The notes below the pieces were generated by a model, which worked only from the letters and a program-made list of their open reading frames with translations, was not told where the DNA came from and did not search any database. This document shows, piece by piece, positions 1 to 64,000 of a stretch of DNA of 64,000 nucleotides (its first letter is position 1; each line of letters starts with the position of its first letter). Position numbers and translations under genes: made by a program. Source of the DNA: Hyphomicrobiales bacterium (GTDB lineage Bacteria; Pseudomonadota; Alphaproteobacteria; Rhizobiales; JACESI01); NCBI GenBank assembly GCA_039973685.1, contig JBDWKL010000054.1, positions 1-64,000 on the forward strand, written 5' to 3'.

Positions 1-371
1 AGAACACGGGTCTTGCCTGTGCCAGCACCTGCGAGCACAAGCACAGGACCATCAAGGCTTTCAACCGCATCGCGCTGCTCAGGGTTTAAGCTATTAAGAT
101 AATCCGTGCTTGGTTGCGCCCCACCACGCGCTGCCATGGCACGGCTGGTAATGCTGCCACCAGAAGGGGTGGGGGCGGGAACGTGAGCGGGTGGAAGGTC
201 TGCTTGATCAACATCTTCAATTCGCGCCTCATCTGGCAAATAACCACCATCTGGATCATCGGCGGCAAAAGCCTCATCCCCCATGCCACTGCCATCATGG
301 GCGGGCACATCTTCCCACCCTTCAGGCGGGCTAAGGTCGTCATTCGATGGTTTGATAGGTTGGCGGCTCAT
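1..371 (-). CDS. uvrD: UvrD/PcrA-type ATP-dependent DNA helicase, N-terminal part only
   Basis: Superfamily 1 helicase that unwinds DNA in repair. Only the first 123 codons are present; the gene continues beyond base 1. The reading frame starts at the ATG whose complement is 369-371 and stays open to the edge. About 85 residues of acidic, proline-rich leader come first, then the family start [15 protein letters not shown] and the Walker A motif [11 protein letters not shown] at the very edge. The motif pair is typical of UvrD/PcrA/Rep helicases; which subgroup cannot be told from this fragment. The acidic leader is longer than in E. coli UvrD, where the motif lies near residue 30. Confidence 0.8.
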
Positions 372-633
372 GGGTGTTCAACATTGCGAATCTTTACAAG
401 GAGAACACTATAGCAACACTGGGACGGTTTGTTGATGGGGTGGTGAATGTTGTTTTGAAGAAATTAGGATGGAATTTTCGAGCACTCTTCGGCTTAATTC
501 TGTCCTCGTGATTGAGCGCTGGGGTTGCTGTGCGTTCTTATAATCACAGGCTTAAACAGAACCGTGAGGAACTGTGAATTGTGCTGTTTTGAATGCTCTG
601 CGAGGCTACCCGCTCAACTTAGGAGAAAAGATT
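372..633. other. intergenic region, nothing recognised
   Basis: This gap lies between the divergent helicase gene and the small secreted-protein gene. It must carry promoters for both, but I see no convincing promoter pair, terminator or RNA. Short frames here have no ribosome binding site or protein-like composition. Confidence 0.4.
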
Positions 634-858
634 ATGCGGTTTATTACAGTTCTTATTACTATGTTCTTCTTGTCGTCGCTGAATGTTTCGGCCGGAGGAT
701 CTGTAGGCGGAAATCTTAATGGAAAGCATGAAGGCGCCATTGAGCCACTCGTTGAAGAGCTTAGAAAAGCAAAGTTCGGCAACAGTAATAAAGTACGCGA
801 TGAAAAGCGCAGCGGTAAAGATGAAAAGCGCAGCGGTAAAAAAGCAAAGCGCGGCTAA
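634..858 (+). CDS. small basic secreted protein with a duplicated DEKRSGK motif
   Basis: Unknown function, 74 residues. The ATG at 634 follows AGGAGAAAAG (621-630), a good ribosome binding site; a longer frame upstream has none. Residues 1-20 look like a signal peptide (MRFITVLITMFFLSSLNVSA). The mature part is short and strongly basic at its end, with DEKRSGK present twice in tandem followed by KAKRG. The tandem copy is exact at DNA level. Such basic small proteins could bind nucleic acid, LPS or the cell wall, but nothing here decides it. No homologue recognised. Confidence 0.55.
   Translation: MRFITVLITMFFLSSLNVSAGGSVGGNLNGKHEGAIEPLVEELRKAKFGNSNKVRDEKRSGKDEKRSGKKAKRG
799..840 (+). repeat. 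21-bp exact tandem duplication inside the small secreted-protein gene
   Basis: Two identical 21-bp units (799-819 and 820-840) each encode DEKRSGK in frame. Being a multiple of three, loss or gain of a unit keeps the frame. Confidence 0.85.
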
Positions 859-945
859 CAAAAGAGCCTCTGCCCCACAAGGGGCGGGCACTGGCGCGTG
901 AGCGGAGTTTATTAAAAACGACGACGTGTGTTTGAAAAAGACCCC

Positions 946-2031
946 TTATGTATTCGACAATATCCGTTGCTTCATCTGTTCAATATTTGCCTTGGTATTT
1001 TGTAAGTCTGCGCTGATCTGATTTGTCGCATTGCATTGTTGATCAATATCAGCCGACAATTTGTTGCTCAAAGAAGATAAATCTTTTATGCGCTGGTCTG
1101 CATCAGAAATTGACCCAATCGCTTCATTGATCAGTGTAGAGGTGTTTGTGGATTCGTTCGCTATCTGATCTGTTGCTTTGGCTGCTTGGTCGGCTAGGTC
1201 TTTGATCTCTGAGGCAACAACGGAAAATCCTCGACCATAATCACCAGCTCGAGCAGCTTCGATTGTGGCGTTTAATGCCAAAAGCCGCGTTTTCTTGGAC
1301 ACATCCTCGATGACATTAACGAAGCTATCTAATCCCTCGATAATATTGTTCATGTTTCCGACTATGCTGGTTAGCTCAACCATTTTTTCCAAGGTTACGC
1401 CGCACTCGCTTGAACTTTGATCAGCAATTTTAAGAGAAGCCGTCGCGCTTTCGGTTAGCGTGTGAGAGGAGCTAACAATTTTTTCAAATTGTTTTCCAAC
1501 TTCATTGTCGAAGTCTTCAAACATATTTTCCAAGGCTTTGTCGGCAGCCTTCTCCGAGGTGACGTTATCGTATTCCTCGATAGAATAAGATAATTCTATG
1601 AAAAACATTCGGATGATGGCTTGAACCTTTTTAAATTCAATACTGCTGCTGTCTTTTAGAACCAATCCGACCATTTTTTCCAGCAACACTGCGCCGGAGG
1701 CTACATATAGTTCGCTGGTCAGGCCGCATCGTTCATGCGCCTTTCCAATTGCGCTTGCGTTAGCGGCAAATTTGGCGTTGTTTTTACCTTCGAAAAAGAG
1801 GTCCCATTGCTCAAATTGTTTTTCGTTAATGTGCGCAACCAGATCTTCAGCCTTAATATTATCCCGCTCGCAAACACTTTCCACAATTTCAAGCATCTCT
1901 GGTACGGCTAGAACCTTATCATAAAACGCATCCATGATTTCTTTGCGGCGCGGGAGGATGTCTGCTCTGCAAGCCTGAAGGAGCTCTGTGTCCTCCGCAG
2001 TCAGAGGTATCAATGCGGAAATATTGTTCAT
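946..2031 (-). CDS. globin-coupled (HemAT-like) soluble methyl-accepting chemotaxis protein
   Basis: Cytoplasmic chemoreceptor, 361 residues, expected to sense oxygen through haem and signal to CheA. Residues 1-165 resemble the sensor-globin (protoglobin) domain, with a likely proximal histidine in [10 protein letters not shown] (His99). Residues 185-361 form the methyl-accepting signalling coiled coil, with the conserved tip [20 protein letters not shown]. There is no membrane segment and no HAMP domain, as in HemAT. The signalling domain is short and no C-terminal pentapeptide tether for CheR is visible. It stands alone; no che operon is adjacent, though a CheZ-like gene lies near 59 kb. 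The domain order makes the call firm; oxygen as ligand is family knowledge. Confidence 0.87.
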
Positions 2032-2451
2032 GAAATAGCCTTTGACATAACTTTTATAGTAAGCTGACTAGGTTAGTTTAGATTGGTTAATCAGGTTTAA
2101 ATTCTCTGTATCTTTCCAAGATTAAAAATTATCAGATAAAAACGGCTTATCAAATAGGGATGCAAAAACTAATAAAGCAAGACCATTATGGATGGCATGC
2201 TTTCCAGCTTTTTGATGGGCGAAGGTCGTCGTTGGTTGGTTTGGGTGGTTTGCAATATGATGAATTTATTGCTGCTCATACCGTTAAATTCAGTATTTGT
2301 CCGAATACTTAAATAAAATTATCATATTAAATAGGATAAATATAATTCATTAACTTTTTTAATTGAATTAAAAGTAATAAATTTATGAAAATATATTCAT
2401 TGATAATTTTTTAATGTGGGTTGTTGGAATTTGACATGGAGCGACATTGTT
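2032..2451. other. AT-rich divergent intergenic region
   Basis: About 420 bp between the divergent chemoreceptor and Sel1-repeat genes. The last 130 bp (about 2290-2415) are much richer in A and T than the surroundings and contain runs of AATTAA/TTAAAT type. No ORF with a ribosome binding site, RNA gene or clear terminator was seen. It probably carries both promoters and may bind a nucleoid protein. Confidence 0.45.
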
Positions 2452-3963
2452 TTGAGTAGAGTAAAATTATACATCAGCCTTATTGTCTTATCTTTATTCG
2501 CTTCGCTGGCGATTAATCCTAATGTTGTGCTGAATGCCCTAGGTGGGGCGTATGAAACGGGCTTTGTGGTTTCTCAAAACGATGTAAAAGCGGCTAAGTG
2601 GTACGGTATCGCGGCTGAAAGAGGCAACACAAACGGGCAATATAAATTAGGCTATATGCACCAAAAAGGCCGGGGTGTTCCTCAAAGCGATGAAGAGGCG
2701 GTTAGGTTGTATCGCCTTGTGGCAGCAAAAGGCTATTCTACGGCTCAAAATCAATTAGGTATTATGTACAAAAATGGCCGCGGTGTTCCTCAAAGCGATG
2801 AAGAGGCCGTTAAGTGGTACCGTCTCGCGGCAGAGCAAGGCGATCCATCCGCGCAACGCAATTTAGCTTGGATGTATGCCAAAGGGCGCGGTGTTCCTCA
2901 AAGTGAGGAAGAGGCGGTTAAAAGGTACGGTCTCGCGGCTGAGCAAGGCGATCCATACGAGCAATTCAAATTAGGTTGGAAGTATGCCAAAGGTGATGGC
3001 GTTTCTCAGAGCGACGTTGAGGCTGTTAAGTGGTATCGTCTGGCTGCCGATCAAGGTAACTCCCGCGCACAAAACAATCTAGGGCTGATGTATGCCAAAG
3101 GTCGAGGTGTTTCGAAAAGCAATGCCAAGGCGGCTAAGTGGTACCGTCTTGCTGCTGAGCAGGGTAATGCCACCGCACAAAACAATCTTGGTCTCGGGTA
3201 TTATACCGGACGCGGTGTTTGGCAAAACGACGCAAAAGCTATTAAGTGGTATCGTCTTGCTGCGGAACAGGGTCATGCTGGCGCACAACGCAATTTAGGT
3301 TGGATGTATGAGAGTGGTCGTGGTGTTTCGAAAAGCAATGTCGAGGCTGTTAAGTGGTATCGCCTTTCAGCTGATCAAGGCAATGCATCTGGACAAAACG
3401 ATCTAGGCCGGATGTATTCCAAGGGACGTGGTGTTCCTCAAAATGATGCGGAAGCCGTTGAATGGTACCGTCTCGCCGCAGAACAAAACCACGCGTATGG
3501 ACAAAGTAATCTAGGCTTTATGTACGAAAAAGGCCGTGGTGTTCCGCAAAGTGATGCAGAGGCAGTTAAGTGGTACCGTCTCGCGGCTGAGCAAGGCAAC
3601 GCGCTGGGACAAACCAATCTGGGCGTTATGTATGCCAAAGGTCGTGGTGTTTCTCAGAGCAATCGAGAGGCTGTTAAGTGGTATCGTCTGGCTGCCGATC
3701 AAGGTAATGCAACCGCACGGGGTAATTTAGGTTTTATGTATGCCAAAGGTCGTGGTGTTTCTCAGAGCAATCGAAAGGCTGTTAAGTGGTATCGTCTAGC
3801 AGCTCGGCAGGGCAATGCTTCTGCCCAAAACCGTCTGGGTTTTATGTATGAAAAAGGTCGCGGTGTTTCTCAGAGCAATGTCAGAGCGGTTAAATGGTAC
3901 CGTCTCGCTGCTGAGCAAAACCATCAATACGCGTTAGATAAGCTCAAAGTGCTTAAGAGATAA
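2452..3963 (+). CDS. secreted Sel1-repeat protein with 13 tandem repeats
   Basis: About 503 residues if read from TTG 2452, which has GGAG at 2437-2440; a GTG at 2416 is in frame but would put twelve residues ahead of the signal peptide. Residues 1-22 are a hydrophobic export signal. Then come 13 contiguous Sel1-like repeats of 36 residues, consensus LGxMYxKGRGVxQSxxEAVKWYRLAAEQGNxxAQ, and a short basic tail LKVLKR. Sel1 repeats are TPR-like alpha-solenoids that bind proteins and often act as adaptors in envelope signalling or host interaction; the partner here is unknown. The gene has no operon partners. Confidence 0.85.
   Translation: MSRVKLYISLIVLSLFASLAINPNVVLNALGGAYETGFVVSQNDVKAAKWYGIAAERGNTNGQYKLGYMHQKGRGVPQSDEEAVRLYRLVAAKGYSTAQNQLGIMYKNGRGVPQSDEEAVKWYRLAAEQGDPSAQRNLAWMYAKGRGVPQSEEEAVKRYGLAAEQGDPYEQFKLGWKYAKGDGVSQSDVEAVKWYRLAADQGNSRAQNNLGLMYAKGRGVSKSNAKAAKWYRLAAEQGNATAQNNLGLGYYTGRGVWQNDAKAIKWYRLAAEQGHAGAQRNLGWMYESGRGVSKSNVEAVKWYRLSADQGNASGQNDLGRMYSKGRGVPQNDAEAVEWYRLAAEQNHAYGQSNLGFMYEKGRGVPQSDAEAVKWYRLAAEQGNALGQTNLGVMYAKGRGVSQSNREAVKWYRLAADQGNATARGNLGFMYAKGRGVSQSNRKAVKWYRLAARQGNASAQNRLGFMYEKGRGVSQSNVRAVKWYRLAAEQNHQYALDKLKVLKR
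2539..3942 (+). repeat. 13 in-frame 108-bp repeats encoding Sel1 units
   Basis: The array is 13 x 108 bp with no spacer. Copies 11 (3619-3726) and 12 (3727-3834) share a block of about 62 bp with one mismatch (from 3628 and 3736), pointing to recent duplication or gene conversion; other copies are more diverged. Confidence 0.85.
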
Positions 3964-4021
3964 AACGCGGAGATTTGTCGCTTTTAAAAACAATGGTAGT
4001 TTGTTTGCAGAGCAGGGTCCC

Positions 4022-4062
4022 CTCAATCCCCCAGCAAAACCACAAAGCTTGTCACTGGCACC
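4022..4062. repeat. left copy of a 41-bp direct repeat; relic of the protease 3' end
   Basis: This 41-bp stretch matches 4663-4703 at 37 positions. On the minus strand it would encode VPVTSFVVLLGD and a stop, against VPVTSFVDLLGE and a stop at the true end of the protease gene. It is best read as the remnant of a second copy of the protease 3' end. Confidence 0.8.
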
Positions 4063-4468
4063 GCTTGGCAAGAAAGCTTCCAATTGCAAATCCTAATCTA
4101 TTAACGAGAAAATGAAGTAGAAAAATCACGATGAATCCTGCAATCGCTGCCATGACTAAAATAAAATTAGAGGTGTTTTGTACAGCTTCAAGTGTACTTT
4201 GAGATGAGCTTGGATTCTTAAATCCTAAGCCCATAAAAATAGAAAAAATGATGCATGTGATGAAACTCAAAAATGCAGAATGAAACCATTTGTGTCTGTT
4301 GTTTAATTCTATTTTATCTACGAATTTTATCAAAAACCCAGAAATAGTGGGTGGGATCAATATTACGGTTGCAAAAAATAGGTTTGTTGCAATTTTCGGA
4401 ATGTTGTAATTTACATATAATAAAATGAAAAATGGGAAAAAATAATATAATAATATTTTGTATTTCAT
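4052..4468 (-). CDS. hypothetical four-helix inner-membrane protein
   Basis: Unrecognised 138-residue protein, very hydrophobic, with about four membrane segments (near residues 5-20, 27-50, 65-85 and 100-125). Its DNA is clearly more AT-rich than its neighbours, suggesting acquisition. The last codons (AKRCQ, stop) run into the left copy of the 41-bp direct repeat, so its present C terminus may have been created by the recombination that made the repeat. It could be an immunity-type or small envelope protein, but there is no direct support. Confidence 0.45.
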   Translation of the reverse strand: MKYKILLYYFFPFFILLYVNYNIPKIATNLFFATVILIPPTISGFLIKFVDKIELNNRHKWFHSAFLSFITCIIFSIFMGLGFKNPSSSQSTLEAVQNTSNFILVMAAIAGFIVIFLLHFLVNRLGFAIGSFLAKRCQ

Positions 4469-4662
4469 CTTTATGCCTAAAAATATTTTAATTTGATTGT
4501 AGGTAATTTTGGTTTTTCAAATATTAATTTATCCGGTATTACGACGTGCAGCTGATGGGGTTGGATTTAAATATCTTGTAAAATTGGAAACTTACGGCTG
4601 CGCTGCCTAATGTAGGTCCCTATGAGTAATAAATTGGGTTGGCAGGCTAATACCAAGCCCCG
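4469..4662. other. AT-rich intergenic region between the membrane ORF and the protease 3' end
   Basis: Continues the AT-rich composition of the membrane ORF and probably holds its promoter. No other gene seen. Confidence 0.4.
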
Positions 4663-4703
4663 CTCATTCCCCCAGCAAATCCACAAAGCTCGTCACTGGT
4701 ACC
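4663..4703. repeat. right copy of the 41-bp direct repeat (protease 3' end)
   Basis: This copy is the functional one: it encodes the last 12 residues and stop of the trypsin-like protease. Its partner at 4022-4062 lies 641 bp away in the same orientation. Confidence 0.8.
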
Positions 4704-5395
4704 ATAAACGACGTCTTATGAGGCGCGATACCGACCATTATGCCGATGAACGTCAGGCCATCTTCACCACGCTCAAACACCGGCCCGCCGGAGCCGCCGA
4801 AGTTTGTGTCGCAGTCTGTGTGCCATAGTTTCGAGGTGCCACCGCGCATACGGCATGTTTCGTCGATTGCGGGCAGGGTGGGGCGGTCTTTGGAATAGAG
4901 GATGTGGGCAAGCGGAAGGTTTTTTGTCGGCAGTGGTGCGGCAAGCGGGGGCGTTTCAAGCTGCATCGGTTTGTTTAAAATTAAGACAGCAACATCGGTT
5001 GCGAAAAACGCATGGTCTGGCGGCAATTTTAGTTTGAAGTTTGGCAGCAGTCTTACTTCTTTGACGGTAGAATGGGCCACGTGCTTATCGAGACGCTTTC
5101 CTGCGACGAAGTGGATTGTATCAGGCGCTGCGAGCTTTCCGGTGCGATTGCTGTGAATACAGTGGGCTGCTGTCACCACTTGGTTGGGTGCAATGAGCGT
5201 GCCTGTGCACGTACTTTTTCTTGCGAAGCGGGCAACATTGACGCGGCCAATGGCGTTATAAAAGCCATCGCTTTCAGTGAGGATACGTCGGCTATCAATG
5301 CCGATCACACCGAGTACGCGGCTTTGGGCTGTCGCTGTGTTTATTGTGCCAACCAACATCAACAGCGATAGACTTGTTGCGAGGCGTGTGATCAT
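4664..5395 (-). CDS. secreted trypsin-like serine protease (family S1)
   Basis: Exported endopeptidase of 243 residues. A signal peptide covers about residues 1-23 (ending ATA-Q). The catalytic triad is complete: His78 in VTAAHC, Asp134 in TDVAVL and Ser202 in GGSGGPV. Cysteines at CTGT/AAHC and at CRM/TDC can form two disulfides, as expected outside the cytoplasm. The start ATG overlaps the stop of the chloride-channel gene by four bases (ATGA), so the two are translationally coupled. Substrate unknown; it is much smaller than Deg-type proteases and has no PDZ domain. Confidence 0.85.
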   Translation of the reverse strand: MITRLATSLSLLMLVGTINTATAQSRVLGVIGIDSRRILTESDGFYNAIGRVNVARFARKSTCTGTLIAPNQVVTAAHCIHSNRTGKLAAPDTIHFVAGKRLDKHVAHSTVKEVRLLPNFKLKLPPDHAFFATDVAVLILNKPMQLETPPLAAPLPTKNLPLAHILYSKDRPTLPAIDETCRMRGGTSKLWHTDCDTNFGGSGGPVFERGEDGLTFIGIMVGIAPHKTSFMVPVTSFVDLLGE

Positions 5396-7086
5396 CGGTG
5401 TTCTTCTTCGCTCGTGCTGATAAGAGCAGAATTGAATTGTCTTAAGACATCCACCTGCTGCAGATGCGCGACGATCTTGGTTGCATCATCACTATCGACC
5501 ACCAAAATACGTGTGCGCCCACCTGTATCAAAAGCGCGAAGGGCTGCTTCTAATGTGTCTGTAGGGCGTAAATAGGTTTCACCAGATGCGGGGTCAAAGG
5601 TTGTTTCCTCTTCGTCATCTATAGGCTGCATCAATTCGCTAACACGGGCATTTTTGAGCAGGTATTTGTGCGGGCCATCTTGCACGAAAAGGCCGCGCAT
5701 TTCGAGCTGCCAGTGGAAGAAGGAGCGGCCATGGAAGGCTTGGGTCAGCCCGTAAGAAATCGCAATGGTGACCATCAAGGCAATGGTTATTTCATAGCCG
5801 CCGGTTAGTTCAAACACGATCAAGACTGTTGAGATAGGGGCACCGATAACACTTGCTGCAACGGCGCCCATCCCAAGCATGGCGTAAACCCCGCCGCTGG
5901 AGGAGAGATCAGGGAACATGCCCGAAGCGATGATCCCAAATGCGCCGCCTGTCATGGCGCCAAGATAGAGGGCCGGTGAGAAAACGCCGCCACCAAAGCG
6001 TGATGCGAAGGTAATCGCGGTTGCTATTGTTTTTGCAAATAAGAGGGCAAAAAGCATAGAAAGCGATAATTTGCCTAAGAGGGCAAGGTTTGTTGCCTCA
6101 TAGCCAACGCCCAGAACTTCGGGGTAGAACATGGCGATGAAGCCGATCAAAAACCCACCGATGATAGGGCGGAACAAGAGGCGTATTTTGATGTTCCGTG
6201 CGATCCAGTCTGTGCCCACAAGAGAGGCTTGAAAGGCGATAGCGACAAAGGCGCAAATAACGCCCAGTATGGCGAAAGCTGGAAACTCCCAGTAAGATGT
6301 TATGTCATAGTCAGGGATCAAAAAGGCCGCTGTTTCGCCAAAATAAACGCGCGATAAAACCGTGCCTGCAACAGAGGCAATGGCGATCGGCACGAAGGCT
6401 GTGGCGGCGTAATGGCCCAGAATTACTTCGTGGGCAAACAAGACCCCAGCGATGGGCGCGTTAAAAGAGGCTGACACGGCAGAGGCAACACCACAGGCTA
6501 AAAGCGTGCGCTCTGGCTTGCCCGTTAGATTGAGCCATTTTGAGAAGAAGGCTGACATCGTCGCGCCCAAATGGACGACTGGCCCTTCGCGGCCTGTTGA
6601 TGCCCCGAAGCCAAGTGAGATTGCGGAAATGATCGCGCTGAAGAAGCCTTCTTTAACGCTCACATTTCGTCCGCTCATGACGCGGGCTTCTATAACGTCG
6701 GCAACGCCGAATGCACGCCTGCCAGACATTAGTTTTTCAAGCATCAATCCAACGATCAAGCCACCGAATGCAGGGGCTATCAAAACAATCCACCAAGGTT
6801 GGGATCGGGCAGCCGTGGCGACGAATTCACTCATGTCTCGAAGCCACGCTAATTGAACAAAACCGATTAACTCACGAAAAGCGATGGTGGCGATGCCAAC
6901 GATTGCACCAACGATGAGGCCTGCCATCCATAGGGTTGGCTGTTTGGTGGTCCAAAAATAGGTGAGATTTGGTTTGACCCAACGCGCGACTACCATTGCC
7001 CCAGGCACAAGACGGAGTATGGCGATAAGAGGATCACGAAAACTCTTTTTGGTTGGCATTTGGTCGTCGTCTTTAGATAGGGACAT
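5392..7086 (-). CDS. CLC-family chloride channel or H+/Cl- exchanger with C-terminal CBS region
   Basis: Inner-membrane anion channel or exchanger, 564 residues. The family signatures are present: GFGASTGREGPVVHLGA, with the gating glutamate in GREGP, and FGGGVFSPALYLGA lining the pore. About ten hydrophobic segments fill residues 50-450. The last 100 residues look like a cytoplasmic CBS region that may bind nucleotides. The usual GSGIP selectivity motif is not obvious: the matching stretch reads GVADVIEA, as in several bacterial eukaryote-like CLCs. The gene is first in a two-gene unit with the protease. Channel versus exchanger cannot be decided by eye. Confidence 0.9.
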   Translation of the reverse strand: MSLSKDDDQMPTKKSFRDPLIAILRLVPGAMVVARWVKPNLTYFWTTKQPTLWMAGLIVGAIVGIATIAFRELIGFVQLAWLRDMSEFVATAARSQPWWIVLIAPAFGGLIVGLMLEKLMSGRRAFGVADVIEARVMSGRNVSVKEGFFSAIISAISLGFGASTGREGPVVHLGATMSAFFSKWLNLTGKPERTLLACGVASAVSASFNAPIAGVLFAHEVILGHYAATAFVPIAIASVAGTVLSRVYFGETAAFLIPDYDITSYWEFPAFAILGVICAFVAIAFQASLVGTDWIARNIKIRLLFRPIIGGFLIGFIAMFYPEVLGVGYEATNLALLGKLSLSMLFALLFAKTIATAITFASRFGGGVFSPALYLGAMTGGAFGIIASGMFPDLSSSGGVYAMLGMGAVAASVIGAPISTVLIVFELTGGYEITIALMVTIAISYGLTQAFHGRSFFHWQLEMRGLFVQDGPHKYLLKNARVSELMQPIDDEEETTFDPASGETYLRPTDTLEAALRAFDTGGRTRILVVDSDDATKIVAHLQQVDVLRQFNSALISTSEEEHR

Positions 7087-7249
7087 TGGCGTTTTGGGAC
7101 GTTTCAGCTGCGTTTTGAAGTTAGCGCGGTTTCATAAATCGAAGAATAGAGAATCGACCTTTGTTTATGAGGTTACGCCTCAGTGGGCATGAAATCAAAA
7201 ACTGTTATTGCCTTTCCCCTTAATCCGATGACAAATAGGGCTCAAATGC

Positions 7250-7272
7250 AGGTGATCATGTTGCGATGACCT
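7250..7272. promoter_or_regulatory. imperfect inverted repeat, possible operator of the 2-hydroxyacid operon
   Basis: AGGTGATC (7250-7257) and GATGACCT (7265-7272) form 8-bp arms with one mismatch around a 7-bp spacer, about 28 bp before the ATG at 7301. Size and place fit the operator of a GntR- or LacI-type repressor. A shorter inverted repeat, TGAGG-5-CCTCA, lies at 7168-7182. No regulator gene is adjacent. Confidence 0.35.
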
Positions 7273-7300
7273 TTGGAAATATCAGATGATGAGAGTTTAA

Positions 7301-8704
7301 ATGTCAGCACCACAAAAAATTGCGAAAAATGAAGTAGGCATTGAAACGGCGATCAGCGTTTTAAAGCAGCGCTTTGATGAGCGTTTGTCGACGGCGCAAG
7401 CGGTTCGTGAGCAGCACGGGCATACAACGACATTTTTAAAGAACGAAGCGCCAGATGCGGTGATTTTTGTGCGCTCGACTGAGGAAGTATCCGACATCGT
7501 GCGTGTGTGCTCAGAATATGAAGTGCCGGTGATTGCCTTTGGTACGGGCACCTCTTTGGAAGGCCATGTGAATGCGCCGCATGGGGGTATCTCGATTGAT
7601 CTTTCACAGATGAACGAAATTCTGGCCGTTCACGCTGAAGACCTTGATTGTGTGGTACAACCCGGTGTGACCCGCATGACGCTTAATACCTATTTGCGTG
7701 ATACTGGCCTTTTCTTCCCGATTGATCCGGGTGCTGATGCAAGCCTTGGTGGCATGGCTTCAACCCGCGCGTCTGGCACCAATGCGGTGCGTTATGGCAC
7801 GATGAAGGAGAATGTTATTTCGGTAACAGCGGTGATGGCGGATGGCCGCATTGTAAAAACGGCACAACGAACCAAGAAATCATCCGCAGGCTATGATCTC
7901 ACCCGTTTGCTCATTGGCGCTGAGGGAACGCTTGGTATTATCACTGAATTGACCTTGAAGCTTTACGGTATCCCTGAGGCAATTTCTGGCGGGTCATGCT
8001 CGTTCCCATCTGAGGAAGCGGCTTGTAACGCGGTGATCCAGACCATTCAAATGGGCGTACCTGTCGCCCGCATCGAAGTGATGGACGCGCTGCAAGTCAA
8101 AGCGATCAATCAATATTCGAACCTTTCATTGCGCGAAGAGCCGTTGTTGTTGCTGGAATTTCACGGCACTGATGCCTCGGTTCGTGAGCAGGCTGAATTG
8201 TTCAAAGAAATTGCCGCAGATAACGAAGGTGGCGAATTCATTTGGACGACTGATGCGGAAGAGCGCACCAAACTTTGGCAAGCGCGCCATGATGCTTATT
8301 GGGCCGCTTTGCAACTTGTGCCGGGAAAAAAGGGCATTTCAACCGATGTCTGTGTGCCAATTTCTCGTCTTGCAGAGTGTATGGCTGAATCCCAAGCTGA
8401 CCTTTTGGAGGTTGGTCTTATGGCACCAATTGTCGGCCATGTAGGGGACGGCAATTTTCATGTGCTGCTTTTGGTTGACGAAGATAACGCTGAAGAAGTA
8501 GAGCGGGCAGAGCAATTTGTGTCGCGGTTAAACATGCGTGCGATCTCGATGGACGGAACGTGTACGGGCGAGCATGGCATTGGCCAACGCAAGCAAAAAT
8601 ATCTAACCCATGAATTAGGCGATAGCGTCGACTTCATGCGTACGATCAAGCAAGCGCTTGATCCGAAAAACATTATGAACCCGGGTAAAATTCTCGCGGT
8701 TTAA
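7301..8704 (+). CDS. FAD-linked oxidase, D-lactate/2-hydroxyacid dehydrogenase type
   Basis: Oxidises a D-2-hydroxyacid (lactate, glycolate or similar) to the 2-oxoacid, passing electrons to the respiratory chain; 467 residues. The FAD-binding (PCMH/GlcD) half contains GTGTSLEGHV, PGADASLGGMASTRASGTNAVRYG and GAEGTLGIITE. The C-terminal half has GHVGDGNFH and the family end GTCTGEHGIGQRK...LDPKNIMNPGKI. Length and motifs fit cytochrome-linked D-lactate dehydrogenase better than GlcD, whose partners GlcE and GlcF are absent. First gene of a five-gene operon; the next starts 12 bp later. Confidence 0.88.
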   Translation: MSAPQKIAKNEVGIETAISVLKQRFDERLSTAQAVREQHGHTTTFLKNEAPDAVIFVRSTEEVSDIVRVCSEYEVPVIAFGTGTSLEGHVNAPHGGISIDLSQMNEILAVHAEDLDCVVQPGVTRMTLNTYLRDTGLFFPIDPGADASLGGMASTRASGTNAVRYGTMKENVISVTAVMADGRIVKTAQRTKKSSAGYDLTRLLIGAEGTLGIITELTLKLYGIPEAISGGSCSFPSEEAACNAVIQTIQMGVPVARIEVMDALQVKAINQYSNLSLREEPLLLLEFHGTDASVREQAELFKEIAADNEGGEFIWTTDAEERTKLWQARHDAYWAALQLVPGKKGISTDVCVPISRLAECMAESQADLLEVGLMAPIVGHVGDGNFHVLLLVDEDNAEEVERAEQFVSRLNMRAISMDGTCTGEHGIGQRKQKYLTHELGDSVDFMRTIKQALDPKNIMNPGKILAV

Positions 8705-8716
8705 AGGGGGGATGAC

Positions 8717-9709
8717 TTGATTACTATTGACCTGAACGAGATTGAACGTGAAAGCAAAAAAGCGCTGATTGCGCATGGGGCCGCTGATTGGGTGGCAACT
8801 GAGGTTGCAAAAGCTGTTCGCAAAGCAGAAGCAACGGGCAATCGCATTTGCGGACTTTATTACCTTGAAAGCTATTGCAAGCAGCTTGTTAGTGGGCGTG
8901 TTCTCGGTGATGTGGAGCCTGTGGTCTCTAAACCCAAGCCAGCCAGTGTTTTGGTGGATGCAAAATTTGGCTTTGCACAAGCCGCATTCTCGCGTGCTCT
9001 TGCAACAGCTGTTGAGACGACGAAAGAAATGGGTACTGCGTCCCTTGCAATTGCGCATTCCCATACTTGCACATCGCTTGGCTATTTTACCGAACAAATC
9101 GCAGAAGCTGGATTGATCGGCATTGGTCTTACCAATGCGTCCGCCGTTGTTTCTCCTCCTAATGGCAACAAAGCGGTTCTTGGGACCAATCCAATCGCGA
9201 TGGCAATTCCGGCAAAAGATGGCGGCGTTCGTTTTCAGTTTGATCAAAGCACCAGCGCGATTGCTCTTGGCAAAATTACAATGGCGGCTGCCGCAGGTGA
9301 TGATATTCCGCTCGGTTGGGCTGTGGATGCTGACGGCAAACCAACCACGAACCCGAAAGAGGCTTTGAAAGGCTCGCTCGTTTCTAGTGGTGGTTATAAA
9401 GGCTATGGCTTTGGCTTGATGGCTGAAGTGCTTGCAGCTGCTGTTACAGGGTCAGTCAATTCAGTGACCATAAAAACCATCAAGCATCCCGATGGCCCGC
9501 CCCATGATCTTGGTCAGTTCTACATGATGATAGACCCAAGCGTTCATTCAGGTGATGGCTTTTATGAGCGGATTGAGATTTTAGCGGATGCTGTGACGTC
9601 GCAAGAGGGTGCAAGGTTGCCGGGATCGTTGCGGGTTTTGCCGGATAGCGTTGAGCTTGATCCTGCCGTTTGGGACTTGACCAAAACGCTTGCTGGAGGA
9701 CCGCAATGA
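8717..9709 (+). CDS. Ldh-family (malate/L-lactate dehydrogenase type II) oxidoreductase
   Basis: NAD(P)-dependent oxidoreductase of the family that includes sulfolactate, ureidoglycolate and malate dehydrogenases and delta-1-piperideine-2-carboxylate reductase; 330 residues. Diagnostic stretches are AIAHSHTCTSLGYF with the active-site histidine region, VLGTNPIAMAIP and GGYKGYGFGLMAEVL. The start is TTG 8717 after GGGGG (8706-8710), because the nearby ATG at 8712 stops after two codons. Its stop overlaps the next ATG (ATGA at 9706-9709). Substrate unknown; the neighbours suggest a 2-oxo/2-hydroxy acid or a cyclic imino acid. Confidence 0.82.
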   Translation: MITIDLNEIERESKKALIAHGAADWVATEVAKAVRKAEATGNRICGLYYLESYCKQLVSGRVLGDVEPVVSKPKPASVLVDAKFGFAQAAFSRALATAVETTKEMGTASLAIAHSHTCTSLGYFTEQIAEAGLIGIGLTNASAVVSPPNGNKAVLGTNPIAMAIPAKDGGVRFQFDQSTSAIALGKITMAAAAGDDIPLGWAVDADGKPTTNPKEALKGSLVSSGGYKGYGFGLMAEVLAAAVTGSVNSVTIKTIKHPDGPPHDLGQFYMMIDPSVHSGDGFYERIEILADAVTSQEGARLPGSLRVLPDSVELDPAVWDLTKTLAGGPQ

Positions 9710-10686
9710 GCGCGCCTTTAATCGATTGTCTGCAATACGCCAATTTTTCTGAGAAGATTTTTCAGCAAATGCATGAAGGCAAAGTGAATGCTGTGCATGT
9801 GACAATTGCGTATCACGAGAGCTTTCGTGAGATGATCCTTAATTTGGAACAATGGAACCGGTGGTTCGAATTGTATCCAGAGCTTATTTTTAAAGGTGAA
9901 ACGGGCGATGATGTGCGTCGTGCCCAAAAAGAAGGGCGCACGGCGATCTTCTTTGGGTTTCAAAACCCATCACCGATTGAAGATGATATTGGCCTGATCG
10001 AAATCTGCCACACACTCGGCATTCGCTTTATGCAGCTGACCTATAACAATCAATCCCTGCTTGCGACGGGCTGTTATGAGGAAAATGATACGGGCGTGAC
10101 CCGATTTGGCAAACAAGCGATCAAAGAGATGAACCGTGTCGGCATGGTGGTCGATATGAGCCATTCAGCAGATCGCTCAACGCTTGAAGCAATCGAACTG
10201 TCTGAACGCCCCATTGCAATCACGCATGCAAACCCTGCGTGGTGGCATCCGGCTTTGCGGAATAAGTCGGACGACGTTTTGAAGGCACTGACTGGGCGCG
10301 GTGGTATGCTCGGCTTTTCGCTTTATCCGCACCACTTGAAAGATGGTACGAATTGCACGCTGGAAAGCTTTACCCAGATGATTATGGAAACGGCAGAGCG
10401 TTACGGTGTTGAAAACATTGGCATTGGCAGCGATCTCTGTCAGGATCAGCCAGATAGTGTTGTGACGTGGATGCGGGTTGGCCGTTGGTCGAAAGAAATG
10501 GATTACGGCGAAGGCTCAGCAAGCGCTCCCGGATTTCCGCCAGACCCTGCATGGTTTCAAGGCAATCTTGATTTCGGCAATATTCGCGCCGGATTGGAGA
10601 AGGTCGGTTTTTCAAACGACAATGTGGATCAAATCATGGGTGGCAATTGGCTGCGCTTTTATGATCAATCCTTCGGCCCACAATAA
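9706..10686 (+). CDS. M19 (renal) dipeptidase homologue lacking one metal site
   Basis: Membrane-dipeptidase fold, 326 residues, no signal peptide, so cytoplasmic. The two histidines that bind the second zinc in human DPEP1 are kept 21 residues apart (VDMSH...AITH), as are the Arg in ALRNKSDD and Asp in GIGSD. However, the usual N-terminal DGHND reads DCLQY and the bridging glutamate (GVEG in the human enzyme) reads GFQN, so the ligands of the first zinc are gone. It may be a mononuclear hydrolase acting on something other than dipeptides. Starts by ATGA overlap with the previous gene. Confidence 0.8.
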   Translation: MSAPLIDCLQYANFSEKIFQQMHEGKVNAVHVTIAYHESFREMILNLEQWNRWFELYPELIFKGETGDDVRRAQKEGRTAIFFGFQNPSPIEDDIGLIEICHTLGIRFMQLTYNNQSLLATGCYEENDTGVTRFGKQAIKEMNRVGMVVDMSHSADRSTLEAIELSERPIAITHANPAWWHPALRNKSDDVLKALTGRGGMLGFSLYPHHLKDGTNCTLESFTQMIMETAERYGVENIGIGSDLCQDQPDSVVTWMRVGRWSKEMDYGEGSASAPGFPPDPAWFQGNLDFGNIRAGLEKVGFSNDNVDQIMGGNWLRFYDQSFGPQ

Positions 10687-10709
10687 AGGTCGCTTCTGGG
10701 AGGGAGACA

Positions 10710-12404
10710 ATGGCAGAAGTAGAGCATCTAGCAGAGTGGAATGAAGCGCCGTTGCGCGCACCCTCCGATGTGATGCGTCTTGAGCGCATGGGTTCATTTT
10801 TCCCAACCCGCCTAAGTTTTATGCGTACACTGACCCGCCGCTTGGCCCGTGAAGAAGCTAAGGTCTCTCGGCCTGTCTTTGATATGGATGATGAAGGCCA
10901 CGGTCGTGCTGTCTACTCTGTCGATGTTGGCGGCAAGACCTACAGCCTTGTCGCTTTCTCCATCAAGCTTGATCCGAATAAGCGCACGGACCGTGTGATT
11001 GCTGAAGCGTGGGATACGAGCTACGCGCTTTACGATGGTGTGCCGTCAAAAGAGGAAGTTGATCGGTTAGAGGCCAATGTGCCGCATCAAGAAGCAGGCA
11101 GATGTTGTGCTAAAGATTTGATTTTAAGCCGCGCGAATAAATCAGTTCGTCTGTTTGAACATGTGGTCGATTGCCTTTCGAAAGGCGAGCAGCCTCAAAT
11201 GGCGCAGATTGATGAAATTGGCTATTTGATGCGCACCACTGCGGTCTATGGCAATGGCAAATTTGGTATTGCCGACCGCACGAAAATTTGTGAGCGCGAC
11301 GGATTGTCTGGCCCGTTTCAGGCGGAGATGCTGACGGTTTGGCTCATTCGAGGCTTTACCCATGATCTCGCCAATCACGTTGCGTCAAAACGAGGTGGCG
11401 ATAAAGCGGTAGAACTTTCTGACGACATTAAACGCCATCTAGGTATCGGCAATTCCACAGGCCTTGGCATGGCACCCTTTTTGGTAAGCCATCCTGTTTT
11501 GATCAACAGCTGGATGCAAGTGCGTGAAACGGCTCTTGCAAGAGTGCGGGTCGTTGAAAGCTTAGATGAGAGTGCGGCCAAACGCGTTTTGGACTTGGTT
11601 GAGCGAGTGACCCGTCATTTAGCGCAATGGAATGTTGTCGACGAACGGCAAATGAACCGGATTGAAGTGGTGCGCGATGAATGGGCAACCATTACGTCGC
11701 AAATAGCGCTGGAAGCTCTAGTCCAACCTTACCCTTACGAGCAATTGTTAGAGCTTACAGAGAGCTGTTCGCTTGAATGTCAGGAATTGATGATTGCCCT
11801 TGTTCTTGAACCCAATGGCGAATTGATCGACGGCCTCGAAGAATGCATGGCAACGCCCTATGAAGCCCGACTTGAGCCGGCGATGAGTGTTGGTGCGCTT
11901 AAGGCCTTCATCGACGACAAAATGAAGTGGGCCTTGTCGCTTGATTTTGATCAAGCCAACGAGACAGCGCAATTTTGGTATGTGTCTGAGGAGAAGTTAG
12001 AGCCACGTCTCGGCCTTCGTTATGAAGAAGAGGGCGCGGAACTGGAAATGCCACTTGATATTGCAAGGCGCGTTCAAGCGCTTTACCGCGATATGGAGGG
12101 CATCGACCCAGACCAAACAATGGCTGAGTTCCTAATCGCCCACCCACATCATCGCTATGCAGCAAAGCGGGCGCAAACAATGGCACGTTTTCCTTATAGT
12201 GAAATCCAAGATAATTTGATCAGTGAGCGCTGCCTGCCCATCGACATGTTGCGCTGTAAACTGTCGTTTTTTGGTGCGTCAAAATTTGATCCAAAATCAG
12301 ACCGCTGGACCCGCATCACGCTTTATCAAGGAGCACCGTTGTTTCATGAACTTGGCACCGACCAAGCCGATGACTGGTGGCTTCCAGCTTTGGAAAGAGC
12401 ATAA
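10710..12404 (+). CDS. unrecognised 564-residue protein in the 2-hydroxyacid operon
   Basis: I do not recognise this family. The product is soluble (no signal peptide or membrane segment), 564 residues, slightly acidic. A block around residues 170-270 (YLMRTTAVYGNGKFG, then HLGIGNSTGLGMAPF) is glycine-rich and looks like the conserved core. The remainder is largely helical with many Glu/Arg pairs. Cysteines occur at GRCCAKD and SCSLEC. GGGAGGGAG (10696-10704) is a good ribosome binding site for ATG 10710. Its stop overlaps the next start (TAATG), so it is translated together with the DUF3726-like gene. Coding is certain; function is open. Confidence 0.75.
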   Translation: MAEVEHLAEWNEAPLRAPSDVMRLERMGSFFPTRLSFMRTLTRRLAREEAKVSRPVFDMDDEGHGRAVYSVDVGGKTYSLVAFSIKLDPNKRTDRVIAEAWDTSYALYDGVPSKEEVDRLEANVPHQEAGRCCAKDLILSRANKSVRLFEHVVDCLSKGEQPQMAQIDEIGYLMRTTAVYGNGKFGIADRTKICERDGLSGPFQAEMLTVWLIRGFTHDLANHVASKRGGDKAVELSDDIKRHLGIGNSTGLGMAPFLVSHPVLINSWMQVRETALARVRVVESLDESAAKRVLDLVERVTRHLAQWNVVDERQMNRIEVVRDEWATITSQIALEALVQPYPYEQLLELTESCSLECQELMIALVLEPNGELIDGLEECMATPYEARLEPAMSVGALKAFIDDKMKWALSLDFDQANETAQFWYVSEEKLEPRLGLRYEEEGAELEMPLDIARRVQALYRDMEGIDPDQTMAEFLIAHPHHRYAAKRAQTMARFPYSEIQDNLISERCLPIDMLRCKLSFFGASKFDPKSDRWTRITLYQGAPLFHELGTDQADDWWLPALERA

Positions 12405-13030
12405 TGTTTTCACTTAATGAGATTTCAGCAACGCTTAAAAAAGCTGCAATTGGCAGTGGATTTGATGTTGGCCGTGCTGAGGATATTGCCAAGGCTGGAT
12501 GCTGGTTGATTACTTCTGGTCGCGATGGAGCAGGCGTTGTGCTGCAAGCGATTGAAGCTGGACCGCAACCAATTAATTTTGACGAAGAAAATGGCCATTT
12601 CCAAAATGTGCATGTTGCGTCATGCGGATTGGCTGCTGTTGATATTGTGGAAGGCTCCGAACGCTTTGTCGTCTCTTTCGGCCCGCTTGATGTTCCAGAA
12701 TTGCAACTTGGTTTCGTTGGTGTTGCAAGTCGCGCCAATGATAACGACTACACGCTCGCATTTGGTAGCAAAGGTGGTGTTCTTTTATGCGTTGAGCCAG
12801 ATACGTCGCTTGATGATTTCTTTGGCGATAAAGCCGCAAAAATGACGCTTTGGACCGTCCGTCAGGGCGTGGTTATTTCGCAAGATGACCAAACAAACCA
12901 AGGCGAAGGCCATCGCATAGACCTAGAAGCATGGGTTAAGCTGCTCGATCTCGCCCATAAAACCTATGTACCAGCCAGTGAGGCTTCTCGTTTGTCGGGT
13001 GCTGGGGCTGGTTTGGTGGATAACGACTGA
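12404..13030 (+). CDS. DUF3726-like protein, last gene of the 2-hydroxyacid operon
   Basis: 208 residues, soluble. The start SLNEISATLKKAAIGSGFDVGRAEDIAKAG resembles the DUF3726 family as I remember it (a small alphaproteobacterial family of unknown role); that assignment is from memory and only fairly sure. The ATG overlaps the stop of the preceding gene (TAATG at 12402-12406), implying coupled translation and roughly equal amounts of the two proteins. A complex of the two is a reasonable guess. No catalytic motif seen. Confidence 0.65.
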   Translation: MFSLNEISATLKKAAIGSGFDVGRAEDIAKAGCWLITSGRDGAGVVLQAIEAGPQPINFDEENGHFQNVHVASCGLAAVDIVEGSERFVVSFGPLDVPELQLGFVGVASRANDNDYTLAFGSKGGVLLCVEPDTSLDDFFGDKAAKMTLWTVRQGVVISQDDQTNQGEGHRIDLEAWVKLLDLAHKTYVPASEASRLSGAGAGLVDND

Positions 13031-13186
13031 TTTTATAGGTATAGTTCCCTAAAAAACGGTTGTATGAACGATTTTTAATCGCAATACTTGAAAATGCCAC
13101 AGAAACATGTGTTGATTTCAATGAAGCTATCTGTGAGTCGGTCAACTTTTCATTCGGCCGACACAATACAAACTAAGAGGTGATGA

Positions 13187-13504
13187 ATGGCTGATTATTA
13201 TGCTGATGTAAAAAATTATGACAGTGGTGCGACCGAAGGTGTGGTTAAGAAGATTGTTAACCATTTAGGGATCGCCTTGCGCAACCGCGATTCATCGCTT
13301 GTTTCTTGCTCTGACGATACAGAACTAAGTCGTGTTCGTGAAAAGTGGTTGAAAAAGAAATTGGGTGAAACCGATGATGCTGCTTGCGACAAAGTTATCG
13401 CGAAAGTCTGTGAGACAATGAAACCTTCTAAGTCAAACAAGTCGCGTGTTACCTTCTACTATCTTTGTGCAAAAGAAGTTGGCAAGCTCAGCATGTTTGA
13501 GTAA
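13187..13504 (+). CDS. DUF2853 family protein
   Basis: Small soluble protein of 105 residues, matching the DUF2853 family by its start MADYYADVKNYD, the central VKKIVNHLGIALRNRDSSLV and the end SRVTFYYLCAKEVGKL. The family is widespread in proteobacteria, all-helical, and has no assigned function. The ATG follows AAGAGGTGATGA, a good ribosome binding site. It is a single-gene unit closed by a strong terminator 50 bp downstream. Confidence 0.85.
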   Translation: MADYYADVKNYDSGATEGVVKKIVNHLGIALRNRDSSLVSCSDDTELSRVREKWLKKKLGETDDAACDKVIAKVCETMKPSKSNKSRVTFYYLCAKEVGKLSMFE

Positions 13505-13555
13505 GCGATAATTCCGACACAAAACCCACAAATCTGTGGGCAAAGACTGTGTTTT

Positions 13556-13588
13556 AACGAGCGGGTTTGACCCGCTCGTTTTGTTTTT
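13556..13588 (+). terminator. rho-independent terminator after DUF2853
   Basis: An 11-bp perfect stem (AACGAGCGGGT / ACCCGCTCGTT) closes a 3-base loop and is followed by TTTGTTTTT. It separates DUF2853 from thyA. Confidence 0.88.
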
Positions 13589-13623
13589 GGACAAGGGAAC
13601 TCCGATTTTAAAAGAAGAGTGTT

Positions 13624-14418
13624 ATGCGGCAATATTTGGATTTGATGCAGCACGTGCTCGATAAGGGCCACGTGAAAGAAGACCGAACCGGAACAGGCAC
13701 ACGCTCTGTGTTTGGCCATCAAATGCGTTTTGATCTGGCGGATAGCTTCCCAATGCTCACCACGAAGAAATTGCATTTGCGCTCCATCATCTATGAGCTG
13801 TTGTGGTTCTTAAAGGGCGAAACCAATATCGCATACCTTAAAGAAAATGGCGTTCGCATCTGGGATGAATGGGCGGATGATAATGGCGACCTTGGGCCTG
13901 TCTACGGCTATCAATGGCGCTCTTGGCCGTCGCCTTCTGGCGGATCAGTTGATCAAATTTCCAAGGTCATGGATCAGATCATCAATACGCCAGATAGCCG
14001 TCGGATGATTGTTTCTGCTTGGAACCCCGCTTTGGTAGACGATATGGCGCTGCCGCCTTGTCACGCGCTGTTTCAGTTTTATGTGGCAGATGGGCGATTG
14101 TCTTGTCAGCTTTATCAACGCTCTGCCGATATCTTCCTCGGTGTGCCGTTCAACATTGCCTCTTATGCGCTTTTGACTTTGATGATGGCAAAAGTCGCGG
14201 GATTAAAACCGGGCGAATTTGTTCATTCCCTTGGTGATGCTCACCTTTATTCAAACCACCTTGACCAAGCACGCGAGCAATTATCGCGCACACCAACTGC
14301 AATGCCGGTTATGAAAATCAAAGACCGCGAGCAGGGCATTTTTGATTTTGAGTATGAAGATTTTGAGCTGATCGGTTATGAGGCCCAACCACACATTAAA
14401 GCTGCTGTTGCGGTTTAA
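13624..14418 (+). CDS. thyA: thymidylate synthase
   Basis: Converts dUMP and methylene-tetrahydrofolate to dTMP and dihydrofolate in the cytosol. The 264 residues match the E. coli enzyme in length and carry the catalytic cysteine at Cys146 in [13 protein letters not shown], the dUMP-binding [19 protein letters not shown] stretch, and [16 protein letters not shown] near the N terminus. AAGAAGAG precedes ATG 13624. The next gene, folA, regenerates tetrahydrofolate from its product, and the 9-bp gap suggests one transcript. Confidence 0.97.
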
Positions 14419-14427
14419 GGGGTGGTG

Positions 14428-14928
14428 ATGAGCAAGCCGATGATTTCAATGATGGCAGCCGTTGCAAAGAACCGTGTGATCGGTGCTGATAACGATATGC
14501 CGTGGCGCCTATCAACTGATTTAAAGCGCTTCAAAGCCGTTACGATGGGCAAGCCGATCATTATGGGGCGGCGAACCTTTGAAAGCGTTGGTAAAGCGCT
14601 GCCAGGTCGGCTGAATATCGTGATTAGTCGCAGCACTGACCTTACCCTTGAGGGTGCCGAAGTGGTTGCCACGTTGGACGAGGCGCTTGAGGTTGCAACG
14701 AATACTGGTACTGACGAAATTATGATCACAGGTGGCGGTCAGATTTATGCACTGATGATGGACCGTGCTGACAAGCTTTATATAACTGAGGTCGATGCTG
14801 AACCTGAAGGGGATACGGTCTTTCCTGAAATTGATCTTGCTAACTGGATAAAAGTTCACGAAGAAGACGTACCACGCGGCGAGAAAGATAGTGCAGAGAC
14901 GATTTACCGCATTTTTGAGCGAAAGTAG
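14428..14928 (+). CDS. folA: dihydrofolate reductase
   Basis: Reduces dihydrofolate with NADPH, restoring the folate used by ThyA. 166 residues with the family motifs AAVAKNRVIGADNDMPWRL, MGKPIIMGRRTFES, and ITGGGQIYALM for NADPH. The start is ATG 14428, with AAGGGG at 14417-14422; an in-frame GTG at 14422 lies inside that binding site. Residue Asp in the active-site loop (DNDMPW region) is consistent with the proton donor of the family. Confidence 0.95.
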   Translation: MSKPMISMMAAVAKNRVIGADNDMPWRLSTDLKRFKAVTMGKPIIMGRRTFESVGKALPGRLNIVISRSTDLTLEGAEVVATLDEALEVATNTGTDEIMITGGGQIYALMMDRADKLYITEVDAEPEGDTVFPEIDLANWIKVHEEDVPRGEKDSAETIYRIFERK

Positions 14929-15169
14929 CCAATATTTCGTTCAATTCGTATCGTTAAGCACTTGAATTTACCTTGTTTATGACCAGTTTCACCCTATGAC
15001 TTCCAATCTGAGTGGAAACTAGCAATATATCTTTAAACACCGTCTTGGCGTGTGATGCATTGTAACGGTGCAAAAGCTTGCTATAAAGCGACCCAATTGC
15101 AATCGCGCAACGAGGTTGGGCGAATGTTAGATTTGGATCACGGCGATCCGTAACTTTTGAGGAACAAAT
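14929..15169. other. intergenic region upstream of hflKC
   Basis: 241 bp that should carry the hflKC promoter. A small hairpin GGATC-ACGGC... is visible near 15135-15149, close to the hflK ribosome binding site. No ORF or RNA gene recognised, and I could not assign a sigma factor with confidence. Confidence 0.35.
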
Positions 15170-16339
15170 ATGCCTTGGAGCAATAATACCGGTGGCGGCA
15201 ACAAAGGCCCTTGGGGCGGCGGCGGCTCAAATGGAAATGGCGGCGGCGATGGCGGCGGTCCGTGGGGCGGCAACGGCAAAAATGGTCGTGGCGGCGGAAA
15301 CGGTGGCGGCGGTGGTAATGGAAACAATCCACCACCTGACCTCGAAGAGATGCTTCGCAAAGGTCAAGATCAGTTGAAACAAGTATTGCCCGGCGGCGGT
15401 GGTGCATCCAACTTCATGCTTGGCGGTGTCATTCTTATCGCGGCTTTTGGTTTGTGGTTGATGCAATCATTTTACACCATCCAGCCAAACCAGCTCGGCG
15501 TAGAGCTTGTTTTTGGTAAGCCAAAGCAAGAAATTTCAGGGCAGGGCCTTCACTTCCATTTCTGGCCAGTTGAATCTGTAGAGACTGTTCAAGTGACGGA
15601 AAACCGCATTACGATTGGCGGCACATCGGCACGTGGCGGAACAGCTGCTGCTGGTCTTATGCTTTCAGGTGACCAAAACATGGTTGAAGTTGAATTTGCC
15701 GCTCTTTGGCAGGTCAACGATGCAGGCGCTTATTTGTTTAATGTGCAAGACCCGCAAGAGATGGTGACGAAAGTTGCTGAAAGTGCGATGCGTGAAATCG
15801 TTGGTCGTCGTCCGGCGCAAGACATCTTCCGTGACAATCGTGCATCGATCTCTGAGGAAGTACGTGCGATTACGCAATCAACTCTTGAGAGCTATGGCAC
15901 TGGCATCCAAATCAACCGGATCACAATCGAAAACGTGGCACCGCCGCGTGAAGTTGCTGATGCGTTTGACGAAGTGCAGCGGGCTGAGCAAGACGAAGAT
16001 CGTTTTGTTGAAGAAGCCAATCGCTATTCAAACCAAAAACTGGGTGCAGCCCGTGGTGATGCCGCGCAAGCACGTGAGACAGCTGCTGGTTACAAAAAGC
16101 GGATTGTTGAAGAAGCAACTGGTGAAGCAGCACGTTTCGTCTCTGTTTATGACGAATACGCGAAGGCACCAGAAGTAACACGTAAGCGTTTGTTCCTTGA
16201 AACAATGGAACGTGTGCTTCGTAGTTCAAACAAAGTTATTTTGGGTAGTGAAGGTGCTGGCGGCCAAGGTGTTGTCCCGTATCTACCACTTCCAGAAATT
16301 GAAAAACGTGCCCGCGGCGCGAATACAGGAGGTCAGTAA
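15170..16339 (+). CDS. hflK: HflK, subunit of the HflKC membrane complex
   Basis: SPFH/prohibitin-type inner-membrane protein, 389 residues, which with HflC forms a large cage around the protease FtsH and limits its access to membrane substrates. Residues 1-45 are extremely rich in Gly and Asn. A single membrane segment (about residues 83-100) is followed by the SPFH domain (TIQPNQLGVELVFGKP) and a long charged coiled coil. The Gly-rich N terminus is usual for HflK. GAGGAACAAAT precedes the ATG. hflC follows after 2 bp. Confidence 0.95.
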   Translation: MPWSNNTGGGNKGPWGGGGSNGNGGGDGGGPWGGNGKNGRGGGNGGGGGNGNNPPPDLEEMLRKGQDQLKQVLPGGGGASNFMLGGVILIAAFGLWLMQSFYTIQPNQLGVELVFGKPKQEISGQGLHFHFWPVESVETVQVTENRITIGGTSARGGTAAAGLMLSGDQNMVEVEFAALWQVNDAGAYLFNVQDPQEMVTKVAESAMREIVGRRPAQDIFRDNRASISEEVRAITQSTLESYGTGIQINRITIENVAPPREVADAFDEVQRAEQDEDRFVEEANRYSNQKLGAARGDAAQARETAAGYKKRIVEEATGEAARFVSVYDEYAKAPEVTRKRLFLETMERVLRSSNKVILGSEGAGGQGVVPYLPLPEIEKRARGANTGGQ

Positions 16340-16341
16340 TC

Positions 16342-17223
16342 ATGGCTAATCGTTTCCCTTTAATCCTTGGCGGTTTTCTGATTATCGCTTTCATTATCTA
16401 CTCATCCATCTTCGTGGTGAATGAGCGGGAACAGGCTCTTGTGCTTCGCTTTGGTGAAATCAAACGCCAGATCAAAGAACCGGGTCTTTATTTCAAAGTT
16501 CCAACTAACATCGTTGATACGGTGCAGGTTCTTGAAGACCGTTTGCTTCGCTTGGACCTTGAAGACATTACGCTTCAGGTTTCTGGTGGTAAGTTCTACG
16601 TTGTGGACGCTTTCGTTGTGTACCGCATCGATGACCTTCGCCTCTTTAGAGAGCGTGCAGCGGGTAACATTCTTCAAGCTGAGAGCTTGCTGCGTACGCG
16701 TTTGAACGATGGTCTTCGTGACGTTTATGGTCGTCGCGGCTTTGAGGCAGCATTGTCTGAAGAACGTAATGCGATGATGGCGGAAGTTCGTGACCTTCTA
16801 TTCGGTCAGGTGAATTCATTCGGCATGAAAGTTGAAGATGTCCGCGTTCGTCGTACAGATTTAACCGCTGAAGTTTCAGACCAAACATTTGCTCGTATGT
16901 CGGCTGAACGTTTGGCAGAAGCTGAAAGACTGCGTGCGCGTGGTCGTGAGGCTGAGCAGCGCATTAAAGCGGTTGCTGATCGTCAAGCTATTGAGATTGT
17001 AGCTGAAGCAAACCGTGACGCAGAAATCCTCCGTGGTGAGGGCGATGCTGAACGTAACCGTCTATTTGCTGAAGCCTTTGGCCGAGACCCTGAGTTCTTT
17101 GAGTTTTACCGCTCAATGAGTGCTTATGAAAGAGCGCTACAAGACACAGGCACAACGCTTGTTCTGTCTCCAGACTCAGAATTCTTCCGCTTCTTCCAAG
17201 ATGATAACGGCGCGAAGAAGTAA
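16342..17223 (+). CDS. hflC: HflC, subunit of the HflKC membrane complex
   Basis: Partner of HflK in the FtsH-regulating complex; 293 residues. An N-terminal membrane anchor (residues 5-25) precedes the SPFH domain starting FVVNEREQALVLRFGEIKR, followed by the helical arm RARGREAEQRIKAVADRQA and the conserved end FFEFYRSMSAYERAL with L-S-P-DSEFFRFF. Start ATG lies 2 bp after the hflK stop, with AGGAGG (16328-16333) inside the hflK end. Co-transcribed with hflK and the DUF2065 gene. Confidence 0.95.
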   Translation: MANRFPLILGGFLIIAFIIYSSIFVVNEREQALVLRFGEIKRQIKEPGLYFKVPTNIVDTVQVLEDRLLRLDLEDITLQVSGGKFYVVDAFVVYRIDDLRLFRERAAGNILQAESLLRTRLNDGLRDVYGRRGFEAALSEERNAMMAEVRDLLFGQVNSFGMKVEDVRVRRTDLTAEVSDQTFARMSAERLAEAERLRARGREAEQRIKAVADRQAIEIVAEANRDAEILRGEGDAERNRLFAEAFGRDPEFFEFYRSMSAYERALQDTGTTLVLSPDSEFFRFFQDDNGAKK

Positions 17224-17243
17224 GACACTCAAAGGGTATCGCG

Positions 17244-17429
17244 ATGACGGATTTATTTGTTGGCATCGCGATTGCCTTGGCGTTTGAGGGTATTATCTAC
17301 GCCCTCTTTCCTGACCAGATGAAAGCAATGATGGCGCAGTTGTTAACTGCGCCATCTTCGTCTCTAAGAACCGGTGGTGTTATAGCACTTGCAATTGGCG
17401 TCTTTATTGTCTGGTTGGTTCGTGGCTGA
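17244..17429 (+). CDS. DUF2065 small membrane protein
   Basis: 61 residues with two membrane segments (about 4-22 and 43-60). The sequence matches the DUF2065 family (LFVGIAIALAFEGIIYALFPD), whose genes commonly sit directly after hflC. No proven function; the constant position suggests an accessory of the HflKC/FtsH complex. The gap to hflC is 20 bp, so it probably belongs to the same transcript. Confidence 0.85.
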   Translation: MTDLFVGIAIALAFEGIIYALFPDQMKAMMAQLLTAPSSSLRTGGVIALAIGVFIVWLVRG

Positions 17430-17562
17430 TTGGCCTTGAACTATTTGACCATCTCCAACCAAATAAAAGCAGTTTTTTGATCAAATACCCGTGACGGGAC
17501 ATTGATCTGCTTGTTGTTTACGCTCATGTTAGGTTCAACGAATTCTAATATGGAGTACCCCC

Positions 17563-19098
17563 TTGGTCCGTGTCCGTGCTGCTAGCAAAAATAACCGCCT
17601 CTACGCACAATTGATCAGCCTTTTTGTTGCGATCGCTTTGATGATTGCAGGCTCCATCTCCTTTGCAAAAGCACATGATGGGCCTGAATCCGTTGCCGAT
17701 CTTGCTGAGAATGTTCTGGATGCGGTGGTGAATATTTCCATCATCCAAGGCGGCAACACCACAAGGCCGAGGCGCAACACCAGACCAGATGATGAGCCAG
17801 ACCTTCCAAAGGCACCTGAGGATTCTCCGTTTGAAGAATTCTTCGATGATTTCTTCAAAAAGCAGCAACAACCAGGTGAGGGCAACCGTGGTCGTCGTGC
17901 ACGCGGGCAGGGATCTGGTTTTGTCATTGATCCTGAGGGTGTGATCGTCACCAATAATCATGTGATTGAGGGCGCTTCTGAAATCATTATTGATTTCAAT
18001 GATGGCAGCAAATTAAACGCAGAATTGGTGGGGACTGACGCTAAGACTGATTTGGCGGTGTTGCGTGTGAAAGCCGACAAACCATTGCCTTATGTGAAAC
18101 TTGGTTCTTCAGATGACGCTCGCGTTGGCGATTGGGTGATGGTGATTGGCAACCCGTTTGGCCTCAACAGCTCCGTGTCTGTCGGCATTATTTCAGCCCG
18201 CAATCGTGATATTCAATCAGGCCCTTATGATAATTACATTCAAACTGATGCAGCCATCAACCAAGGTAACTCTGGCGGCCCGTTGTTTGATAAGAATGGT
18301 GATGTGATTGGTGTTAATACCGCGATCTTCTCCCCTTCAGGCGGCGGCTCGGTTGGTATTGGTTTTGCCGTGCCAAGTGATACAGCGCGCTCTGTTGTTT
18401 CCCAACTCCTAGAATTTGGTGAAACACGTCGCGGTTGGTTGGGTGTTAATATTTTGCATGTAACAGACGAACTTGCTGAGAGCCTTGCCCTTGGCAAAGC
18501 GCGCGGTGCCATGGTTTCTGCCGTAACGGCTGCTGGCCCAGCGGAGAAAGCTGGCCTGTTATCAGGTGACGTTGTCATCAAATTTGATGGCCGTAATGTT
18601 CGCGTTATGCGTGATCTTCCTCGTATGGTGGCTGATACACCTGTCGGTAAGGAAGTGGATGTCACCGTTTTCCGTGATGGCAAAGAGGTGGACTTAAAGG
18701 TCAACCTTGGTCGCTTGGATGAAGACGAGAAAGTTGCTTCTGCTGATGATAGCAAGACGGATGAAAAGCCGAAAGAAGTGACGCCAGAAGATGGCGCGGT
18801 TCTTCAACTTGGCATGAGCTTTGAGCAGCTTGACGATGGTCTGCGCGAAAAGTTGAAAATCGCGAAGACTGTTGAAGGCGTCGTCATTTCTTCTATCCAG
18901 TCAGGATCTCTTGCAGAAGAAAAAGGCGTTGAAGTTGGCGATGTTGTTCGCGAACTGAGCCAAACTGAGATTAAAAATCCTGAGGATGTTAAAGCGCGTC
19001 TTGCCGCTCTTAAAGAAGCAGACCGCCGCGCTGCTTTGTTCTTGCTTGAAAACAAAGAGGGCGAATTACGCCTCGTTGCAATCCGGCTTGACGACTAG
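17563..19098 (+). CDS. Do-family periplasmic serine protease (DegP/MucD-like)
   Basis: Periplasmic quality-control protease and chaperone, 511 residues. A signal peptide covers about residues 1-37. The trypsin-like domain has a full triad: His133 (NNHVI), Asp163 (TDLAVL) and Ser237 (GNSGGP). Two PDZ domains follow (about 285-375 and 415-505). The loop before the protease domain is acidic and rich in Phe/Asp/Lys (EEFFDDFFKKQQQ), as in other Do proteases. Start is TTG 17563 with GGAG at 17552-17555. It follows the hflKC unit after 133 bp and so may have its own stress promoter, though none could be assigned. Confidence 0.93.
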   Translation: MVRVRAASKNNRLYAQLISLFVAIALMIAGSISFAKAHDGPESVADLAENVLDAVVNISIIQGGNTTRPRRNTRPDDEPDLPKAPEDSPFEEFFDDFFKKQQQPGEGNRGRRARGQGSGFVIDPEGVIVTNNHVIEGASEIIIDFNDGSKLNAELVGTDAKTDLAVLRVKADKPLPYVKLGSSDDARVGDWVMVIGNPFGLNSSVSVGIISARNRDIQSGPYDNYIQTDAAINQGNSGGPLFDKNGDVIGVNTAIFSPSGGGSVGIGFAVPSDTARSVVSQLLEFGETRRGWLGVNILHVTDELAESLALGKARGAMVSAVTAAGPAEKAGLLSGDVVIKFDGRNVRVMRDLPRMVADTPVGKEVDVTVFRDGKEVDLKVNLGRLDEDEKVASADDSKTDEKPKEVTPEDGAVLQLGMSFEQLDDGLREKLKIAKTVEGVVISSIQSGSLAEEKGVEVGDVVRELSQTEIKNPEDVKARLAALKEADRRAALFLLENKEGELRLVAIRLDD

Positions 19099-19100
19099 TG

Positions 19101-19994
19101 TTAGCGAACAAAATCTGCCTTGCTATACCCTTGAAGGTAGAGCAAGGCGGTTAGGTCGCCGTGGTTGATTGCCATGTCGGCTGCTGTCGCGACTTTAGGT
19201 TTCGCGTGGACCGCAACGCCTGAGCCTGCAAGTTCAATCATACCAAGATCATTAGCACCATCACCAATTGCCATTACGTCGCTTGGCGTGAGGCCTTTCA
19301 TCGCGCAAATTTCTTCAAGCGCTGTTACCTTCGCCGCCGACCCAAGGATGGGATCAGCAACGGTTCCAGAGAGCTGGTTGCCGTCAACTTCCAGTGTGTT
19401 GGCACGGTTTTCGTCAAAGCCTAACATCTCAGCAATACGGGCGGTGAACATTGTAAAGCCGCCGGATACGAGTGCGGTATACCCGCCGTTTGCTTTCATG
19501 GTTTGAACCAACTCGCGGCCGCCTGTGCGAAGGGTGATCTTGTCGCGTACCACCTCGTCAATGATGCTGAGATCAAGGCCTTTTAAAAGACCAACACGCT
19601 CACGCAGTGCTGGATCAAATTCAATCTCACCGCGCATGGCGCGTGCGGTGATGTCAGACACCTTGTCTTTAATGCCGATAGCGTCAGCCAGCTCATCAAT
19701 ACACTCTTGCTCGATCATGGTGCTGTCCATATCCGCAATCAGGACCGTTTTTCGCCGCCCTTGTATGGGTTGAATAGCCATATCGATGCGTTGTTGATCC
19801 AACTGAGGAGCAATCAATGCTGCTTGGGTTGCCTCATCCGCATTCACGGGAATATCACAGGCTATGCCGTCGGCAAGTTGCGTCACATCTAGCTTGCGAC
19901 CTAAATGGTCAGCAAGGTCGTTTAATATACGATCTGTTATTTGCCCGTGGTCAGGATGTGATATGAGGGTGATGACGTGAGTTTGTTGAGACAT
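19101..19994 (-). CDS. serB: phosphoserine phosphatase
   Basis: Last step of serine biosynthesis: phosphoserine to serine. 297 residues of the HAD superfamily: the nucleophile motif DMDSTMI, motif II (ALVSGGF) and motif IV GDGANDLGMI are present. The first 80 residues form an ACT-like regulatory region, as in longer SerB proteins. Its stop lies 2 bp from the end of the Do-protease gene (convergent), and its start lies 5 bp from the likely start region of miaA (divergent), so the promoters of each pair must overlap coding DNA. Confidence 0.94.
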   Translation of the reverse strand: MSQQTHVITLISHPDHGQITDRILNDLADHLGRKLDVTQLADGIACDIPVNADEATQAALIAPQLDQQRIDMAIQPIQGRRKTVLIADMDSTMIEQECIDELADAIGIKDKVSDITARAMRGEIEFDPALRERVGLLKGLDLSIIDEVVRDKITLRTGGRELVQTMKANGGYTALVSGGFTMFTARIAEMLGFDENRANTLEVDGNQLSGTVADPILGSAAKVTALEEICAMKGLTPSDVMAIGDGANDLGMIELAGSGVAVHAKPKVATAADMAINHGDLTALLYLQGYSKADFVR

Positions 19995-20008
19995 AGGAAT
20001 TGCTTATT

Positions 20009-20923
20009 TTGGGAGAGTTGGGAGAAGAACGTGCGGTTTTGATAGCTGGACCAACCGCAAGCGGCAAGTCCTCCTTGGCACTTAGTTTGGCCAATGCTGC
20101 AATAAAAGTAGGACGCGTCCCTATTATTTTAAATGCCGACAGCATGCAGGTCTATCGTGAGCTTCATATTATCTCGGCAAGGCCATCAGCTGAAGATGAA
20201 GCTTTAATGCGGCATAAGCTTTATGGGTTTGTGCCATCAAGCGAGGCTTATAATACAGGCCGATGGCTTGATGATATTGGGGCAGAACTCAACGCGTTGA
20301 ATGAAAAAACACTACCGATTATCGTGGGTGGAACAGGGCTTTATTTTAAGGCGCTGACTGAGGGTTTTGCTGTTATGCCGACCGTGCCTGATGAAGTGCG
20401 GGCAGAATTGCGCGACCAGTTGGAACGGGAAGGGGCGGCAGCACTTCATGCAAGTCTTGAACGCTTAGATCCGCAAACAGCTGAAAATTTAAAACCCTTG
20501 GATAGCCAGCGCATTTTACGGGCATTGGAGATCATCAAAGTAAGTGGTCGCTCGATCCGTGATTATCAATCGGAGGCTCAATCCAACCCACTTTTGGATG
20601 CTGCAACTTGCAGGAAGATCATTGCGCTGCCAGACCGTGCAGCCCTTTATCAGCGTATCGAAGAGCGTTTTGACGGTATGGTGGCTGCTGGTGGGCTTGA
20701 GGAAGTTGAAGCATTACAAGCTCTTAACCTCGATACGTCTCTGCCTGCCATGAAGGCGATTGGTGTGCCGCAGTTTATTGATCATTTGTCGGGCGACCGT
20801 TCGATTGAAGACGCAATAGACAATGCGAAGCAAGAAAGCAGGCGCTATGCTAAACGACAAATGACATGGATGCGTAATCAAATGGATGATACTTGGGAGC
20901 GCATCAATACATTTGAAATATAA
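20009..20923 (+). CDS. miaA: tRNA dimethylallyltransferase
   Basis: Transfers the dimethylallyl group to A37 of tRNAs reading UNN codons. P-loop GPTASGKS, substrate motif LNADSMQVYR, and VGGTGLYFKALTEG are clear. The frame opens at TTG 20000, but AGGA at 19995-19998 is too close to it; TTG 20009 is better spaced, and TTG 20018 is also possible, so the start is uncertain by a few codons. About 304 residues, normal for the family. Divergent from serB with almost no intergenic space. Confidence 0.93.
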   Translation: MGELGEERAVLIAGPTASGKSSLALSLANAAIKVGRVPIILNADSMQVYRELHIISARPSAEDEALMRHKLYGFVPSSEAYNTGRWLDDIGAELNALNEKTLPIIVGGTGLYFKALTEGFAVMPTVPDEVRAELRDQLEREGAAALHASLERLDPQTAENLKPLDSQRILRALEIIKVSGRSIRDYQSEAQSNPLLDAATCRKIIALPDRAALYQRIEERFDGMVAAGGLEEVEALQALNLDTSLPAMKAIGVPQFIDHLSGDRSIEDAIDNAKQESRRYAKRQMTWMRNQMDDTWERINTFEI

Positions 20924-21026
20924 GCGCTTTCATCCTAGCAATTCTTACCTATTGTACAGTTAATAAATCTGTGCAAACTTTCCCTAGAGGCGAATTGAGT
21001 TTTTAACATCGTCAAAGGGTAGAGTA

Positions 21027-21449
21027 ATGAGAGTAATTATTACAAGTTTGGCTCTTATTTTGAGCTTATTTATTACCCCATCTTTCGCAGCTCGCGTAGA
21101 AGCAAAGGTGGATTTGTCACAGCAGAAAATGCACGTCTATAAAGGCGGTCGTTTACAATACACATTCAAGATTTCATCAGGTAAAGCAGGCTTTCGCACG
21201 CCAACAGGCCGTTGGGGTGTGACGCGGATGCATCGTAAATATTTTTCACGCCAATATCATGGTGCGCCGATGCCGAACTCGATCTTCTTTCATCGTGGCT
21301 ACGCTATCCACGGTACTAACAAAGTTAGTCGTTTAGGTCGCACTGCATCACACGGCTGCATTCGCTTAGCACCGGGTAATGCGCGGGCATTGTTTAATCT
21401 TGTTCAAGCAAATGGTCGCAAGAATTTCCGCGTCTCCATTCGTCATTAA
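21027..21449 (+). CDS. small L,D-transpeptidase (YkuD domain), exported
   Basis: Cross-links peptidoglycan or anchors proteins to it through 3-3 bonds. 140 residues: signal peptide 1-21 (ending SFA-A), then a single YkuD domain with His95 in AIHGTN and the catalytic motif TASHGCIRL, Cys111. Catalytic residues are intact. It is near the minimum size, with no LysM or peptidoglycan-binding domain. Start ATG follows AAAGGGTAGAG. The downstream gene converges on it with a gap of 9 bp. Confidence 0.92.
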   Translation: MRVIITSLALILSLFITPSFAARVEAKVDLSQQKMHVYKGGRLQYTFKISSGKAGFRTPTGRWGVTRMHRKYFSRQYHGAPMPNSIFFHRGYAIHGTNKVSRLGRTASHGCIRLAPGNARALFNLVQANGRKNFRVSIRH

Positions 21450-21458
21450 GGGTAGGCC

Positions 21459-22382
21459 TTAGGGCCGGCACTCTTTTGTAATGAGTTCTTTATAGAGTGC
21501 TTGAAGGCGCTGGGTCATTGGTCCGGCGCCTTTCTCTTTGCCAATTGGCTTGCCATCAATTTCAGCCACAGGTGTTTGCGCGCCAAAGGTGCCAGTTAAA
21601 AATGCCTCATCAGCGCCATAGGTATCAAACAGCGAATAGTTACGTTCAAAGACAGGAATATCGTTAGCCTTGCAAAGATCGATGATCTTCTGGCGGGTAA
21701 CGCCATTCATGCAGTAATCACCTGTTGAGGTCCAAACTTGGCCTTTTCGCACGATGAAGAAATTACAAGCATTGGTGGTGTTCACAAAACCATGTGGGTC
21801 AAGCATCAAGCCTTCATCGGCCCCTGCTTGTTCTGCCTGCAAGCAAGCAATTACGCAATTTAGCTTTGAGTGTGAATTATATTTTGCGTCTTGGCTCATA
21901 GGCAGGCCGCGCACTTGCGGCACAGTGGCTAGACGAATGCCCGTTTTATGGAGCGCTTCAATCGGTTTTGAATGTTCCATAATAATCACGACCGTTGGGC
22001 CAGATTGTGAAAGGCTAGGGTGCTGAAAAGGTTTCACCTTGGTGCCTCGCGTCACCATGAGGCGGCAATGAACATCGGTGGTCATGCCATTGGCGTCAGC
22101 AAGGCGTTGCAGCGCATCGGCCATTTCGGTGCGGCTCATGCCTATATCTAAACTCACCGCTTTACAGCTTTCGTAAAGGCGATCCATGTGATCATCAAAA
22201 AAAGCCCAACGCCCATCATAAAGCCGCATGCCTTCCCACATGCCGTCACCCAACAAGAAGCCGGAATCGTAAACAGAAACCTTCGCCTCATCGCGATGAA
22301 CGATATCGCCGTTGATGAATATTTTGATGTCGCGATTTCGTTGGTCTTCCTCGGAAGAATGGGTAGTGTGGTTGTCGGTCAT
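21459..22382 (-). CDS. class IV aminotransferase (branched-chain or D-amino acid type)
   Basis: PLP-dependent aminotransferase of fold type IV, 307 residues. LLGDGMWEGMRLYDGRW is the N-terminal substrate motif, the PLP lysine lies in HSKLNCVIA, and GADEGLMLDPHGFV plus NGVTRQKIIDL are the conserved C-terminal motifs. The EGMRLY form is close to branched-chain enzymes (FEGIRAY), but D-amino acid transaminases and aminodeoxychorismate lyase share the fold. With ilvI, ilvH, ilvC and leuA in the same window, IlvE activity is plausible but not proven. It is divergent from the sulfotransferase gene with a gap of 20 bp. Confidence 0.85.
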   Translation of the reverse strand: MTDNHTTHSSEEDQRNRDIKIFINGDIVHRDEAKVSVYDSGFLLGDGMWEGMRLYDGRWAFFDDHMDRLYESCKAVSLDIGMSRTEMADALQRLADANGMTTDVHCRLMVTRGTKVKPFQHPSLSQSGPTVVIIMEHSKPIEALHKTGIRLATVPQVRGLPMSQDAKYNSHSKLNCVIACLQAEQAGADEGLMLDPHGFVNTTNACNFFIVRKGQVWTSTGDYCMNGVTRQKIIDLCKANDIPVFERNYSLFDTYGADEAFLTGTFGAQTPVAEIDGKPIGKEKGAGPMTQRLQALYKELITKECRP

Positions 22383-22402
22383 TTTTGAAGAAGGTCTCCG
22401 TT

Positions 22403-23125
22403 GTGACGAAAATCATAGCCATGTGGTCAGGTCCACGCAATCTATCAACTGCAATGATGCGTTCTTTTGGTGCGCGAAATGATTGCAATGTAATGGATGA
22501 ACCGTTTTATGCGGCTTATTTGCATGCGACAGGTTTAAAGCATCCGCTTTATCAAGAGATTATCGATGATGGTTTGATCGACCCTGCTGATGTGGTAGCG
22601 CACTGCCTTGGTGCCGATGATAAGCCAATCTCCTATCAAAAACATATGTGCCATCACATGATCGATGGCTTTCCGCTTGATTGGCTCGATCAGGTGACGA
22701 ACGTGTTTTTGTTGCGCGAACCTGCGCGTGTATTGGCCAGTTATGCGGCGAAGGTTGAGACGGTGTCTGCGATTGATATTGGCTTTCCGCAGCAACGCGC
22801 ATTAATGGACCGCGTTATTAAAGGCGGTGGCACGCCGATTGTTGTGGAAGCAGCCGATATTCGCCGCGATCCTCAAAAGATGCTTGAAGCCTTGTGTTCT
22901 GAGGTCGGGATTTCGTTTGATCCGGCCATGCTGTCATGGGCGGCAGGGGAGAGGGACGAAGACGGGGTGTGGGCCAAGCATTGGTATGATGCTGTTTGGA
23001 AGTCGACAGGCTTTGCACCTGCCGAAGTAAGCCCGCTTCCCTCATTGCCTGATAACCTTGCCGTCATCGAGAATGAGGTGATGCCAGATTATGAGTTTAT
23101 GCGCTCACATTGCTTGAGTGCATAA
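22403..23125 (+). CDS. sulfotransferase-like protein
   Basis: 240 residues. The 5'-phosphosulfate loop reads MWSGPRNLSTAMMRSF near the N terminus, and VFLLREPARVLASYAAK is the 3'-phosphate-binding motif of sulfotransferases. The natural acceptor is unknown. The start GTG 22403 has AAGG at 22391-22394; a TTG at 22385 is in frame but has no binding site. In other bacteria this family often sits next to a class IV aminotransferase, as here, which hints at a shared pathway. Confidence 0.8.
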   Translation: MTKIIAMWSGPRNLSTAMMRSFGARNDCNVMDEPFYAAYLHATGLKHPLYQEIIDDGLIDPADVVAHCLGADDKPISYQKHMCHHMIDGFPLDWLDQVTNVFLLREPARVLASYAAKVETVSAIDIGFPQQRALMDRVIKGGGTPIVVEAADIRRDPQKMLEALCSEVGISFDPAMLSWAAGERDEDGVWAKHWYDAVWKSTGFAPAEVSPLPSLPDNLAVIENEVMPDYEFMRSHCLSA

Positions 23126-23139
23126 CGCCACATAATCGA

Positions 23140-24171
23140 TCAACCGACTTTGATCACCATTTTGCCGAAGCTTTTACCGAGCAACAGATCGTTGAACGCT
23201 GATGGTGCGTTTTCAAGACCATCAACCACCTGCTCTTTGTAAGTGACCTTGCCTTCTTTCAGCCAAGCCGACATATCTTTGACGAAGGCTTTATAGTCAT
23301 CCTTGCCGAAATTATCGAAGATGATGAAGCCTTGCATTTTGACCTTCATACGAAGGATAGCGCCCATAATGGCGGGGCTGAAATCTGGACCTTCTGGAAG
23401 GCCTGTTAAATTGTACCAAGCCACGACGCCACAAACAGGAATGCGGGCGAAGGCGTTGAGCAAGGGCAGGACTGCAAATAAGACTTTGCCGCCGACATTT
23501 TCCCAATAGACATCAATACCGTTAGGGCAGGCTGCTTTTAGTTGAGCTGCAAAGTCGTCTGCCTTGTGATCAAGGCAAACATCAAAGCCGAGATTGTCGA
23601 CAACATGGGCACATTTTTCTGCACCACCTGCGATGCCCACAACACGGCAACCTTTGATCTTTGCAATCTGCCCAACAGTCGCACCAACAGGGCCGCTGGC
23701 TGCGGCAACCACAACTGTTTCTCCCGATTTGGGCTCACCAATATTGAGAAGGCCAGCGTGAGCGGTGAAGCCCGGCATGCCCATAATGCCCAAAGCCCAA
23801 CTTGGATTTTCTGGAGACTTGCCAAGGTTCATCACCTCAGTACCATCAGATACGGCATAGTCCTGCCAGCCACTGCCGCTTAAAACATAGTCGCCCGTTT
23901 CATAACCATCTAGGTTGGAAGCCACCACTTGTGCGACAACTTGCCCCGTCATCACCTCATCAATTTTAACAGGCTCCGCGTAGGATTTCGCATCATTCAT
24001 TCGGCCCCGCATATAAGGGTCGAGTGAGAGGTAGCAGGTGCGCAATAACATCTCGCCAGCTGCAGGTTCAGGCACATCGACTTCTTCTAATCTTAATGTC
24101 GCGTCATTGGGCAGTCCATGCGGACGTTCTGCAAGGACGATGCGGCGGTTGATTTTGGATGATTGAGACAT
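23140..24171 (-). CDS. NADP-dependent oxidoreductase of the MDR family (CurA / leukotriene-B4 dehydrogenase type)
   Basis: Zinc-independent medium-chain reductase, 343 residues, expected to reduce alpha,beta-unsaturated carbonyl compounds with NADPH. Conserved pieces are YLSLDPYMRGRM in the substrate domain, VVVAAASGPVGATVGQIAKIKGCRVVGIAGG in the Rossmann fold, and YWENVGG. Physiological substrate unknown; detoxification of enals or quinones is typical. The ilvI leader begins in the region upstream on the other strand. Confidence 0.9.
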   Translation of the reverse strand: MSQSSKINRRIVLAERPHGLPNDATLRLEEVDVPEPAAGEMLLRTCYLSLDPYMRGRMNDAKSYAEPVKIDEVMTGQVVAQVVASNLDGYETGDYVLSGSGWQDYAVSDGTEVMNLGKSPENPSWALGIMGMPGFTAHAGLLNIGEPKSGETVVVAAASGPVGATVGQIAKIKGCRVVGIAGGAEKCAHVVDNLGFDVCLDHKADDFAAQLKAACPNGIDVYWENVGGKVLFAVLPLLNAFARIPVCGVVAWYNLTGLPEGPDFSPAIMGAILRMKVKMQGFIIFDNFGKDDYKAFVKDMSAWLKEGKVTYKEQVVDGLENAPSAFNDLLLGKSFGKMVIKVG

Positions 24172-24334
24172 GGTGAGACATTCGCAAATGAGAAGAAGGG
24201 GTACTCACCTATCTAATGAGGATGCGCTTGTGCATGCAAGGTTTTGTTTTGATCTGTCCCAATTTACCTCACCCCTTGACACATACTTTCTCCCCGCTTA
24301 CTCATTATGTAACTGATAAATTTAGGTAGAGATA
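24172..24334. promoter_or_regulatory. divergent promoter region for the oxidoreductase and the ilvI leader
   Basis: The transcript carrying the ilvI leader peptide must start here. TTGACA (24276-24281) followed about 16-17 bp later by a weak TACTCAT/TATGTA stretch is a possible promoter, with the leader ATG about 35 bp further on. Confidence 0.4.
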
Positions 24335-24388
24335 ATGACCAGAATTCTAGTCGTGGTGATGAAGCACAGTGCCGGAGACGCAATTTAA
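24335..24388 (+). CDS. ilvI leader peptide (attenuator), 17 residues
   Basis: Short frame MTRILVVVMKHSAGDAI, preceded by TTTAGGTAGAGATA as ribosome binding site. Residues 4-8 are Ile-Leu-Val-Val-Val, the three amino acids made by the pathway that follows, and an Ile codon precedes the stop. Hairpins and a terminator follow directly before the acetolactate synthase gene. This is the arrangement of classical transcription attenuation: scarce charged Ile/Leu/Val tRNA would stall the ribosome at these codons and prevent the terminator. Confidence 0.82.
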   Translation: MTRILVVVMKHSAGDAI

Positions 24389-24410
24389 GCGTCTCGGATA
24401 GGTACTGTGC
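24364..24410 (+). promoter_or_regulatory. ilvI attenuator, upstream (1:2) hairpin
   Basis: GCACAGTGCC (24364-24373) pairs with GGTACTGTGC (24401-24410), and inside it GAGACGC (24375-24381) pairs with GCGTCTC (24389-24395). The left arms overlap the end of the leader peptide, so a translating ribosome would control folding. Confidence 0.7.
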
Positions 24411-24418
24411 GGCAAATA

Positions 24419-24441
24419 GGCTCCCAAAGGGGGCCTTTTTT
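24419..24441 (+). terminator. ilvI attenuator terminator
   Basis: GGCTCCC (24419-24425) pairs with GGGGGCC (24429-24435, one G-U) and is followed by six T. It lies about 90 bp before the ilvI start and would end transcription when branched-chain amino acids are plentiful. Confidence 0.78.
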
Positions 24442-24529
24442 ATTGCCGTTTTATCATAAGCTAGAGGGTTGGAATTTTTGTTCAACAACGCTAGGAAACG
24501 TGCTTAAGCTAGGGCCGATGGAGAAGATT

Positions 24530-26344
24530 ATGAGTGCCGACAAGACAACTGACGCGATAAAAGCAGGAGCCGCCGCATCTGGTGAAGAGATGAACGGTGC
24601 TGAAATGGTTCTGCAGGCCTTTCGTGACAATGGTGTGCAACACGTGTTCGGTTATCCAGGCGGTGCGGTCCTGCCGATTTATGACGAGATTTTCCAGCAA
24701 GAAGATATTGAGCATATTCTTGTGCGCCACGAACAGGGTGCGGGCCATGCGGCAGAAGGCTATGCGCGTTCTACAGGCAAACCCGGTGTTGTTATCGTAA
24801 CCTCTGGCCCAGGCGCCACCAACATGGTGACAGCCCTTACAGATGCCATGATGGATTCAATTCCGCTGGTTTGTATTACAGGCCAAGTGCCAACGCATTT
24901 GATCGGCAATGATGCTTTCCAAGAATGTGACACAGTTGGCATTACGCGGCCCTGCACCAAGCACAATTGGCTCGTTAAAGACGTCAACGATTTGCCGGGC
25001 ATTTTACATGAAGCGTTTCATGTGGCGACAACTGGCCGTCCAGGCCCTGTGGTTGTTGATATTCCAAAAGATGTGCAGTTTGCTTCTGGCCTCTACACAA
25101 AAGGCCAACGCCGTTATCACAAGAGCTATAAGCCGCAAATGCAGGGCGATGCTCATGCAATCCGTGCGGCTGTTCAGGCAATGGCTGCGGCCAAAAAGCC
25201 GATCCTTTATACAGGTGGCGGTGTTGTAAACTCTGGCGATGGCGCGACTGCAAAACTTCGCGAGTTGGCTGAGCTTACTGGCTTTCCGCTCACATCAACA
25301 TTGATGGGCCTTGGTTGTTATCCAGCGTCCGGTGATCAATGGCTTGGTATGTTGGGTATGCACGGCACCTATGAAGCCAATATGGCGATGCATGGTTGCG
25401 ATGTGATGGTCTGTATCGGCGCGCGCTTTGATGACCGCATTACAGGGCGCACAGACGCCTTCTCACCAGACTCATTGAAAATCCATATTGATATGGACCC
25501 ATCATCAATCAACAAGAACATCAATGTTGATATTCCAATTGTTGGCGACGTGGAAGAAGTGCTTTCTGCCATGATCCACGTTTGGAAAGAAGAGCAGCGC
25601 AAAGTTGATGCGGTTGCTCTTAATGATTGGTGGAGCCAAGTGAATAAATGGCGCGGCCGCAACAGCCTTGCCTATAAGCCAAATGATGATGTGATCATGC
25701 CGCAATACGCGATTGAGCGGTTGTATGAAAATTCAAAAGGCCACGACACATACATCACCACTGAAGTGGGCCAGCACCAAATGTGGGCAGCTCAGTATTT
25801 CGGTTTTGATGAGCCAAACCGCTGGATGACATCTGGTGGCCTTGGCACAATGGGCTACGGTTTCCCTGCAGCCCTTGGTGTGCAAGTGGCTCACCCGGGT
25901 AGCTTGGTGATTGATATTGCGGGCGATGCATCCATTCAAATGATGCTGCAAGAAATGTCGACTTGCGTACAGTTCAACTTGCCAGTGAAAATCTTTATTC
26001 TAAACAATCAATATATGGGCATGGTGCGCCAGTGGCAGCAATTGCTTCATGGTAATCGTTTGTCGAATTCTTACTGTGATGCCTTGCCAGATTTTGAAAA
26101 GCTCGCGGAAGCCTATGGCGGTGTTGGCATGTCTTGCCAAAAGCCAGATGAACTTGATGACAAAATTCAAGAAATGATTGCCTGCGACAAACCAGTGATT
26201 TTCGATTGCCGTGTCGCAGCTCTTGCCAATTGCTTCCCAATGATCCCATCAGGCAAAGCGCATAACGAAATGTTGCTTAGCGATGAAGTGTCCGATGAGG
26301 ATATAGATCAGGCAATTGATGAAGAAGGCGCTACGCTCGTCTAA
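24530..26344 (+). CDS. ilvI: acetolactate synthase (acetohydroxyacid synthase) large subunit
   Basis: First common step of valine, leucine and isoleucine synthesis: condenses pyruvate with pyruvate or 2-oxobutyrate using thiamine diphosphate, FAD and Mg2+. 604 residues. Seen: GYPGGAVLPIYD, the catalytic glutamate in RHEQGAGH, and the ThDP motif GDASIQMM...LNN. ATG 24530 has GGAGAAG at 24520-24526; the frame runs further upstream into the attenuator and is not coding there. The small subunit ilvH lies 2 kb away, behind three other genes. Confidence 0.96.
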   Translation: MSADKTTDAIKAGAAASGEEMNGAEMVLQAFRDNGVQHVFGYPGGAVLPIYDEIFQQEDIEHILVRHEQGAGHAAEGYARSTGKPGVVIVTSGPGATNMVTALTDAMMDSIPLVCITGQVPTHLIGNDAFQECDTVGITRPCTKHNWLVKDVNDLPGILHEAFHVATTGRPGPVVVDIPKDVQFASGLYTKGQRRYHKSYKPQMQGDAHAIRAAVQAMAAAKKPILYTGGGVVNSGDGATAKLRELAELTGFPLTSTLMGLGCYPASGDQWLGMLGMHGTYEANMAMHGCDVMVCIGARFDDRITGRTDAFSPDSLKIHIDMDPSSINKNINVDIPIVGDVEEVLSAMIHVWKEEQRKVDAVALNDWWSQVNKWRGRNSLAYKPNDDVIMPQYAIERLYENSKGHDTYITTEVGQHQMWAAQYFGFDEPNRWMTSGGLGTMGYGFPAALGVQVAHPGSLVIDIAGDASIQMMLQEMSTCVQFNLPVKIFILNNQYMGMVRQWQQLLHGNRLSNSYCDALPDFEKLAEAYGGVGMSCQKPDELDDKIQEMIACDKPVIFDCRVAALANCFPMIPSGKAHNEMLLSDEVSDEDIDQAIDEEGATLV

Positions 26345-26377
26345 TCAAGTCTGAGGTTTGTTGGTGCCAGAGGTTCG

Positions 26378-26902
26378 ATGATGATTGCAAGAATAGGTGT
26401 CATTGGTGTTGTTGTGGCAGCGCTGCTTGCTGCTGTCGTTTGGTTCACCGTTGATATTGATCGGCGGGTTATCATACCCACCACGATTGCAAGCTTAGAG
26501 CCACCGCAAGGCTATGAACCGTCTTTGCGGTTTCCCGGTGTGGAAGACACAAACACGGATGGTTCCTTCACGCTGAACTCGTTCCCTGTTCAAGCCATTG
26601 GCTCATTAGGCGAGATGTTCGCCTCTGTTGACCGCGCAACGCCGACACTCAACAATCGTGGGATCACGGTTGAAGAGACGATACCTATTACATGGCAAGG
26701 CAAGCAGGTTTTGCTCTTTCGTGGCAAGCAGAACAATGATGAAGGCGTTCCTCATGAAAAATGGATCGCCGTATTCGTTGCGGAGCGCCCTTACATGATG
26801 GCCTTCCAAGAACCTGTTCCTGGAAAGCTTCGCCAAGAGGATGTGATCAAGACTTTTTCATCTCTGCGTCTTGATGGTGTCGCCATCAATAGAACGCAGT
26901 AA
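26378..26902 (+). CDS. hypothetical membrane-anchored protein
   Basis: 174 residues, unrecognised. One N-terminal hydrophobic segment (residues 5-26) acts as membrane anchor or uncleaved signal; the rest is predicted to lie in the periplasm. The body is beta-rich with conserved-looking ITWQGKQVLLFRGKQ and PYMMAFQEPVPG. It follows ilvI after 33 bp in the same direction and is probably read from the same transcript. No function can be assigned. Confidence 0.65.
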   Translation: MMIARIGVIGVVVAALLAAVVWFTVDIDRRVIIPTTIASLEPPQGYEPSLRFPGVEDTNTDGSFTLNSFPVQAIGSLGEMFASVDRATPTLNNRGITVEETIPITWQGKQVLLFRGKQNNDEGVPHEKWIAVFVAERPYMMAFQEPVPGKLRQEDVIKTFSSLRLDGVAINRTQ

Positions 26903-26912
26903 TAAGTTCTGC

Positions 26913-27320
26913 TTAAGTCGGCATTTTCGCGAAAGTTTTAAGGTCGCTATCCATTGCCGTAGATGGAACCGCGCTGTCGCAATAAATATTGACGCTTGGC
27001 TTGATCTCATCTTTTTGCTGAACACTGCCCGCACGCAAAGTGACAACACCTTCGCGGCCTGAGTTCGTACCATAAATCTGCGTCCCGCATTTTGGGCAGA
27101 AATAGCGGGTCATTGTGCTGCCGCGATCTGATTTATGTTGGTAGGCGTTGAGTTCACCCGTAACTGTCAGGTCATCTTCAGCGAAAAATAGGTTGGTCCC
27201 ATAAACAGAACCCGTGAGCGTTTGGCAGCTTGTGCAATGGCAATTCATTGTCAGCTTAATCTCACCATCGGCCACATAGCTCACCGAGCCGCATAGGCAT
27301 GAACCAGTCAATTTTGTCAT
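26913..27320 (-). CDS. GFA-family zinc protein (glutathione-dependent formaldehyde-activating enzyme fold)
   Basis: 135 residues. The two zinc sites of the GFA/CENP-V fold are visible: CLCGSVSY and CHCTSCQ near the N terminus and CPKCGTQIYG in the centre. Proteins of this family bind or add glutathione to small aldehydes, though most have no proven activity. The ATG complementary to 27318-27320 is preferred: it has GGGGAAAA upstream, and the longer open frame has no family similarity. It lies antisense within the ilvI-to-ilvH interval. Confidence 0.85.
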   Translation of the reverse strand: MTKLTGSCLCGSVSYVADGEIKLTMNCHCTSCQTLTGSVYGTNLFFAEDDLTVTGELNAYQHKSDRGSTMTRYFCPKCGTQIYGTNSGREGVVTLRAGSVQQKDEIKPSVNIYCDSAVPSTAMDSDLKTFAKMPT

Positions 27321-27451
27321 TGTTGTTTTCCCCAAAATGATGACTGGTATAGAAGGGGAATGATCGTCGTTTGGCAAGTGCTTATTGTGTGCGGTGTAAT
27401 ATAGTGTACTGGTCAAAGGAGTTATAATCTCACCCAACATTTGAGGCCGCT

Positions 27452-28345
27452 TTGAGCGATAAAAAACCCGCAGGACTTGCCGATTATGCGTTGCTGTTTG
27501 GCCTTGCAGCGCTTTGGGGGTCATCGTTTATATTCATCAAAATCTCAGTAGATAGCATCCCGCCACTTACGCAAACGACGTATCGTTTGTTCATCGGTAT
27601 GTCTCTCACATGGCTGCTCTTCGCGTTTTTTCGCGATGCTCTGCCGCGCTCGCCACGGGTTTGGTTGTTAATTGTCCTGTCTGCATTGGTTGGGGTGGCG
27701 CTACCGTTTTGGCTCATATCATGGGGGCAAACTGCTGTGGCACCCGGTTTGACGGCCATCTTCATGGCGATCATGCCGCTGGGCACTTTGTTGATGGCTC
27801 ATTTTTTTACAAAAGATGAGAAATTTTCAAAGTTGAAACTGATCGGTGTTGGGTTTGGCATCTTCGGTATCATGCTGCTGGTCGGTCCTGCATTGTTAGG
27901 GCAACTGGGTGGCGACTTTCTGCACCAAGGTGCAATTGTGCTTGGTGCCCTTTGTTATGCACTCAATGCGGTGGTTACAAAATATCTGCTTGAAGTGCCA
28001 AAACTGGTGTTAGTGATGTTCCTGATGACCTTTGGGTTCATCATGGTTCTCCCTGTGGCCTATTTCCAAGAGGGTGAGTTTCATTTTGACTATGATTTAT
28101 TGCCGATGCTCTCCATTTTTGTGCTTGCTGTGTTTCATACGGTGATTGCAGGTTTTGTCTTGGTTTTGATTGTTCAAAGGCAGGGCGCGAACTTTTTTAG
28201 CCAGATCAATTTGCTGGTTCCCTTGTTCGGTGTTTTGTGGGCCTTCTTGATTTTTTCCGAGCGACCGTCCATTAACGCGGGAATTGCATTGATTTTCATT
28301 TTGGCAGGCGTCATTGTTGCCCGAGGTAAAGTGAAAAACACATAG
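27452..28345 (+). CDS. EamA/DMT-family transporter (ten-helix)
   Basis: Inner-membrane exporter or importer of small metabolites, 297 residues with ten hydrophobic segments in two repeated halves. ALWGSSFIFIKISVDSIPPLTQTTYRL is the typical first EamA motif. The start is TTG 27452 with GAGG just upstream. It ends 14 bp before ilvH and is probably co-transcribed with it, which might hint at amino acid or precursor export. Substrate unknown. Confidence 0.88.
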   Translation: MSDKKPAGLADYALLFGLAALWGSSFIFIKISVDSIPPLTQTTYRLFIGMSLTWLLFAFFRDALPRSPRVWLLIVLSALVGVALPFWLISWGQTAVAPGLTAIFMAIMPLGTLLMAHFFTKDEKFSKLKLIGVGFGIFGIMLLVGPALLGQLGGDFLHQGAIVLGALCYALNAVVTKYLLEVPKLVLVMFLMTFGFIMVLPVAYFQEGEFHFDYDLLPMLSIFVLAVFHTVIAGFVLVLIVQRQGANFFSQINLLVPLFGVLWAFLIFSERPSINAGIALIFILAGVIVARGKVKNT

Positions 28346-28359
28346 AATAGGGCTTACCA

Positions 28360-28968
28360 ATGTCTTCCGATCTCGCCACACCTGACCAACCACAATCAGC
28401 TTACTTCCTAGTTGCAGGTGATGATACACCTGTCACCCATACGCTTTCGGTCTTGGTCGACAATGAGCCGGGTGTCTTAGCCCGTGTTATTGGCCTGTTT
28501 TCTGGCCGTGGCTACAACATTGAAAGCCTCACTGTTTCTGAGACAGAGCACGAAAAGCAATTGTCGCGCATTACCATTGTGACGACAGGTACTGAAGCTG
28601 TGTTGATCCAAATCAAAAGCCAGCTTGATCGCATCGTGCCTGTGCATGAAGTGCGGGACTTGACGTCCATCGCGCTTTCTAAGGGCTATGAAAAACCACT
28701 GGAGCGCGAACTTGCGCTTGTGAAAGTACGTGGCACGGGTGAAATTCGTTTAGAAGCGCTGCGCATTGCGGAGGCCTTTAAAGCTGAAGTGGTGGATGCA
28801 ACGACCGATCATTTCATTTTCCAAATCACAGGCCGCACGCCGAAGATTGAACAGTTCATCGCCATTTTGCGCCCGCTTGGGTTGGTAGAAATTTGCAAAA
28901 CTGGTGTTGCCGCTGTTAGCCGTGGTGCTGAAGCAATCAACGACACTGCCAACGCTGCGAATGATTGA
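28360..28968 (+). CDS. ilvH: acetolactate synthase small (regulatory) subunit
   Basis: Activates the IlvI catalytic subunit and gives valine feedback inhibition. 202 residues. The N-terminal ACT domain reads HTLSVLVDNEPGVLARVIGLFSGRGYNIESLTV, and the C-terminal ACT-like half includes LERELALVKVRGTGEIRLEALRIAEAFKAEVVD. It carries an N-terminal extension of about 25 residues compared with the E. coli protein. The LysE-type gene starts within its last codons. Confidence 0.95.
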   Translation: MSSDLATPDQPQSAYFLVAGDDTPVTHTLSVLVDNEPGVLARVIGLFSGRGYNIESLTVSETEHEKQLSRITIVTTGTEAVLIQIKSQLDRIVPVHEVRDLTSIALSKGYEKPLERELALVKVRGTGEIRLEALRIAEAFKAEVVDATTDHFIFQITGRTPKIEQFIAILRPLGLVEICKTGVAAVSRGAEAINDTANAAND

Positions 28969-29572
28969 TAGCGATGTCTGGCTAAGGCTGGTTTTATTTA
29001 TTGGGGCGGGCCTAATAACACCCGGACCCAATACAATGATGGTCTTGGCCTCAACTACCAATTTCGGGTTTAGGCGCACGCTCCCGCATATTTCTGGCGT
29101 GCTGGTTGGCACCTTCTTGGTCTTTGCCTCTGTCGGCCTTGGCCTCCATGCACTGCTTACCCTTTATCCAGCGCTTGAGATTTTCATCCAGATTGTGGGC
29201 GTTTGTTATCTCGCCTATCTTGCGATCAAAATTGCGATGGCCAAGGGTCCGTCGGAGGCTTCATCGGGTGCGCCTTTGTCCTTTTGGCAGGGCATTGGTG
29301 TGCAGGCTGTCAATGTGAAGATGATGGGGCTTGCTGCTGGTGTGTTGGTAAGCTATCCCGTATCGAGTAACCCAACTCTCAGCATCTTCTTGGTGGCGCT
29401 GACCGCGGTGCTGCTCAATGGTCCGTGTTTAAGCCTTTGGGGGGTGTTTGGCTTGGGCATGAAACGGTTTTTATCGAATGCTTGGTCACTCCGTTTGTTC
29501 AATCTGGCTCTGGCGGGGTTGATCTTTTTGACGTTAATACCAATTGTCAAAGAGTTGCTGGCAAAGTTTTAG
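28961..29572 (+). CDS. LysE/RhtB-family amino acid exporter
   Basis: Inner-membrane exporter, 203 residues with about six helices. LITPGPNTMMVLA is the family motif. ATG 28961 overlaps the last 8 bp of ilvH, suggesting coupled translation. Neighbouring position makes a branched-chain amino acid or related compound a reasonable substrate guess; the sequence alone does not show this. A longer frame upstream lies inside ilvH and is not favoured. Confidence 0.87.
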   Translation: MIDSDVWLRLVLFIGAGLITPGPNTMMVLASTTNFGFRRTLPHISGVLVGTFLVFASVGLGLHALLTLYPALEIFIQIVGVCYLAYLAIKIAMAKGPSEASSGAPLSFWQGIGVQAVNVKMMGLAAGVLVSYPVSSNPTLSIFLVALTAVLLNGPCLSLWGVFGLGMKRFLSNAWSLRLFNLALAGLIFLTLIPIVKELLAKF

Positions 29573-29583
29573 GAATACACCCA

Positions 29584-30360
29584 ATGGTTTGCGAACTTTC
29601 GGTCAATTTGAATGCTGTGGCATTGTTGAGAAATCGACGTGATTTGCCGTGGCCGAGTGTTGTCGATCTTGGCCGCATTGCGCTTGATGCGGGCGCGATT
29701 GGTTTGACGGTTCACCCGCGACCAGATCAACGTCACACCAGAACCAGCGACGTGCATGAGCTTTCAACTCTGTTAAATTCGCCAGACTATGCCGACAAAG
29801 AGTTCAATCTGGAAGGCTATCCAGAGGAACGCTTCTTGGCTTTGTGCGAAGCGGTGAAGCCGGAGCAGGTGACCTTTGTGCCAGATTTACCGGGGCAGGA
29901 GACATCTGACCACGGTTGGGATGTTTCGCCCAACGAAGAGCTGCTTATCCAATCCATCGAGCGCATGAAAAAATTTGGAGCGCGGGTGGCGCTGTTTATT
30001 GATGCTGATGACCGTTTGCCTGAATTGGTGAAGCAGGTCGGTGCAGACCGTGTTGAACTTTATACCGGCCCCTATGGTGGCAGCCCCCTTGAGAGCGCGC
30101 GGGCAAAAACGGCCCTTGAGGCTTTAGGAAGAACGGCGGCGGCTGCTGAGAGCGCGGGCCTTGAGGTGAATGCGGGACATGATCTCACCGTTGCCAATGT
30201 GCCAGCCTTGGTCGACGCCGCGCCGCAAATTGTTGAGATGTCTATTGGCCACGGCCTCACCGCTGATGCGCTGACTTATGGCATGGCTGGTTCTGTCAAA
30301 CGTTTCATCGCTGCCATGCAGGATGAACTGCCGTTGTTTGATGACGATGATCTCTTCTAA
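29584..30360 (+). CDS. pdxJ: pyridoxine 5'-phosphate synthase
   Basis: Condenses 1-deoxyxylulose 5-phosphate with 3-amino-2-oxopropyl phosphate to pyridoxine 5'-phosphate. 258 residues; the TIM-barrel motifs LSVNLNAVALLRN, GLTVHPRPDQRHT, NLEGYP, VTFVPDLP, ELYTGPY and VNAGHDLT are present. ATG 29584 lies 11 bp after the LysE gene. The gene overlaps the convergent transporter by four bases at its end. The product is needed by the aminotransferase and dehydratase encoded in this window. Confidence 0.95.
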   Translation: MVCELSVNLNAVALLRNRRDLPWPSVVDLGRIALDAGAIGLTVHPRPDQRHTRTSDVHELSTLLNSPDYADKEFNLEGYPEERFLALCEAVKPEQVTFVPDLPGQETSDHGWDVSPNEELLIQSIERMKKFGARVALFIDADDRLPELVKQVGADRVELYTGPYGGSPLESARAKTALEALGRTAAAAESAGLEVNAGHDLTVANVPALVDAAPQIVEMSIGHGLTADALTYGMAGSVKRFIAAMQDELPLFDDDDLF

Positions 30361-31976
30361 TCAAACGTTTTGAGCGGTGAGCGCTGCACGATGAAGATCG
30401 CGGCGAGTGGTGCGACGAAGGTGATGATCAAAATGGCAATCAGCAGATAACCCAATTGATCGTAATTCGCGACGACTTCTATCGCCCCCGTCTCTTGGTT
30501 TTTCACTTCCCGCGTAATGATGAAAATCTTGTTGAGATAGGTTGTCAGCAGCGATGCGGCGGATAGTGCTAAGTTGATGAAAGACGCCATCACCGCGAAG
30601 AAGGTGGCTTTTAAATTCGTCGGCGCATTTCTGGCAATCCATGCAAGTAGTGGGATGACGGCGATTTGGCCAAGCGGCGCTTCAATGGCTGTGTCTAACA
30701 CCGCGATAAAGCGAGCATCCACCACGCCGCCTGTGAGCGATGATGTCCAGTTATGAATGCCATAATAAAGCGCGATGGACGGCACGAACAAAATGGTGCC
30801 AGCGACCGTCAAAATGATAATGATCGTATTGATCGGCTTTTCTGCCATCAATGGACGAAGCACGATCATGCCCGCCAGCGCTAAGAACGCGGTGATCAAC
30901 GACAGGACGGCCAAGAATTGCTGGTCGAATTTCAACACATCAATTTCAAACCACCCAAGGCCGGGGCCGGGGCTTGGCATGGCGCGGAAAATGAAAACCA
31001 CGATGGCCGTGCCAAACAGCATTTTCGCTTTGGCAGGTGTCAGCTCTTTGGCAAGCATGCGCATCATGAAAATGATGATAGCGAGCGAGGCGACAAACAC
31101 GATTTCCTTCGCGCCCACAACATCACCAAGGCCGACGGTGAGGGACAAAATAACGAAGACCAAGCCACCGCCGAAGAACCACATGTTCGGCGTGGTCGGG
31201 TCGCCTGTGCGGTCTACGAGATCGGTGATCTTATCTTTCGCCATGCCGATCGCACGAAGGGCGGCGCGGCGTTTTTGTTTGAGGAAACTAGCAAGCAGAA
31301 CGCCTGAGATAGAGACCAGCGGAATGATGAGGGCTGCAAAATATATCTGCCCGTAAATCGTAACCTTCTCCGCCTCGCTCTTTTGTTCAATCCCGTCGAA
31401 CATGAAGATATTGACCAGCGCCACAGAGACGTACCCCGTAAACAGCGCGATGCGCCCAAGGGTCTGCATGGTGGTGTGCTGGATTTTGAGGCTGGTGTCG
31501 TCGATGTCATTGCCCTGATCATCGGTTGCAGGCACGGCTTCCACGGCCATGCCGTCCGCCACCACATCTTGCAGCACATAGCCGCAGGGGGCGAGCAGGG
31601 TGGCGAGCACATACCAATATTCAGCGGGCATATAGGCGCGCATTTCTTCAGGCGAGGTGATGAGGCCGTACATGATGGAAAGGCTGGCAGCGAGCAGACC
31701 CGCGCCGAGATAAACAAGGATCGCCTTCCAACGCCAAATAATATCCACCAAATGCCCAAGCGGCATTTTCAGCGTCCACGGCAGCACGGTCCAAAAGGTA
31801 AGGCTTACAAGAAACTCGGCCGACAGCCCCAAATAATCTTTAACAAAAAACACCCCAACGATGCTCGTAAGCCCCTGAATACCCGCCGCGAAATAAACCA
31901 TGAGCGGCGGCAAAAACGACCAACGAAACTGATTGCGAAGATCAGAAAATGTGCGGTCAAACCAAGTGGCGAGCAT
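30357..31976 (-). CDS. MFS-type transporter of the folate-biopterin (BT1) family
   Basis: Inner-membrane transporter, 539 residues, about 12 to 14 helices. The N-terminal stretch FFVKDYLGLSAEFLVSLTFWTVLPWTLKMPLGHLVDI resembles BT1-type carriers of plants, cyanobacteria and protozoa, and DVVADGMAVEAVP is also typical. A long hydrophilic loop lies after helix 6. The family carries folates or pterins in studied cases; here the substrate is inferred only. Tail-to-tail with pdxJ, overlapping by four bases. Confidence 0.75.
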   Translation of the reverse strand: MLATWFDRTFSDLRNQFRWSFLPPLMVYFAAGIQGLTSIVGVFFVKDYLGLSAEFLVSLTFWTVLPWTLKMPLGHLVDIIWRWKAILVYLGAGLLAASLSIMYGLITSPEEMRAYMPAEYWYVLATLLAPCGYVLQDVVADGMAVEAVPATDDQGNDIDDTSLKIQHTTMQTLGRIALFTGYVSVALVNIFMFDGIEQKSEAEKVTIYGQIYFAALIIPLVSISGVLLASFLKQKRRAALRAIGMAKDKITDLVDRTGDPTTPNMWFFGGGLVFVILSLTVGLGDVVGAKEIVFVASLAIIIFMMRMLAKELTPAKAKMLFGTAIVVFIFRAMPSPGPGLGWFEIDVLKFDQQFLAVLSLITAFLALAGMIVLRPLMAEKPINTIIIILTVAGTILFVPSIALYYGIHNWTSSLTGGVVDARFIAVLDTAIEAPLGQIAVIPLLAWIARNAPTNLKATFFAVMASFINLALSAASLLTTYLNKIFIITREVKNQETGAIEVVANYDQLGYLLIAILIITFVAPLAAIFIVQRSPLKTFD

Positions 31977-32134
31977 GGGGGGGCTTTCAGGGTTGGGATG
32001 TTTGGTGGGGTTAGTTGTAACTTATTTGTTTCTGATTTGCATATGCCATGCAAAATATCTGTTAGGTAACTTGCAGTGTGACACGCCTGTCATTTACTAA
32101 GCATTGGCCACTATTGATAAAAGGAAAGTTTTAA

Positions 32135-32830
32135 ATGCGGTTAGTTACGCAAAATCTGCGGCATGGTGGTGGTAACCGTATTAGTGAATTGGTGAAGTAT
32201 ATCGCGGTGTATGAACCGGATATTATTGCGTTCACTGAATTCCGAATGAATAAATTTCAAGACCTTGCTGATGCTTGTCGCCAAGCTGGGTTTATGTATT
32301 TTGAGCATTATGCCGATGTGCCGCGGTTAAATAAAGTTGCTGTTGCCTCGCGCGTTCCCCTTGTCATTGACGATGTTTCACCCTTATGTGCCGGCTGCGA
32401 CTTGGGGCATTTATTGAAATTCTCAATAGGCGAATTTTCTGTGATTGCGGCCTATATCCCCATCCATAAGGATCTTGATACCGAGGCATATTTCAAGCGT
32501 ATCGTAGAAATAGCGCATCAAGAACCTATTCTCCTTTTGGGAGATTTGAATACTGGTGATCCCGATTTGGATGGTGATGGCTATAAATTCATATATTCAA
32601 AACAGTATCATGAATTGGTGGAGGCTGGCCTTGCTGATTGCTATCGAAATTTAGTTGATGGAAATGATGTTTCTTGGCGGCACTCAAGGGGGAAACGACG
32701 GGGTTTTCGAATTGATCACGTTTTGGCCGCTCGAGAAGTTATGGAGCGAGTTACAAAGATTGAGTATGACCATACTATTCGGGAGAAGAATTTGAGCGAC
32801 CACAGTATGCTGTTTGTTGATATTGACTAA
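32135..32830 (+). CDS. endonuclease/exonuclease/phosphatase (EEP) family protein
   Basis: Metal-dependent phosphodiesterase fold, 231 residues, no signal peptide. Conserved motifs: LVTQNLRHGGG, IIAFTEFR with the metal glutamate, LLLGDLNTGDPD, RIDHVLA and NLSDHSMLFVDI with the catalytic His. Similar to small ExoIII-like proteins, so a nuclease or a lipid/nucleotide phosphodiesterase; which cannot be told. AAAGGAAAG precedes the ATG. Single-gene unit. Confidence 0.85.
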   Translation: MRLVTQNLRHGGGNRISELVKYIAVYEPDIIAFTEFRMNKFQDLADACRQAGFMYFEHYADVPRLNKVAVASRVPLVIDDVSPLCAGCDLGHLLKFSIGEFSVIAAYIPIHKDLDTEAYFKRIVEIAHQEPILLLGDLNTGDPDLDGDGYKFIYSKQYHELVEAGLADCYRNLVDGNDVSWRHSRGKRRGFRIDHVLAAREVMERVTKIEYDHTIREKNLSDHSMLFVDID

Positions 32831-32928
32831 TTATGCATTTCCAATTTTGTTGGTTACTTTTTTGCGACATTTATCTTTCCAAAACTTTCCCCTTGCACCA
32901 ACCCCCACACTCCTCTAAAAGGCGTACT

Positions 32929-32942
32929 GTACCGTACGGTAC
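32929..32942. promoter_or_regulatory. 14-bp perfect palindrome, likely operator of the TetR gene
   Basis: GTACCGTACGGTAC is self-complementary and lies 28 bp before the TetR-family ATG at 32970. The context (ACTGTACCGTACGGTACGG) also repeats the element GTAC several times. Autoregulation by the TetR protein is the simplest reading. Confidence 0.6.
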
Positions 32943-32969
32943 GGAAAATCTATGAGTACCTAACACCCC

Positions 32970-34647
<1,678 letters not shown>

Positions 34648-34691
34648 GTTGATAAACTTAATTTAAAATTTATCTTTTATTACAATGGTTT

Positions 34692-34716
34692 AGGGCTGAT
34701 TTATCAGCCCTTTATC
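34692..34716 (+). terminator. terminator after ilvC
   Basis: AGGGCTGA (34692-34699) pairs with TCAGCCCT (34704-34711) over a 4-base loop and runs into TTTAT. Confidence 0.75.
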
Positions 34717-34824
34717 ATTTATTTAAGCGTTATTTTTAAAAGATTTTTAAACTATTTCAATGATAGTCTTTCAATATTGTGTTATATTGTCCCCGTTTGC
34801 TGCGTTGTGGCCGAGGTTTGGTAA

Positions 34825-35562
34825 ATGTCTGAAATCTCTCAAAATACTGAAGAAGAGCGTAGAGCCGCACCGCGCGCGCGCGCGTTAAAGAAGGGCACTA
34901 TTGCCTTTAAAGAACGCTATTGTTCTGCAGAATGCATGGTCAGAAATGAATCTGAAAGCGGTGCATTGTTAATGGTTTCACAAAACCAAGTTATTCCGAA
35001 TGTTTTTGAATTAAAAGTTTATCCTGAACGCGATTTTCGTATCGTGGAAGCTATTTGGCGCACGCCAGATGCGATGGGTGTTCGCTATGCCGGTCAGGTT
35101 CCAGCTGCACCTGTTGCTGCGCCCGCCGCGCCTGTTGTTGCGCCCGCCGCGCCTGTTGTTGCGCCCGCCGCGCCTGTTGCTGCGCCCGCCGCACCTGTTG
35201 CTGCGCCCGCCGCACCTGTTGCTGCACCCGCTGCGCCTGTTGCTGCACCCGCTGCGCCTGTTGCTGCGCCCGCCGCACCTGTTGCTGCACCCGCCGCGCC
35301 TGTTGCTGCACCCGCCGCACCTGTTGCTGCACCCGCTGCGCCTGTTGTTGCACCCGATGTACCTGTTGTTGCACCCGATGCACCTGTTGCTGCACCTGTT
35401 GCTGCACCAATCACACCTAGCGTACCAGTTGATGCGTCTAGCGTGCCTGTTGCTGCACCAGCCGCACCAAGTGCGCCAGCTGCTGCACCGAACCCACATT
35501 CTACATGGGATGGAACTGAGCGCCGGAAGCAAAATCGTCGTCAAACCGACCGTCGCAGTTAA
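34825..35562 (+). CDS. PilZ-domain protein with long Ala-Pro-Val repeat tail
   Basis: 245 residues in three parts. Residues 10-92 look like a PilZ domain, which binds cyclic di-GMP: RRAAPRARALKKG at the front matches the RxxxR motif and ESGALLMV the (D/N)xSxxG region in weakened form. Residues 95-195 are about 14 copies of a 7-residue unit APAAPVA, probably a stiff extended spacer. The last 16 residues (GTERRKQNRRQTDRRS) are strongly basic. No signal peptide is present. Ligand binding should be tested because the second motif is imperfect. Confidence 0.75.
   Translation: MSEISQNTEEERRAAPRARALKKGTIAFKERYCSAECMVRNESESGALLMVSQNQVIPNVFELKVYPERDFRIVEAIWRTPDAMGVRYAGQVPAAPVAAPAAPVVAPAAPVVAPAAPVAAPAAPVAAPAAPVAAPAAPVAAPAAPVAAPAAPVAAPAAPVAAPAAPVAAPAAPVVAPDVPVVAPDAPVAAPVAAPITPSVPVDASSVPVAAPAAPSAPAAAPNPHSTWDGTERRKQNRRQTDRRS
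34871..34884. repeat. (CG)7 dinucleotide tract near the PilZ gene start
   Basis: Fourteen bases of alternating CG lie in codons 16-20 of the PilZ gene (encoding the RAR part). Loss or gain of one CG unit by slippage would shift the frame and stop the protein early. Confidence 0.7.
35110..35403 (+). repeat. 21-bp tandem repeat (about 14 copies) encoding APAAPVA
   Basis: Units of about 21 bp, with CCTGTTGYTGC at the core, recur at exact 21-bp spacing from 35110 to about 35400. Variation is mainly at third positions (GCG/GCA, GCC/GCT) and Val/Ala swaps (GTT/GCT). The repeats are in frame throughout, so copy number changes keep the protein open. Confidence 0.9.
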
Positions 35563-35658
35563 TTTATCGGGCTTATCGCTGTTTCTACCATCTTATTAAT
35601 TGCGTGTTTGAACGCATCAGATTATCAAAAGTAAACTTTGATCATCTGAGGCACCCTA

Positions 35659-36906
35659 ATGCTCACTTTATTCGAAATTATTGCGCTTATCCTGTCGATC
35701 TCCGCTGTCTTAAGCTGGATAAACAGTACCTTCGTGAAATTGCCGCATACCATTGGCCTTTTGGTCATGGCGCTTGCGACGTCTTTTTTCCTAATTTTGC
35801 TGGAAGCGGCCTTCCCAGATTTGGGCCTGACGGATGCGGTGCAATCTGCGATTGGGCAGATTGATTTCTTTGAAACAGTGATGAACGGCATGTTGGCGTT
35901 CTTGCTGTTTGCTGGCGCGTTGCATGTCGATTTGAATTTGATGCGGGCGCAAAAATGGCCAATCGGATTGATGGCGACCTTCGGCGTTGTGCTTTCAACC
36001 TTTATTGTCGGCACTTTGTTCTGGCTCTTGGCTCATTTTTTCGGCGTGCCAATCTCATATGCGTGGGCGTTGGTCTTCGGCGCGTTGATCAGTCCGACAG
36101 ACCCTGTGGCCGTACTGTCGTTGCTCAAATCAATCAGTATTCCAGATTCACTAGAGGCTAAAATTGCGGGCGAGAGCTTGTTTAATGACGGTGTTGGCGT
36201 TGTAGTCTTCACGATCATTGTAGCCGTTGCTGTTGGCGCTGATGGTGGCAATCTTGATCCGCTCCACATTGCTGAATTGTTCTTCGTTGAAGCAATCGGC
36301 GGCGCGGTGCTTGGCATGTTGGTCGGCTATGTTGTCTACCGCATGATGGCTGCGATTGATCATGACATGGTGGAAATTCTCCTGACCCTCGGTCTTGTGG
36401 CTGGTGTTTATGCCGTTTGTTTGCGCTTGCATTTATCAGGGCCGATTGCGGTCGTTGTTGCGGGTCTCTTTATTGGCAACCGTGGTGCAGAGCGTGCCAT
36501 GAGCGAAGACACGCGTGAGGCATTGTTTGATTTTTGGGAGATGATTGATGAGATTTTGAATTCAGTCCTTTTCCTTCTCATTGGTCTTGAAGTGTTGGTG
36601 ATTTCCATTGATCCATCGTTTGCTTGGATTGCTGTTCTGTCGATCCCAATCGTCTTGTTCGCCCGTCTTGCAGCGGTATCAATTCCGATCCTGACCTTGT
36701 CGCTAGGCTTTGCATTCTCAAAAGGTGTAATCCCTGTGCTCACATGGGGCGGCGTGCGTGGAGGCATATCTGTGGCGCTTGCTTTGTCATTGCCAACGGT
36801 TGGTGCGAAGCCATTGATTATGACTGCAACTTACGCTGTGGTGATTTTCTCCATCGTTGTGCAGGGGCTGACCATTAAAGAAGTTGTTCGCCGAACAGTC
36901 GGTTAG
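35659..36906 (+). CDS. CPA1-family Na+(K+)/H+ antiporter (NhaP type)
   Basis: Inner-membrane cation/proton exchanger for pH and salt control, 415 residues and about 12 helices. Key motifs are ALISPTDPVAVLSLLK and AGESLFNDGVGVVVF, the latter containing the ND pair of the ion site in CPA1 antiporters, and LTWGGVRGGISVALALSLP. It lacks a long cytoplasmic C-terminal tail. AGGCACCCTA precedes the ATG as a weak ribosome site. Confidence 0.92.
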   Translation: MLTLFEIIALILSISAVLSWINSTFVKLPHTIGLLVMALATSFFLILLEAAFPDLGLTDAVQSAIGQIDFFETVMNGMLAFLLFAGALHVDLNLMRAQKWPIGLMATFGVVLSTFIVGTLFWLLAHFFGVPISYAWALVFGALISPTDPVAVLSLLKSISIPDSLEAKIAGESLFNDGVGVVVFTIIVAVAVGADGGNLDPLHIAELFFVEAIGGAVLGMLVGYVVYRMMAAIDHDMVEILLTLGLVAGVYAVCLRLHLSGPIAVVVAGLFIGNRGAERAMSEDTREALFDFWEMIDEILNSVLFLLIGLEVLVISIDPSFAWIAVLSIPIVLFARLAAVSIPILTLSLGFAFSKGVIPVLTWGGVRGGISVALALSLPTVGAKPLIMTATYAVVIFSIVVQGLTIKEVVRRTVG

Positions 36907-36917
36907 GATATATCGTT

Positions 36918-37832
36918 ATGAAATCACGCCCTTACGCCGTCCTTGATGTGTTTACGGATACACCTTTTCAAGGCAATCCGCTGGCTGTTGTTCTTGATGG
37001 GGAAGGGCTGGACACTGCCGCAATGCAGAAAATTGCGGGTGAGTTCAATCTGTCAGAAACGGTTTTTGTTTTTCCACCCGAAGATGCGGGCAACAATGCA
37101 GCGCTAAGAATTTTCACGCCATCAGCAGAGCTTCCCTTTGCGGGTCATCCAACTGTTGGTACAGCGGTTCTACTTGCAAAGCGTGCGCTTGGTGAGGTGG
37201 AGCTACCAACTGATATGGCGGTGGCACTTGAGGAGAAGGTTGGCCTTGTAAAGACAGGTGTTGTCGCTCATCCAGGTAGAACAGGTCACGCAACCTTCAC
37301 TCTGCCTGCAACACCTGTGGAAGTAGCGCCTGCGGTCTCGCGGGTTTATATCGCTGAGGCCTTGGGTCTTCATGAGGATGATATCGGGTTTGATAAACAT
37401 CGGCCCGGCGTCTTTAGTGGCGGCGTACCGTTTTCCCTTGTGCCCGTTACAAGCGTGAAAACCGTCGAAAACATCAAACCCAACTCACCTGCGTGGGCGC
37501 GTGCTTTTGATACGGCAGAGCGAGATAACGCATTCGTTTATGCGCGTGGCGGTGTGTCTGATAAGGCCGCGTTTCATGCCCGTATGTTCTGGCCAAAAGC
37601 AGGCATTGTTGAAGACCCTGCTACGGGGTCGGCTGTCGCAGCATTCGTTGGTGCGATCTTGAAATATGAAGGCCTTGGCGATGGCAGTCATACGCTCCTG
37701 ATTGAGCAGGGCTATGAGATGGGTCGCGCTTCTGACATCGTTTTGGAAATTGATATTGAGGACGGCGAGTTTCTCGCCGCCCGTATTGGTGGTTCTGCGG
37801 TTATCGTGGCAGAAGGCACGCTTTATGCGTAA
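36918..37832 (+). CDS. PhzF-family isomerase/epimerase-like protein
   Basis: 304 residues of the diaminopimelate-epimerase-like fold. The conserved motifs are [27 protein letters not shown] with the catalytic glutamate, [14 protein letters not shown] and [14 protein letters not shown]. Only PhzF of phenazine makers has a defined reaction; no phenazine genes are here, so the substrate is unknown. It starts 11 bp after the antiporter gene and is probably co-transcribed. Confidence 0.9.
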
Positions 37833-37838
37833 AGTATT

Positions 37839-38114
37839 TTAGCCGCCCAGCAGCACTTTGATGTCGGTCACATCTTGCATGCAGCCTTCCACATCACCTT
37901 GCGCGTTGCGCGTAATTGCAGATTCACGCAGCGCCGTTACCTTAAGCAAAACCTCAGGCTTTAGCTTCGTCGTTTGAATAACGGTGTCAACGGCTTGCAA
38001 CTCAGCGGTGCAAGCTGTCTCTTGCGCTTTTGTTGGTGTCGCCATGGCCACAACAGTAAGTGCGGCGGCGGCTATTGTTGAAGCAACAAGTGGATTTTTT
38101 GCAATTTTAAACAT
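37839..38114 (-). CDS. small exported protein of unknown function
   Basis: 91 residues. A signal peptide of about 30 residues ends TKA-Q, leaving a helical mature protein of about 60 residues with two cysteines (CTAE and GCMQD) that may pair. Unrecognised; ends 6 bp from the convergent PhzF gene. AAGGAAAAG upstream of the ATG on this strand supports the start. Confidence 0.65.
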   Translation of the reverse strand: MFKIAKNPLVASTIAAAALTVVAMATPTKAQETACTAELQAVDTVIQTTKLKPEVLLKVTALRESAITRNAQGDVEGCMQDVTDIKVLLGG

Positions 38115-38371
38115 TGTCTTTTCCTTCTGTCGTTTTGACTTTTACATGCGCCGTTTTTTGCGGCGTGGGCAGAACAAACGCTGTGCATGTGGCGGACAAA
38201 GGGCTGGAATGTGTCGCTGGTTTGGCAATTGGAAGGATTGCGATCTCTTTTGATTAACGGGGATTTTTTGCGTGAACTTTATCAGAAATGCGGCTTGATT
38301 AACGAATTCGTTGTCTTTTGAGATTCTACTGGTTATAGAATTAACGAAGAGACGTTTATGGGGACTGGCCT
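38115..38371. other. intergenic region before the leuA leader
   Basis: Divergent region between the small exported protein and the leuA leader. It should hold both promoters. No RNA gene or repeat recognised. Confidence 0.4.
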
Positions 38372-38482
38372 GTGGCTTGTTTAAACCAAAGATTTGAACT
38401 GTTGGATGGTGCGCAATTTGTGCAGCCAAACACGTCCGCGCGTACTCTGCTCCTTCAAAGCCTCCTCCTTAGACGCCCCTGA
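38372..38482 (+). CDS. probable leuA leader peptide, leucine-rich
   Basis: An ORF of 36 codons from GTG 38372 (GGGGA at 38360-38364 as binding site) ends TLLLQSLLLRRP, with six leucine codons (CTG CTC CTT ... CTC CTC CTT) within nine, just before the stop at 38480-38482. Starts at TTG 38402 or GTG 38420 are alternatives. The cluster of codons for the end product of the following gene is what a leucine attenuator needs. Confidence 0.62.
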   Translation: MACLNQRFELLDGAQFVQPNTSARTLLLQSLLLRRP

Positions 38483-38522
38483 GCGTCGGCAGTCGGTTAT
38501 GGACCGGACGGACTTTCAGGGG
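38472..38522 (+). promoter_or_regulatory. alternative stem-loops after the leuA leader ORF
   Basis: GACGC/GCGTC (38472-38487) forms a small hairpin over the leader stop. CCCCTGA (38476-38482) can instead pair with TCAGGGG (38516-38522). The two folds exclude each other, as in attenuators, but no T-run follows, so the switch might act on translation or Rho rather than on an intrinsic terminator. Confidence 0.5.
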
Positions 38523-38629
38523 ATGTTAAAGACAGGGCGCTTGGCGAGTGTGATACCGCCTCCCTTGAAAACCAAGCCAACATATTCAAATCGCCCAACA
38601 GATGAGGCGTACCGTATAGGACTGATACG

Positions 38630-40180
38630 ATGACAAATAATAACGATAGCGACCGTGTAGTAATCTTTGACACGACTTTGCGTGATGGCGAACAATCACC
38701 GGGCGCAACCATGACCTTGGAAGAAAAACTTCAGGTGGCTGAAGTGCTCGACACGATGGGTGTCGATATTATTGAAGCAGGTTTCCCGATTGCTTCTGAT
38801 GGTGATTTTGAAGCCGTCTCTAAAATTGCTGAACGGGCTGAAAATTCAATTATTGCAGGTCTTGCCCGAGCTATTCCCGGTGACATTTTGCGCTGTGGTG
38901 ACGCGGTTAAAAACGCCAAGCGTGGCCGTATCCACACATTCGTTTCTACTTCGCCTATTCACCTGCAATATCAAATGAACAAGAACGAAGAAGAGGTCTT
39001 GGAAATCATCACTGAGACTGTGACCCTTGCTCGTTCATTGTGTGAGGATGTTGAATGGTCTGCGATGGATGCAACGCGCACGAGCTTGGAATATCTCTCG
39101 CGAACGGTTGAAGCGGCGATTAAGGCTGGGGCGACCACGATCAATTTGCCTGATACGGTCGGCTTTGCGACACCTGAAGATTATCGCATCATGTTTAAAA
39201 CCATCCGCGAAAATGTGCCGAACTCTGACAAGGCTGTTTTTTCTACCCATTGCCATAATGATTTGGGCCTTGCGGTTGCAAACTCTTTGGCAGGGCTTGA
39301 TGGCGGTGCGCGTCAGATAGAATGCACCATCAATGGCCTTGGAGAGCGTGCTGGCAATGCAGCCCTTGAAGAAGTGGTGATGGCATTGAAAACACGCAAC
39401 GACATGTTGCCGTATCATACAGAAATTGAAGCCACGCATTTGATGAAAGCATCGAAATTGGTGTCCGTCGTGTCGGGTTTCCCTGTTCAATACAACAAAG
39501 CGATTGTTGGTAAGAATGCCTTTGCGCATGAGAGCGGTATTCACCAAGACGGCATGTTAAAGAATGCAGGCACCTATGAAATCATGACGCCTGAATCTGT
39601 GGGTGTGAAAGCAACGTCCTTGGTTATGGGCAAACACTCAGGCCGCCATGCGTTTAAAGAGAAGCTTTCTGATCTTGGTTATGAATTGGGCGACAACGCG
39701 TTTTTGGATGCCTTCAAGCGCTTTAAAGATTTGGCAGACCGCAAGAAGAATGTTTACGACGAAGATATTGAAGCATTGGTCGAAAACGAAGTCGCAACAG
39801 CAAGTGACGCCAACAAAGTGGAAGCTCTTACCGTTATTTGTGGCACCGGTGGCCCGCAAAAAGCGATCATCACGCTTGATTTAGATGGTCGCCACGTGAC
39901 GATGGAAGCGCAGGGCGATGGTCCTGTTGATGCGACATTCAATGCGATTAAGTCGATCATTCCGCACAGTGCAACGCTTCAGCTTTATCAAGTTCATGCG
40001 GTAACAGAGGGAACAGACGCACAAGCCGAAGTATCTGTTCGTCTTGAAGATGAAGGACACCAAGTTACAGGCCGTGCAGCAGATACGGACACGTTGGTGG
40101 CGTCCGCAAAAGCTTACTTGTCAGCACTTAATCGTTTAACAGTTAAAAAGGCACGGCCTGAGGCATTGAAAGCTAGCTAA
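38630..40180 (+). CDS. leuA: 2-isopropylmalate synthase
   Basis: First step specific to leucine: condenses acetyl-CoA with 2-oxoisovalerate. 516 residues. The catalytic domain begins with FDTTLRDGEQSPGATM and has STHCHNDLGLAVANSLAG (metal histidines) and NGLGERAGNAALEEVVMAL. The C-terminal regulatory domain for leucine feedback follows (about residues 390-510). AGGA at 38618-38621 precedes ATG 38630. Preceded by the leucine-rich leader and followed by a terminator. Confidence 0.97.
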   Translation: MTNNNDSDRVVIFDTTLRDGEQSPGATMTLEEKLQVAEVLDTMGVDIIEAGFPIASDGDFEAVSKIAERAENSIIAGLARAIPGDILRCGDAVKNAKRGRIHTFVSTSPIHLQYQMNKNEEEVLEIITETVTLARSLCEDVEWSAMDATRTSLEYLSRTVEAAIKAGATTINLPDTVGFATPEDYRIMFKTIRENVPNSDKAVFSTHCHNDLGLAVANSLAGLDGGARQIECTINGLGERAGNAALEEVVMALKTRNDMLPYHTEIEATHLMKASKLVSVVSGFPVQYNKAIVGKNAFAHESGIHQDGMLKNAGTYEIMTPESVGVKATSLVMGKHSGRHAFKEKLSDLGYELGDNAFLDAFKRFKDLADRKKNVYDEDIEALVENEVATASDANKVEALTVICGTGGPQKAIITLDLDGRHVTMEAQGDGPVDATFNAIKSIIPHSATLQLYQVHAVTEGTDAQAEVSVRLEDEGHQVTGRAADTDTLVASAKAYLSALNRLTVKKARPEALKAS

Positions 40181-40205
40181 AGCCAAAAGGTACTTAACAT
40201 GATCA

Positions 40206-40236
40206 ATGCTCTGCCTCATACGGGCAGGGCATTTGT
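40206..40236 (+). terminator. terminator after leuA
   Basis: ATGCTCTGCC (40206-40215) pairs with GGCAGGGCAT (40223-40232, one G-U) over a 7-base loop; the following TTTGTCATT is only moderately T-rich. Confidence 0.65.
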
Positions 40237-40397
40237 CATTTGTTAAGGCTATTGTTCTTTTTCGCGAATACTCACGCAAAATTTAATGATAATTGATTGT
40301 ATTTATACGGTTTTTCGCCACATTTTAAATGTTAATCACTGTGAGCGCGCCAGAATGGGCCGCGCATTCATTTTCTAATGAGATAAGAGGCAGTAAC

Positions 40398-41912
40398 TTG
40401 TTGAATACAAGCTTGAAGCGTTTGAGTAGTGCGATGCTCCTTTCTGTGAGCATGGCAGTTGTACCTGTGGCGTCCCTTGGGGCGAGCACGGCATTGCAAC
40501 CTGTTGTCGATACAGAAACGCTTACCACGCATCAACAATTTGCCAGAGAACAGCTTACCGCGACGATCCGACTTTATGACGAACACATGCGTGTTGCCGA
40601 GACAGGGCAGTATCTCGATAAAGTTCAATTGGATGAGAGCAAAAAGCAATCAACCCGCTCCTCTATCGCCGCAACAGGCGCAGGACTGATGTCCCTCGTT
40701 TTGGGTGCTGAACTGGGCGTTATTGATGATGCGGCAGAAAAAGCAGCCTTCACGCTTGCTAATTTGCTCAACAAGGATCCTGAAGCGACATTTTCAACAC
40801 CGCGCTCGAAGAGTGGCTGGTACAAGCATTTTATCGATGCTTATACGGGCGAAGGATTGGGTGGCAGCAAGCAGGTTTTCTCAACCATTGATACCGCTAT
40901 TTTGGGTGTCGGTGCTTTCAAGGTAGCGAAATATTTTGAGCAAACAGCCGCAACAGATCCAGCCGCACGAGAAGCAGCAAGGCTTGCTCGGGAGATATTA
41001 AATACGACGGATTGGGGGCAGGCATCACGCTTTGGACCTGCGCCGGGTCTGCACCAGATATTCCGTGGACATGAAGAACTGACTGAAGATCGTTGGTGGT
41101 CTTTGCCATTTGATGAGTATGTGGTGTTGCCGTGTCTTGGTCGTGCTGTTGAAGCTGAGCAAGGTCGTGTTGGTCCAGCGACCAAATTCTGGGATACTTA
41201 TTTGAGTGATGTTGCAAGTCTGCCGCAAGCAGAGTTTGCGGGGCACTCTGTTCTAGCCGTGCGCGGTAAGCGTTTTACCTCTCACTTTACTCATCAGTTT
41301 GCTTATTATTTTTGTGGTGAGCTAGGTAGTGATGAAAAATACCGCGCGGAATTGAATGACGTGATGCAGGCGGACAAAGCTTGGTTCATGCAGAACGGCG
41401 GCGAAAACCACCAAGACCATTGGTGGGGTTTGGGTGCTGGTTCTGAAATCAAGTTCGATAAAGAAGGCAACATCCGTTATTCTGGTTATGGCGTTCAAAA
41501 AATTGGTAAAAACCCAAACCAGACATTTTCTCCAGCGATTATGGCAGGCTTTCTTCCAGCTGAACGCGCAAAAGTGGAGCCTCTTAAAGAGGTGTCATTT
41601 GTGGCTGGCAATCAGCAAGATTGGAACAACCAATCTGTGCCTGGTCATTCTGAAATCATCGAAGATTTGATGACGCTGCATAATCGCGACGAATGCCGTT
41701 ATCAGTATAAGGGTCTCGACTTTTTGTGGCGCTGTACGGCTCACGACCCATCGCTAAAGGTGCGGGCCGTTGAGGGTGTTGATTTCTCAACTTATATGCT
41801 CGGCCTTGCGTGGTTCGATCCAGCCATTGGTGGAGAGTTCTTTGAGAATTATTCAGCCAAAGTACGCCCGATGTTTCCTGAAGCTCGTGAGCGTCGCGCG
41901 AGTTTGAAATAG
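40398..41912 (+). CDS. large exported protein, possibly a glycoside hydrolase-like alpha/alpha toroid
   Basis: 504 residues from TTG 40398 (AGAGG at 40386-40390), with a signal peptide of about 30 residues ending ASLGA. The body is rich in aromatic and acidic residues. A central block, GGENHQDHWWGLGAGS...YSGYGV...NPNQTFSPAIMAGFLP, recalls the glucoamylase-like and GH144 beta-1,2-glucanase families (GLGASxGPxGY...GTIAPTAALASxPxAP), and the end YMLGLAWFDPAIGGEFFE also fits. This likeness is from memory and weak. Probable exported enzyme on a periplasmic glucan or other saccharide; otherwise unknown. Confidence 0.55.
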   Translation: MLNTSLKRLSSAMLLSVSMAVVPVASLGASTALQPVVDTETLTTHQQFAREQLTATIRLYDEHMRVAETGQYLDKVQLDESKKQSTRSSIAATGAGLMSLVLGAELGVIDDAAEKAAFTLANLLNKDPEATFSTPRSKSGWYKHFIDAYTGEGLGGSKQVFSTIDTAILGVGAFKVAKYFEQTAATDPAAREAARLAREILNTTDWGQASRFGPAPGLHQIFRGHEELTEDRWWSLPFDEYVVLPCLGRAVEAEQGRVGPATKFWDTYLSDVASLPQAEFAGHSVLAVRGKRFTSHFTHQFAYYFCGELGSDEKYRAELNDVMQADKAWFMQNGGENHQDHWWGLGAGSEIKFDKEGNIRYSGYGVQKIGKNPNQTFSPAIMAGFLPAERAKVEPLKEVSFVAGNQQDWNNQSVPGHSEIIEDLMTLHNRDECRYQYKGLDFLWRCTAHDPSLKVRAVEGVDFSTYMLGLAWFDPAIGGEFFENYSAKVRPMFPEARERRASLK

Positions 41913-41952
41913 GGCCTGACCCTAATCGCGCGACTATTTGCCTCGCTATAGT

Positions 41953-42927
41953 CTAGCGCTTGGAACGCTCATAAAAAATAAAGCCGATGAAGTTCATCAA
42001 GATTTGAGCGGCCAAGAAGCTGGTTGATCCGCTTTGGTCATAGTCTGGTGCGACTTCTACGAGATCAATGCCCACGACTTCACCGCGTTTGGTGAGGCCT
42101 TGTAGCAGCTCCAACACCTCATAATATAAGAACCCACCATGGCTTGGTGTGCCTGTGCCTGGGGCGATGGATGGATCAAAGCCGTCAATGTCGATGGTCA
42201 CATAATAGCGTTTGCCCGCGGGTACGCGCTCAAGGACGGCTTCAACGCCGAGCTTTCTAATTTGGCGTACGGACAAAATGTCAGAGCCAACAGCGCGCGC
42301 TGCGTCATAACCTTCTTTGGCAGTAGATGAAACATTGCGAATGCCGAACTGGCTGAGGCCTGTCACATAGTCTTTTTCAGAGGCGCGACGCATCGGATTA
42401 CCGTGGCCATAACGAACACCGTGGCGCTCATCAACAAAGTCTAGGTGGGCATCAATTTGTACGAGGTGAAATGGCTCTTCGTCGCTGAATGCATTGATGC
42501 AAGGAATGTTGACCGAATGGTCGCCGCCAAGCACCACCGGTAGGGCACCAGCTTTCAAAATTTTGCGAACTGCCCACTCAATATTGGCGTGGCTTTTTTC
42601 TGTGTTGGTGTGAATAATGTCAGCATCGCCCATGTCGACAATCTGCACATCTTTAGAATCAAGATAGACAGCATCATCTTCATGGTCGTAAGCCCCTGCA
42701 TGACCAAAGGAAAATAATGTGGATGCTTCGCGGATACCGCGTGGTCCAAAACGGGCGCCAGCGCGGTATTGTGTGCCAAAATCAAAGGGCGCGCCAAGAA
42801 TTGCACAGCTGCCTTGAATGTTGTCAAAATCTAGACCAATTGGCGCTTTTGCAAAGGTGCAATGGCCTACAAATGGCAAATTTAACCGCCCACTCTCGTA
42901 GCCGTGATTGTCATTATTGTTCGTCAT
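41953..42927 (-). CDS. agmatinase/arginase-family ureohydrolase
   Basis: Splits urea from a guanidino compound (agmatine, guanidinobutyrate or similar) with two Mn2+ ions. 324 residues. All metal motifs are seen: GGDHSVNIP, IDAHLDF and TIDIDGFDPSIAPGTGTP. The family end SFLAAQILMNFIGF is present. Next to a polyamine-type ABC importer in divergent orientation, agmatine or a guanidino acid is the likely substrate. It might be called speB, but the exact substrate is not settled. Confidence 0.88.
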   Translation of the reverse strand: MTNNNDNHGYESGRLNLPFVGHCTFAKAPIGLDFDNIQGSCAILGAPFDFGTQYRAGARFGPRGIREASTLFSFGHAGAYDHEDDAVYLDSKDVQIVDMGDADIIHTNTEKSHANIEWAVRKILKAGALPVVLGGDHSVNIPCINAFSDEEPFHLVQIDAHLDFVDERHGVRYGHGNPMRRASEKDYVTGLSQFGIRNVSSTAKEGYDAARAVGSDILSVRQIRKLGVEAVLERVPAGKRYYVTIDIDGFDPSIAPGTGTPSHGGFLYYEVLELLQGLTKRGEVVGIDLVEVAPDYDQSGSTSFLAAQILMNFIGFIFYERSKR

Positions 42928-42946
42928 TTTGGACTGCTCTCCAATT

Positions 42947-42977
42947 CATCATGCTGCTGTAATTTGCATCATGCTGC
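42947..42977. promoter_or_regulatory. direct repeat CATCATGCTGC, possible operator
   Basis: Two exact copies of CATCATGCTGC (42947-42957 and 42967-42977) spaced 20 bp, that is two helical turns, lie just upstream of the ureohydrolase start, in the divergent promoter region shared with the ABC importer. Confidence 0.45.
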
Positions 42978-43112
42978 AGTTTTATGCATTTTTCTGCTTT
43001 ACAAATGCCTCTGCATTGTTGAACCATAGGAAATCACGTTTGAAAAGTACTAGTTTGATGACGTGAAAGGAAAGCCAGTAGTAAACTGGTTCGGGAAATA
43101 AAAGGGTAGTAG

Positions 43113-44204
43113 GTGTCTGAACAACATCATGTGCGTTTCGTAAACGTTCAAAAGAGTTACGACGGGGAAATACTCGTTGTTAAAAATCTGAATCTCGACA
43201 TCAACAAGGGCGAATTCGTCACTATGCTTGGGCCATCAGGCTCCGGTAAGACGACTTGCTTGATGATGTTAGCTGGTTTTGAAGCCGCAACTCATGGCGA
43301 AATTTTGCTGGGTGATCAACCCATTAACAATATCCCACCGCATAAACGCGGCATTGGGATGGTTTTCCAAAATTATGCGCTTTTCCCGCACATGACGGTT
43401 GGAGAAAACCTCGCTTTCCCTCTACAGGTTCGCAAATTGTCGAAAGCTGTGCAGGAAGAGAAAGTGAAGCGGGCGCTTGATATGGTGCAGATGGGCGCTT
43501 TCATTGGTCGCCGTCCAGCCCAACTTTCAGGCGGTCAGCAACAACGTATCGCGCTTGCACGGGCATTGGTGTTTGAACCAGAGCTCATCTTGATGGATGA
43601 GCCACTCGGCGCGCTTGATAAGCAGCTGCGCGAGCATATGCAGTATGAAATCAAACATATTCACGAGAACCTAGGCGTTACCGTTGTTTATGTTACCCAT
43701 GACCAATCTGAAGCTTTGACCATGTCTAACCGCGTTGCGGTGTTTAACGACGGTGTCGTGCAACAGCTTTCATCCCCTCAAGCGCTTTATGAGCAGCCAG
43801 AAAATAGTTTTGTCGCCCAGTTTATTGGTGAAAATAATAAATTGAACGGCAAGATTGAAGGCACAGATGGCAATATTTGTGCTGTTCGCTTAGCGGATGG
43901 AAATTCTATTTCTGCTCTTGGCGTTAATGCGCAAAGCGGTGGCGATACCACTTTGTCTATCCGACCTGAGCGCATTGTTGTTAATCCAAGTGATGATCAG
44001 GTGGATAGCAAACTCAGCGGTAAAATTGCTGAATTGATTTATTTAGGTGACCATATTCGCGCCCGCATGTCTGTGAGCGGGAATGATGAGTTCATCGTAA
44101 AAGTTCCAAACAATGAGCATGCTGTTTCATTGTCGGAAGGAGATGAGGTTGTTGTGGGATGGCGTGCGAATGATTGTCGTGCGTTGGACCCGATTGCCTT
44201 TTAA
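43113..44204 (+). CDS. polyamine-type ABC transporter ATP-binding protein
   Basis: Drives import by ATP hydrolysis; 363 residues. Walker A GPSGSGKTT, signature LSGGQQQRIALARA, Walker B LILMDEPLGALD and the switch histidine (VTHDQ) are intact. A C-terminal TOBE domain (from about residue 290) is typical of the spermidine/putrescine (PotA) and iron groups. Starts at GTG 43113 behind AAAGGGTAGTAG. First gene of the four-gene importer operon. Confidence 0.92.
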   Translation: MSEQHHVRFVNVQKSYDGEILVVKNLNLDINKGEFVTMLGPSGSGKTTCLMMLAGFEAATHGEILLGDQPINNIPPHKRGIGMVFQNYALFPHMTVGENLAFPLQVRKLSKAVQEEKVKRALDMVQMGAFIGRRPAQLSGGQQQRIALARALVFEPELILMDEPLGALDKQLREHMQYEIKHIHENLGVTVVYVTHDQSEALTMSNRVAVFNDGVVQQLSSPQALYEQPENSFVAQFIGENNKLNGKIEGTDGNICAVRLADGNSISALGVNAQSGGDTTLSIRPERIVVNPSDDQVDSKLSGKIAELIYLGDHIRARMSVSGNDEFIVKVPNNEHAVSLSEGDEVVVGWRANDCRALDPIAF

Positions 44205-44208
44205 ATTG

Positions 44209-44246
44209 CTGAGTGACAAACTCAGTGAATTGCCCGAAATACGGGC
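44209..44246 (+). promoter_or_regulatory. two small hairpins between ATPase and binding-protein genes
   Basis: CTGAGT/ACTCAG (44209-44225) and GCCCG/CGGGC (44232-44246) lie between the first two importer genes. They lack T-runs and may stabilise or process the mRNA so that the binding protein is made in excess. Confidence 0.45.
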
Positions 44247-44266
44247 CTACTAGGGAGAGTTGAAAA

Positions 44267-45343
44267 ATGAAAATGAAACTTCTTTTATCAGCAGCCGCAG
44301 CCCTCGCGATTACCGCTGGTTCTGCATCTGCAAAAGATCTGACTGTTGTATCTTGGGGTGGTGCTTACACCAAGTCTCAAGTTGAGGCTTATCACAAGCC
44401 ATGGCAGGCAAAAACTGGTAAAACCATCACGTCTGAAGACTACAACGGTGGTATTGCTGAAATTAAAGCACAAGTTGAAGCTAACAACGTAACATGGGAC
44501 ATCATTGACGTTGAATTGTCAGACGCTGTTCGTGCATGTGACGAAGGCTTGATCGAACCAATCGATCCATCAATCTTGCCTGCTGGTGCAGATGGCACAG
44601 CTGCTGCTGATGACTTCTTGCCAGGTACATTGCATGAGTGTGCTGTTGCCAACATCGTATGGTCAACAATCTTCGCTTATGACAGCTCAAAAATCGCAAA
44701 TGGTCCTAAGACTATTGCTGATTTCTTTGACACATCTAAGTTCCCAGGCAAACGTGGCCTTCGCAAAAACCCTAAAGCTAACCTTGAAATGGCTTTGATG
44801 GCTGACGGCGTTCCTGCTGCAGACGTTTACAAAGTACTTGGTACTGCTGAAGGCGTTAATCGCGCATTCGCTAAACTCGACACCATTAAAGGTGACGTTG
44901 TTTGGTGGGAAGCTGGTGCTCAGCCGCCACAACTTCTTGCTGATGGCGAAGTTGCTATGACAACTGCTTACAATGGCCGTATCTTCAATGCTGTTGCTGG
45001 CGAAGGTAAACCATTTGAAATCGTTTGGGATGGTCAAGTTTGGGATTTGGATCTTTGGGTAATTCCAAAAGGTTCTAAGAACAAAGAAGCTGCCCTTGAT
45101 TTCTTGAAGTTCTCAACTTCTACAAAACAACTTGCAGCACAGGCTTCATGGATTTCTTATGGTCCAGCTCGTAAGTCTTCAGGTGCCCTTGTTGGTAAGT
45201 TCCATAACAAAGACATCGATATGGTTCCACAAATGCCAACAAATGCAGCAAACTTGAAAAACGCTACACAGAACAACTTTGAGTTCTGGGCGGATAATCA
45301 GGATGAGCTTAACGAGCGTTTCAACGCTTGGCTTGCTGGCTAG
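44267..45343 (+). CDS. polyamine-type ABC transporter periplasmic substrate-binding protein
   Basis: 358 residues with a signal peptide (1-22, ending ASA-K) and the start KDLTVVSWGGAYTKSQVEAYHKPW common to PotD/PotF-like proteins. The mature protein holds three cysteines (VRACDEGL, HECAV) that may pair. GGGAGAG before the ATG is a strong binding site, fitting high expression. Exact ligand (putrescine, spermidine, a guanidino compound) is not visible; the adjacent ureohydrolase favours agmatine-like compounds. Confidence 0.9.
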   Translation: MKMKLLLSAAAALAITAGSASAKDLTVVSWGGAYTKSQVEAYHKPWQAKTGKTITSEDYNGGIAEIKAQVEANNVTWDIIDVELSDAVRACDEGLIEPIDPSILPAGADGTAAADDFLPGTLHECAVANIVWSTIFAYDSSKIANGPKTIADFFDTSKFPGKRGLRKNPKANLEMALMADGVPAADVYKVLGTAEGVNRAFAKLDTIKGDVVWWEAGAQPPQLLADGEVAMTTAYNGRIFNAVAGEGKPFEIVWDGQVWDLDLWVIPKGSKNKEAALDFLKFSTSTKQLAAQASWISYGPARKSSGALVGKFHNKDIDMVPQMPTNAANLKNATQNNFEFWADNQDELNERFNAWLAG

Positions 45344-45357
45344 TCCAAAACTTTGAC

Positions 45358-45389
45358 ATGCGGGAGGTCTTTTGACTTCCCGCATTTCT
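45358..45389 (+). terminator. strong hairpin after the binding-protein gene
   Basis: A 12-bp stem (ATGCGGGAGGTC / GACTTCCCGCAT, one G-U) over a TTTT loop, followed by TTCTTTTA. Inside an operon, this probably ends most transcripts after the binding protein and protects their 3' end, giving more binding protein than permease. Confidence 0.75.
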
Positions 45390-45414
45390 TTTACTTAAAC
45401 TCTGGAAGAGATTT

Positions 45415-46707
45415 ATGGCCGATAGCGCGCTTTCATCGCAACGACTTCACGATGTACCAGACCAGCTCACAACAGCTGACGGCATACCGTTAAAGCGCAA
45501 ACTCGCAATATCAATGCGCCGCGCACGCTGGCGGGCATTTTTGATGACGGCACCGCTTGTCATCTTCATGTTGATTTCATTCGTTCTACCCATTGGGCAA
45601 ATGCTGACACGAAGCGTCTACAATGACAGCTTCAGCAAAGCCCTCCCTAATTTTTCTTTAGCACTGCGTGATTGGGACCAGTCTGCCTCCTCGGATGGCC
45701 TGCCTGATGAAGCGTTGTTTAAGCTGCTTGCAGAAGATATGGCTGTCGCCCGCAAGGATCGCACGATTGGACGTGCTGCGACCCGTATCAATTATGACCA
45801 TTCCGGCACGCGCTCGCTGTTTATGGGAGCCGCACGTAAAGCCAAGAATTTTGAAGCGCCATACAAAGAAACCTTCCTCGATTTGAAACCAAAATGGTCG
45901 AATGTTGAGATGTGGGCAGCTATGAAGCGCGTCGCAAGCGACACCACGACGGGATTTTATCTCGCAGCAGTTGACCGTACTTATGACGTGAACAACGACG
46001 TTGTTGAGCAAGCTGAAGTGCGGCAAATCTATGTGAAGCTGTTTTGGCGCACACTTTATCTGGCCGGAGTAATCACCGTTTTATGTTTCCTTTTGGCTTA
46101 TCCAGTTGCTTATCTTCTATCGGTCTTGCCATTGGCAAAATCGAACTTGTTGATGATCCTCGTGCTGTTGCCGTTTTGGACATCATTGCTTGTTCGTACG
46201 ACTGCATGGATTGCCTTGTTGCAGACGGAGGGCATCGTCAATGATGTCTTAGTGTGGCTTGGCATTATCAGTGATGATGGCCGGGTGCAGATGATTTACA
46301 ATCAAATGGGCACCATTATCGCGATGACCCATATCTTGCTGCCGTTTATGGTGCTGCCACTTTATTCCGTGATGAAGACAATTCCGCCAAGCTACATGCG
46401 TGCGGCGCGTTCTCTCGGTGCAAATCAGTTTACAGCCTTCGTCAAAGTCTATTTCCCACAGACGATACCGGGAATTGCAGCGGGTACCTTGCTCGTCTTC
46501 ATTCTGGCGATTGGTTATTACATCACACCAGCTCTCGTTGGTGGACAAGATGGTCAGTTGATTTCCAACATCATCGCTTTCCATATGCAAAAATCGCTTA
46601 ACTGGAGTTTGGCGGCCGCCCTTGGTTCCATTCTGCTTGCAGGCGTACTCATCCTCTATTGGCTCTACAATAAGCTGATAGGCATCGATAATTTGAAGTT
46701 TGGGTGA
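45415..46707 (+). CDS. polyamine-type ABC transporter permease (PotB-like)
   Basis: Inner-membrane subunit, 430 residues. After one helix (about residues 40-62), a periplasmic region of about 135 residues is inserted before helix 2 (about 210). The ABC permease EAA loop reads MRAARSLGANQFTAFVKVYFPQTIPGI. The long periplasmic segment is more than E. coli PotB has (275 residues), but is common in alphaproteobacterial importers. Ends 7 bp before the second permease gene. Confidence 0.9.
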   Translation: MADSALSSQRLHDVPDQLTTADGIPLKRKLAISMRRARWRAFLMTAPLVIFMLISFVLPIGQMLTRSVYNDSFSKALPNFSLALRDWDQSASSDGLPDEALFKLLAEDMAVARKDRTIGRAATRINYDHSGTRSLFMGAARKAKNFEAPYKETFLDLKPKWSNVEMWAAMKRVASDTTTGFYLAAVDRTYDVNNDVVEQAEVRQIYVKLFWRTLYLAGVITVLCFLLAYPVAYLLSVLPLAKSNLLMILVLLPFWTSLLVRTTAWIALLQTEGIVNDVLVWLGIISDDGRVQMIYNQMGTIIAMTHILLPFMVLPLYSVMKTIPPSYMRAARSLGANQFTAFVKVYFPQTIPGIAAGTLLVFILAIGYYITPALVGGQDGQLISNIIAFHMQKSLNWSLAAALGSILLAGVLILYWLYNKLIGIDNLKFG

Positions 46708-46714
46708 GGGCACA

Positions 46715-47626
46715 ATGGCACTACCAGCACACGCAACACCGGTCGAAAAAGTCTGGCATTACGCTTATCTCGTGATTTGCGCGCTGATTTTTGTATTCCT
46801 AATCGTGCCGATCATCATCATCGTTCCGCTTTCGTTTAATGCCGAACCGTATTTCACCTTTACTGAGGGAATGCTGGGTTTCGAGTCGGATGCTTATTCA
46901 ACGCGTTGGTATCAAGATATCTTTAAAAATGGGATGCTGAACCCTGAGGCTCCGCTTTCATGGGCATGGTTCTCTGATGCCTGGAACAATGCGCAATGGA
47001 TTCGTGCAACGCGCAACTCGTTCTTTATTGCTACCATTTCGACAATCGTTGCAACCACGCTCGGTACATTGGCGGCACTCGGCCTTTCGCGTCCTGAAAT
47101 GCCTGCTCGTTCGCTCATTACTGGCCTCTTGATCTCACCGATGATCGTGCCGCTGGTTATCACGGCAACAGGCATGTTTTTCTTCTATTCAGATATTGGC
47201 CTTGCAAAGACCTATACAGGCGTGATCCTTGCCCATGCGACACTCGGCATTCCGTTCGTGATCATCACGGTGACCGCGACGCTTTCAAGTTTTGACACAA
47301 GCCTTATTCGCGCTTCAGCCAGCTGTGGTGCAACGCCAACAACCACCTTCTTTAAAATCATTATGCCGCTCATTTTGCCGGGTATGATTTCGGGTGCTTT
47401 GTTTGCCTTCATCACGTCGCTTGATGAGGTTGTGGTGATGTTGTTTGTTGCAGACGTTGAACAGCGCACAATTCCGCGCCAGATGTTCTCAGGACTGCGT
47501 GAACAGATCTCGCCGACTATTCTTGCGGTTGCGACTGTTTTGGTCATCATTTCGATTGGACTGCTTACAACAGTAGAATTGCTTCGCAGACGTTCAGAAC
47601 GCCTACGCGGTCTATCGCCCGGCTAA
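46715..47626 (+). CDS. polyamine-type ABC transporter permease (PotC-like)
   Basis: Second membrane subunit, 303 residues, about six helices, with the EAA loop IRASASCGATPTTTFFKIIMPLILPGM. ATG 46715 has GAGGG at 46706-46710; the frame also extends to GTG 46700 within the preceding gene, which is less likely. Forms the channel with the other permease; the ATPase and binding protein come earlier in the operon. Confidence 0.92.
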   Translation: MALPAHATPVEKVWHYAYLVICALIFVFLIVPIIIIVPLSFNAEPYFTFTEGMLGFESDAYSTRWYQDIFKNGMLNPEAPLSWAWFSDAWNNAQWIRATRNSFFIATISTIVATTLGTLAALGLSRPEMPARSLITGLLISPMIVPLVITATGMFFFYSDIGLAKTYTGVILAHATLGIPFVIITVTATLSSFDTSLIRASASCGATPTTTFFKIIMPLILPGMISGALFAFITSLDEVVVMLFVADVEQRTIPRQMFSGLREQISPTILAVATVLVIISIGLLTTVELLRRRSERLRGLSPG

Positions 47627-47687
47627 GCGAAAAATTTAAACGAGGGGCGAGCAAGGAGTGCAGGCTTTATAGTTTGCAAGCTGCCCC

Positions 47688-48431
47688 ATGTTTGCTTCAT
47701 CAAGATTTAAAATTTACGGTTCAATTCCAAGGTTGATGATTGTTGCGACAATCTCAGTTGCCTTTGTTGTCTTCACATTGATGAACCAGCAAGCGCGGGC
47801 ACAGCTTGCCAAAACGGACGTTAATTTAGTCCTCGCGATTGATTGCTCTTATTCCGTGAATAAGGCTGAGTTCGACCTTCAAGTGCAAGGTATCGCGTCA
47901 GCCCTCACATCCAAGGAAGTAATTGACGCGATAGAAGGAGGGCAGCACGGCAAAATTGGCCTGTCTGTCTACCAATGGTCAGGACCGGAGAACCAAGTTA
48001 TCGTGATGCCTTGGGCCGTTGTCAGTAATGAACAAGAAGCCCGCGCCTTTGCCGCCCGTTTGTTAGCGGAACCTCGACAAACAGCAGAAGGGGTCACAGC
48101 CATCGGCAGCGCCTTGTCTTTTGCCGTTGACCACTTGAATGGTGCACCCTTTCCAACCGAGCGCAAAGTGATTGATATGCAAGCAGATGGCGCAAGTACA
48201 TGGTCACGCGGTCTGCCCATTCGTGCGGGGCGAGATAAAGCCGTTGCGCAGGGCATCGTTATCAACGGTCTGCCAATTTTGAATGAAGTGTCTTACCTTC
48301 ACTACTACTTTGAAAATCATGTGATTGGCGGCGAGGGCGCTTTTATCGAGATCGCGAAGGATTACAAATCCTTTGCTAAGGCAATCAAGCGCAAGCTCCT
48401 GCGAGAAATACAGGGGCAATTCATTTCATAA
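47688..48431 (+). CDS. DUF1194 protein (exported von Willebrand factor A-like domain)
   Basis: 247 residues. An N-terminal signal (about 1-38, ending ARA-Q) is followed by a VWA-like fold starting VNLVLAIDCSYSVNKAEF, in which DCSYS is the DxSxS metal (MIDAS) motif. ADGASTWSRG and IVINGLPIL further match DUF1194. The family is common in alphaproteobacteria and has no known role; MIDAS domains usually bind proteins in a metal-dependent way. It follows the importer operon after 61 bp. Confidence 0.85.
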   Translation: MFASSRFKIYGSIPRLMIVATISVAFVVFTLMNQQARAQLAKTDVNLVLAIDCSYSVNKAEFDLQVQGIASALTSKEVIDAIEGGQHGKIGLSVYQWSGPENQVIVMPWAVVSNEQEARAFAARLLAEPRQTAEGVTAIGSALSFAVDHLNGAPFPTERKVIDMQADGASTWSRGLPIRAGRDKAVAQGIVINGLPILNEVSYLHYYFENHVIGGEGAFIEIAKDYKSFAKAIKRKLLREIQGQFIS

Positions 48432-48443
48432 CAGAAGGAGCTT

Positions 48444-49703
48444 TTAGCCAATCATACCGTGGCGTGCTGCAACATCGGCAACGCTGACACGTTTTGCAAA
48501 AATTTCGCGATCAAGTTTCGTATAGCCAAGCGCCAATAAGCCGCTTTCAATCAAGTCACGATCATCATCAATCATCGACATTTTAGGTTGATGGCCATTT
48601 TTTGCAGCATGTTCCAAAGCTTTATGGATGGCAGGCTCTAAGAGGTCGAAATGTTTTACGCCGGGCCCTGTGAAAAGCAGGTTTTTCGGGTTTGCCAGCA
48701 TGATCAAATTACCGAGACCAGTGCCAAGAGCTGAGCCGGCTTTATCAAATGCCTGCTTCGCCTTTTCATCGCCATTGCGGGCGACGTCTGCGAGCTTTTC
48801 CATTTCCTCTTGGCTTGGCGTGATGTCCGCCGGATCAAGGTCCGCGAGGTTCTCATTGGCAAGACGCATGATGCCGAAGTCAGAGGCATAAGCCTCGATG
48901 CATCCTCTGCGACCACAACGGCATAGAGCACCATCTGCCTCAAGTAACATGTGACCAAATTCAGATGCAGACCCTTCAGCCCCTTCCAAAAGGTCGCCGT
49001 TAACATAAAGGCCTAAGCCGATGCCTGACCCTAAATAAAATACGGCGAAGGAATCGTTGAGAGCTTCGTTTTCAACATGCAGCAGGTGCGCGATTGAATT
49101 GGTATCATTGGCAACCAAACAGGGAGCGTTGAGAACATCTGTTAAAGGGGCTGCCACTGGAATGTTGCGGGCAGAAAAAGCAGGGCTCCAGATGATTGAA
49201 CCACGTTTTGCATCAACAGAACCCTGACAAGCAACGCTGATAATTGAAATATGATCAGCTGATAGCTGATTGCTTTCCAAAAAGGCCAATGCACTGTCGA
49301 CAATAACAGCACCAAAAGCATCAGCACTTAGACTGGCGGTTTCAATTGTATCATTGTGCCTTGCCAGAATATTGCCGCAAAAATCTGCAACCGTGAGTGA
49401 GATGGCATTGTGAGTGAGGCGAATACCCAGCATGCGGGCGGCGTTTTCTGCGAGTTTAAGTTTAACCTTGGGACGACCACGCTGAGTGTTGCGGTGTTTT
49501 TCGGTTTCTAACTTGTCCGTTTCAATGAGCCGCTCTGCGAGCATATCATTGGTGATGGCTGAAATTGTTGCGGGGCTTAGGCCTGTCTTTTCCCCAAGCT
49601 CGATACTTGCCAAAGCACCGTTATGGCGCAGCGTTTCCAAAACCAGCGAGCGGTTTTGTTGTCTTACAAGTTCTGTATCAGCTTTACTACGCGTGTTTTT
49701 CAT
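48444..49703 (-). CDS. ROK-family transcriptional regulator (NagC/XylR type)
   Basis: Sugar-responsive repressor, 419 residues. The N-terminal winged helix-turn-helix (about residues 18-60: ALASIELGEKTGLSPATISAITNDML) precedes a ROK sugar-kinase fold with the zinc site CRCGRRGCIEAY and the sugar-binding LEGAEGSASEFGHM. Start is the ATG complementary to 49701-49703, with CAGG upstream; a longer frame upstream lacks similarity. It is divergent from pgi (gap 127 bp), so a role in carbohydrate control, perhaps including pgi, is plausible. Confidence 0.9.
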   Translation of the reverse strand: MKNTRSKADTELVRQQNRSLVLETLRHNGALASIELGEKTGLSPATISAITNDMLAERLIETDKLETEKHRNTQRGRPKVKLKLAENAARMLGIRLTHNAISLTVADFCGNILARHNDTIETASLSADAFGAVIVDSALAFLESNQLSADHISIISVACQGSVDAKRGSIIWSPAFSARNIPVAAPLTDVLNAPCLVANDTNSIAHLLHVENEALNDSFAVFYLGSGIGLGLYVNGDLLEGAEGSASEFGHMLLEADGALCRCGRRGCIEAYASDFGIMRLANENLADLDPADITPSQEEMEKLADVARNGDEKAKQAFDKAGSALGTGLGNLIMLANPKNLLFTGPGVKHFDLLEPAIHKALEHAAKNGHQPKMSMIDDDRDLIESGLLALGYTKLDREIFAKRVSVADVAARHGMIG

Positions 49704-49830
49704 GACGGACCTGATGTTTGCATAGTCCCGCGTATCAATTCTCACGGTACAGTGCAAGTGATCGCGTTACTTCACGACCATAAGGTTGTATTAGACTGGT
49801 GATAATCGCGAATCGAGAGGCTTTTATAGG

Positions 49831-51468
49831 ATGAAACAGTTTTCAGCTACTACCACTTTAGAACGATTGGCCGACTCAATGGCCAGTCAACACATGCGCG
49901 ATCTTTTCACAGTTGGTGAGGGGCAAGGTGAAAGTCGATTTGACACCTTTTCGTTGAAAGCTGGTTCGTTTCTGCTCGATTATTCTAAGAACCAAATTGA
50001 TCAATCTATTGTCGATGCATTGATAACGCTGGCCCATGAGGCGAAGGTCGATGCAAAGCGTGATGAAATGTTTGCAGGTCGCCCGATCAATGCAACGGAG
50101 GGGCGGGCTGTTTTGCACACTGCCTTGCGGGCACCGGAAGATTATCCATTAGAGCTAGACGGTGTTCGCGTCGCTGATGATATTCACCGCGTACTCAAAG
50201 CGATGAGCGATTTTGCGCGGGACGTGCGGCTTGGTGCGTTGCGTGGTTCTAGCGGCAAACCTTATACAGACGTGGTCAACATCGGAATTGGCGGTTCTGA
50301 CCTTGGGCCTGTCATGGCGGTTGGTGCATTGGCGCCTTACCATGATGGTCCGCGTGTTCATTTCGTCTCAAATGTTGATGGCGCACATCTCACCGATACA
50401 CTGAAATCACTTGATCCTGAAACAACGCTTTTCTTGGTTGCGTCGAAAACGTTCACCACACAAGAAACCATGACGAATGCAAATTCTGCACGTGCATGGA
50501 TTTTGGGTCACCTTGGTGAGGAAGCAGTGGGTGATCATTTTGCTGCAATTTCGACCAATCTTGATGCCGTCTCTAATTTCGGCATTCAACAAGAACGCGT
50601 TTTTGGTTTTTGGGATTGGGTTGGCGGCCGTTATTCAATTTGGTCCGCCATTGGGCTTCCTTTAATGATCGCCATTGGTCCAGAGAATTTTCGTAAGTTC
50701 CTCGATGGGGCGCACGCGATGGACCAACATTTCCAGCAAGCACCGCTTGATAAGAATATGCCGGTGCTGCTTGCCATGCTGGGAATTTGGTACCGAAATT
50801 TCGTTGGATACCCAAGCCATGGCGTGATGCCTTATGATCAACGATTGGCGCGTTTTCCAGCCTACCTTCAACAGTTGGATATGGAGAGCAACGGCAAACG
50901 TATTGGTCTTGATGGCGCTGCGGTGGAAGGTGAAACGGGCCCGATTATTTGGGGAGAGCCAGGCACTAATGGTCAGCACGCTTTCTATCAATTGATCCAC
51001 CAAGGAACCACGACTATCCCGTGCGATTTCGTTCTAGCGGCTCATCCGCAAGAAGTTCTTGGTGATCATCATTCTATTTTGGCTGCCAATTGTTTTGCCC
51101 AGTCTGAGGCATTGATGCGCGGTAAGACATTGGAAGAAGCAACGGCAGAACTTTCAGCCTCTGGCATGAGTGAGGAAGACATCGCTCGTCTCGCACCCCA
51201 TAAAGTTTTCCCGGGCAACCGTCCGTCTAATACGCTTTTATATGACCGCCTTGATCCTGCAACGCTTGGCGGCTTGATTGCGCTTTATGAGCATAAGGTC
51301 TTTGTGCAGGGCGTTGTCTGGGGCATCAACTCTTTCGATCAATGGGGTGTTGAACTTGGCAAGCAATTGGCAAACACGCTGCTTCCTATGGTCAAAAGCG
51401 AAAAGCCTGTCAGTGATAAAGACAGCTCAACCGCTGGGCTTATCGCGGCTTATTTAGCGAGAAAATAG
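49831..51468 (+). CDS. pgi: glucose-6-phosphate isomerase
   Basis: Interconverts glucose 6-phosphate and fructose 6-phosphate. 545 residues, the bacterial length. [15 protein letters not shown] binds the phosphate, and [37 protein letters not shown] (with catalytic Glu and His) and [18 protein letters not shown] are all intact. GAGAGGC precedes ATG 49831. Single-gene unit divergent from the ROK regulator. Confidence 0.97.
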
Positions 51469-51478
51469 TCGCCATAAA

Positions 51479-52441
51479 CTAGTTATAGGTCCGCCCTTCT
51501 TTAGAGCGGGCCAGAGCTTTCCCCTGCTGCCCTTCGCGGTGCAGGGTGTAGAGTGATGCGGCAATGATAACGCCTGCGCCGATCATCGTATTGAGATCTG
51601 GAATTTCTGCAAAAATGAGAAAACCCAAAATCGAGGCGTAGACCAAGCGGGTATAATCAATGGTAGAAATCGCCGTTGCTTCGCCCGCTTTATAAGCACG
51701 TATATTGGCGGCTTGAGCGATCACTGAGACAAGGCCCAAAAGCCCCATCCATAACCATTCTTCCAGTGTAGGCGTGACCCAAAAATAGATGGTTGGGACA
51801 ATCATTAAAAGCCCAACGAAAATTGCCTGAAAAGATAAAATCGTGATCGCTTGATCTACCTGAGAAAGCTTTCTGATTATCACCATAACAAGGCCAGCGC
51901 ATGCCGCACTTAACAAGGCGGCGAGTGACCAAATATCGAAATTTGCAAAGGTCGTCCAACCATCTTCTGGTGCGATCATAATGATGACCCCAACAAAGCC
52001 GACGACCACCGCGCTCCAACGACGAATACCGACGGTTTCTTTCAAAAAGATAATCGCCAAAATTGTGATGAACATGGTTTTGGAAAAACCAATGGCTGTT
52101 GCCGTTGATAGGGGCAAGTGGATGAAGGCTGAAAAACCCATGATCATCGCAGAGGTTGCTGCCACCACGCGCAATGCTTGAAGGCCCGGCATTTGTGTTT
52201 TGAGTGAGTTCGGCAGGCCGCGAATGATGACGGGGGCGACAATGATGGTCATGGCCAATTGTCTAAAAAACAAAATTTCAAAAATGGATATTCGCGAGCC
52301 AATGACTTTGATGATTGCCACCATCACAGAAAACATAAAAGCACCCATCAACATCCATATCCCACCCCGCACATTGTGGTGTTGTCTTTGCCACCAAATG
52401 TTGAAGCGTTTCGGCAAAAGGCGAGATTGTATGTTGGACAT
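51479..52441 (-). CDS. EamA/DMT-family transporter
   Basis: Ten-helix inner-membrane transporter, 320 residues if started at the ATG complementary to 52439-52441. The upstream extension of the frame (27 codons) is hydrophilic and without family likeness. RGGIWMLMGAFMFSVMVAIIKVIG and FLKETVGIRRWSAVVVGFVGV are typical. Substrate unknown. Divergent from the molybdenum hydroxylase gene and convergent with pgi (gap 10 bp). Confidence 0.87.
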   Translation of the reverse strand: MSNIQSRLLPKRFNIWWQRQHHNVRGGIWMLMGAFMFSVMVAIIKVIGSRISIFEILFFRQLAMTIIVAPVIIRGLPNSLKTQMPGLQALRVVAATSAMIMGFSAFIHLPLSTATAIGFSKTMFITILAIIFLKETVGIRRWSAVVVGFVGVIIMIAPEDGWTTFANFDIWSLAALLSAACAGLVMVIIRKLSQVDQAITILSFQAIFVGLLMIVPTIYFWVTPTLEEWLWMGLLGLVSVIAQAANIRAYKAGEATAISTIDYTRLVYASILGFLIFAEIPDLNTMIGAGVIIAASLYTLHREGQQGKALARSKEGRTYN

Positions 52442-52556
52442 ATCCCAGATGTGATGCAAATTGCGGGTAAGGTCAAACTTTAACCATTGCCGCCGCTCAA
52501 AAAAACGATAAGTTCCAAACACAAACCTCGGTTACATCACTTTTATGGTGCTTTTC

Positions 52557-54875
52557 ATGAATGACCTTTCTCTGGTAAAATTTGGCCAAAAATCTAATGT
52601 CGGTGCATCTATCATCCGCAAAGAAGACGATCGCTTTGTCAAAGGCGAAGGCTTTTATCCAAGCGACCATAAACCGGATGGATGTTTGAGCGCCTATGTG
52701 GTGCGCTCGCCTTTTGCCCATGCGCGATTTGAGATCAAAGACACCAGTGCAGCGCTTGCAATGGATGGCGTTCATTTGGTGATGACCCATGCGGATATTG
52801 CTGAGTTTGGTTCGTTGCCAAATGTGGTTCCACGCGGGAAAAATGCTGATGGCAAACCCTATGAGCAACCGCCACGTTTGGCGCTATGTGAAAATACAGC
52901 ACGTTATGTTGGTGATCCGATTGCTTTCATCGTTGCTGATAGTCGTGCGATTGCAGCGGATGCGGCTGAGCTTTTGGATATTGATTATCAATCACTAGAC
53001 GCGGTCGTTGGCATCGAGGCTGCAATGGCTGACGGTGCGCCGCTTGTTTGGGACGGATTTGAACCCAATAATATGGCGTCAGAATCAAAGACTGGTGACG
53101 CGAAGGCTACAGCGGATGCTATGGCAAAGGCGGACCGCGTTGTTGAGTTCAAGGTGATCAATAATCGCTTGGTTTGCAACTATATGGAAACGCGCGCCTG
53201 CGTCGCCGAATATAGCGCCGATGACGACATGCTGACCCTCACGCTTGGCAGCCAAGGTGTTTATTCAATTCGCGCTAAACTTTGCGATGCAATTATGGGC
53301 TTGGATCCTGAAAAAATGCGTGTTGTGACGCCTGATGTTGGCGGCGGATTTGGCACCAAGTTATTCATGTACCACGAGTATCCACTTTGCCTTGCAGCAG
53401 CAAAAAAGCTGAAACGCCCAGTGCGTTGGTTCAGTGATCGTACCGAGCATTTTCTAACCGATGTGCATGGGCGCGATAACATAAGCACGGCGCGTTTGGG
53501 GCTTGATAAAGACAATCGATTTGTCGCGCTTGATGTTGAGATTTTGGCTGATATGGGCGCGTATCTTTCTGATTATTCAACGCTCGTCCCGTGGTTTGGC
53601 GCCGCTATGGCAACTGGCCTTTATGATATTCCGGCAGCCTCAGCTCATGTGAAATGCATTTTCACCAACACCACACCGACAGATGCTTATCGTGGGGCGG
53701 GACGTCCGGAAGCAGCTTATTTGATGGAGCGTTTGGTTGACTACACTGCGCTTGAAATTGGTATCGATGCAAACGAGCTGCGTCGGATCAATTTTATCAA
53801 AGAGGGTCAGTTTCCCTATAAAACAGCGACTGGCCGCAAGATTGATGTTGGCGAGTTTGACGGGCACATGACCCGCGCGATGGACGTTGCAGATTGGGAT
53901 GGGTTCGAGGCGCGTCGTGCTGACAGTTTGAAGAATGGAAAACTGCGCGGCATCGGATTATCAACTTACATTGAGGCCTGTGCCTTTGCTGGTTCTGAGC
54001 CTGCTCATGTGAGTTTGCAAGATGATGGTTCCGTGCTTCTGCGCATTGGTACGCAATCCACAGGGCAGGGGCACCAAACTGCTTATGCGCAATTTATTGC
54101 AGCACGGCTTGATCTTGATCCAGATCAAATCCATGTGCACCAAGGCGACACGGATGTCTTGAGTTCTGGCGGTGGCACAGGCGGATCGCGTTCCATTCCG
54201 ATTGGTGGTGTTTCTGTTAATCAGGCAGCGTTCGAACTTGGTGAGAAATTGCGCGAGATCGCTTCTGATAAGCTTGAAGCGTCTGTCGAGGATTTAGAGT
54301 TTTCAGGCGGGCATGTTGAAGTGGTTGGCACCGACCGACGGATTAGCTTTGCTGATATTGCTGAAGCCAGTGATGAGGTGCTAGTCGGCAGCGCGGATGT
54401 TCCTCAAGATGAGGCAACTTATCCCAATGGCACGCATGTGTGTGAGTTAGAACTGGACCCGAATACAGGTGTCGTCGAACTTCTAACCTATACCGTGGTG
54501 GATGATTTCGGTGTGACAGTGAACCCGCTCTTGCTTGCGGGGCAGGTGCATGGCGGCATCGTTCAAGGCATTGGGCAGGCGCTTTTTGAGCGCACTGAGT
54601 TTGATGAGACAGGGCAACTGCTCTCAGCGAGTTTTATGGACTACGGCATTCCGCGTGCGGACCAGTTCCCTGATTTCCATTTTGAAACGCGCAATGTGCC
54701 TTCAACCACCAATGCGCTTGGCATTAAAGGTGCGGGCGAGGCGGGCGCTATTGGCTCAACGCCCGCGGTGATGAACGCCTTGGTGAATGTGCTTCACCGC
54801 GAATACGGCATCAAGCACATTGATATGCCAGCATTGCCGCATGTTATTTGGGATGCGATTGAAGGTGCAAAATGA
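52557..54875 (+). CDS. molybdenum hydroxylase large subunit (xanthine dehydrogenase/CO dehydrogenase family)
   Basis: Molybdopterin-binding catalytic subunit, 772 residues. VGASIIRKEDDRFVKGEGFYPSD is the family start; VTPDVGGGFGTK, DAYRGAGRPEAAYLMERLVD and KGAGEAGAIGSTPAVMNA, with the catalytic glutamate, are the cofactor motifs. AYRGAGR marks the form-II/aldehyde oxidase-type loop and not the AYRCSFR of true CO dehydrogenase. No FAD subunit or 2Fe-2S subunit is next to it. Start is ATG 52557 or ATG 52545; neither has a good binding site. Substrate unknown. Confidence 0.87.
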   Translation: MNDLSLVKFGQKSNVGASIIRKEDDRFVKGEGFYPSDHKPDGCLSAYVVRSPFAHARFEIKDTSAALAMDGVHLVMTHADIAEFGSLPNVVPRGKNADGKPYEQPPRLALCENTARYVGDPIAFIVADSRAIAADAAELLDIDYQSLDAVVGIEAAMADGAPLVWDGFEPNNMASESKTGDAKATADAMAKADRVVEFKVINNRLVCNYMETRACVAEYSADDDMLTLTLGSQGVYSIRAKLCDAIMGLDPEKMRVVTPDVGGGFGTKLFMYHEYPLCLAAAKKLKRPVRWFSDRTEHFLTDVHGRDNISTARLGLDKDNRFVALDVEILADMGAYLSDYSTLVPWFGAAMATGLYDIPAASAHVKCIFTNTTPTDAYRGAGRPEAAYLMERLVDYTALEIGIDANELRRINFIKEGQFPYKTATGRKIDVGEFDGHMTRAMDVADWDGFEARRADSLKNGKLRGIGLSTYIEACAFAGSEPAHVSLQDDGSVLLRIGTQSTGQGHQTAYAQFIAARLDLDPDQIHVHQGDTDVLSSGGGTGGSRSIPIGGVSVNQAAFELGEKLREIASDKLEASVEDLEFSGGHVEVVGTDRRISFADIAEASDEVLVGSADVPQDEATYPNGTHVCELELDPNTGVVELLTYTVVDDFGVTVNPLLLAGQVHGGIVQGIGQALFERTEFDETGQLLSASFMDYGIPRADQFPDFHFETRNVPSTTNALGIKGAGEAGAIGSTPAVMNALVNVLHREYGIKHIDMPALPHVIWDAIEGAK

Positions 54876-55675
54876 CCGCTATAGCCGTCACAATTGCGGG
54901 ATCTGACAGCAGTGGCGGCGCGGGCATTCAAGCCGACTTGAAAACCTTCTCCGCGCTCGGCGTTTATGGCGCGAGTGTGGTGACGGCTTTAACGGCGCAA
55001 AACACAAAAGGCGTCACGGGTATCCATGACGTTCCAGCCTCCTTTGTGCGCGAACAAATGGATGCTGTGTTTTCTGATCTTGATGTGACGGCCGTGAAGA
55101 TTGGCATGTTGTTTAATGCTGAAATTATCATGGGCGTTGCTCAAGGTTTAGAAGCCCACGATTGTGGGGCCGTCATTTTAGACCCAGTTATGATCGCGAC
55201 CTCTGGCGACCCGTTGCTGGTTGATGAAGCCGTGAACGCGATGCAAGAATATCTATTCCCGCTCGTTGATTTGATCACACCCAATCTGCATGAGGCAGCC
55301 CATCTAACGGGTCTTGAGATTGCTAAGAATGACGCAGAGATGGAGACCCAAGCAACTGCACTTTTAAAGCTTGGCGTTAAAGCCGTTTTGATTAAGGGCG
55401 GGCACAGTGCAGGCGATGAGGCGCGTGATTTCTACTCTGATGGTAATGAGAGTTTCTGGTTATCTTCCAAGCGGTTTGACACCAACAACACGCATGGAAC
55501 AGGCTGCACGCTTTCCTCAGCCATTGCTGCGGGGCTTGCTAAGGGCGTGACAATGGGTGATGCCTTGGAGATGGCGAAGGCATATCTTGCTGAGGCTATT
55601 GCCAATGCAGACACCTTAAAGATTGGCACGGGACATGGCCCCGTGCATCATTTTCATGGGTCTTGGAAAGACTAA
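54872..55675 (+). CDS. thiD: hydroxymethylpyrimidine/phosphomethylpyrimidine kinase
   Basis: Two successive phosphorylations of the thiamine pyrimidine. 267 residues with TIAGSDSSGGAGIQADLKTFSALG, LDPVMIATSGDPLL and HGTGCTLSSAIAAGLAKG (anion hole). Starts by ATGA overlap with the molybdenum hydroxylase gene, so co-translated with it, an unusual pairing. Product supports thiamine diphosphate supply, which acetolactate synthase needs. Ends with a four-base overlap with the convergent SDR gene. Confidence 0.94.
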   Translation: MTAIAVTIAGSDSSGGAGIQADLKTFSALGVYGASVVTALTAQNTKGVTGIHDVPASFVREQMDAVFSDLDVTAVKIGMLFNAEIIMGVAQGLEAHDCGAVILDPVMIATSGDPLLVDEAVNAMQEYLFPLVDLITPNLHEAAHLTGLEIAKNDAEMETQATALLKLGVKAVLIKGGHSAGDEARDFYSDGNESFWLSSKRFDTNNTHGTGCTLSSAIAAGLAKGVTMGDALEMAKAYLAEAIANADTLKIGTGHGPVHHFHGSWKD

Positions 55676-56451
55676 ACAGCGCCGTTAAAGAGGCCGCCAT
55701 CAAGCAGAATATTTTGGCCTGTAATATAGCCCGCATGATTAGAACATAAGAACGCGCAGGTGTTGCCGAACTCTTCTGGATTGCCGAAACGCTTTGCTGG
55801 AATTTCATCCCGCTGTTTTTGCGCTGCTGCTTCAAAATCAATGCCCTGTGCTTTAGCGGAACCTGTGATGCCACCGCGTAGGCGATCTGTGTCCATCTTG
55901 CCCGGCAAAATGTTATTCATGGTTACATTGTGGTGGGCAAAGGTGCGGCAAACGCCAGCCATAAAACCTGTAAGACCAGCACGCGCGCCAGATGATAGAT
56001 CCAGTCCTTCGATCGGCATTTTGACAGACAAAGATGTGATGTTGACGATACGGCCAAACTCACGTTCTTTCATGCCTTCAATCACGGCTTGAATAAGTTC
56101 GATTGGCGTAATCATGTTTTGAACAACGCCCGCCATCATCGCCTCACGGTCTAGTTCTTGATAGTTCTTGCGGGGTGGGCCGCCATTGTTGTTGACCAAA
56201 ATATCTGGATTTGGACAAGCCTCAAGCAATAGGCGCTGACCCTCAGCCGTGCTGACGTCAGCAGCAACTGCTGTTACGTTCGCACCCGTTTGTGCGCGGA
56301 TGGCACTGGCTGTCGCTTCGAGCACTTCCACATTGCGGCCATTCAGAACAACGTCGCAACCTGCTTGTGCTAAGGCCTCCGCGCAGCCACGTCCCAACCC
56401 TTTGCTCGATGCACATACAATCGCCTTGCGGCCTTTAATACCTAAATCCAT
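55672..56451 (-). CDS. atypical short-chain dehydrogenase/reductase without the Tyr-Lys pair
   Basis: Rossmann-fold SDR, 259 residues. The cofactor loop reads CASSKGLGRGCAEAL and VNNNGGP replaces NNAG. The serine region (NITSLSVK) is kept, but where YxxxK should be the sequence is LSSGARAGLTGF, so tyrosine is replaced by serine and lysine by arginine. The family end GQNILLDGGLFNGAV is normal. It therefore probably lacks classical dehydrogenase activity, or uses other residues. Substrate unknown. Confidence 0.85.
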   Translation of the reverse strand: MDLGIKGRKAIVCASSKGLGRGCAEALAQAGCDVVLNGRNVEVLEATASAIRAQTGANVTAVAADVSTAEGQRLLLEACPNPDILVNNNGGPPRKNYQELDREAMMAGVVQNMITPIELIQAVIEGMKEREFGRIVNITSLSVKMPIEGLDLSSGARAGLTGFMAGVCRTFAHHNVTMNNILPGKMDTDRLRGGITGSAKAQGIDFEAAAQKQRDEIPAKRFGNPEEFGNTCAFLCSNHAGYITGQNILLDGGLFNGAV

Positions 56452-56590
56452 ATCTGCACAGTTCCTTATTTTTAACCCGCAGGGGTTTTTGATTGATGTT
56501 GTAACCTACCATAGCTACTTATCTTACCAGCGTCATAATTTTGAGACATCGATTTGGCAAAATATTGGGAAATAAGTTGAGAAACGAAAT

Positions 56591-57652
56591 ATGAAAATCG
56601 TCATTGTTTCAGACGCTTGGTATCCGCAGGTCAATGGTGTTGTACGCACGTTGGAACGCACCGTCAGTGAATTGAATACGATGGGGCATGAGACACATGT
56701 GGTCTCGCCTCAGCCATTTTACACGGTCCCTTGTCCGACTTATCCTGAGATTAGATTATCACTGACGACGGCAACGGCTGTTGGTGGTGAGATTGCAAAG
56801 CATAACCCTGACCATATTCATATTGCAACTGAGGCAACGCTTGGCAGAGCGGCGCGGTCTTATTGCCAATCCAATGGGCGCCCGTTTACGACAAGCTATC
56901 ACACGCGCTTTCCTGAATATTTAAGCGCGCGGTTTCCCATCCCTATTTCATGGACATATGCCTACCTTCGCAATTTCCATAATTCAGGCAATGGCTGCAT
57001 GGTTGCGACACCGTCACTAAGGCATAATTTGGCCGCGCAAGGATTTACGAAACTCGTGCCTTGGACGCGTGGTGTTGATAGTGAGCTTTTTCATCCTGAT
57101 AAGCGAGTGGACCTAGGCTTTGAAGGACCCGTTCAACTTTATGTTGGGCGTGTGGCTGTTGAAAAGAACATCGAAGCCTTTTTGGAAACCAGTGTTGGCG
57201 GCACGAAAGTCGTGGTTGGTGATGGGCCTGCACGCGATGAACTTGAAGCTAAATATCCAGATGTGAAATTTGTCGGTACGAAATTTGGTGATGAACTTGC
57301 GCGTTATTACGCATCGGCAGATGTCTTCGTCTTTCCAAGCAAAACGGATACATTCGGCATCGTCATGTTGGAAGCACTCGCAAGCGGTGTTCCTGTTGCA
57401 GGCTATCCCGTCATGGGCCCCGTCGATGTGATCGGCCATGATAAAACAGTTGGTCGCTTGTCTGAAAATTTGGGTGAAGCAATAGAGCAAGCATTACGGT
57501 GTGACCCTGCTGTCTGCCGAAGTTTTGCCGAAGAGCGGTCTTGGCGCACTGTCGCAGAAATGTTCTTGGAAAATGTTGAAGCCATTTACAAAATCAAAGA
57601 ACCACGGGTGAAACGCGATGCGATGGTTTCGCTTTCATCAGAACGGGTATAA
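56591..57652 (+). CDS. GT4-family glycosyltransferase
   Basis: Retaining glycosyltransferase of the GT-B fold, 353 residues. N-terminal VSDAWYPQVNGVVRTLERT is shared by mannosyl- and glucuronosyl-type GT4 enzymes; YVGRVAVEKNIEAFLE and FVFPSKTDTFGIVMLEALASGVPVAGYPV form the donor site with the EX7E motif. Enzymes with this start in Agrobacterium and relatives make glycolipids such as glucuronosyl-diacylglycerol, often during phosphate limitation, so a lipid acceptor is a fair guess. The ATG follows GAGAAACGAAAT. It lies in a single-gene or two-gene unit with the dehydratase. Confidence 0.87.
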   Translation: MKIVIVSDAWYPQVNGVVRTLERTVSELNTMGHETHVVSPQPFYTVPCPTYPEIRLSLTTATAVGGEIAKHNPDHIHIATEATLGRAARSYCQSNGRPFTTSYHTRFPEYLSARFPIPISWTYAYLRNFHNSGNGCMVATPSLRHNLAAQGFTKLVPWTRGVDSELFHPDKRVDLGFEGPVQLYVGRVAVEKNIEAFLETSVGGTKVVVGDGPARDELEAKYPDVKFVGTKFGDELARYYASADVFVFPSKTDTFGIVMLEALASGVPVAGYPVMGPVDVIGHDKTVGRLSENLGEAIEQALRCDPAVCRSFAEERSWRTVAEMFLENVEAIYKIKEPRVKRDAMVSLSSERV

Positions 57653-57688
57653 TCTCTGCCGATAAAGCCAATATCGCAAGAGATGTAA

Positions 57689-58687
57689 ATGCTGAACACT
57701 CCCACCTACCAAGATGTACTCAAGGCTACTCATCGAATTGCTGGCCACGCGATTAAAACGCCGTTGCTTACCTCCAATATTTTGGATGACCTTTGCGGTG
57801 GGCGGGTATTCTTGAAAGCGGAGAATTTGCAGCGCACTGGGTCGTTTAAGTTTCGTGGTGCGATGAATTCTGTCTCGGCCTATTTGGAGCAAAACCCTGA
57901 TCTTGCAAAGAGCGGAGTAATCGCTTGCTCTTCTGGCAATCACGCACAAGGAATAGCCGAGGCTGCGCGACTGCTGAATATTCCTGCGACAATCATCATG
58001 CCTTTTGACGCGCCGCAAATCAAAGTGGATCGCACGCGTCGGTCTGGTGCAACGGTTTTGTTTTTTGATCGTGCGAATGAAGATCGTGATGTTGTCACCA
58101 ACGCTAAAGCAGAAGAACTTGGTGCCGTGCTCATCCACCCCTACAACAACCCCTATGTCATGGCGGGGCAGGGAACTTGCGCATTGGAAGCAATTGATTT
58201 CTTTGACGACAACGATATTGACTTGAACCGCGTGTTTGCTTGTACGGGCGGAGGTGGTCTTTCTGCTGGCATTGCTACCGTGCTAAAAGAACGTCTGCCA
58301 AAGGTGAAATTCCACACGGTGGAGCCTGAAGATTTCGACGATTACAGTCGCTCCCTTGTGAAGGGTGAACGGGTCGCCAATCCAACCACCGTTGGATCAA
58401 TTTGTGACGCGATTATTACGCCGACGCCGGGTGAACTGAGTTTTTCAATATTGAAAGATTATGCATCACAAGGTCTGACGATCTCAGATGAAGATGCATT
58501 GCGCGCGGTTGCCTTTGCGTTCAACGAGCTCAAAGTTGTGGTTGAACCAGGTGGCGCAGCGGCGCTGGCAGCTTTGTTATCAAAGAAGATTGATATACGA
58601 GGGGAGACTGTGTTGGTAACACTTTCTGGTGGAAATATTGACCCAGAAATGATGCAAAAAGCTTTGTCGCTAGAAGCATCTCGTTAA
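57689..58687 (+). CDS. threonine/serine dehydratase (PLP, short form without ACT domain)
   Basis: 332 residues, fold type II PLP enzyme. The Schiff-base lysine lies in RTGSFKFRGAMNS, SSGNHAQGIA binds substrate, and CTGGGGLSAGIA binds the PLP phosphate. Absence of an ACT domain distinguishes it from biosynthetic IlvA (about 400-510 residues) and resembles TdcB, serine racemase and ectoine-pathway EutB. It could supply 2-oxobutyrate for the isoleucine branch of IlvI. Substrate choice (Thr, Ser or other hydroxyamino acid) is not visible. Confidence 0.87.
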   Translation: MLNTPTYQDVLKATHRIAGHAIKTPLLTSNILDDLCGGRVFLKAENLQRTGSFKFRGAMNSVSAYLEQNPDLAKSGVIACSSGNHAQGIAEAARLLNIPATIIMPFDAPQIKVDRTRRSGATVLFFDRANEDRDVVTNAKAEELGAVLIHPYNNPYVMAGQGTCALEAIDFFDDNDIDLNRVFACTGGGGLSAGIATVLKERLPKVKFHTVEPEDFDDYSRSLVKGERVANPTTVGSICDAIITPTPGELSFSILKDYASQGLTISDEDALRAVAFAFNELKVVVEPGGAAALAALLSKKIDIRGETVLVTLSGGNIDPEMMQKALSLEASR

Positions 58688-58710
58688 AGAGCATCTAGCT
58701 AAAGTGTCGT

Positions 58711-59724
58711 CTAGCTAAATTGAGCAAGGCGCGCATGAAGAGGGGCAACCCCTATTTCTTCATCCGCATCTTGAACGTCTGCAGATGCTTGTTCTTGCGT
58801 TTCTGGCAATGATGCTGGGTTCACTTCCCATTCGTCATCATCGTCCATGACTTCTTCTGCAGGAGGCGCTTGGAAGGCAAGCTCGTCTTCCGTGTCTGCT
58901 TCGAAGGCCATCATATTTGGATCAGGAGCTTCTTCAAAACTATCGTCAATGACGAAGAACGCGTCTTCATCAGAAACAGCTTCGTTATCCGGATCAGACC
59001 AATCAAGTGCGGCTTCAAATTCCACATCTTCGGCTGATAATACGGCATCAATTTCGTTTTGCTCTTGCGCGTCTGTAGGCAAGGCAGGTCCGTTTTTCAG
59101 ATGTTCGTCTTCGTGGCTTGCAGCATCGCTTTGTTTATATCGATGTAATTCATCGGCATCCCAAAGGCTGACCATGTTTTTAAGGCGCTGCTCGATGTCT
59201 GATGTTAGCCCAACGACTTTACGCAAACGTTGGCCAGTCAAATCTTGGAATGAGCAGGCCATGTAAACATCTGTTACAAGTTCATCGATTTTATCGAATT
59301 GGGAATTGTCTTTATCAGTTTCTTTTAATTCCCAAATGATCTCTTGAATTTTTTCAGCAGAAGAGAGGATGTTCGATGTCGCATCTTCTGTTTCATCTAA
59401 AACAACGTTTAGCTCTACTTGGGCATCGCTTATTGTCGTGCCGTTGTCGCCGGTGTTTGCGACTTCGGTTTTAATTTGCTCGATAGTCTGCGTCATATCC
59501 ACAATATCAAGACGCAATTGCAGCATGTCGGCAGGATCGTGTTCTGAGCTTATATAGCTTTTCAGATTGTCGATCGCTTCGACCACGCGGACAGTGTCAG
59601 ACTCGCGATTTCGTTTCGCGTATTCAGCTAGAAACCAGCGCCCTCTTGCCGTCTCCATTACCGCTTCTTCAATCGCACGGTAATCGTCTTCGGAAATGTC
59701 GTTTGGTTTAATCAATTCGCCCAT
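58711..59724 (-). CDS. CheZ-like protein phosphatase with acidic tail
   Basis: 337 residues from the ATG complementary to 59722-59724, preferred because AAAGGTGG lies 6 bases before it; the GTG three codons upstream falls within that site. Residues 1-190 are helical and include ACSFQDLTGQRLRKV, matching the catalytic Asp/Gln helix of CheZ (QDLTGQ). Residues 200-320 are strongly acidic and probably unstructured. CheZ removes phosphate from CheY; this type in alphaproteobacteria may act on CheY-like proteins outside the classical pathway. No che gene is adjacent. Confidence 0.8.
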   Translation of the reverse strand: MGELIKPNDISEDDYRAIEEAVMETARGRWFLAEYAKRNRESDTVRVVEAIDNLKSYISSEHDPADMLQLRLDIVDMTQTIEQIKTEVANTGDNGTTISDAQVELNVVLDETEDATSNILSSAEKIQEIIWELKETDKDNSQFDKIDELVTDVYMACSFQDLTGQRLRKVVGLTSDIEQRLKNMVSLWDADELHRYKQSDAASHEDEHLKNGPALPTDAQEQNEIDAVLSAEDVEFEAALDWSDPDNEAVSDEDAFFVIDDSFEEAPDPNMMAFEADTEDELAFQAPPAEEVMDDDDEWEVNPASLPETQEQASADVQDADEEIGVAPLHARLAQFS

Positions 59725-59820
59725 AGAATCCACCTTTATGACTCAGGTATAAGTATTAGCCAAAAAGAGTTACCGAAGTGTATTCTTAATTTAGATTCGC
59801 ACACCTAAGGTACTAAACCG

Positions 59821-60972
59821 TTGAATTCTTCTATAAAAATAGCACTTTTTGTGTCTTCGGTTTTCCTGGGACTTGGTATTTTCTTGCCCTTTTTCCCGTC
59901 ATGGTTGTTAGGCCAGGGTTATACAGCAAATGAGGTAGCGATTCTGTTGAGTATTTCACTGGTCGTCCGCGTTTTTTTCTCGCCCTACGCGGTGGCTGTG
60001 GCAGGTGGCTTATCTCAACGTCGTTATGCAGCTTATCTCTTCTGTTTTGTGTCGGTCGTGAGCTTTGCAGTGTTGGGTTTTGTTGACAGTTTCATTGTCG
60101 TGCTCATTTTGCTCAGCGTCTTTAGTGTTTTTTGGCATGCACTCATCCCGCTTGGCGATTCTTTCGTCTTGAGTGAGGTGCGTCTTAGCGGAGCAAATTA
60201 CGGTCATATTAGGCTCTGGGGATCTGTTGCTTTTGTGGTCGCAAATCTCGCAGCTGGAATGTTCTTGGCTGATCTTGGAACCAACGGAGTGTTTTGGTTG
60301 ATTTTGGCAATGCTTGCCCTGTCATTCATTGTGAGTTTTTTGCTACCAACCTACCGCCTTGATCCCAGTGACAGACCCAAAGTTGGAGCTCATGGCCTTG
60401 GAGGGTTGATTGCTTTTTTGAAGGGGCGACAATTTTTGCAAATCGCGGCGCTCGCCGGACTTATTCAGGCGTCGCATGTTCTTGTCTATGGATTTGGAAC
60501 GATTGATTGGCTGGCTAGAGGTTATACCGCAAGTCAGATCGGCTGGTTTTGGGCGGTGGGTGTGATCGCAGAAATATTGCTCTTTACGCAGGCCTCTAAA
60601 TTGTTCTTAAAAATCGGTGCATCGCGCCTGCTTTTGTTGGGGGCTGTTGCTGCTACATTGCGTTGGGCATTGCATGGTTCAATGGACAGCGTGGTGTTGA
60701 TTTTGATGGTTCAAATCCTGCATGGTTTCTCGTTTGGAGCGACCCATTTAGGTTTGCAGGCTTACATTGCGAAAGAAGTCAGTGAAGAAGAAACACCAGC
60801 CGCGCAAGGCGCCTCAACCTTTGTTGCAGGGCTATTGGCTGCAGGGCTTACCTTTTTCTGTGGCACACTTTATGCGCAATTTGGGTTGCAAAGTTTTTAT
60901 GCAATGGCCGCTGTATCGTTAATTGCCGTTGTCTTTTTGCTATCAACCCCAAAGCTGCGGCGTGGGGGGTAA
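59821..60972 (+). CDS. MFS transporter (HcaT/MFS_1-like)
   Basis: Twelve-helix major facilitator, 383 residues. The start FVSSVFLGLGIFLPFFPSWLLGQG with SISLVVRVFFSPYAV, and GHIRLWGSVAFVVANLAAG (the RLWGS motif), match the phenylpropionate permease-like group. Start is TTG 59821; AAGG about 12 bases upstream is rather far, so the start is uncertain. The 3' end overlaps the convergent epimerase gene by 30 bp. Substrate unknown; the neighbour suggests peptides or amino acid derivatives. Confidence 0.85.
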   Translation: MNSSIKIALFVSSVFLGLGIFLPFFPSWLLGQGYTANEVAILLSISLVVRVFFSPYAVAVAGGLSQRRYAAYLFCFVSVVSFAVLGFVDSFIVVLILLSVFSVFWHALIPLGDSFVLSEVRLSGANYGHIRLWGSVAFVVANLAAGMFLADLGTNGVFWLILAMLALSFIVSFLLPTYRLDPSDRPKVGAHGLGGLIAFLKGRQFLQIAALAGLIQASHVLVYGFGTIDWLARGYTASQIGWFWAVGVIAEILLFTQASKLFLKIGASRLLLLGAVAATLRWALHGSMDSVVLILMVQILHGFSFGATHLGLQAYIAKEVSEEETPAAQGASTFVAGLLAAGLTFFCGTLYAQFGLQSFYAMAAVSLIAVVFLLSTPKLRRGG

Positions 60973-61929
60973 GATGGTGCTGCCCTCATAGGTCAATCCG
61001 TGATCGCAATCGCTCGCCAATAAGAGTGGGCCATCAAGGTCAACCCATGTGGCACGCTGGGCTACATAAACCGCAGGTGCCATGGAAAGCGACGATGAAA
61101 GCATGCAACCAACCATTATGGTTAGACCGCGCTTTTCAGCGTCTTCAAGCACCACCATTGCTTCTGATAGGCCGCCGGTTTTATCAAGTTTGATGTTTAT
61201 CGCATCGTAGCGCTTTTCGATATGATCGAGCTCTTCTCTGGTGTGAAGGCTTTCATCGGCACAAATTGGGATGGGTGATTTGATTGAGAGCAAAGCATCA
61301 TCGTCGCCTGCTGGTAAGGGCTGCTCAATTAGGCCGACGTTGTTTTCAATGCAGCTTTTTAAATGATGATCAAAGTCTTTCGGCTTCCAGCCCTCATTGG
61401 CGTCAACAATTAGCTTTGCTTCAGGCGACCCACGGCGTACAGCCGCAAGGCGCTCAATATCTTCTTCTCCCGCCCCTAACTTGATTTTTAAAACCTGCCG
61501 ATCGTTGGCAGCTTTCGCGGCCTCATACATGGCGGAAGGCGTGTCGATGCCCAGTGTAAATGCTGTCACTTGAGGCTTCATGGTAAGGCCAAAACGGTTG
61601 GCGACGGAGAGCCCAGATTTTTTGGCCTCAAAATCAAGTCGCGCGCAATCAAGTGCGTTGCGTGCAGCGCCTGGAGGGAGGGCGCTTTGACAGGCTTCGA
61701 GTGTCGCAAAATTTTCTTCATCTTTTGCAACATTTGCTAAAAGCTCAAGCACGCTTTCAATTGTCTCGTCATATCGAGGATAGGGCATGCATTCGCCCCG
61801 TCCGGTGTGCGCGCCATCTGATATTTCAGCCACCACCATATTTGCAGTGGTGCGAACCCCTCGCGAAATTCGAAAAGGTTTTTCCAGCGGTAGGCTGTGA
61901 GAATAGGCTTTGAGGGTGAGAGAGGGCAT
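60943..61929 (-). CDS. dipeptide epimerase (L-Ala-D/L-Glu epimerase type, enolase superfamily)
   Basis: 328 residues. The enolase-superfamily catalytic set is complete: KxK in VLKIKLGAG, metal ligands in IVDANEGW, IEQPL and CADES, and the second lysine in INIKLDKTGGL. The N-terminal capping domain has RISRGVRTTANMVVAEI. Family members invert L-Ala-D-Glu during murein-peptide recycling; others racemise N-acyl amino acids. Overlaps the MFS gene tail to tail by 30 bp. Confidence 0.88.
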   Translation of the reverse strand: MPSLTLKAYSHSLPLEKPFRISRGVRTTANMVVAEISDGAHTGRGECMPYPRYDETIESVLELLANVAKDEENFATLEACQSALPPGAARNALDCARLDFEAKKSGLSVANRFGLTMKPQVTAFTLGIDTPSAMYEAAKAANDRQVLKIKLGAGEEDIERLAAVRRGSPEAKLIVDANEGWKPKDFDHHLKSCIENNVGLIEQPLPAGDDDALLSIKSPIPICADESLHTREELDHIEKRYDAINIKLDKTGGLSEAMVVLEDAEKRGLTIMVGCMLSSSLSMAPAVYVAQRATWVDLDGPLLLASDCDHGLTYEGSTILPPTPQLWG

Positions 61930-62086
61930 TTTGATTTCTCATTTGTTCAGCAAATCGTCGCGTTAAAGTAGGCGTTTGATCTTCGCTTGGAAATAGCCAA
62001 TTTGAGGTTTGGGTGGTTTTAGTTTTGTGACCTTAAAACTCGCAAAAAGTGGTGTCTGTTTTGGAATTTATTGTATATTAAAGGTA

Positions 62087-63271
62087 ATGGACATTTTACT
62101 AGAACAAAATGTAGGCCGCGTGGTTGGTCTGAATGACACTGGCACACGCCAAGCAATGGCTGCGGTTGGTGAGTGGACTATTACCCATGCCGACCAAATT
62201 GAAAGCCATCTGGCCAGTCTCGTAAAACCAGATAATAGCGAGATTTCAATTTCACTAAAAGACATAAAAACCCTCGATACATCAGGGGTTTGGTTGTTGT
62301 TGAAGTTGAGTAAAAGGTGGCAAAAAGACAATGTTCGCGTCACTTTTGTTGATGTAAAGGCTGAACATAAAATCTTGCTAGAAGCGATTTCTGACGCCGC
62401 GCAAGAAATACAAGCGCACAACGTTCCTGTTCCATCGAAAGTAGGTTTGCTAGAGCGTTGTTTGGGCCTCATTTCAGACGGCGTTAGTGACGTAAAACGT
62501 ATTCTCTCGCTGCTTGGTGCATTGATGGCGGCATGTGCTCGACGGATTACCGGTTTGTTTTTGGGCGCTTTGGGTAAAAAACCAGAAAATGGACAAGTCT
62601 TTAGGTTCCCGGCACTGTTCACTCATATGATGAAAACAGGTTTGACGGCTGTGCCCATCATCTGCCTGATGACCTTTTTGATCGGCGCTATCATGGCGCA
62701 ACAAGGGGCTTATCAGCTGAGCTTTTTTGGTGCAGATGTGATGGCGGTTGATCTGGTTGGCGTGCTGATCACGCGGGATTTGGGCGTTGTGTTGACTGCT
62801 ATCATGGTATCTGGCCGATCAGGTTCTGCCTACACTGCGGAAATTGGTTCCATGAAGATGCGTGAAGAGATCGACGCGTTGAAAGTGATCGGTCTTGATC
62901 CGGTTGATGTTCTGCTCTTCCCCCGCATTTTGGCGTTGATCATCATCATGCCATTGCTAACTGTTGTGGCGAACTATTCCGCCTTGCTTGGCGCACAGGT
63001 GGCGCTTTGGGTTTATATCGACCTATCATGGGAATTATTCCTGCAACGCACGCGCGATGCCATTCCCCTTACTTATTTTATGATGGGTATTATCAAGGCT
63101 CCTTTCATGGCGTTGATCATTGGGTTGATTGCCATGTCTGAAGGGTTGAAGGTTGAGGGTAGCTCTGAATCATTATCCCATCACACCACTGTCGCCGTCG
63201 TAAAATCGATTTTCATGGTGATTGTGGTCGATGGTATTTTTGCGGTGATTTCCGCTAGTCTTGGATATTGA
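62087..63271 (+). CDS. MlaE-type ABC permease with N-terminal STAS domain
   Basis: Inner-membrane permease of the Mla system moving phospholipids between the membranes. 394 residues: residues 10-95 form a STAS domain (ISISLKDIKTLDTSGVWLLLKL), which in E. coli is the separate protein MlaB. Then about five helices follow with the MlaE hallmark SGRSGSAYTAEIGSMKMREEIDALKVIGLDP. ATG 62087 has AAAGG just upstream (2-base spacing); an in-frame GTG 62009 has weaker support. The MlaF gene follows after 2 bp. Confidence 0.88.
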   Translation: MDILLEQNVGRVVGLNDTGTRQAMAAVGEWTITHADQIESHLASLVKPDNSEISISLKDIKTLDTSGVWLLLKLSKRWQKDNVRVTFVDVKAEHKILLEAISDAAQEIQAHNVPVPSKVGLLERCLGLISDGVSDVKRILSLLGALMAACARRITGLFLGALGKKPENGQVFRFPALFTHMMKTGLTAVPIICLMTFLIGAIMAQQGAYQLSFFGADVMAVDLVGVLITRDLGVVLTAIMVSGRSGSAYTAEIGSMKMREEIDALKVIGLDPVDVLLFPRILALIIIMPLLTVVANYSALLGAQVALWVYIDLSWELFLQRTRDAIPLTYFMMGIIKAPFMALIIGLIAMSEGLKVEGSSESLSHHTTVAVVKSIFMVIVVDGIFAVISASLGY

Positions 63272-63273
63272 TC

Positions 63274-64000
63274 ATGCAGTCTCAAAATCCATCAATGCCC
63301 CCCCATGAAGAATGCGTGATTAAAGTGCGCGGACTGACTGTGGGTTTTGATGAAAGCAATATTCTTGAAAACCTCGATATCGATGTTTTAAAAGGTGAAA
63401 TTTTAGGAATTGTCGGTGCGTCAGGCACAGGTAAATCAGTTCTTACACGGGCGATTTTGGGGCTTAACCCCAAGCGGAATGGTTCCGTCAACATATTGGG
63501 TCTTGATTATGATCGCTCATCATTTGCAGAACGGCAGTTGATCGATCAACAATTGGGTGTGCTGTTTCAACATGGTGCGTTGTTTTCATCTCTAACGGTA
63601 AAACAAAACATCCAAGTGCCCATGCGAGAATATCTTGATTTGAGCCAGAGCCTGATGGATGAGCTGGCATTGATGAAGATGGAGCTGGTTGGATTAGCTC
63701 TTGATGCTGCTGATAAAGTACCTTCAGAGCTTTCAGGCGGTATGATAAAACGGGCGGGTGTAGCGCGGGCTCTTGCCCTTGATCCTGCCGTAATTTTCTT
63801 GGATGAACCCACATCAGGTCTTGACCCAATTGGTGCGCAAGAGTTTGATAAATTGATTTTGAAACTGAGAGACACTTTAGGGGTTACGGTGTTTATGGTC
63901 ACTCACGATTTGGATAGTTTATTCACCGCGTGTGACAGAATTGCCGTTTTGGGTAAAAAACGCGTACTTGTCACGGGAAAACCTCAAGAAATGCTTGAAT
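63274..64000 (+). CDS. MlaF-type ABC ATPase, C terminus beyond the window
   Basis: ATPase of the Mla phospholipid transporter; 242 codons are seen and the frame is open at base 64000. Walker A GASGTGKS, signature LSGGMIKRAGVARALALDP and Walker B VIFLDEPTSGLDP are intact, and LSGGMIKR with GLDPIGA is characteristic of MlaF. ATG 63274 lies 2 bp after the MlaE stop. The next genes, beyond the window, should be mlaD and related parts. Confidence 0.9.
   Translation, partial: MQSQNPSMPPHEECVIKVRGLTVGFDESNILENLDIDVLKGEILGIVGASGTGKSVLTRAILGLNPKRNGSVNILGLDYDRSSFAERQLIDQQLGVLFQHGALFSSLTVKQNIQVPMREYLDLSQSLMDELALMKMELVGLALDAADKVPSELSGGMIKRAGVARALALDPAVIFLDEPTSGLDPIGAQEFDKLILKLRDTLGVTVFMVTHDLDSLFTACDRIAVLGKKRVLVTGKPQEMLE

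Follow-up and report, generated by a model that had tools for sequence, protein, structure and literature searches.

Classical leader-peptide transcription attenuators are known from the trp and leu genes of enterobacteria, and in the translational attenuation of erm and cat genes, stalling of a ribosome within the leader makes the ribosome site of the following gene accessible. The gene leuA encodes the committed step of leucine synthesis. In the actinobacterial LEU element, compared here through its published description and not through actinobacterial sequences, a stem formed by a run of Leu codons and the leuA Shine-Dalgarno (SD) sequence encloses a pseudoknot (Seliverstov et al. 2005, PMC1262725). 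In the part of that paper considered here, its authors thought attenuation by the codon run unlikely and favoured a protein (PMC1262725). According to the sections of PMC8079986 that deal with it, leuL1 of Streptomyces lividans encodes the leader MRFGLLLLSCRGEGL, ending at its stop codon, before leuA and without a typical terminator. No account of an alphaproteobacterial leuA leader was found in the open-access literature searched, although Vitreschak et al. 2004 and Lopatovskaya et al. 2010 may mention one. In the portions considered, papers on Caulobacter (PMC4117421) and Sinorhizobium (PMC10117765) describe leader peptides; the word leuA is absent from the main text of both.

Here, a leader of leuA was analysed in the window, that is, the whole stretch of 64,000 nucleotides of DNA under study. 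The features of the locus are as follows.

38372-38482, + strand: leucine-rich leader ORF with a putative GTG start and a TGA stop (38480-38482), its frame and Leu run conserved
38447-38470, + strand: Leu codon run, six Leu in eight codons
38459-38468, + strand: segment A, the part of the Leu run (AGCCTCCTCC) for which pairing with 38600-38609 is proposed
38468-38470, + strand: last Leu codon, CTT, its first base 8 nt from the first base of hairpin P1
38472-38487, + strand: small stem of the earlier note, present in the window and not conserved as a structure
38476-38522, + strand: hairpin P1, from covariation and folding, its 5' arm containing the stop codon of the leader and no T-run following it
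38514-38570, + strand: alternative helix of 38514-38523 with 38561-38570, predicted with a stalled ribosome blocking 38443-38480
38600-38609, + strand: segment D, AGATGAGGCG, candidate pairing partner of the Leu codons, located 21-30 nt upstream of the leuA ATG
38618-38621, + strand: leuA SD core, AGGA
38630-40180, + strand: leuA, 2-isopropylmalate synthase

Read directly from GTG 38372, the leader peptide is MACLNQRFELLDGAQFVQPNTSARTLLLQSLLLRRP, with the C-terminal end RTLLLQSLLLRRP before the stop; its start codon is uncertain, the in-frame TTG 38402 and GTG 38420 being alternatives to the GTG 38372 chosen in the earlier note. That note counted six Leu codons in nine shortly before the stop. 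The six are there (CTG CTC CTT at 38447-38455 and CTC CTC CTT at 38462-38470), and by direct reading they occupy eight codons, not nine. At least six Leu in eight codons with a stop at most four codons further on is found at this site only on both strands of the 64 kb, and the same search of 20 shuffles gave a mean of 0. Two other frames were noted in the window: a 79-codon frame at 38394-38633, different from that of the leader, has no stop within P1 and overlaps the start of leuA, and an ORF with a long AAPVAAPAAPV tandem repeat lies at 34825-35562. An ORF that would extend from P1 as far as the start of leuA, with an ATGA overlap, was considered across loci and rejected as too weak, being open in 59/101 versus 45.5 ± 5.4 in shuffles.

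Homologous leuA loci were collected from 30 genomes, one of them the window's own, and from 80 named contigs that include Pseudovibrio, Stappia, Pannonibacter, Microvirga, Bosea, Methylobacterium, Devosia, Afipia, and Caulobacter. A candidate hairpin was present in 105 of the 109 distinct loci and, one of these being spurious, leader and P1 together stand at leuA in 104/109. The proposal of a leucine leader for this gene is supported. In the remaining four loci, leuA directly follows another gene, ilvC by sequence. (Rows L001, which is the window, and L034, which is L007, were dropped; L022, L024, L041, and L049 have no leader, and L110 has a false hairpin.) Covariance model R1 matched at least 326 of 397 genomes of the order and at least 105 of 385 of the class, both counts being lower bounds because both searches used strict filters. 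The far set was drawn from 69 loci read among these 105 class genomes, the others being the window's own and 35 unread; all 69 encode LeuA (62 by motif, 7 by tblastn), and L145 and L152, with a misplaced hairpin, and L123 and L163, duplicates of near-set loci, were left out of the set. For a new set, 104 of 108 loci were parsed, and 76 were kept after removing those at least 80% identical to loci of the previous sets. Judging from these searches, leader and P1 are not peculiar to the window's genome and appear to precede leuA in many alphaproteobacteria. Rfam 15 gave no family match in the window at gathering score, the best match at E ≤10 being an irrelevant one of 13.6 bits, and an Rfam search of 14 homologous loci returned tRNA only.

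The earlier note would have given up the leader if its Leu run proved unconserved. In the main set, whose loci were selected by a score that rewarded Leu codons (for the far set, CTTA as well), the last Leu codon encodes Leu in 159/159 loci and is CTT in 154/159, and the open frame is kept in 159/159. At this position (-8 from P1), CTT occurs in 97.4% of 235 loci versus 5.3% of the Leu codons in leuA, and alphaproteobacterial leaders often end in LLLLSCP and the stop. The base at -5 from P1, after the last Leu codon, is A in 155/159 loci though the residue varies (Arg, Ser, Ile, Thr). A second leader type, Leu-Arg-Leu (CTN CGA CTT), was also observed (L138, L139, L146, L150, L156, L166, L167, L171, L173, L176, L181, and others). 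The element ahead of leuA is very probably a leucine-sensing leader.

Hairpin P1 is formed by 38476-38483 with 38515-38522 (8 bp), 38485-38487 with 38511-38513 (3 bp), and a top stem of 38493-38498 with 38502-38507. Its base in the window is CCCCTGAG/TTCAGGGG, and its 3' end (38522) lies 107 nt upstream of leuA (38630), the median P1-leuA spacer among the loci being 70 nt. In alignment A1, comprising 99 of the 104 sequences (L099, L100, L105, L109, and L111 were left out), 95.6% of the cells are paired and double changes occur in 11 of the 15 pairs; covariation reaches 0.357 versus at most 0.107 when the structure is slid, and was as high in 0/500 shuffles. The base is near-invariant, with CCCC in 155/159 and GGGG in 156/159 loci, and a rare compensated form, CCTC/GAGG, is found. 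P1 covaries strongly and is a real RNA structure. An asymmetric internal loop of P1 is conserved as well, mostly G[GAT]CN opposite G (columns 34-37 and 63 of the order-level alignment A1).

Both stems named in the earlier note exist in the window, GACGC/GCGTC (38472-38476/38483-38487) and CCCCTGA/TCAGGGG (38476-38482/38516-38522), the latter being the base of the longer P1. The switch proposed between them does not hold across genomes: P1 covaries, whereas the small stem is 52.9% paired with a covariation of 0.088, within the 0.053-0.148 of slid controls. A mutually exclusive antiterminator common to the relatives was not found, the small stem lacking covariation and the P1 3' arm not being co-adapted with downstream sequence. 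Instead, the competing partner of the Leu codons appears to lie near the leuA start. A conserved second hairpin before leuA was also rejected: GCGCC...GGCGC is seen in some loci, yet the spacers fold like their shuffles (mean z -0.12). In the window, an inverted match, GATTTGAA.TGTTGG (38391-38405) with CCAACA..TTCAAATC (38577-38592), encloses the whole leader with a predicted pair probability of about 0.97, and 38391-38592 folds with z -3.0 versus plain shuffles.

In many loci the sequence of the Leu run is CTC CTT A, similar to the 16S anti-Shine-Dalgarno sequence. Since a run of this kind can pair with every SD, the spacer of each locus was tested against spacers of similar G+C from other genomes. 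Pairing of the Leu run (-17 to -5 from P1) with its own spacer was compared with GC- and length-matched spacers of other genomes, L027, L097, and L099 being left out; several intervals and segments had been tried before the test was settled, and an independent set was drawn afterwards. The Leu run pairs better with its own spacer than with matched ones (-10.17 versus -8.74 kcal/mol, z -7.2), as against z -1.7 to +0.6 for five other segments of the leader used as controls (upstream, P1 arms, P1 middle) and z +2.4 for the Leu run with the leuA coding start. Restricting the test to the 121 leaders that have Leu at -11 placed the signal at ATG-30..-5 (z -5.25), with none in the first 30 nt after P1 (0.0) or in the coding region. 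Once relatives had been collapsed to 50 clusters, z was -5.1 for the whole spacer, -4.25 for the SD region, and -0.66 for the rest. The independent non-redundant set (n=75) weakly repeats this, in the same direction and with a smaller effect: z was -2.78 (P 0.002) for the whole spacer, -1.60 (P 0.056, borderline on its own) for the SD region, -0.04 for the rest, and -0.8 to +0.8 for other segments.

Leaders of the Leu-Arg-Leu type add to this picture. Where the middle codon is Arg (CGA), the partner near leuA would have altered too, and the spacers of these leaders carry matching altered complements, such as TCGAAGC versus GCTTCGA, AGTCGAAGGA versus TCCTTCGACT in L150, and AAGTCGT versus ACGACTT in L171. 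Often their complements lie directly downstream of P1, not at the SD. The idea that pairing is always at the SD core was discarded, as many Leu-Arg-Leu partners sit 20-45 nt before the ATG. Overlap of the best partner with the SD core was hardly more frequent in own pairs (0.47) than in mismatched ones (0.44). A synonymous-codon control ran contrary to pairing (random codons -12.67 versus real -12.37), with a possible confounder in that the synonymous draw favours G+C-rich Leu codons. The CTT preference at -8 could equally reflect a rare tRNA as sensor. By folding only, the predicted unpaired fraction of the SD over all loci rises from 0.379 in the free RNA to 0.489 with a stall mask, being higher in 68/101. 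Taken across the class, the comparison of own with matched spacers indicates co-adaptation between the Leu codons and the sequence at, or immediately ahead of, the leuA SD, which is a new observation.

In the window itself, the predicted pairing of segments A and D is modest, at -10.7 kcal/mol, and ranks at 0.03 when set against 30 GC-matched spacers. The window leader, in its minimum-energy fold, pairs the Leu run with 38529-38550, just after P1, and not with 38600-38609; the stall mask does not raise predicted SD exposure there (0.44 to 0.33), and in three other genomes of the genus no pairing of the Leu run near the SD was found (ranks 0.61, 0.84, and 0.79). For the mechanism set out below, support comes from the class as a whole and is weak for the window's own genome.

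When leucine is plentiful, the ribosome would complete the leader and depart, P1 would form, and the freed Leu run would pair with RNA at or just before the leuA SD, leading to poor translation of leuA. When leucyl-tRNA is short, a ribosome stalled on the Leu codons would block this pairing and leave the leuA ribosome site open. P1 would then act as a clamp between the two pairing partners, not as a terminator. The chances seem to us evenly balanced that the leader regulates leuA in this way, by ribosome position and at translation initiation through the Leu run, i.e., by translational attenuation. The broader reading, of a class-wide attenuator in which the Leu codons are the switch strand, mask the leuA site in cis, and are unmasked only by the ribosome that reads them, is put forward tentatively, at somewhat under an even chance.

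Two routes had been offered in the earlier note for a leader devoid of a T-run, Rho and the freeing of the leuA ribosome site, and it is the latter that has comparative evidence, in that the Leu run and the region of the leuA start are co-adapted. In Rho-dependent attenuation, departure of the leader ribosome would leave the P1-leuA spacer free to recruit Rho, and a stall or a rearranged P1 would prevent it. The missing T-run agrees with such a route, as do spacers that are not unusually folded (mean z -0.12), contain 34% C versus 27% G, and are A/C-rich with little T about 6-24 nt after P1; the C excess is mild, however, the spacers are short, and the co-adaptation is left unexplained. We consider Rho-dependent control unlikely.

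Classical transcription attenuation would have P1 itself serve as an intrinsic terminator needing no T-run, with the stalled ribosome lying over its 5' arm. The near-invariant G-C base of P1 fits, and so does the fixed spacing of the last Leu codon, from which a stalled ribosome would reach into the P1 5' arm. The sequence directly after P1 in the window, however, is ATGTTAAAG, not a T-run, and a terminator scan of 38200-38700 found none. At least five T in eight nucleotides follow P1 in only 8/101 loci and in 1/76 new loci, as against a G-C hairpin with a T-run in 21 of 22 testable relatives for the ilvI leader, used as a control (30 loci given, 8 of them without the anchor motif). The contrast with ilvI drawn in the earlier note is confirmed. 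At 24335-24447, the window's own ilvI leader (MTRILVVVMKHSAGDAI and its stop) is among those with the T-run; a G-C hairpin and then the T-run come after it, and it is an ordinary attenuator. A terminator scan over the whole leuA leader was positive in 26/101 loci versus 8.8 in shuffles, the positives among the examples listed being mostly T-rich Leu codons or bases inside P1. From its sequence context P1 is probably not an intrinsic terminator, and classical attenuation at leuA is improbable.

Least probable, and in our view very doubtful, is a three-way rearrangement in which the P1 3' arm, freed by stalling, pairs downstream (in the window, 38514-38523 with 38561-38570): with the stall mask applied, this helix has a predicted mean probability of 0.95 in the window, but 40/500 shuffled spacers pair as well there, the helix is not common to the genus, and co-adaptation of the P1 3' arm with the spacer is absent across genomes (z +0.57; independent set -0.29). 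Such pairing as a general third conformer was rejected, being at about chance over all loci; an earlier, unmatched test had given P 0.0145.

Should the Leu run mask the ribosome site, the preferred reading of translational attenuation would imply a compact arrangement, one set of bases serving both as sensing codons and as masking strand, and this is testable in model alphaproteobacteria. A leader found before leuA in at least 326/397 genomes of the order is yet without an Rfam model, and searches that require a terminator would miss it.

The leuA leader resembles classical attenuators (ilvI of the window; trp and leu) in having a short ORF with codons for the end product, a hairpin, and a biosynthetic gene downstream; it differs from them in lacking a T-run terminator and in that its covarying hairpin overlaps the leader stop codon. 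With erm and cat, the proposed mechanism would share a stalled leader ribosome that exposes the downstream ribosome site, although at leuA an uncharged tRNA would provide the signal, and masking would fall to the sensor codons themselves. As far as the relevant sections of PMC8079986 describe it, leuL1 of Streptomyces lividans is likewise a leucine leader before leuA with no typical terminator, and its peptide is comparable to the LLLLSCP ending common among alphaproteobacterial leaders, but it belongs to another phylum, is leaderless, and has a longer tail past the Leu run. By analogy, the nearest described system appears to be the actinobacterial LEU element. In the part of its description considered here (PMC1262725), it too has a Leu codon run before leuA without an intrinsic terminator, and its base stem, in which the Leu run pairs with the leuA SD, would be matched by the pairing proposed for alphaproteobacteria. 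The same description places a pseudoknot within that stem, where alphaproteobacteria have a simple covarying hairpin containing the leader stop codon (PMC1262725). If the class-wide attenuator is real, the alphaproteobacterial element would either be related to the actinobacterial LEU element or have arisen by convergence.
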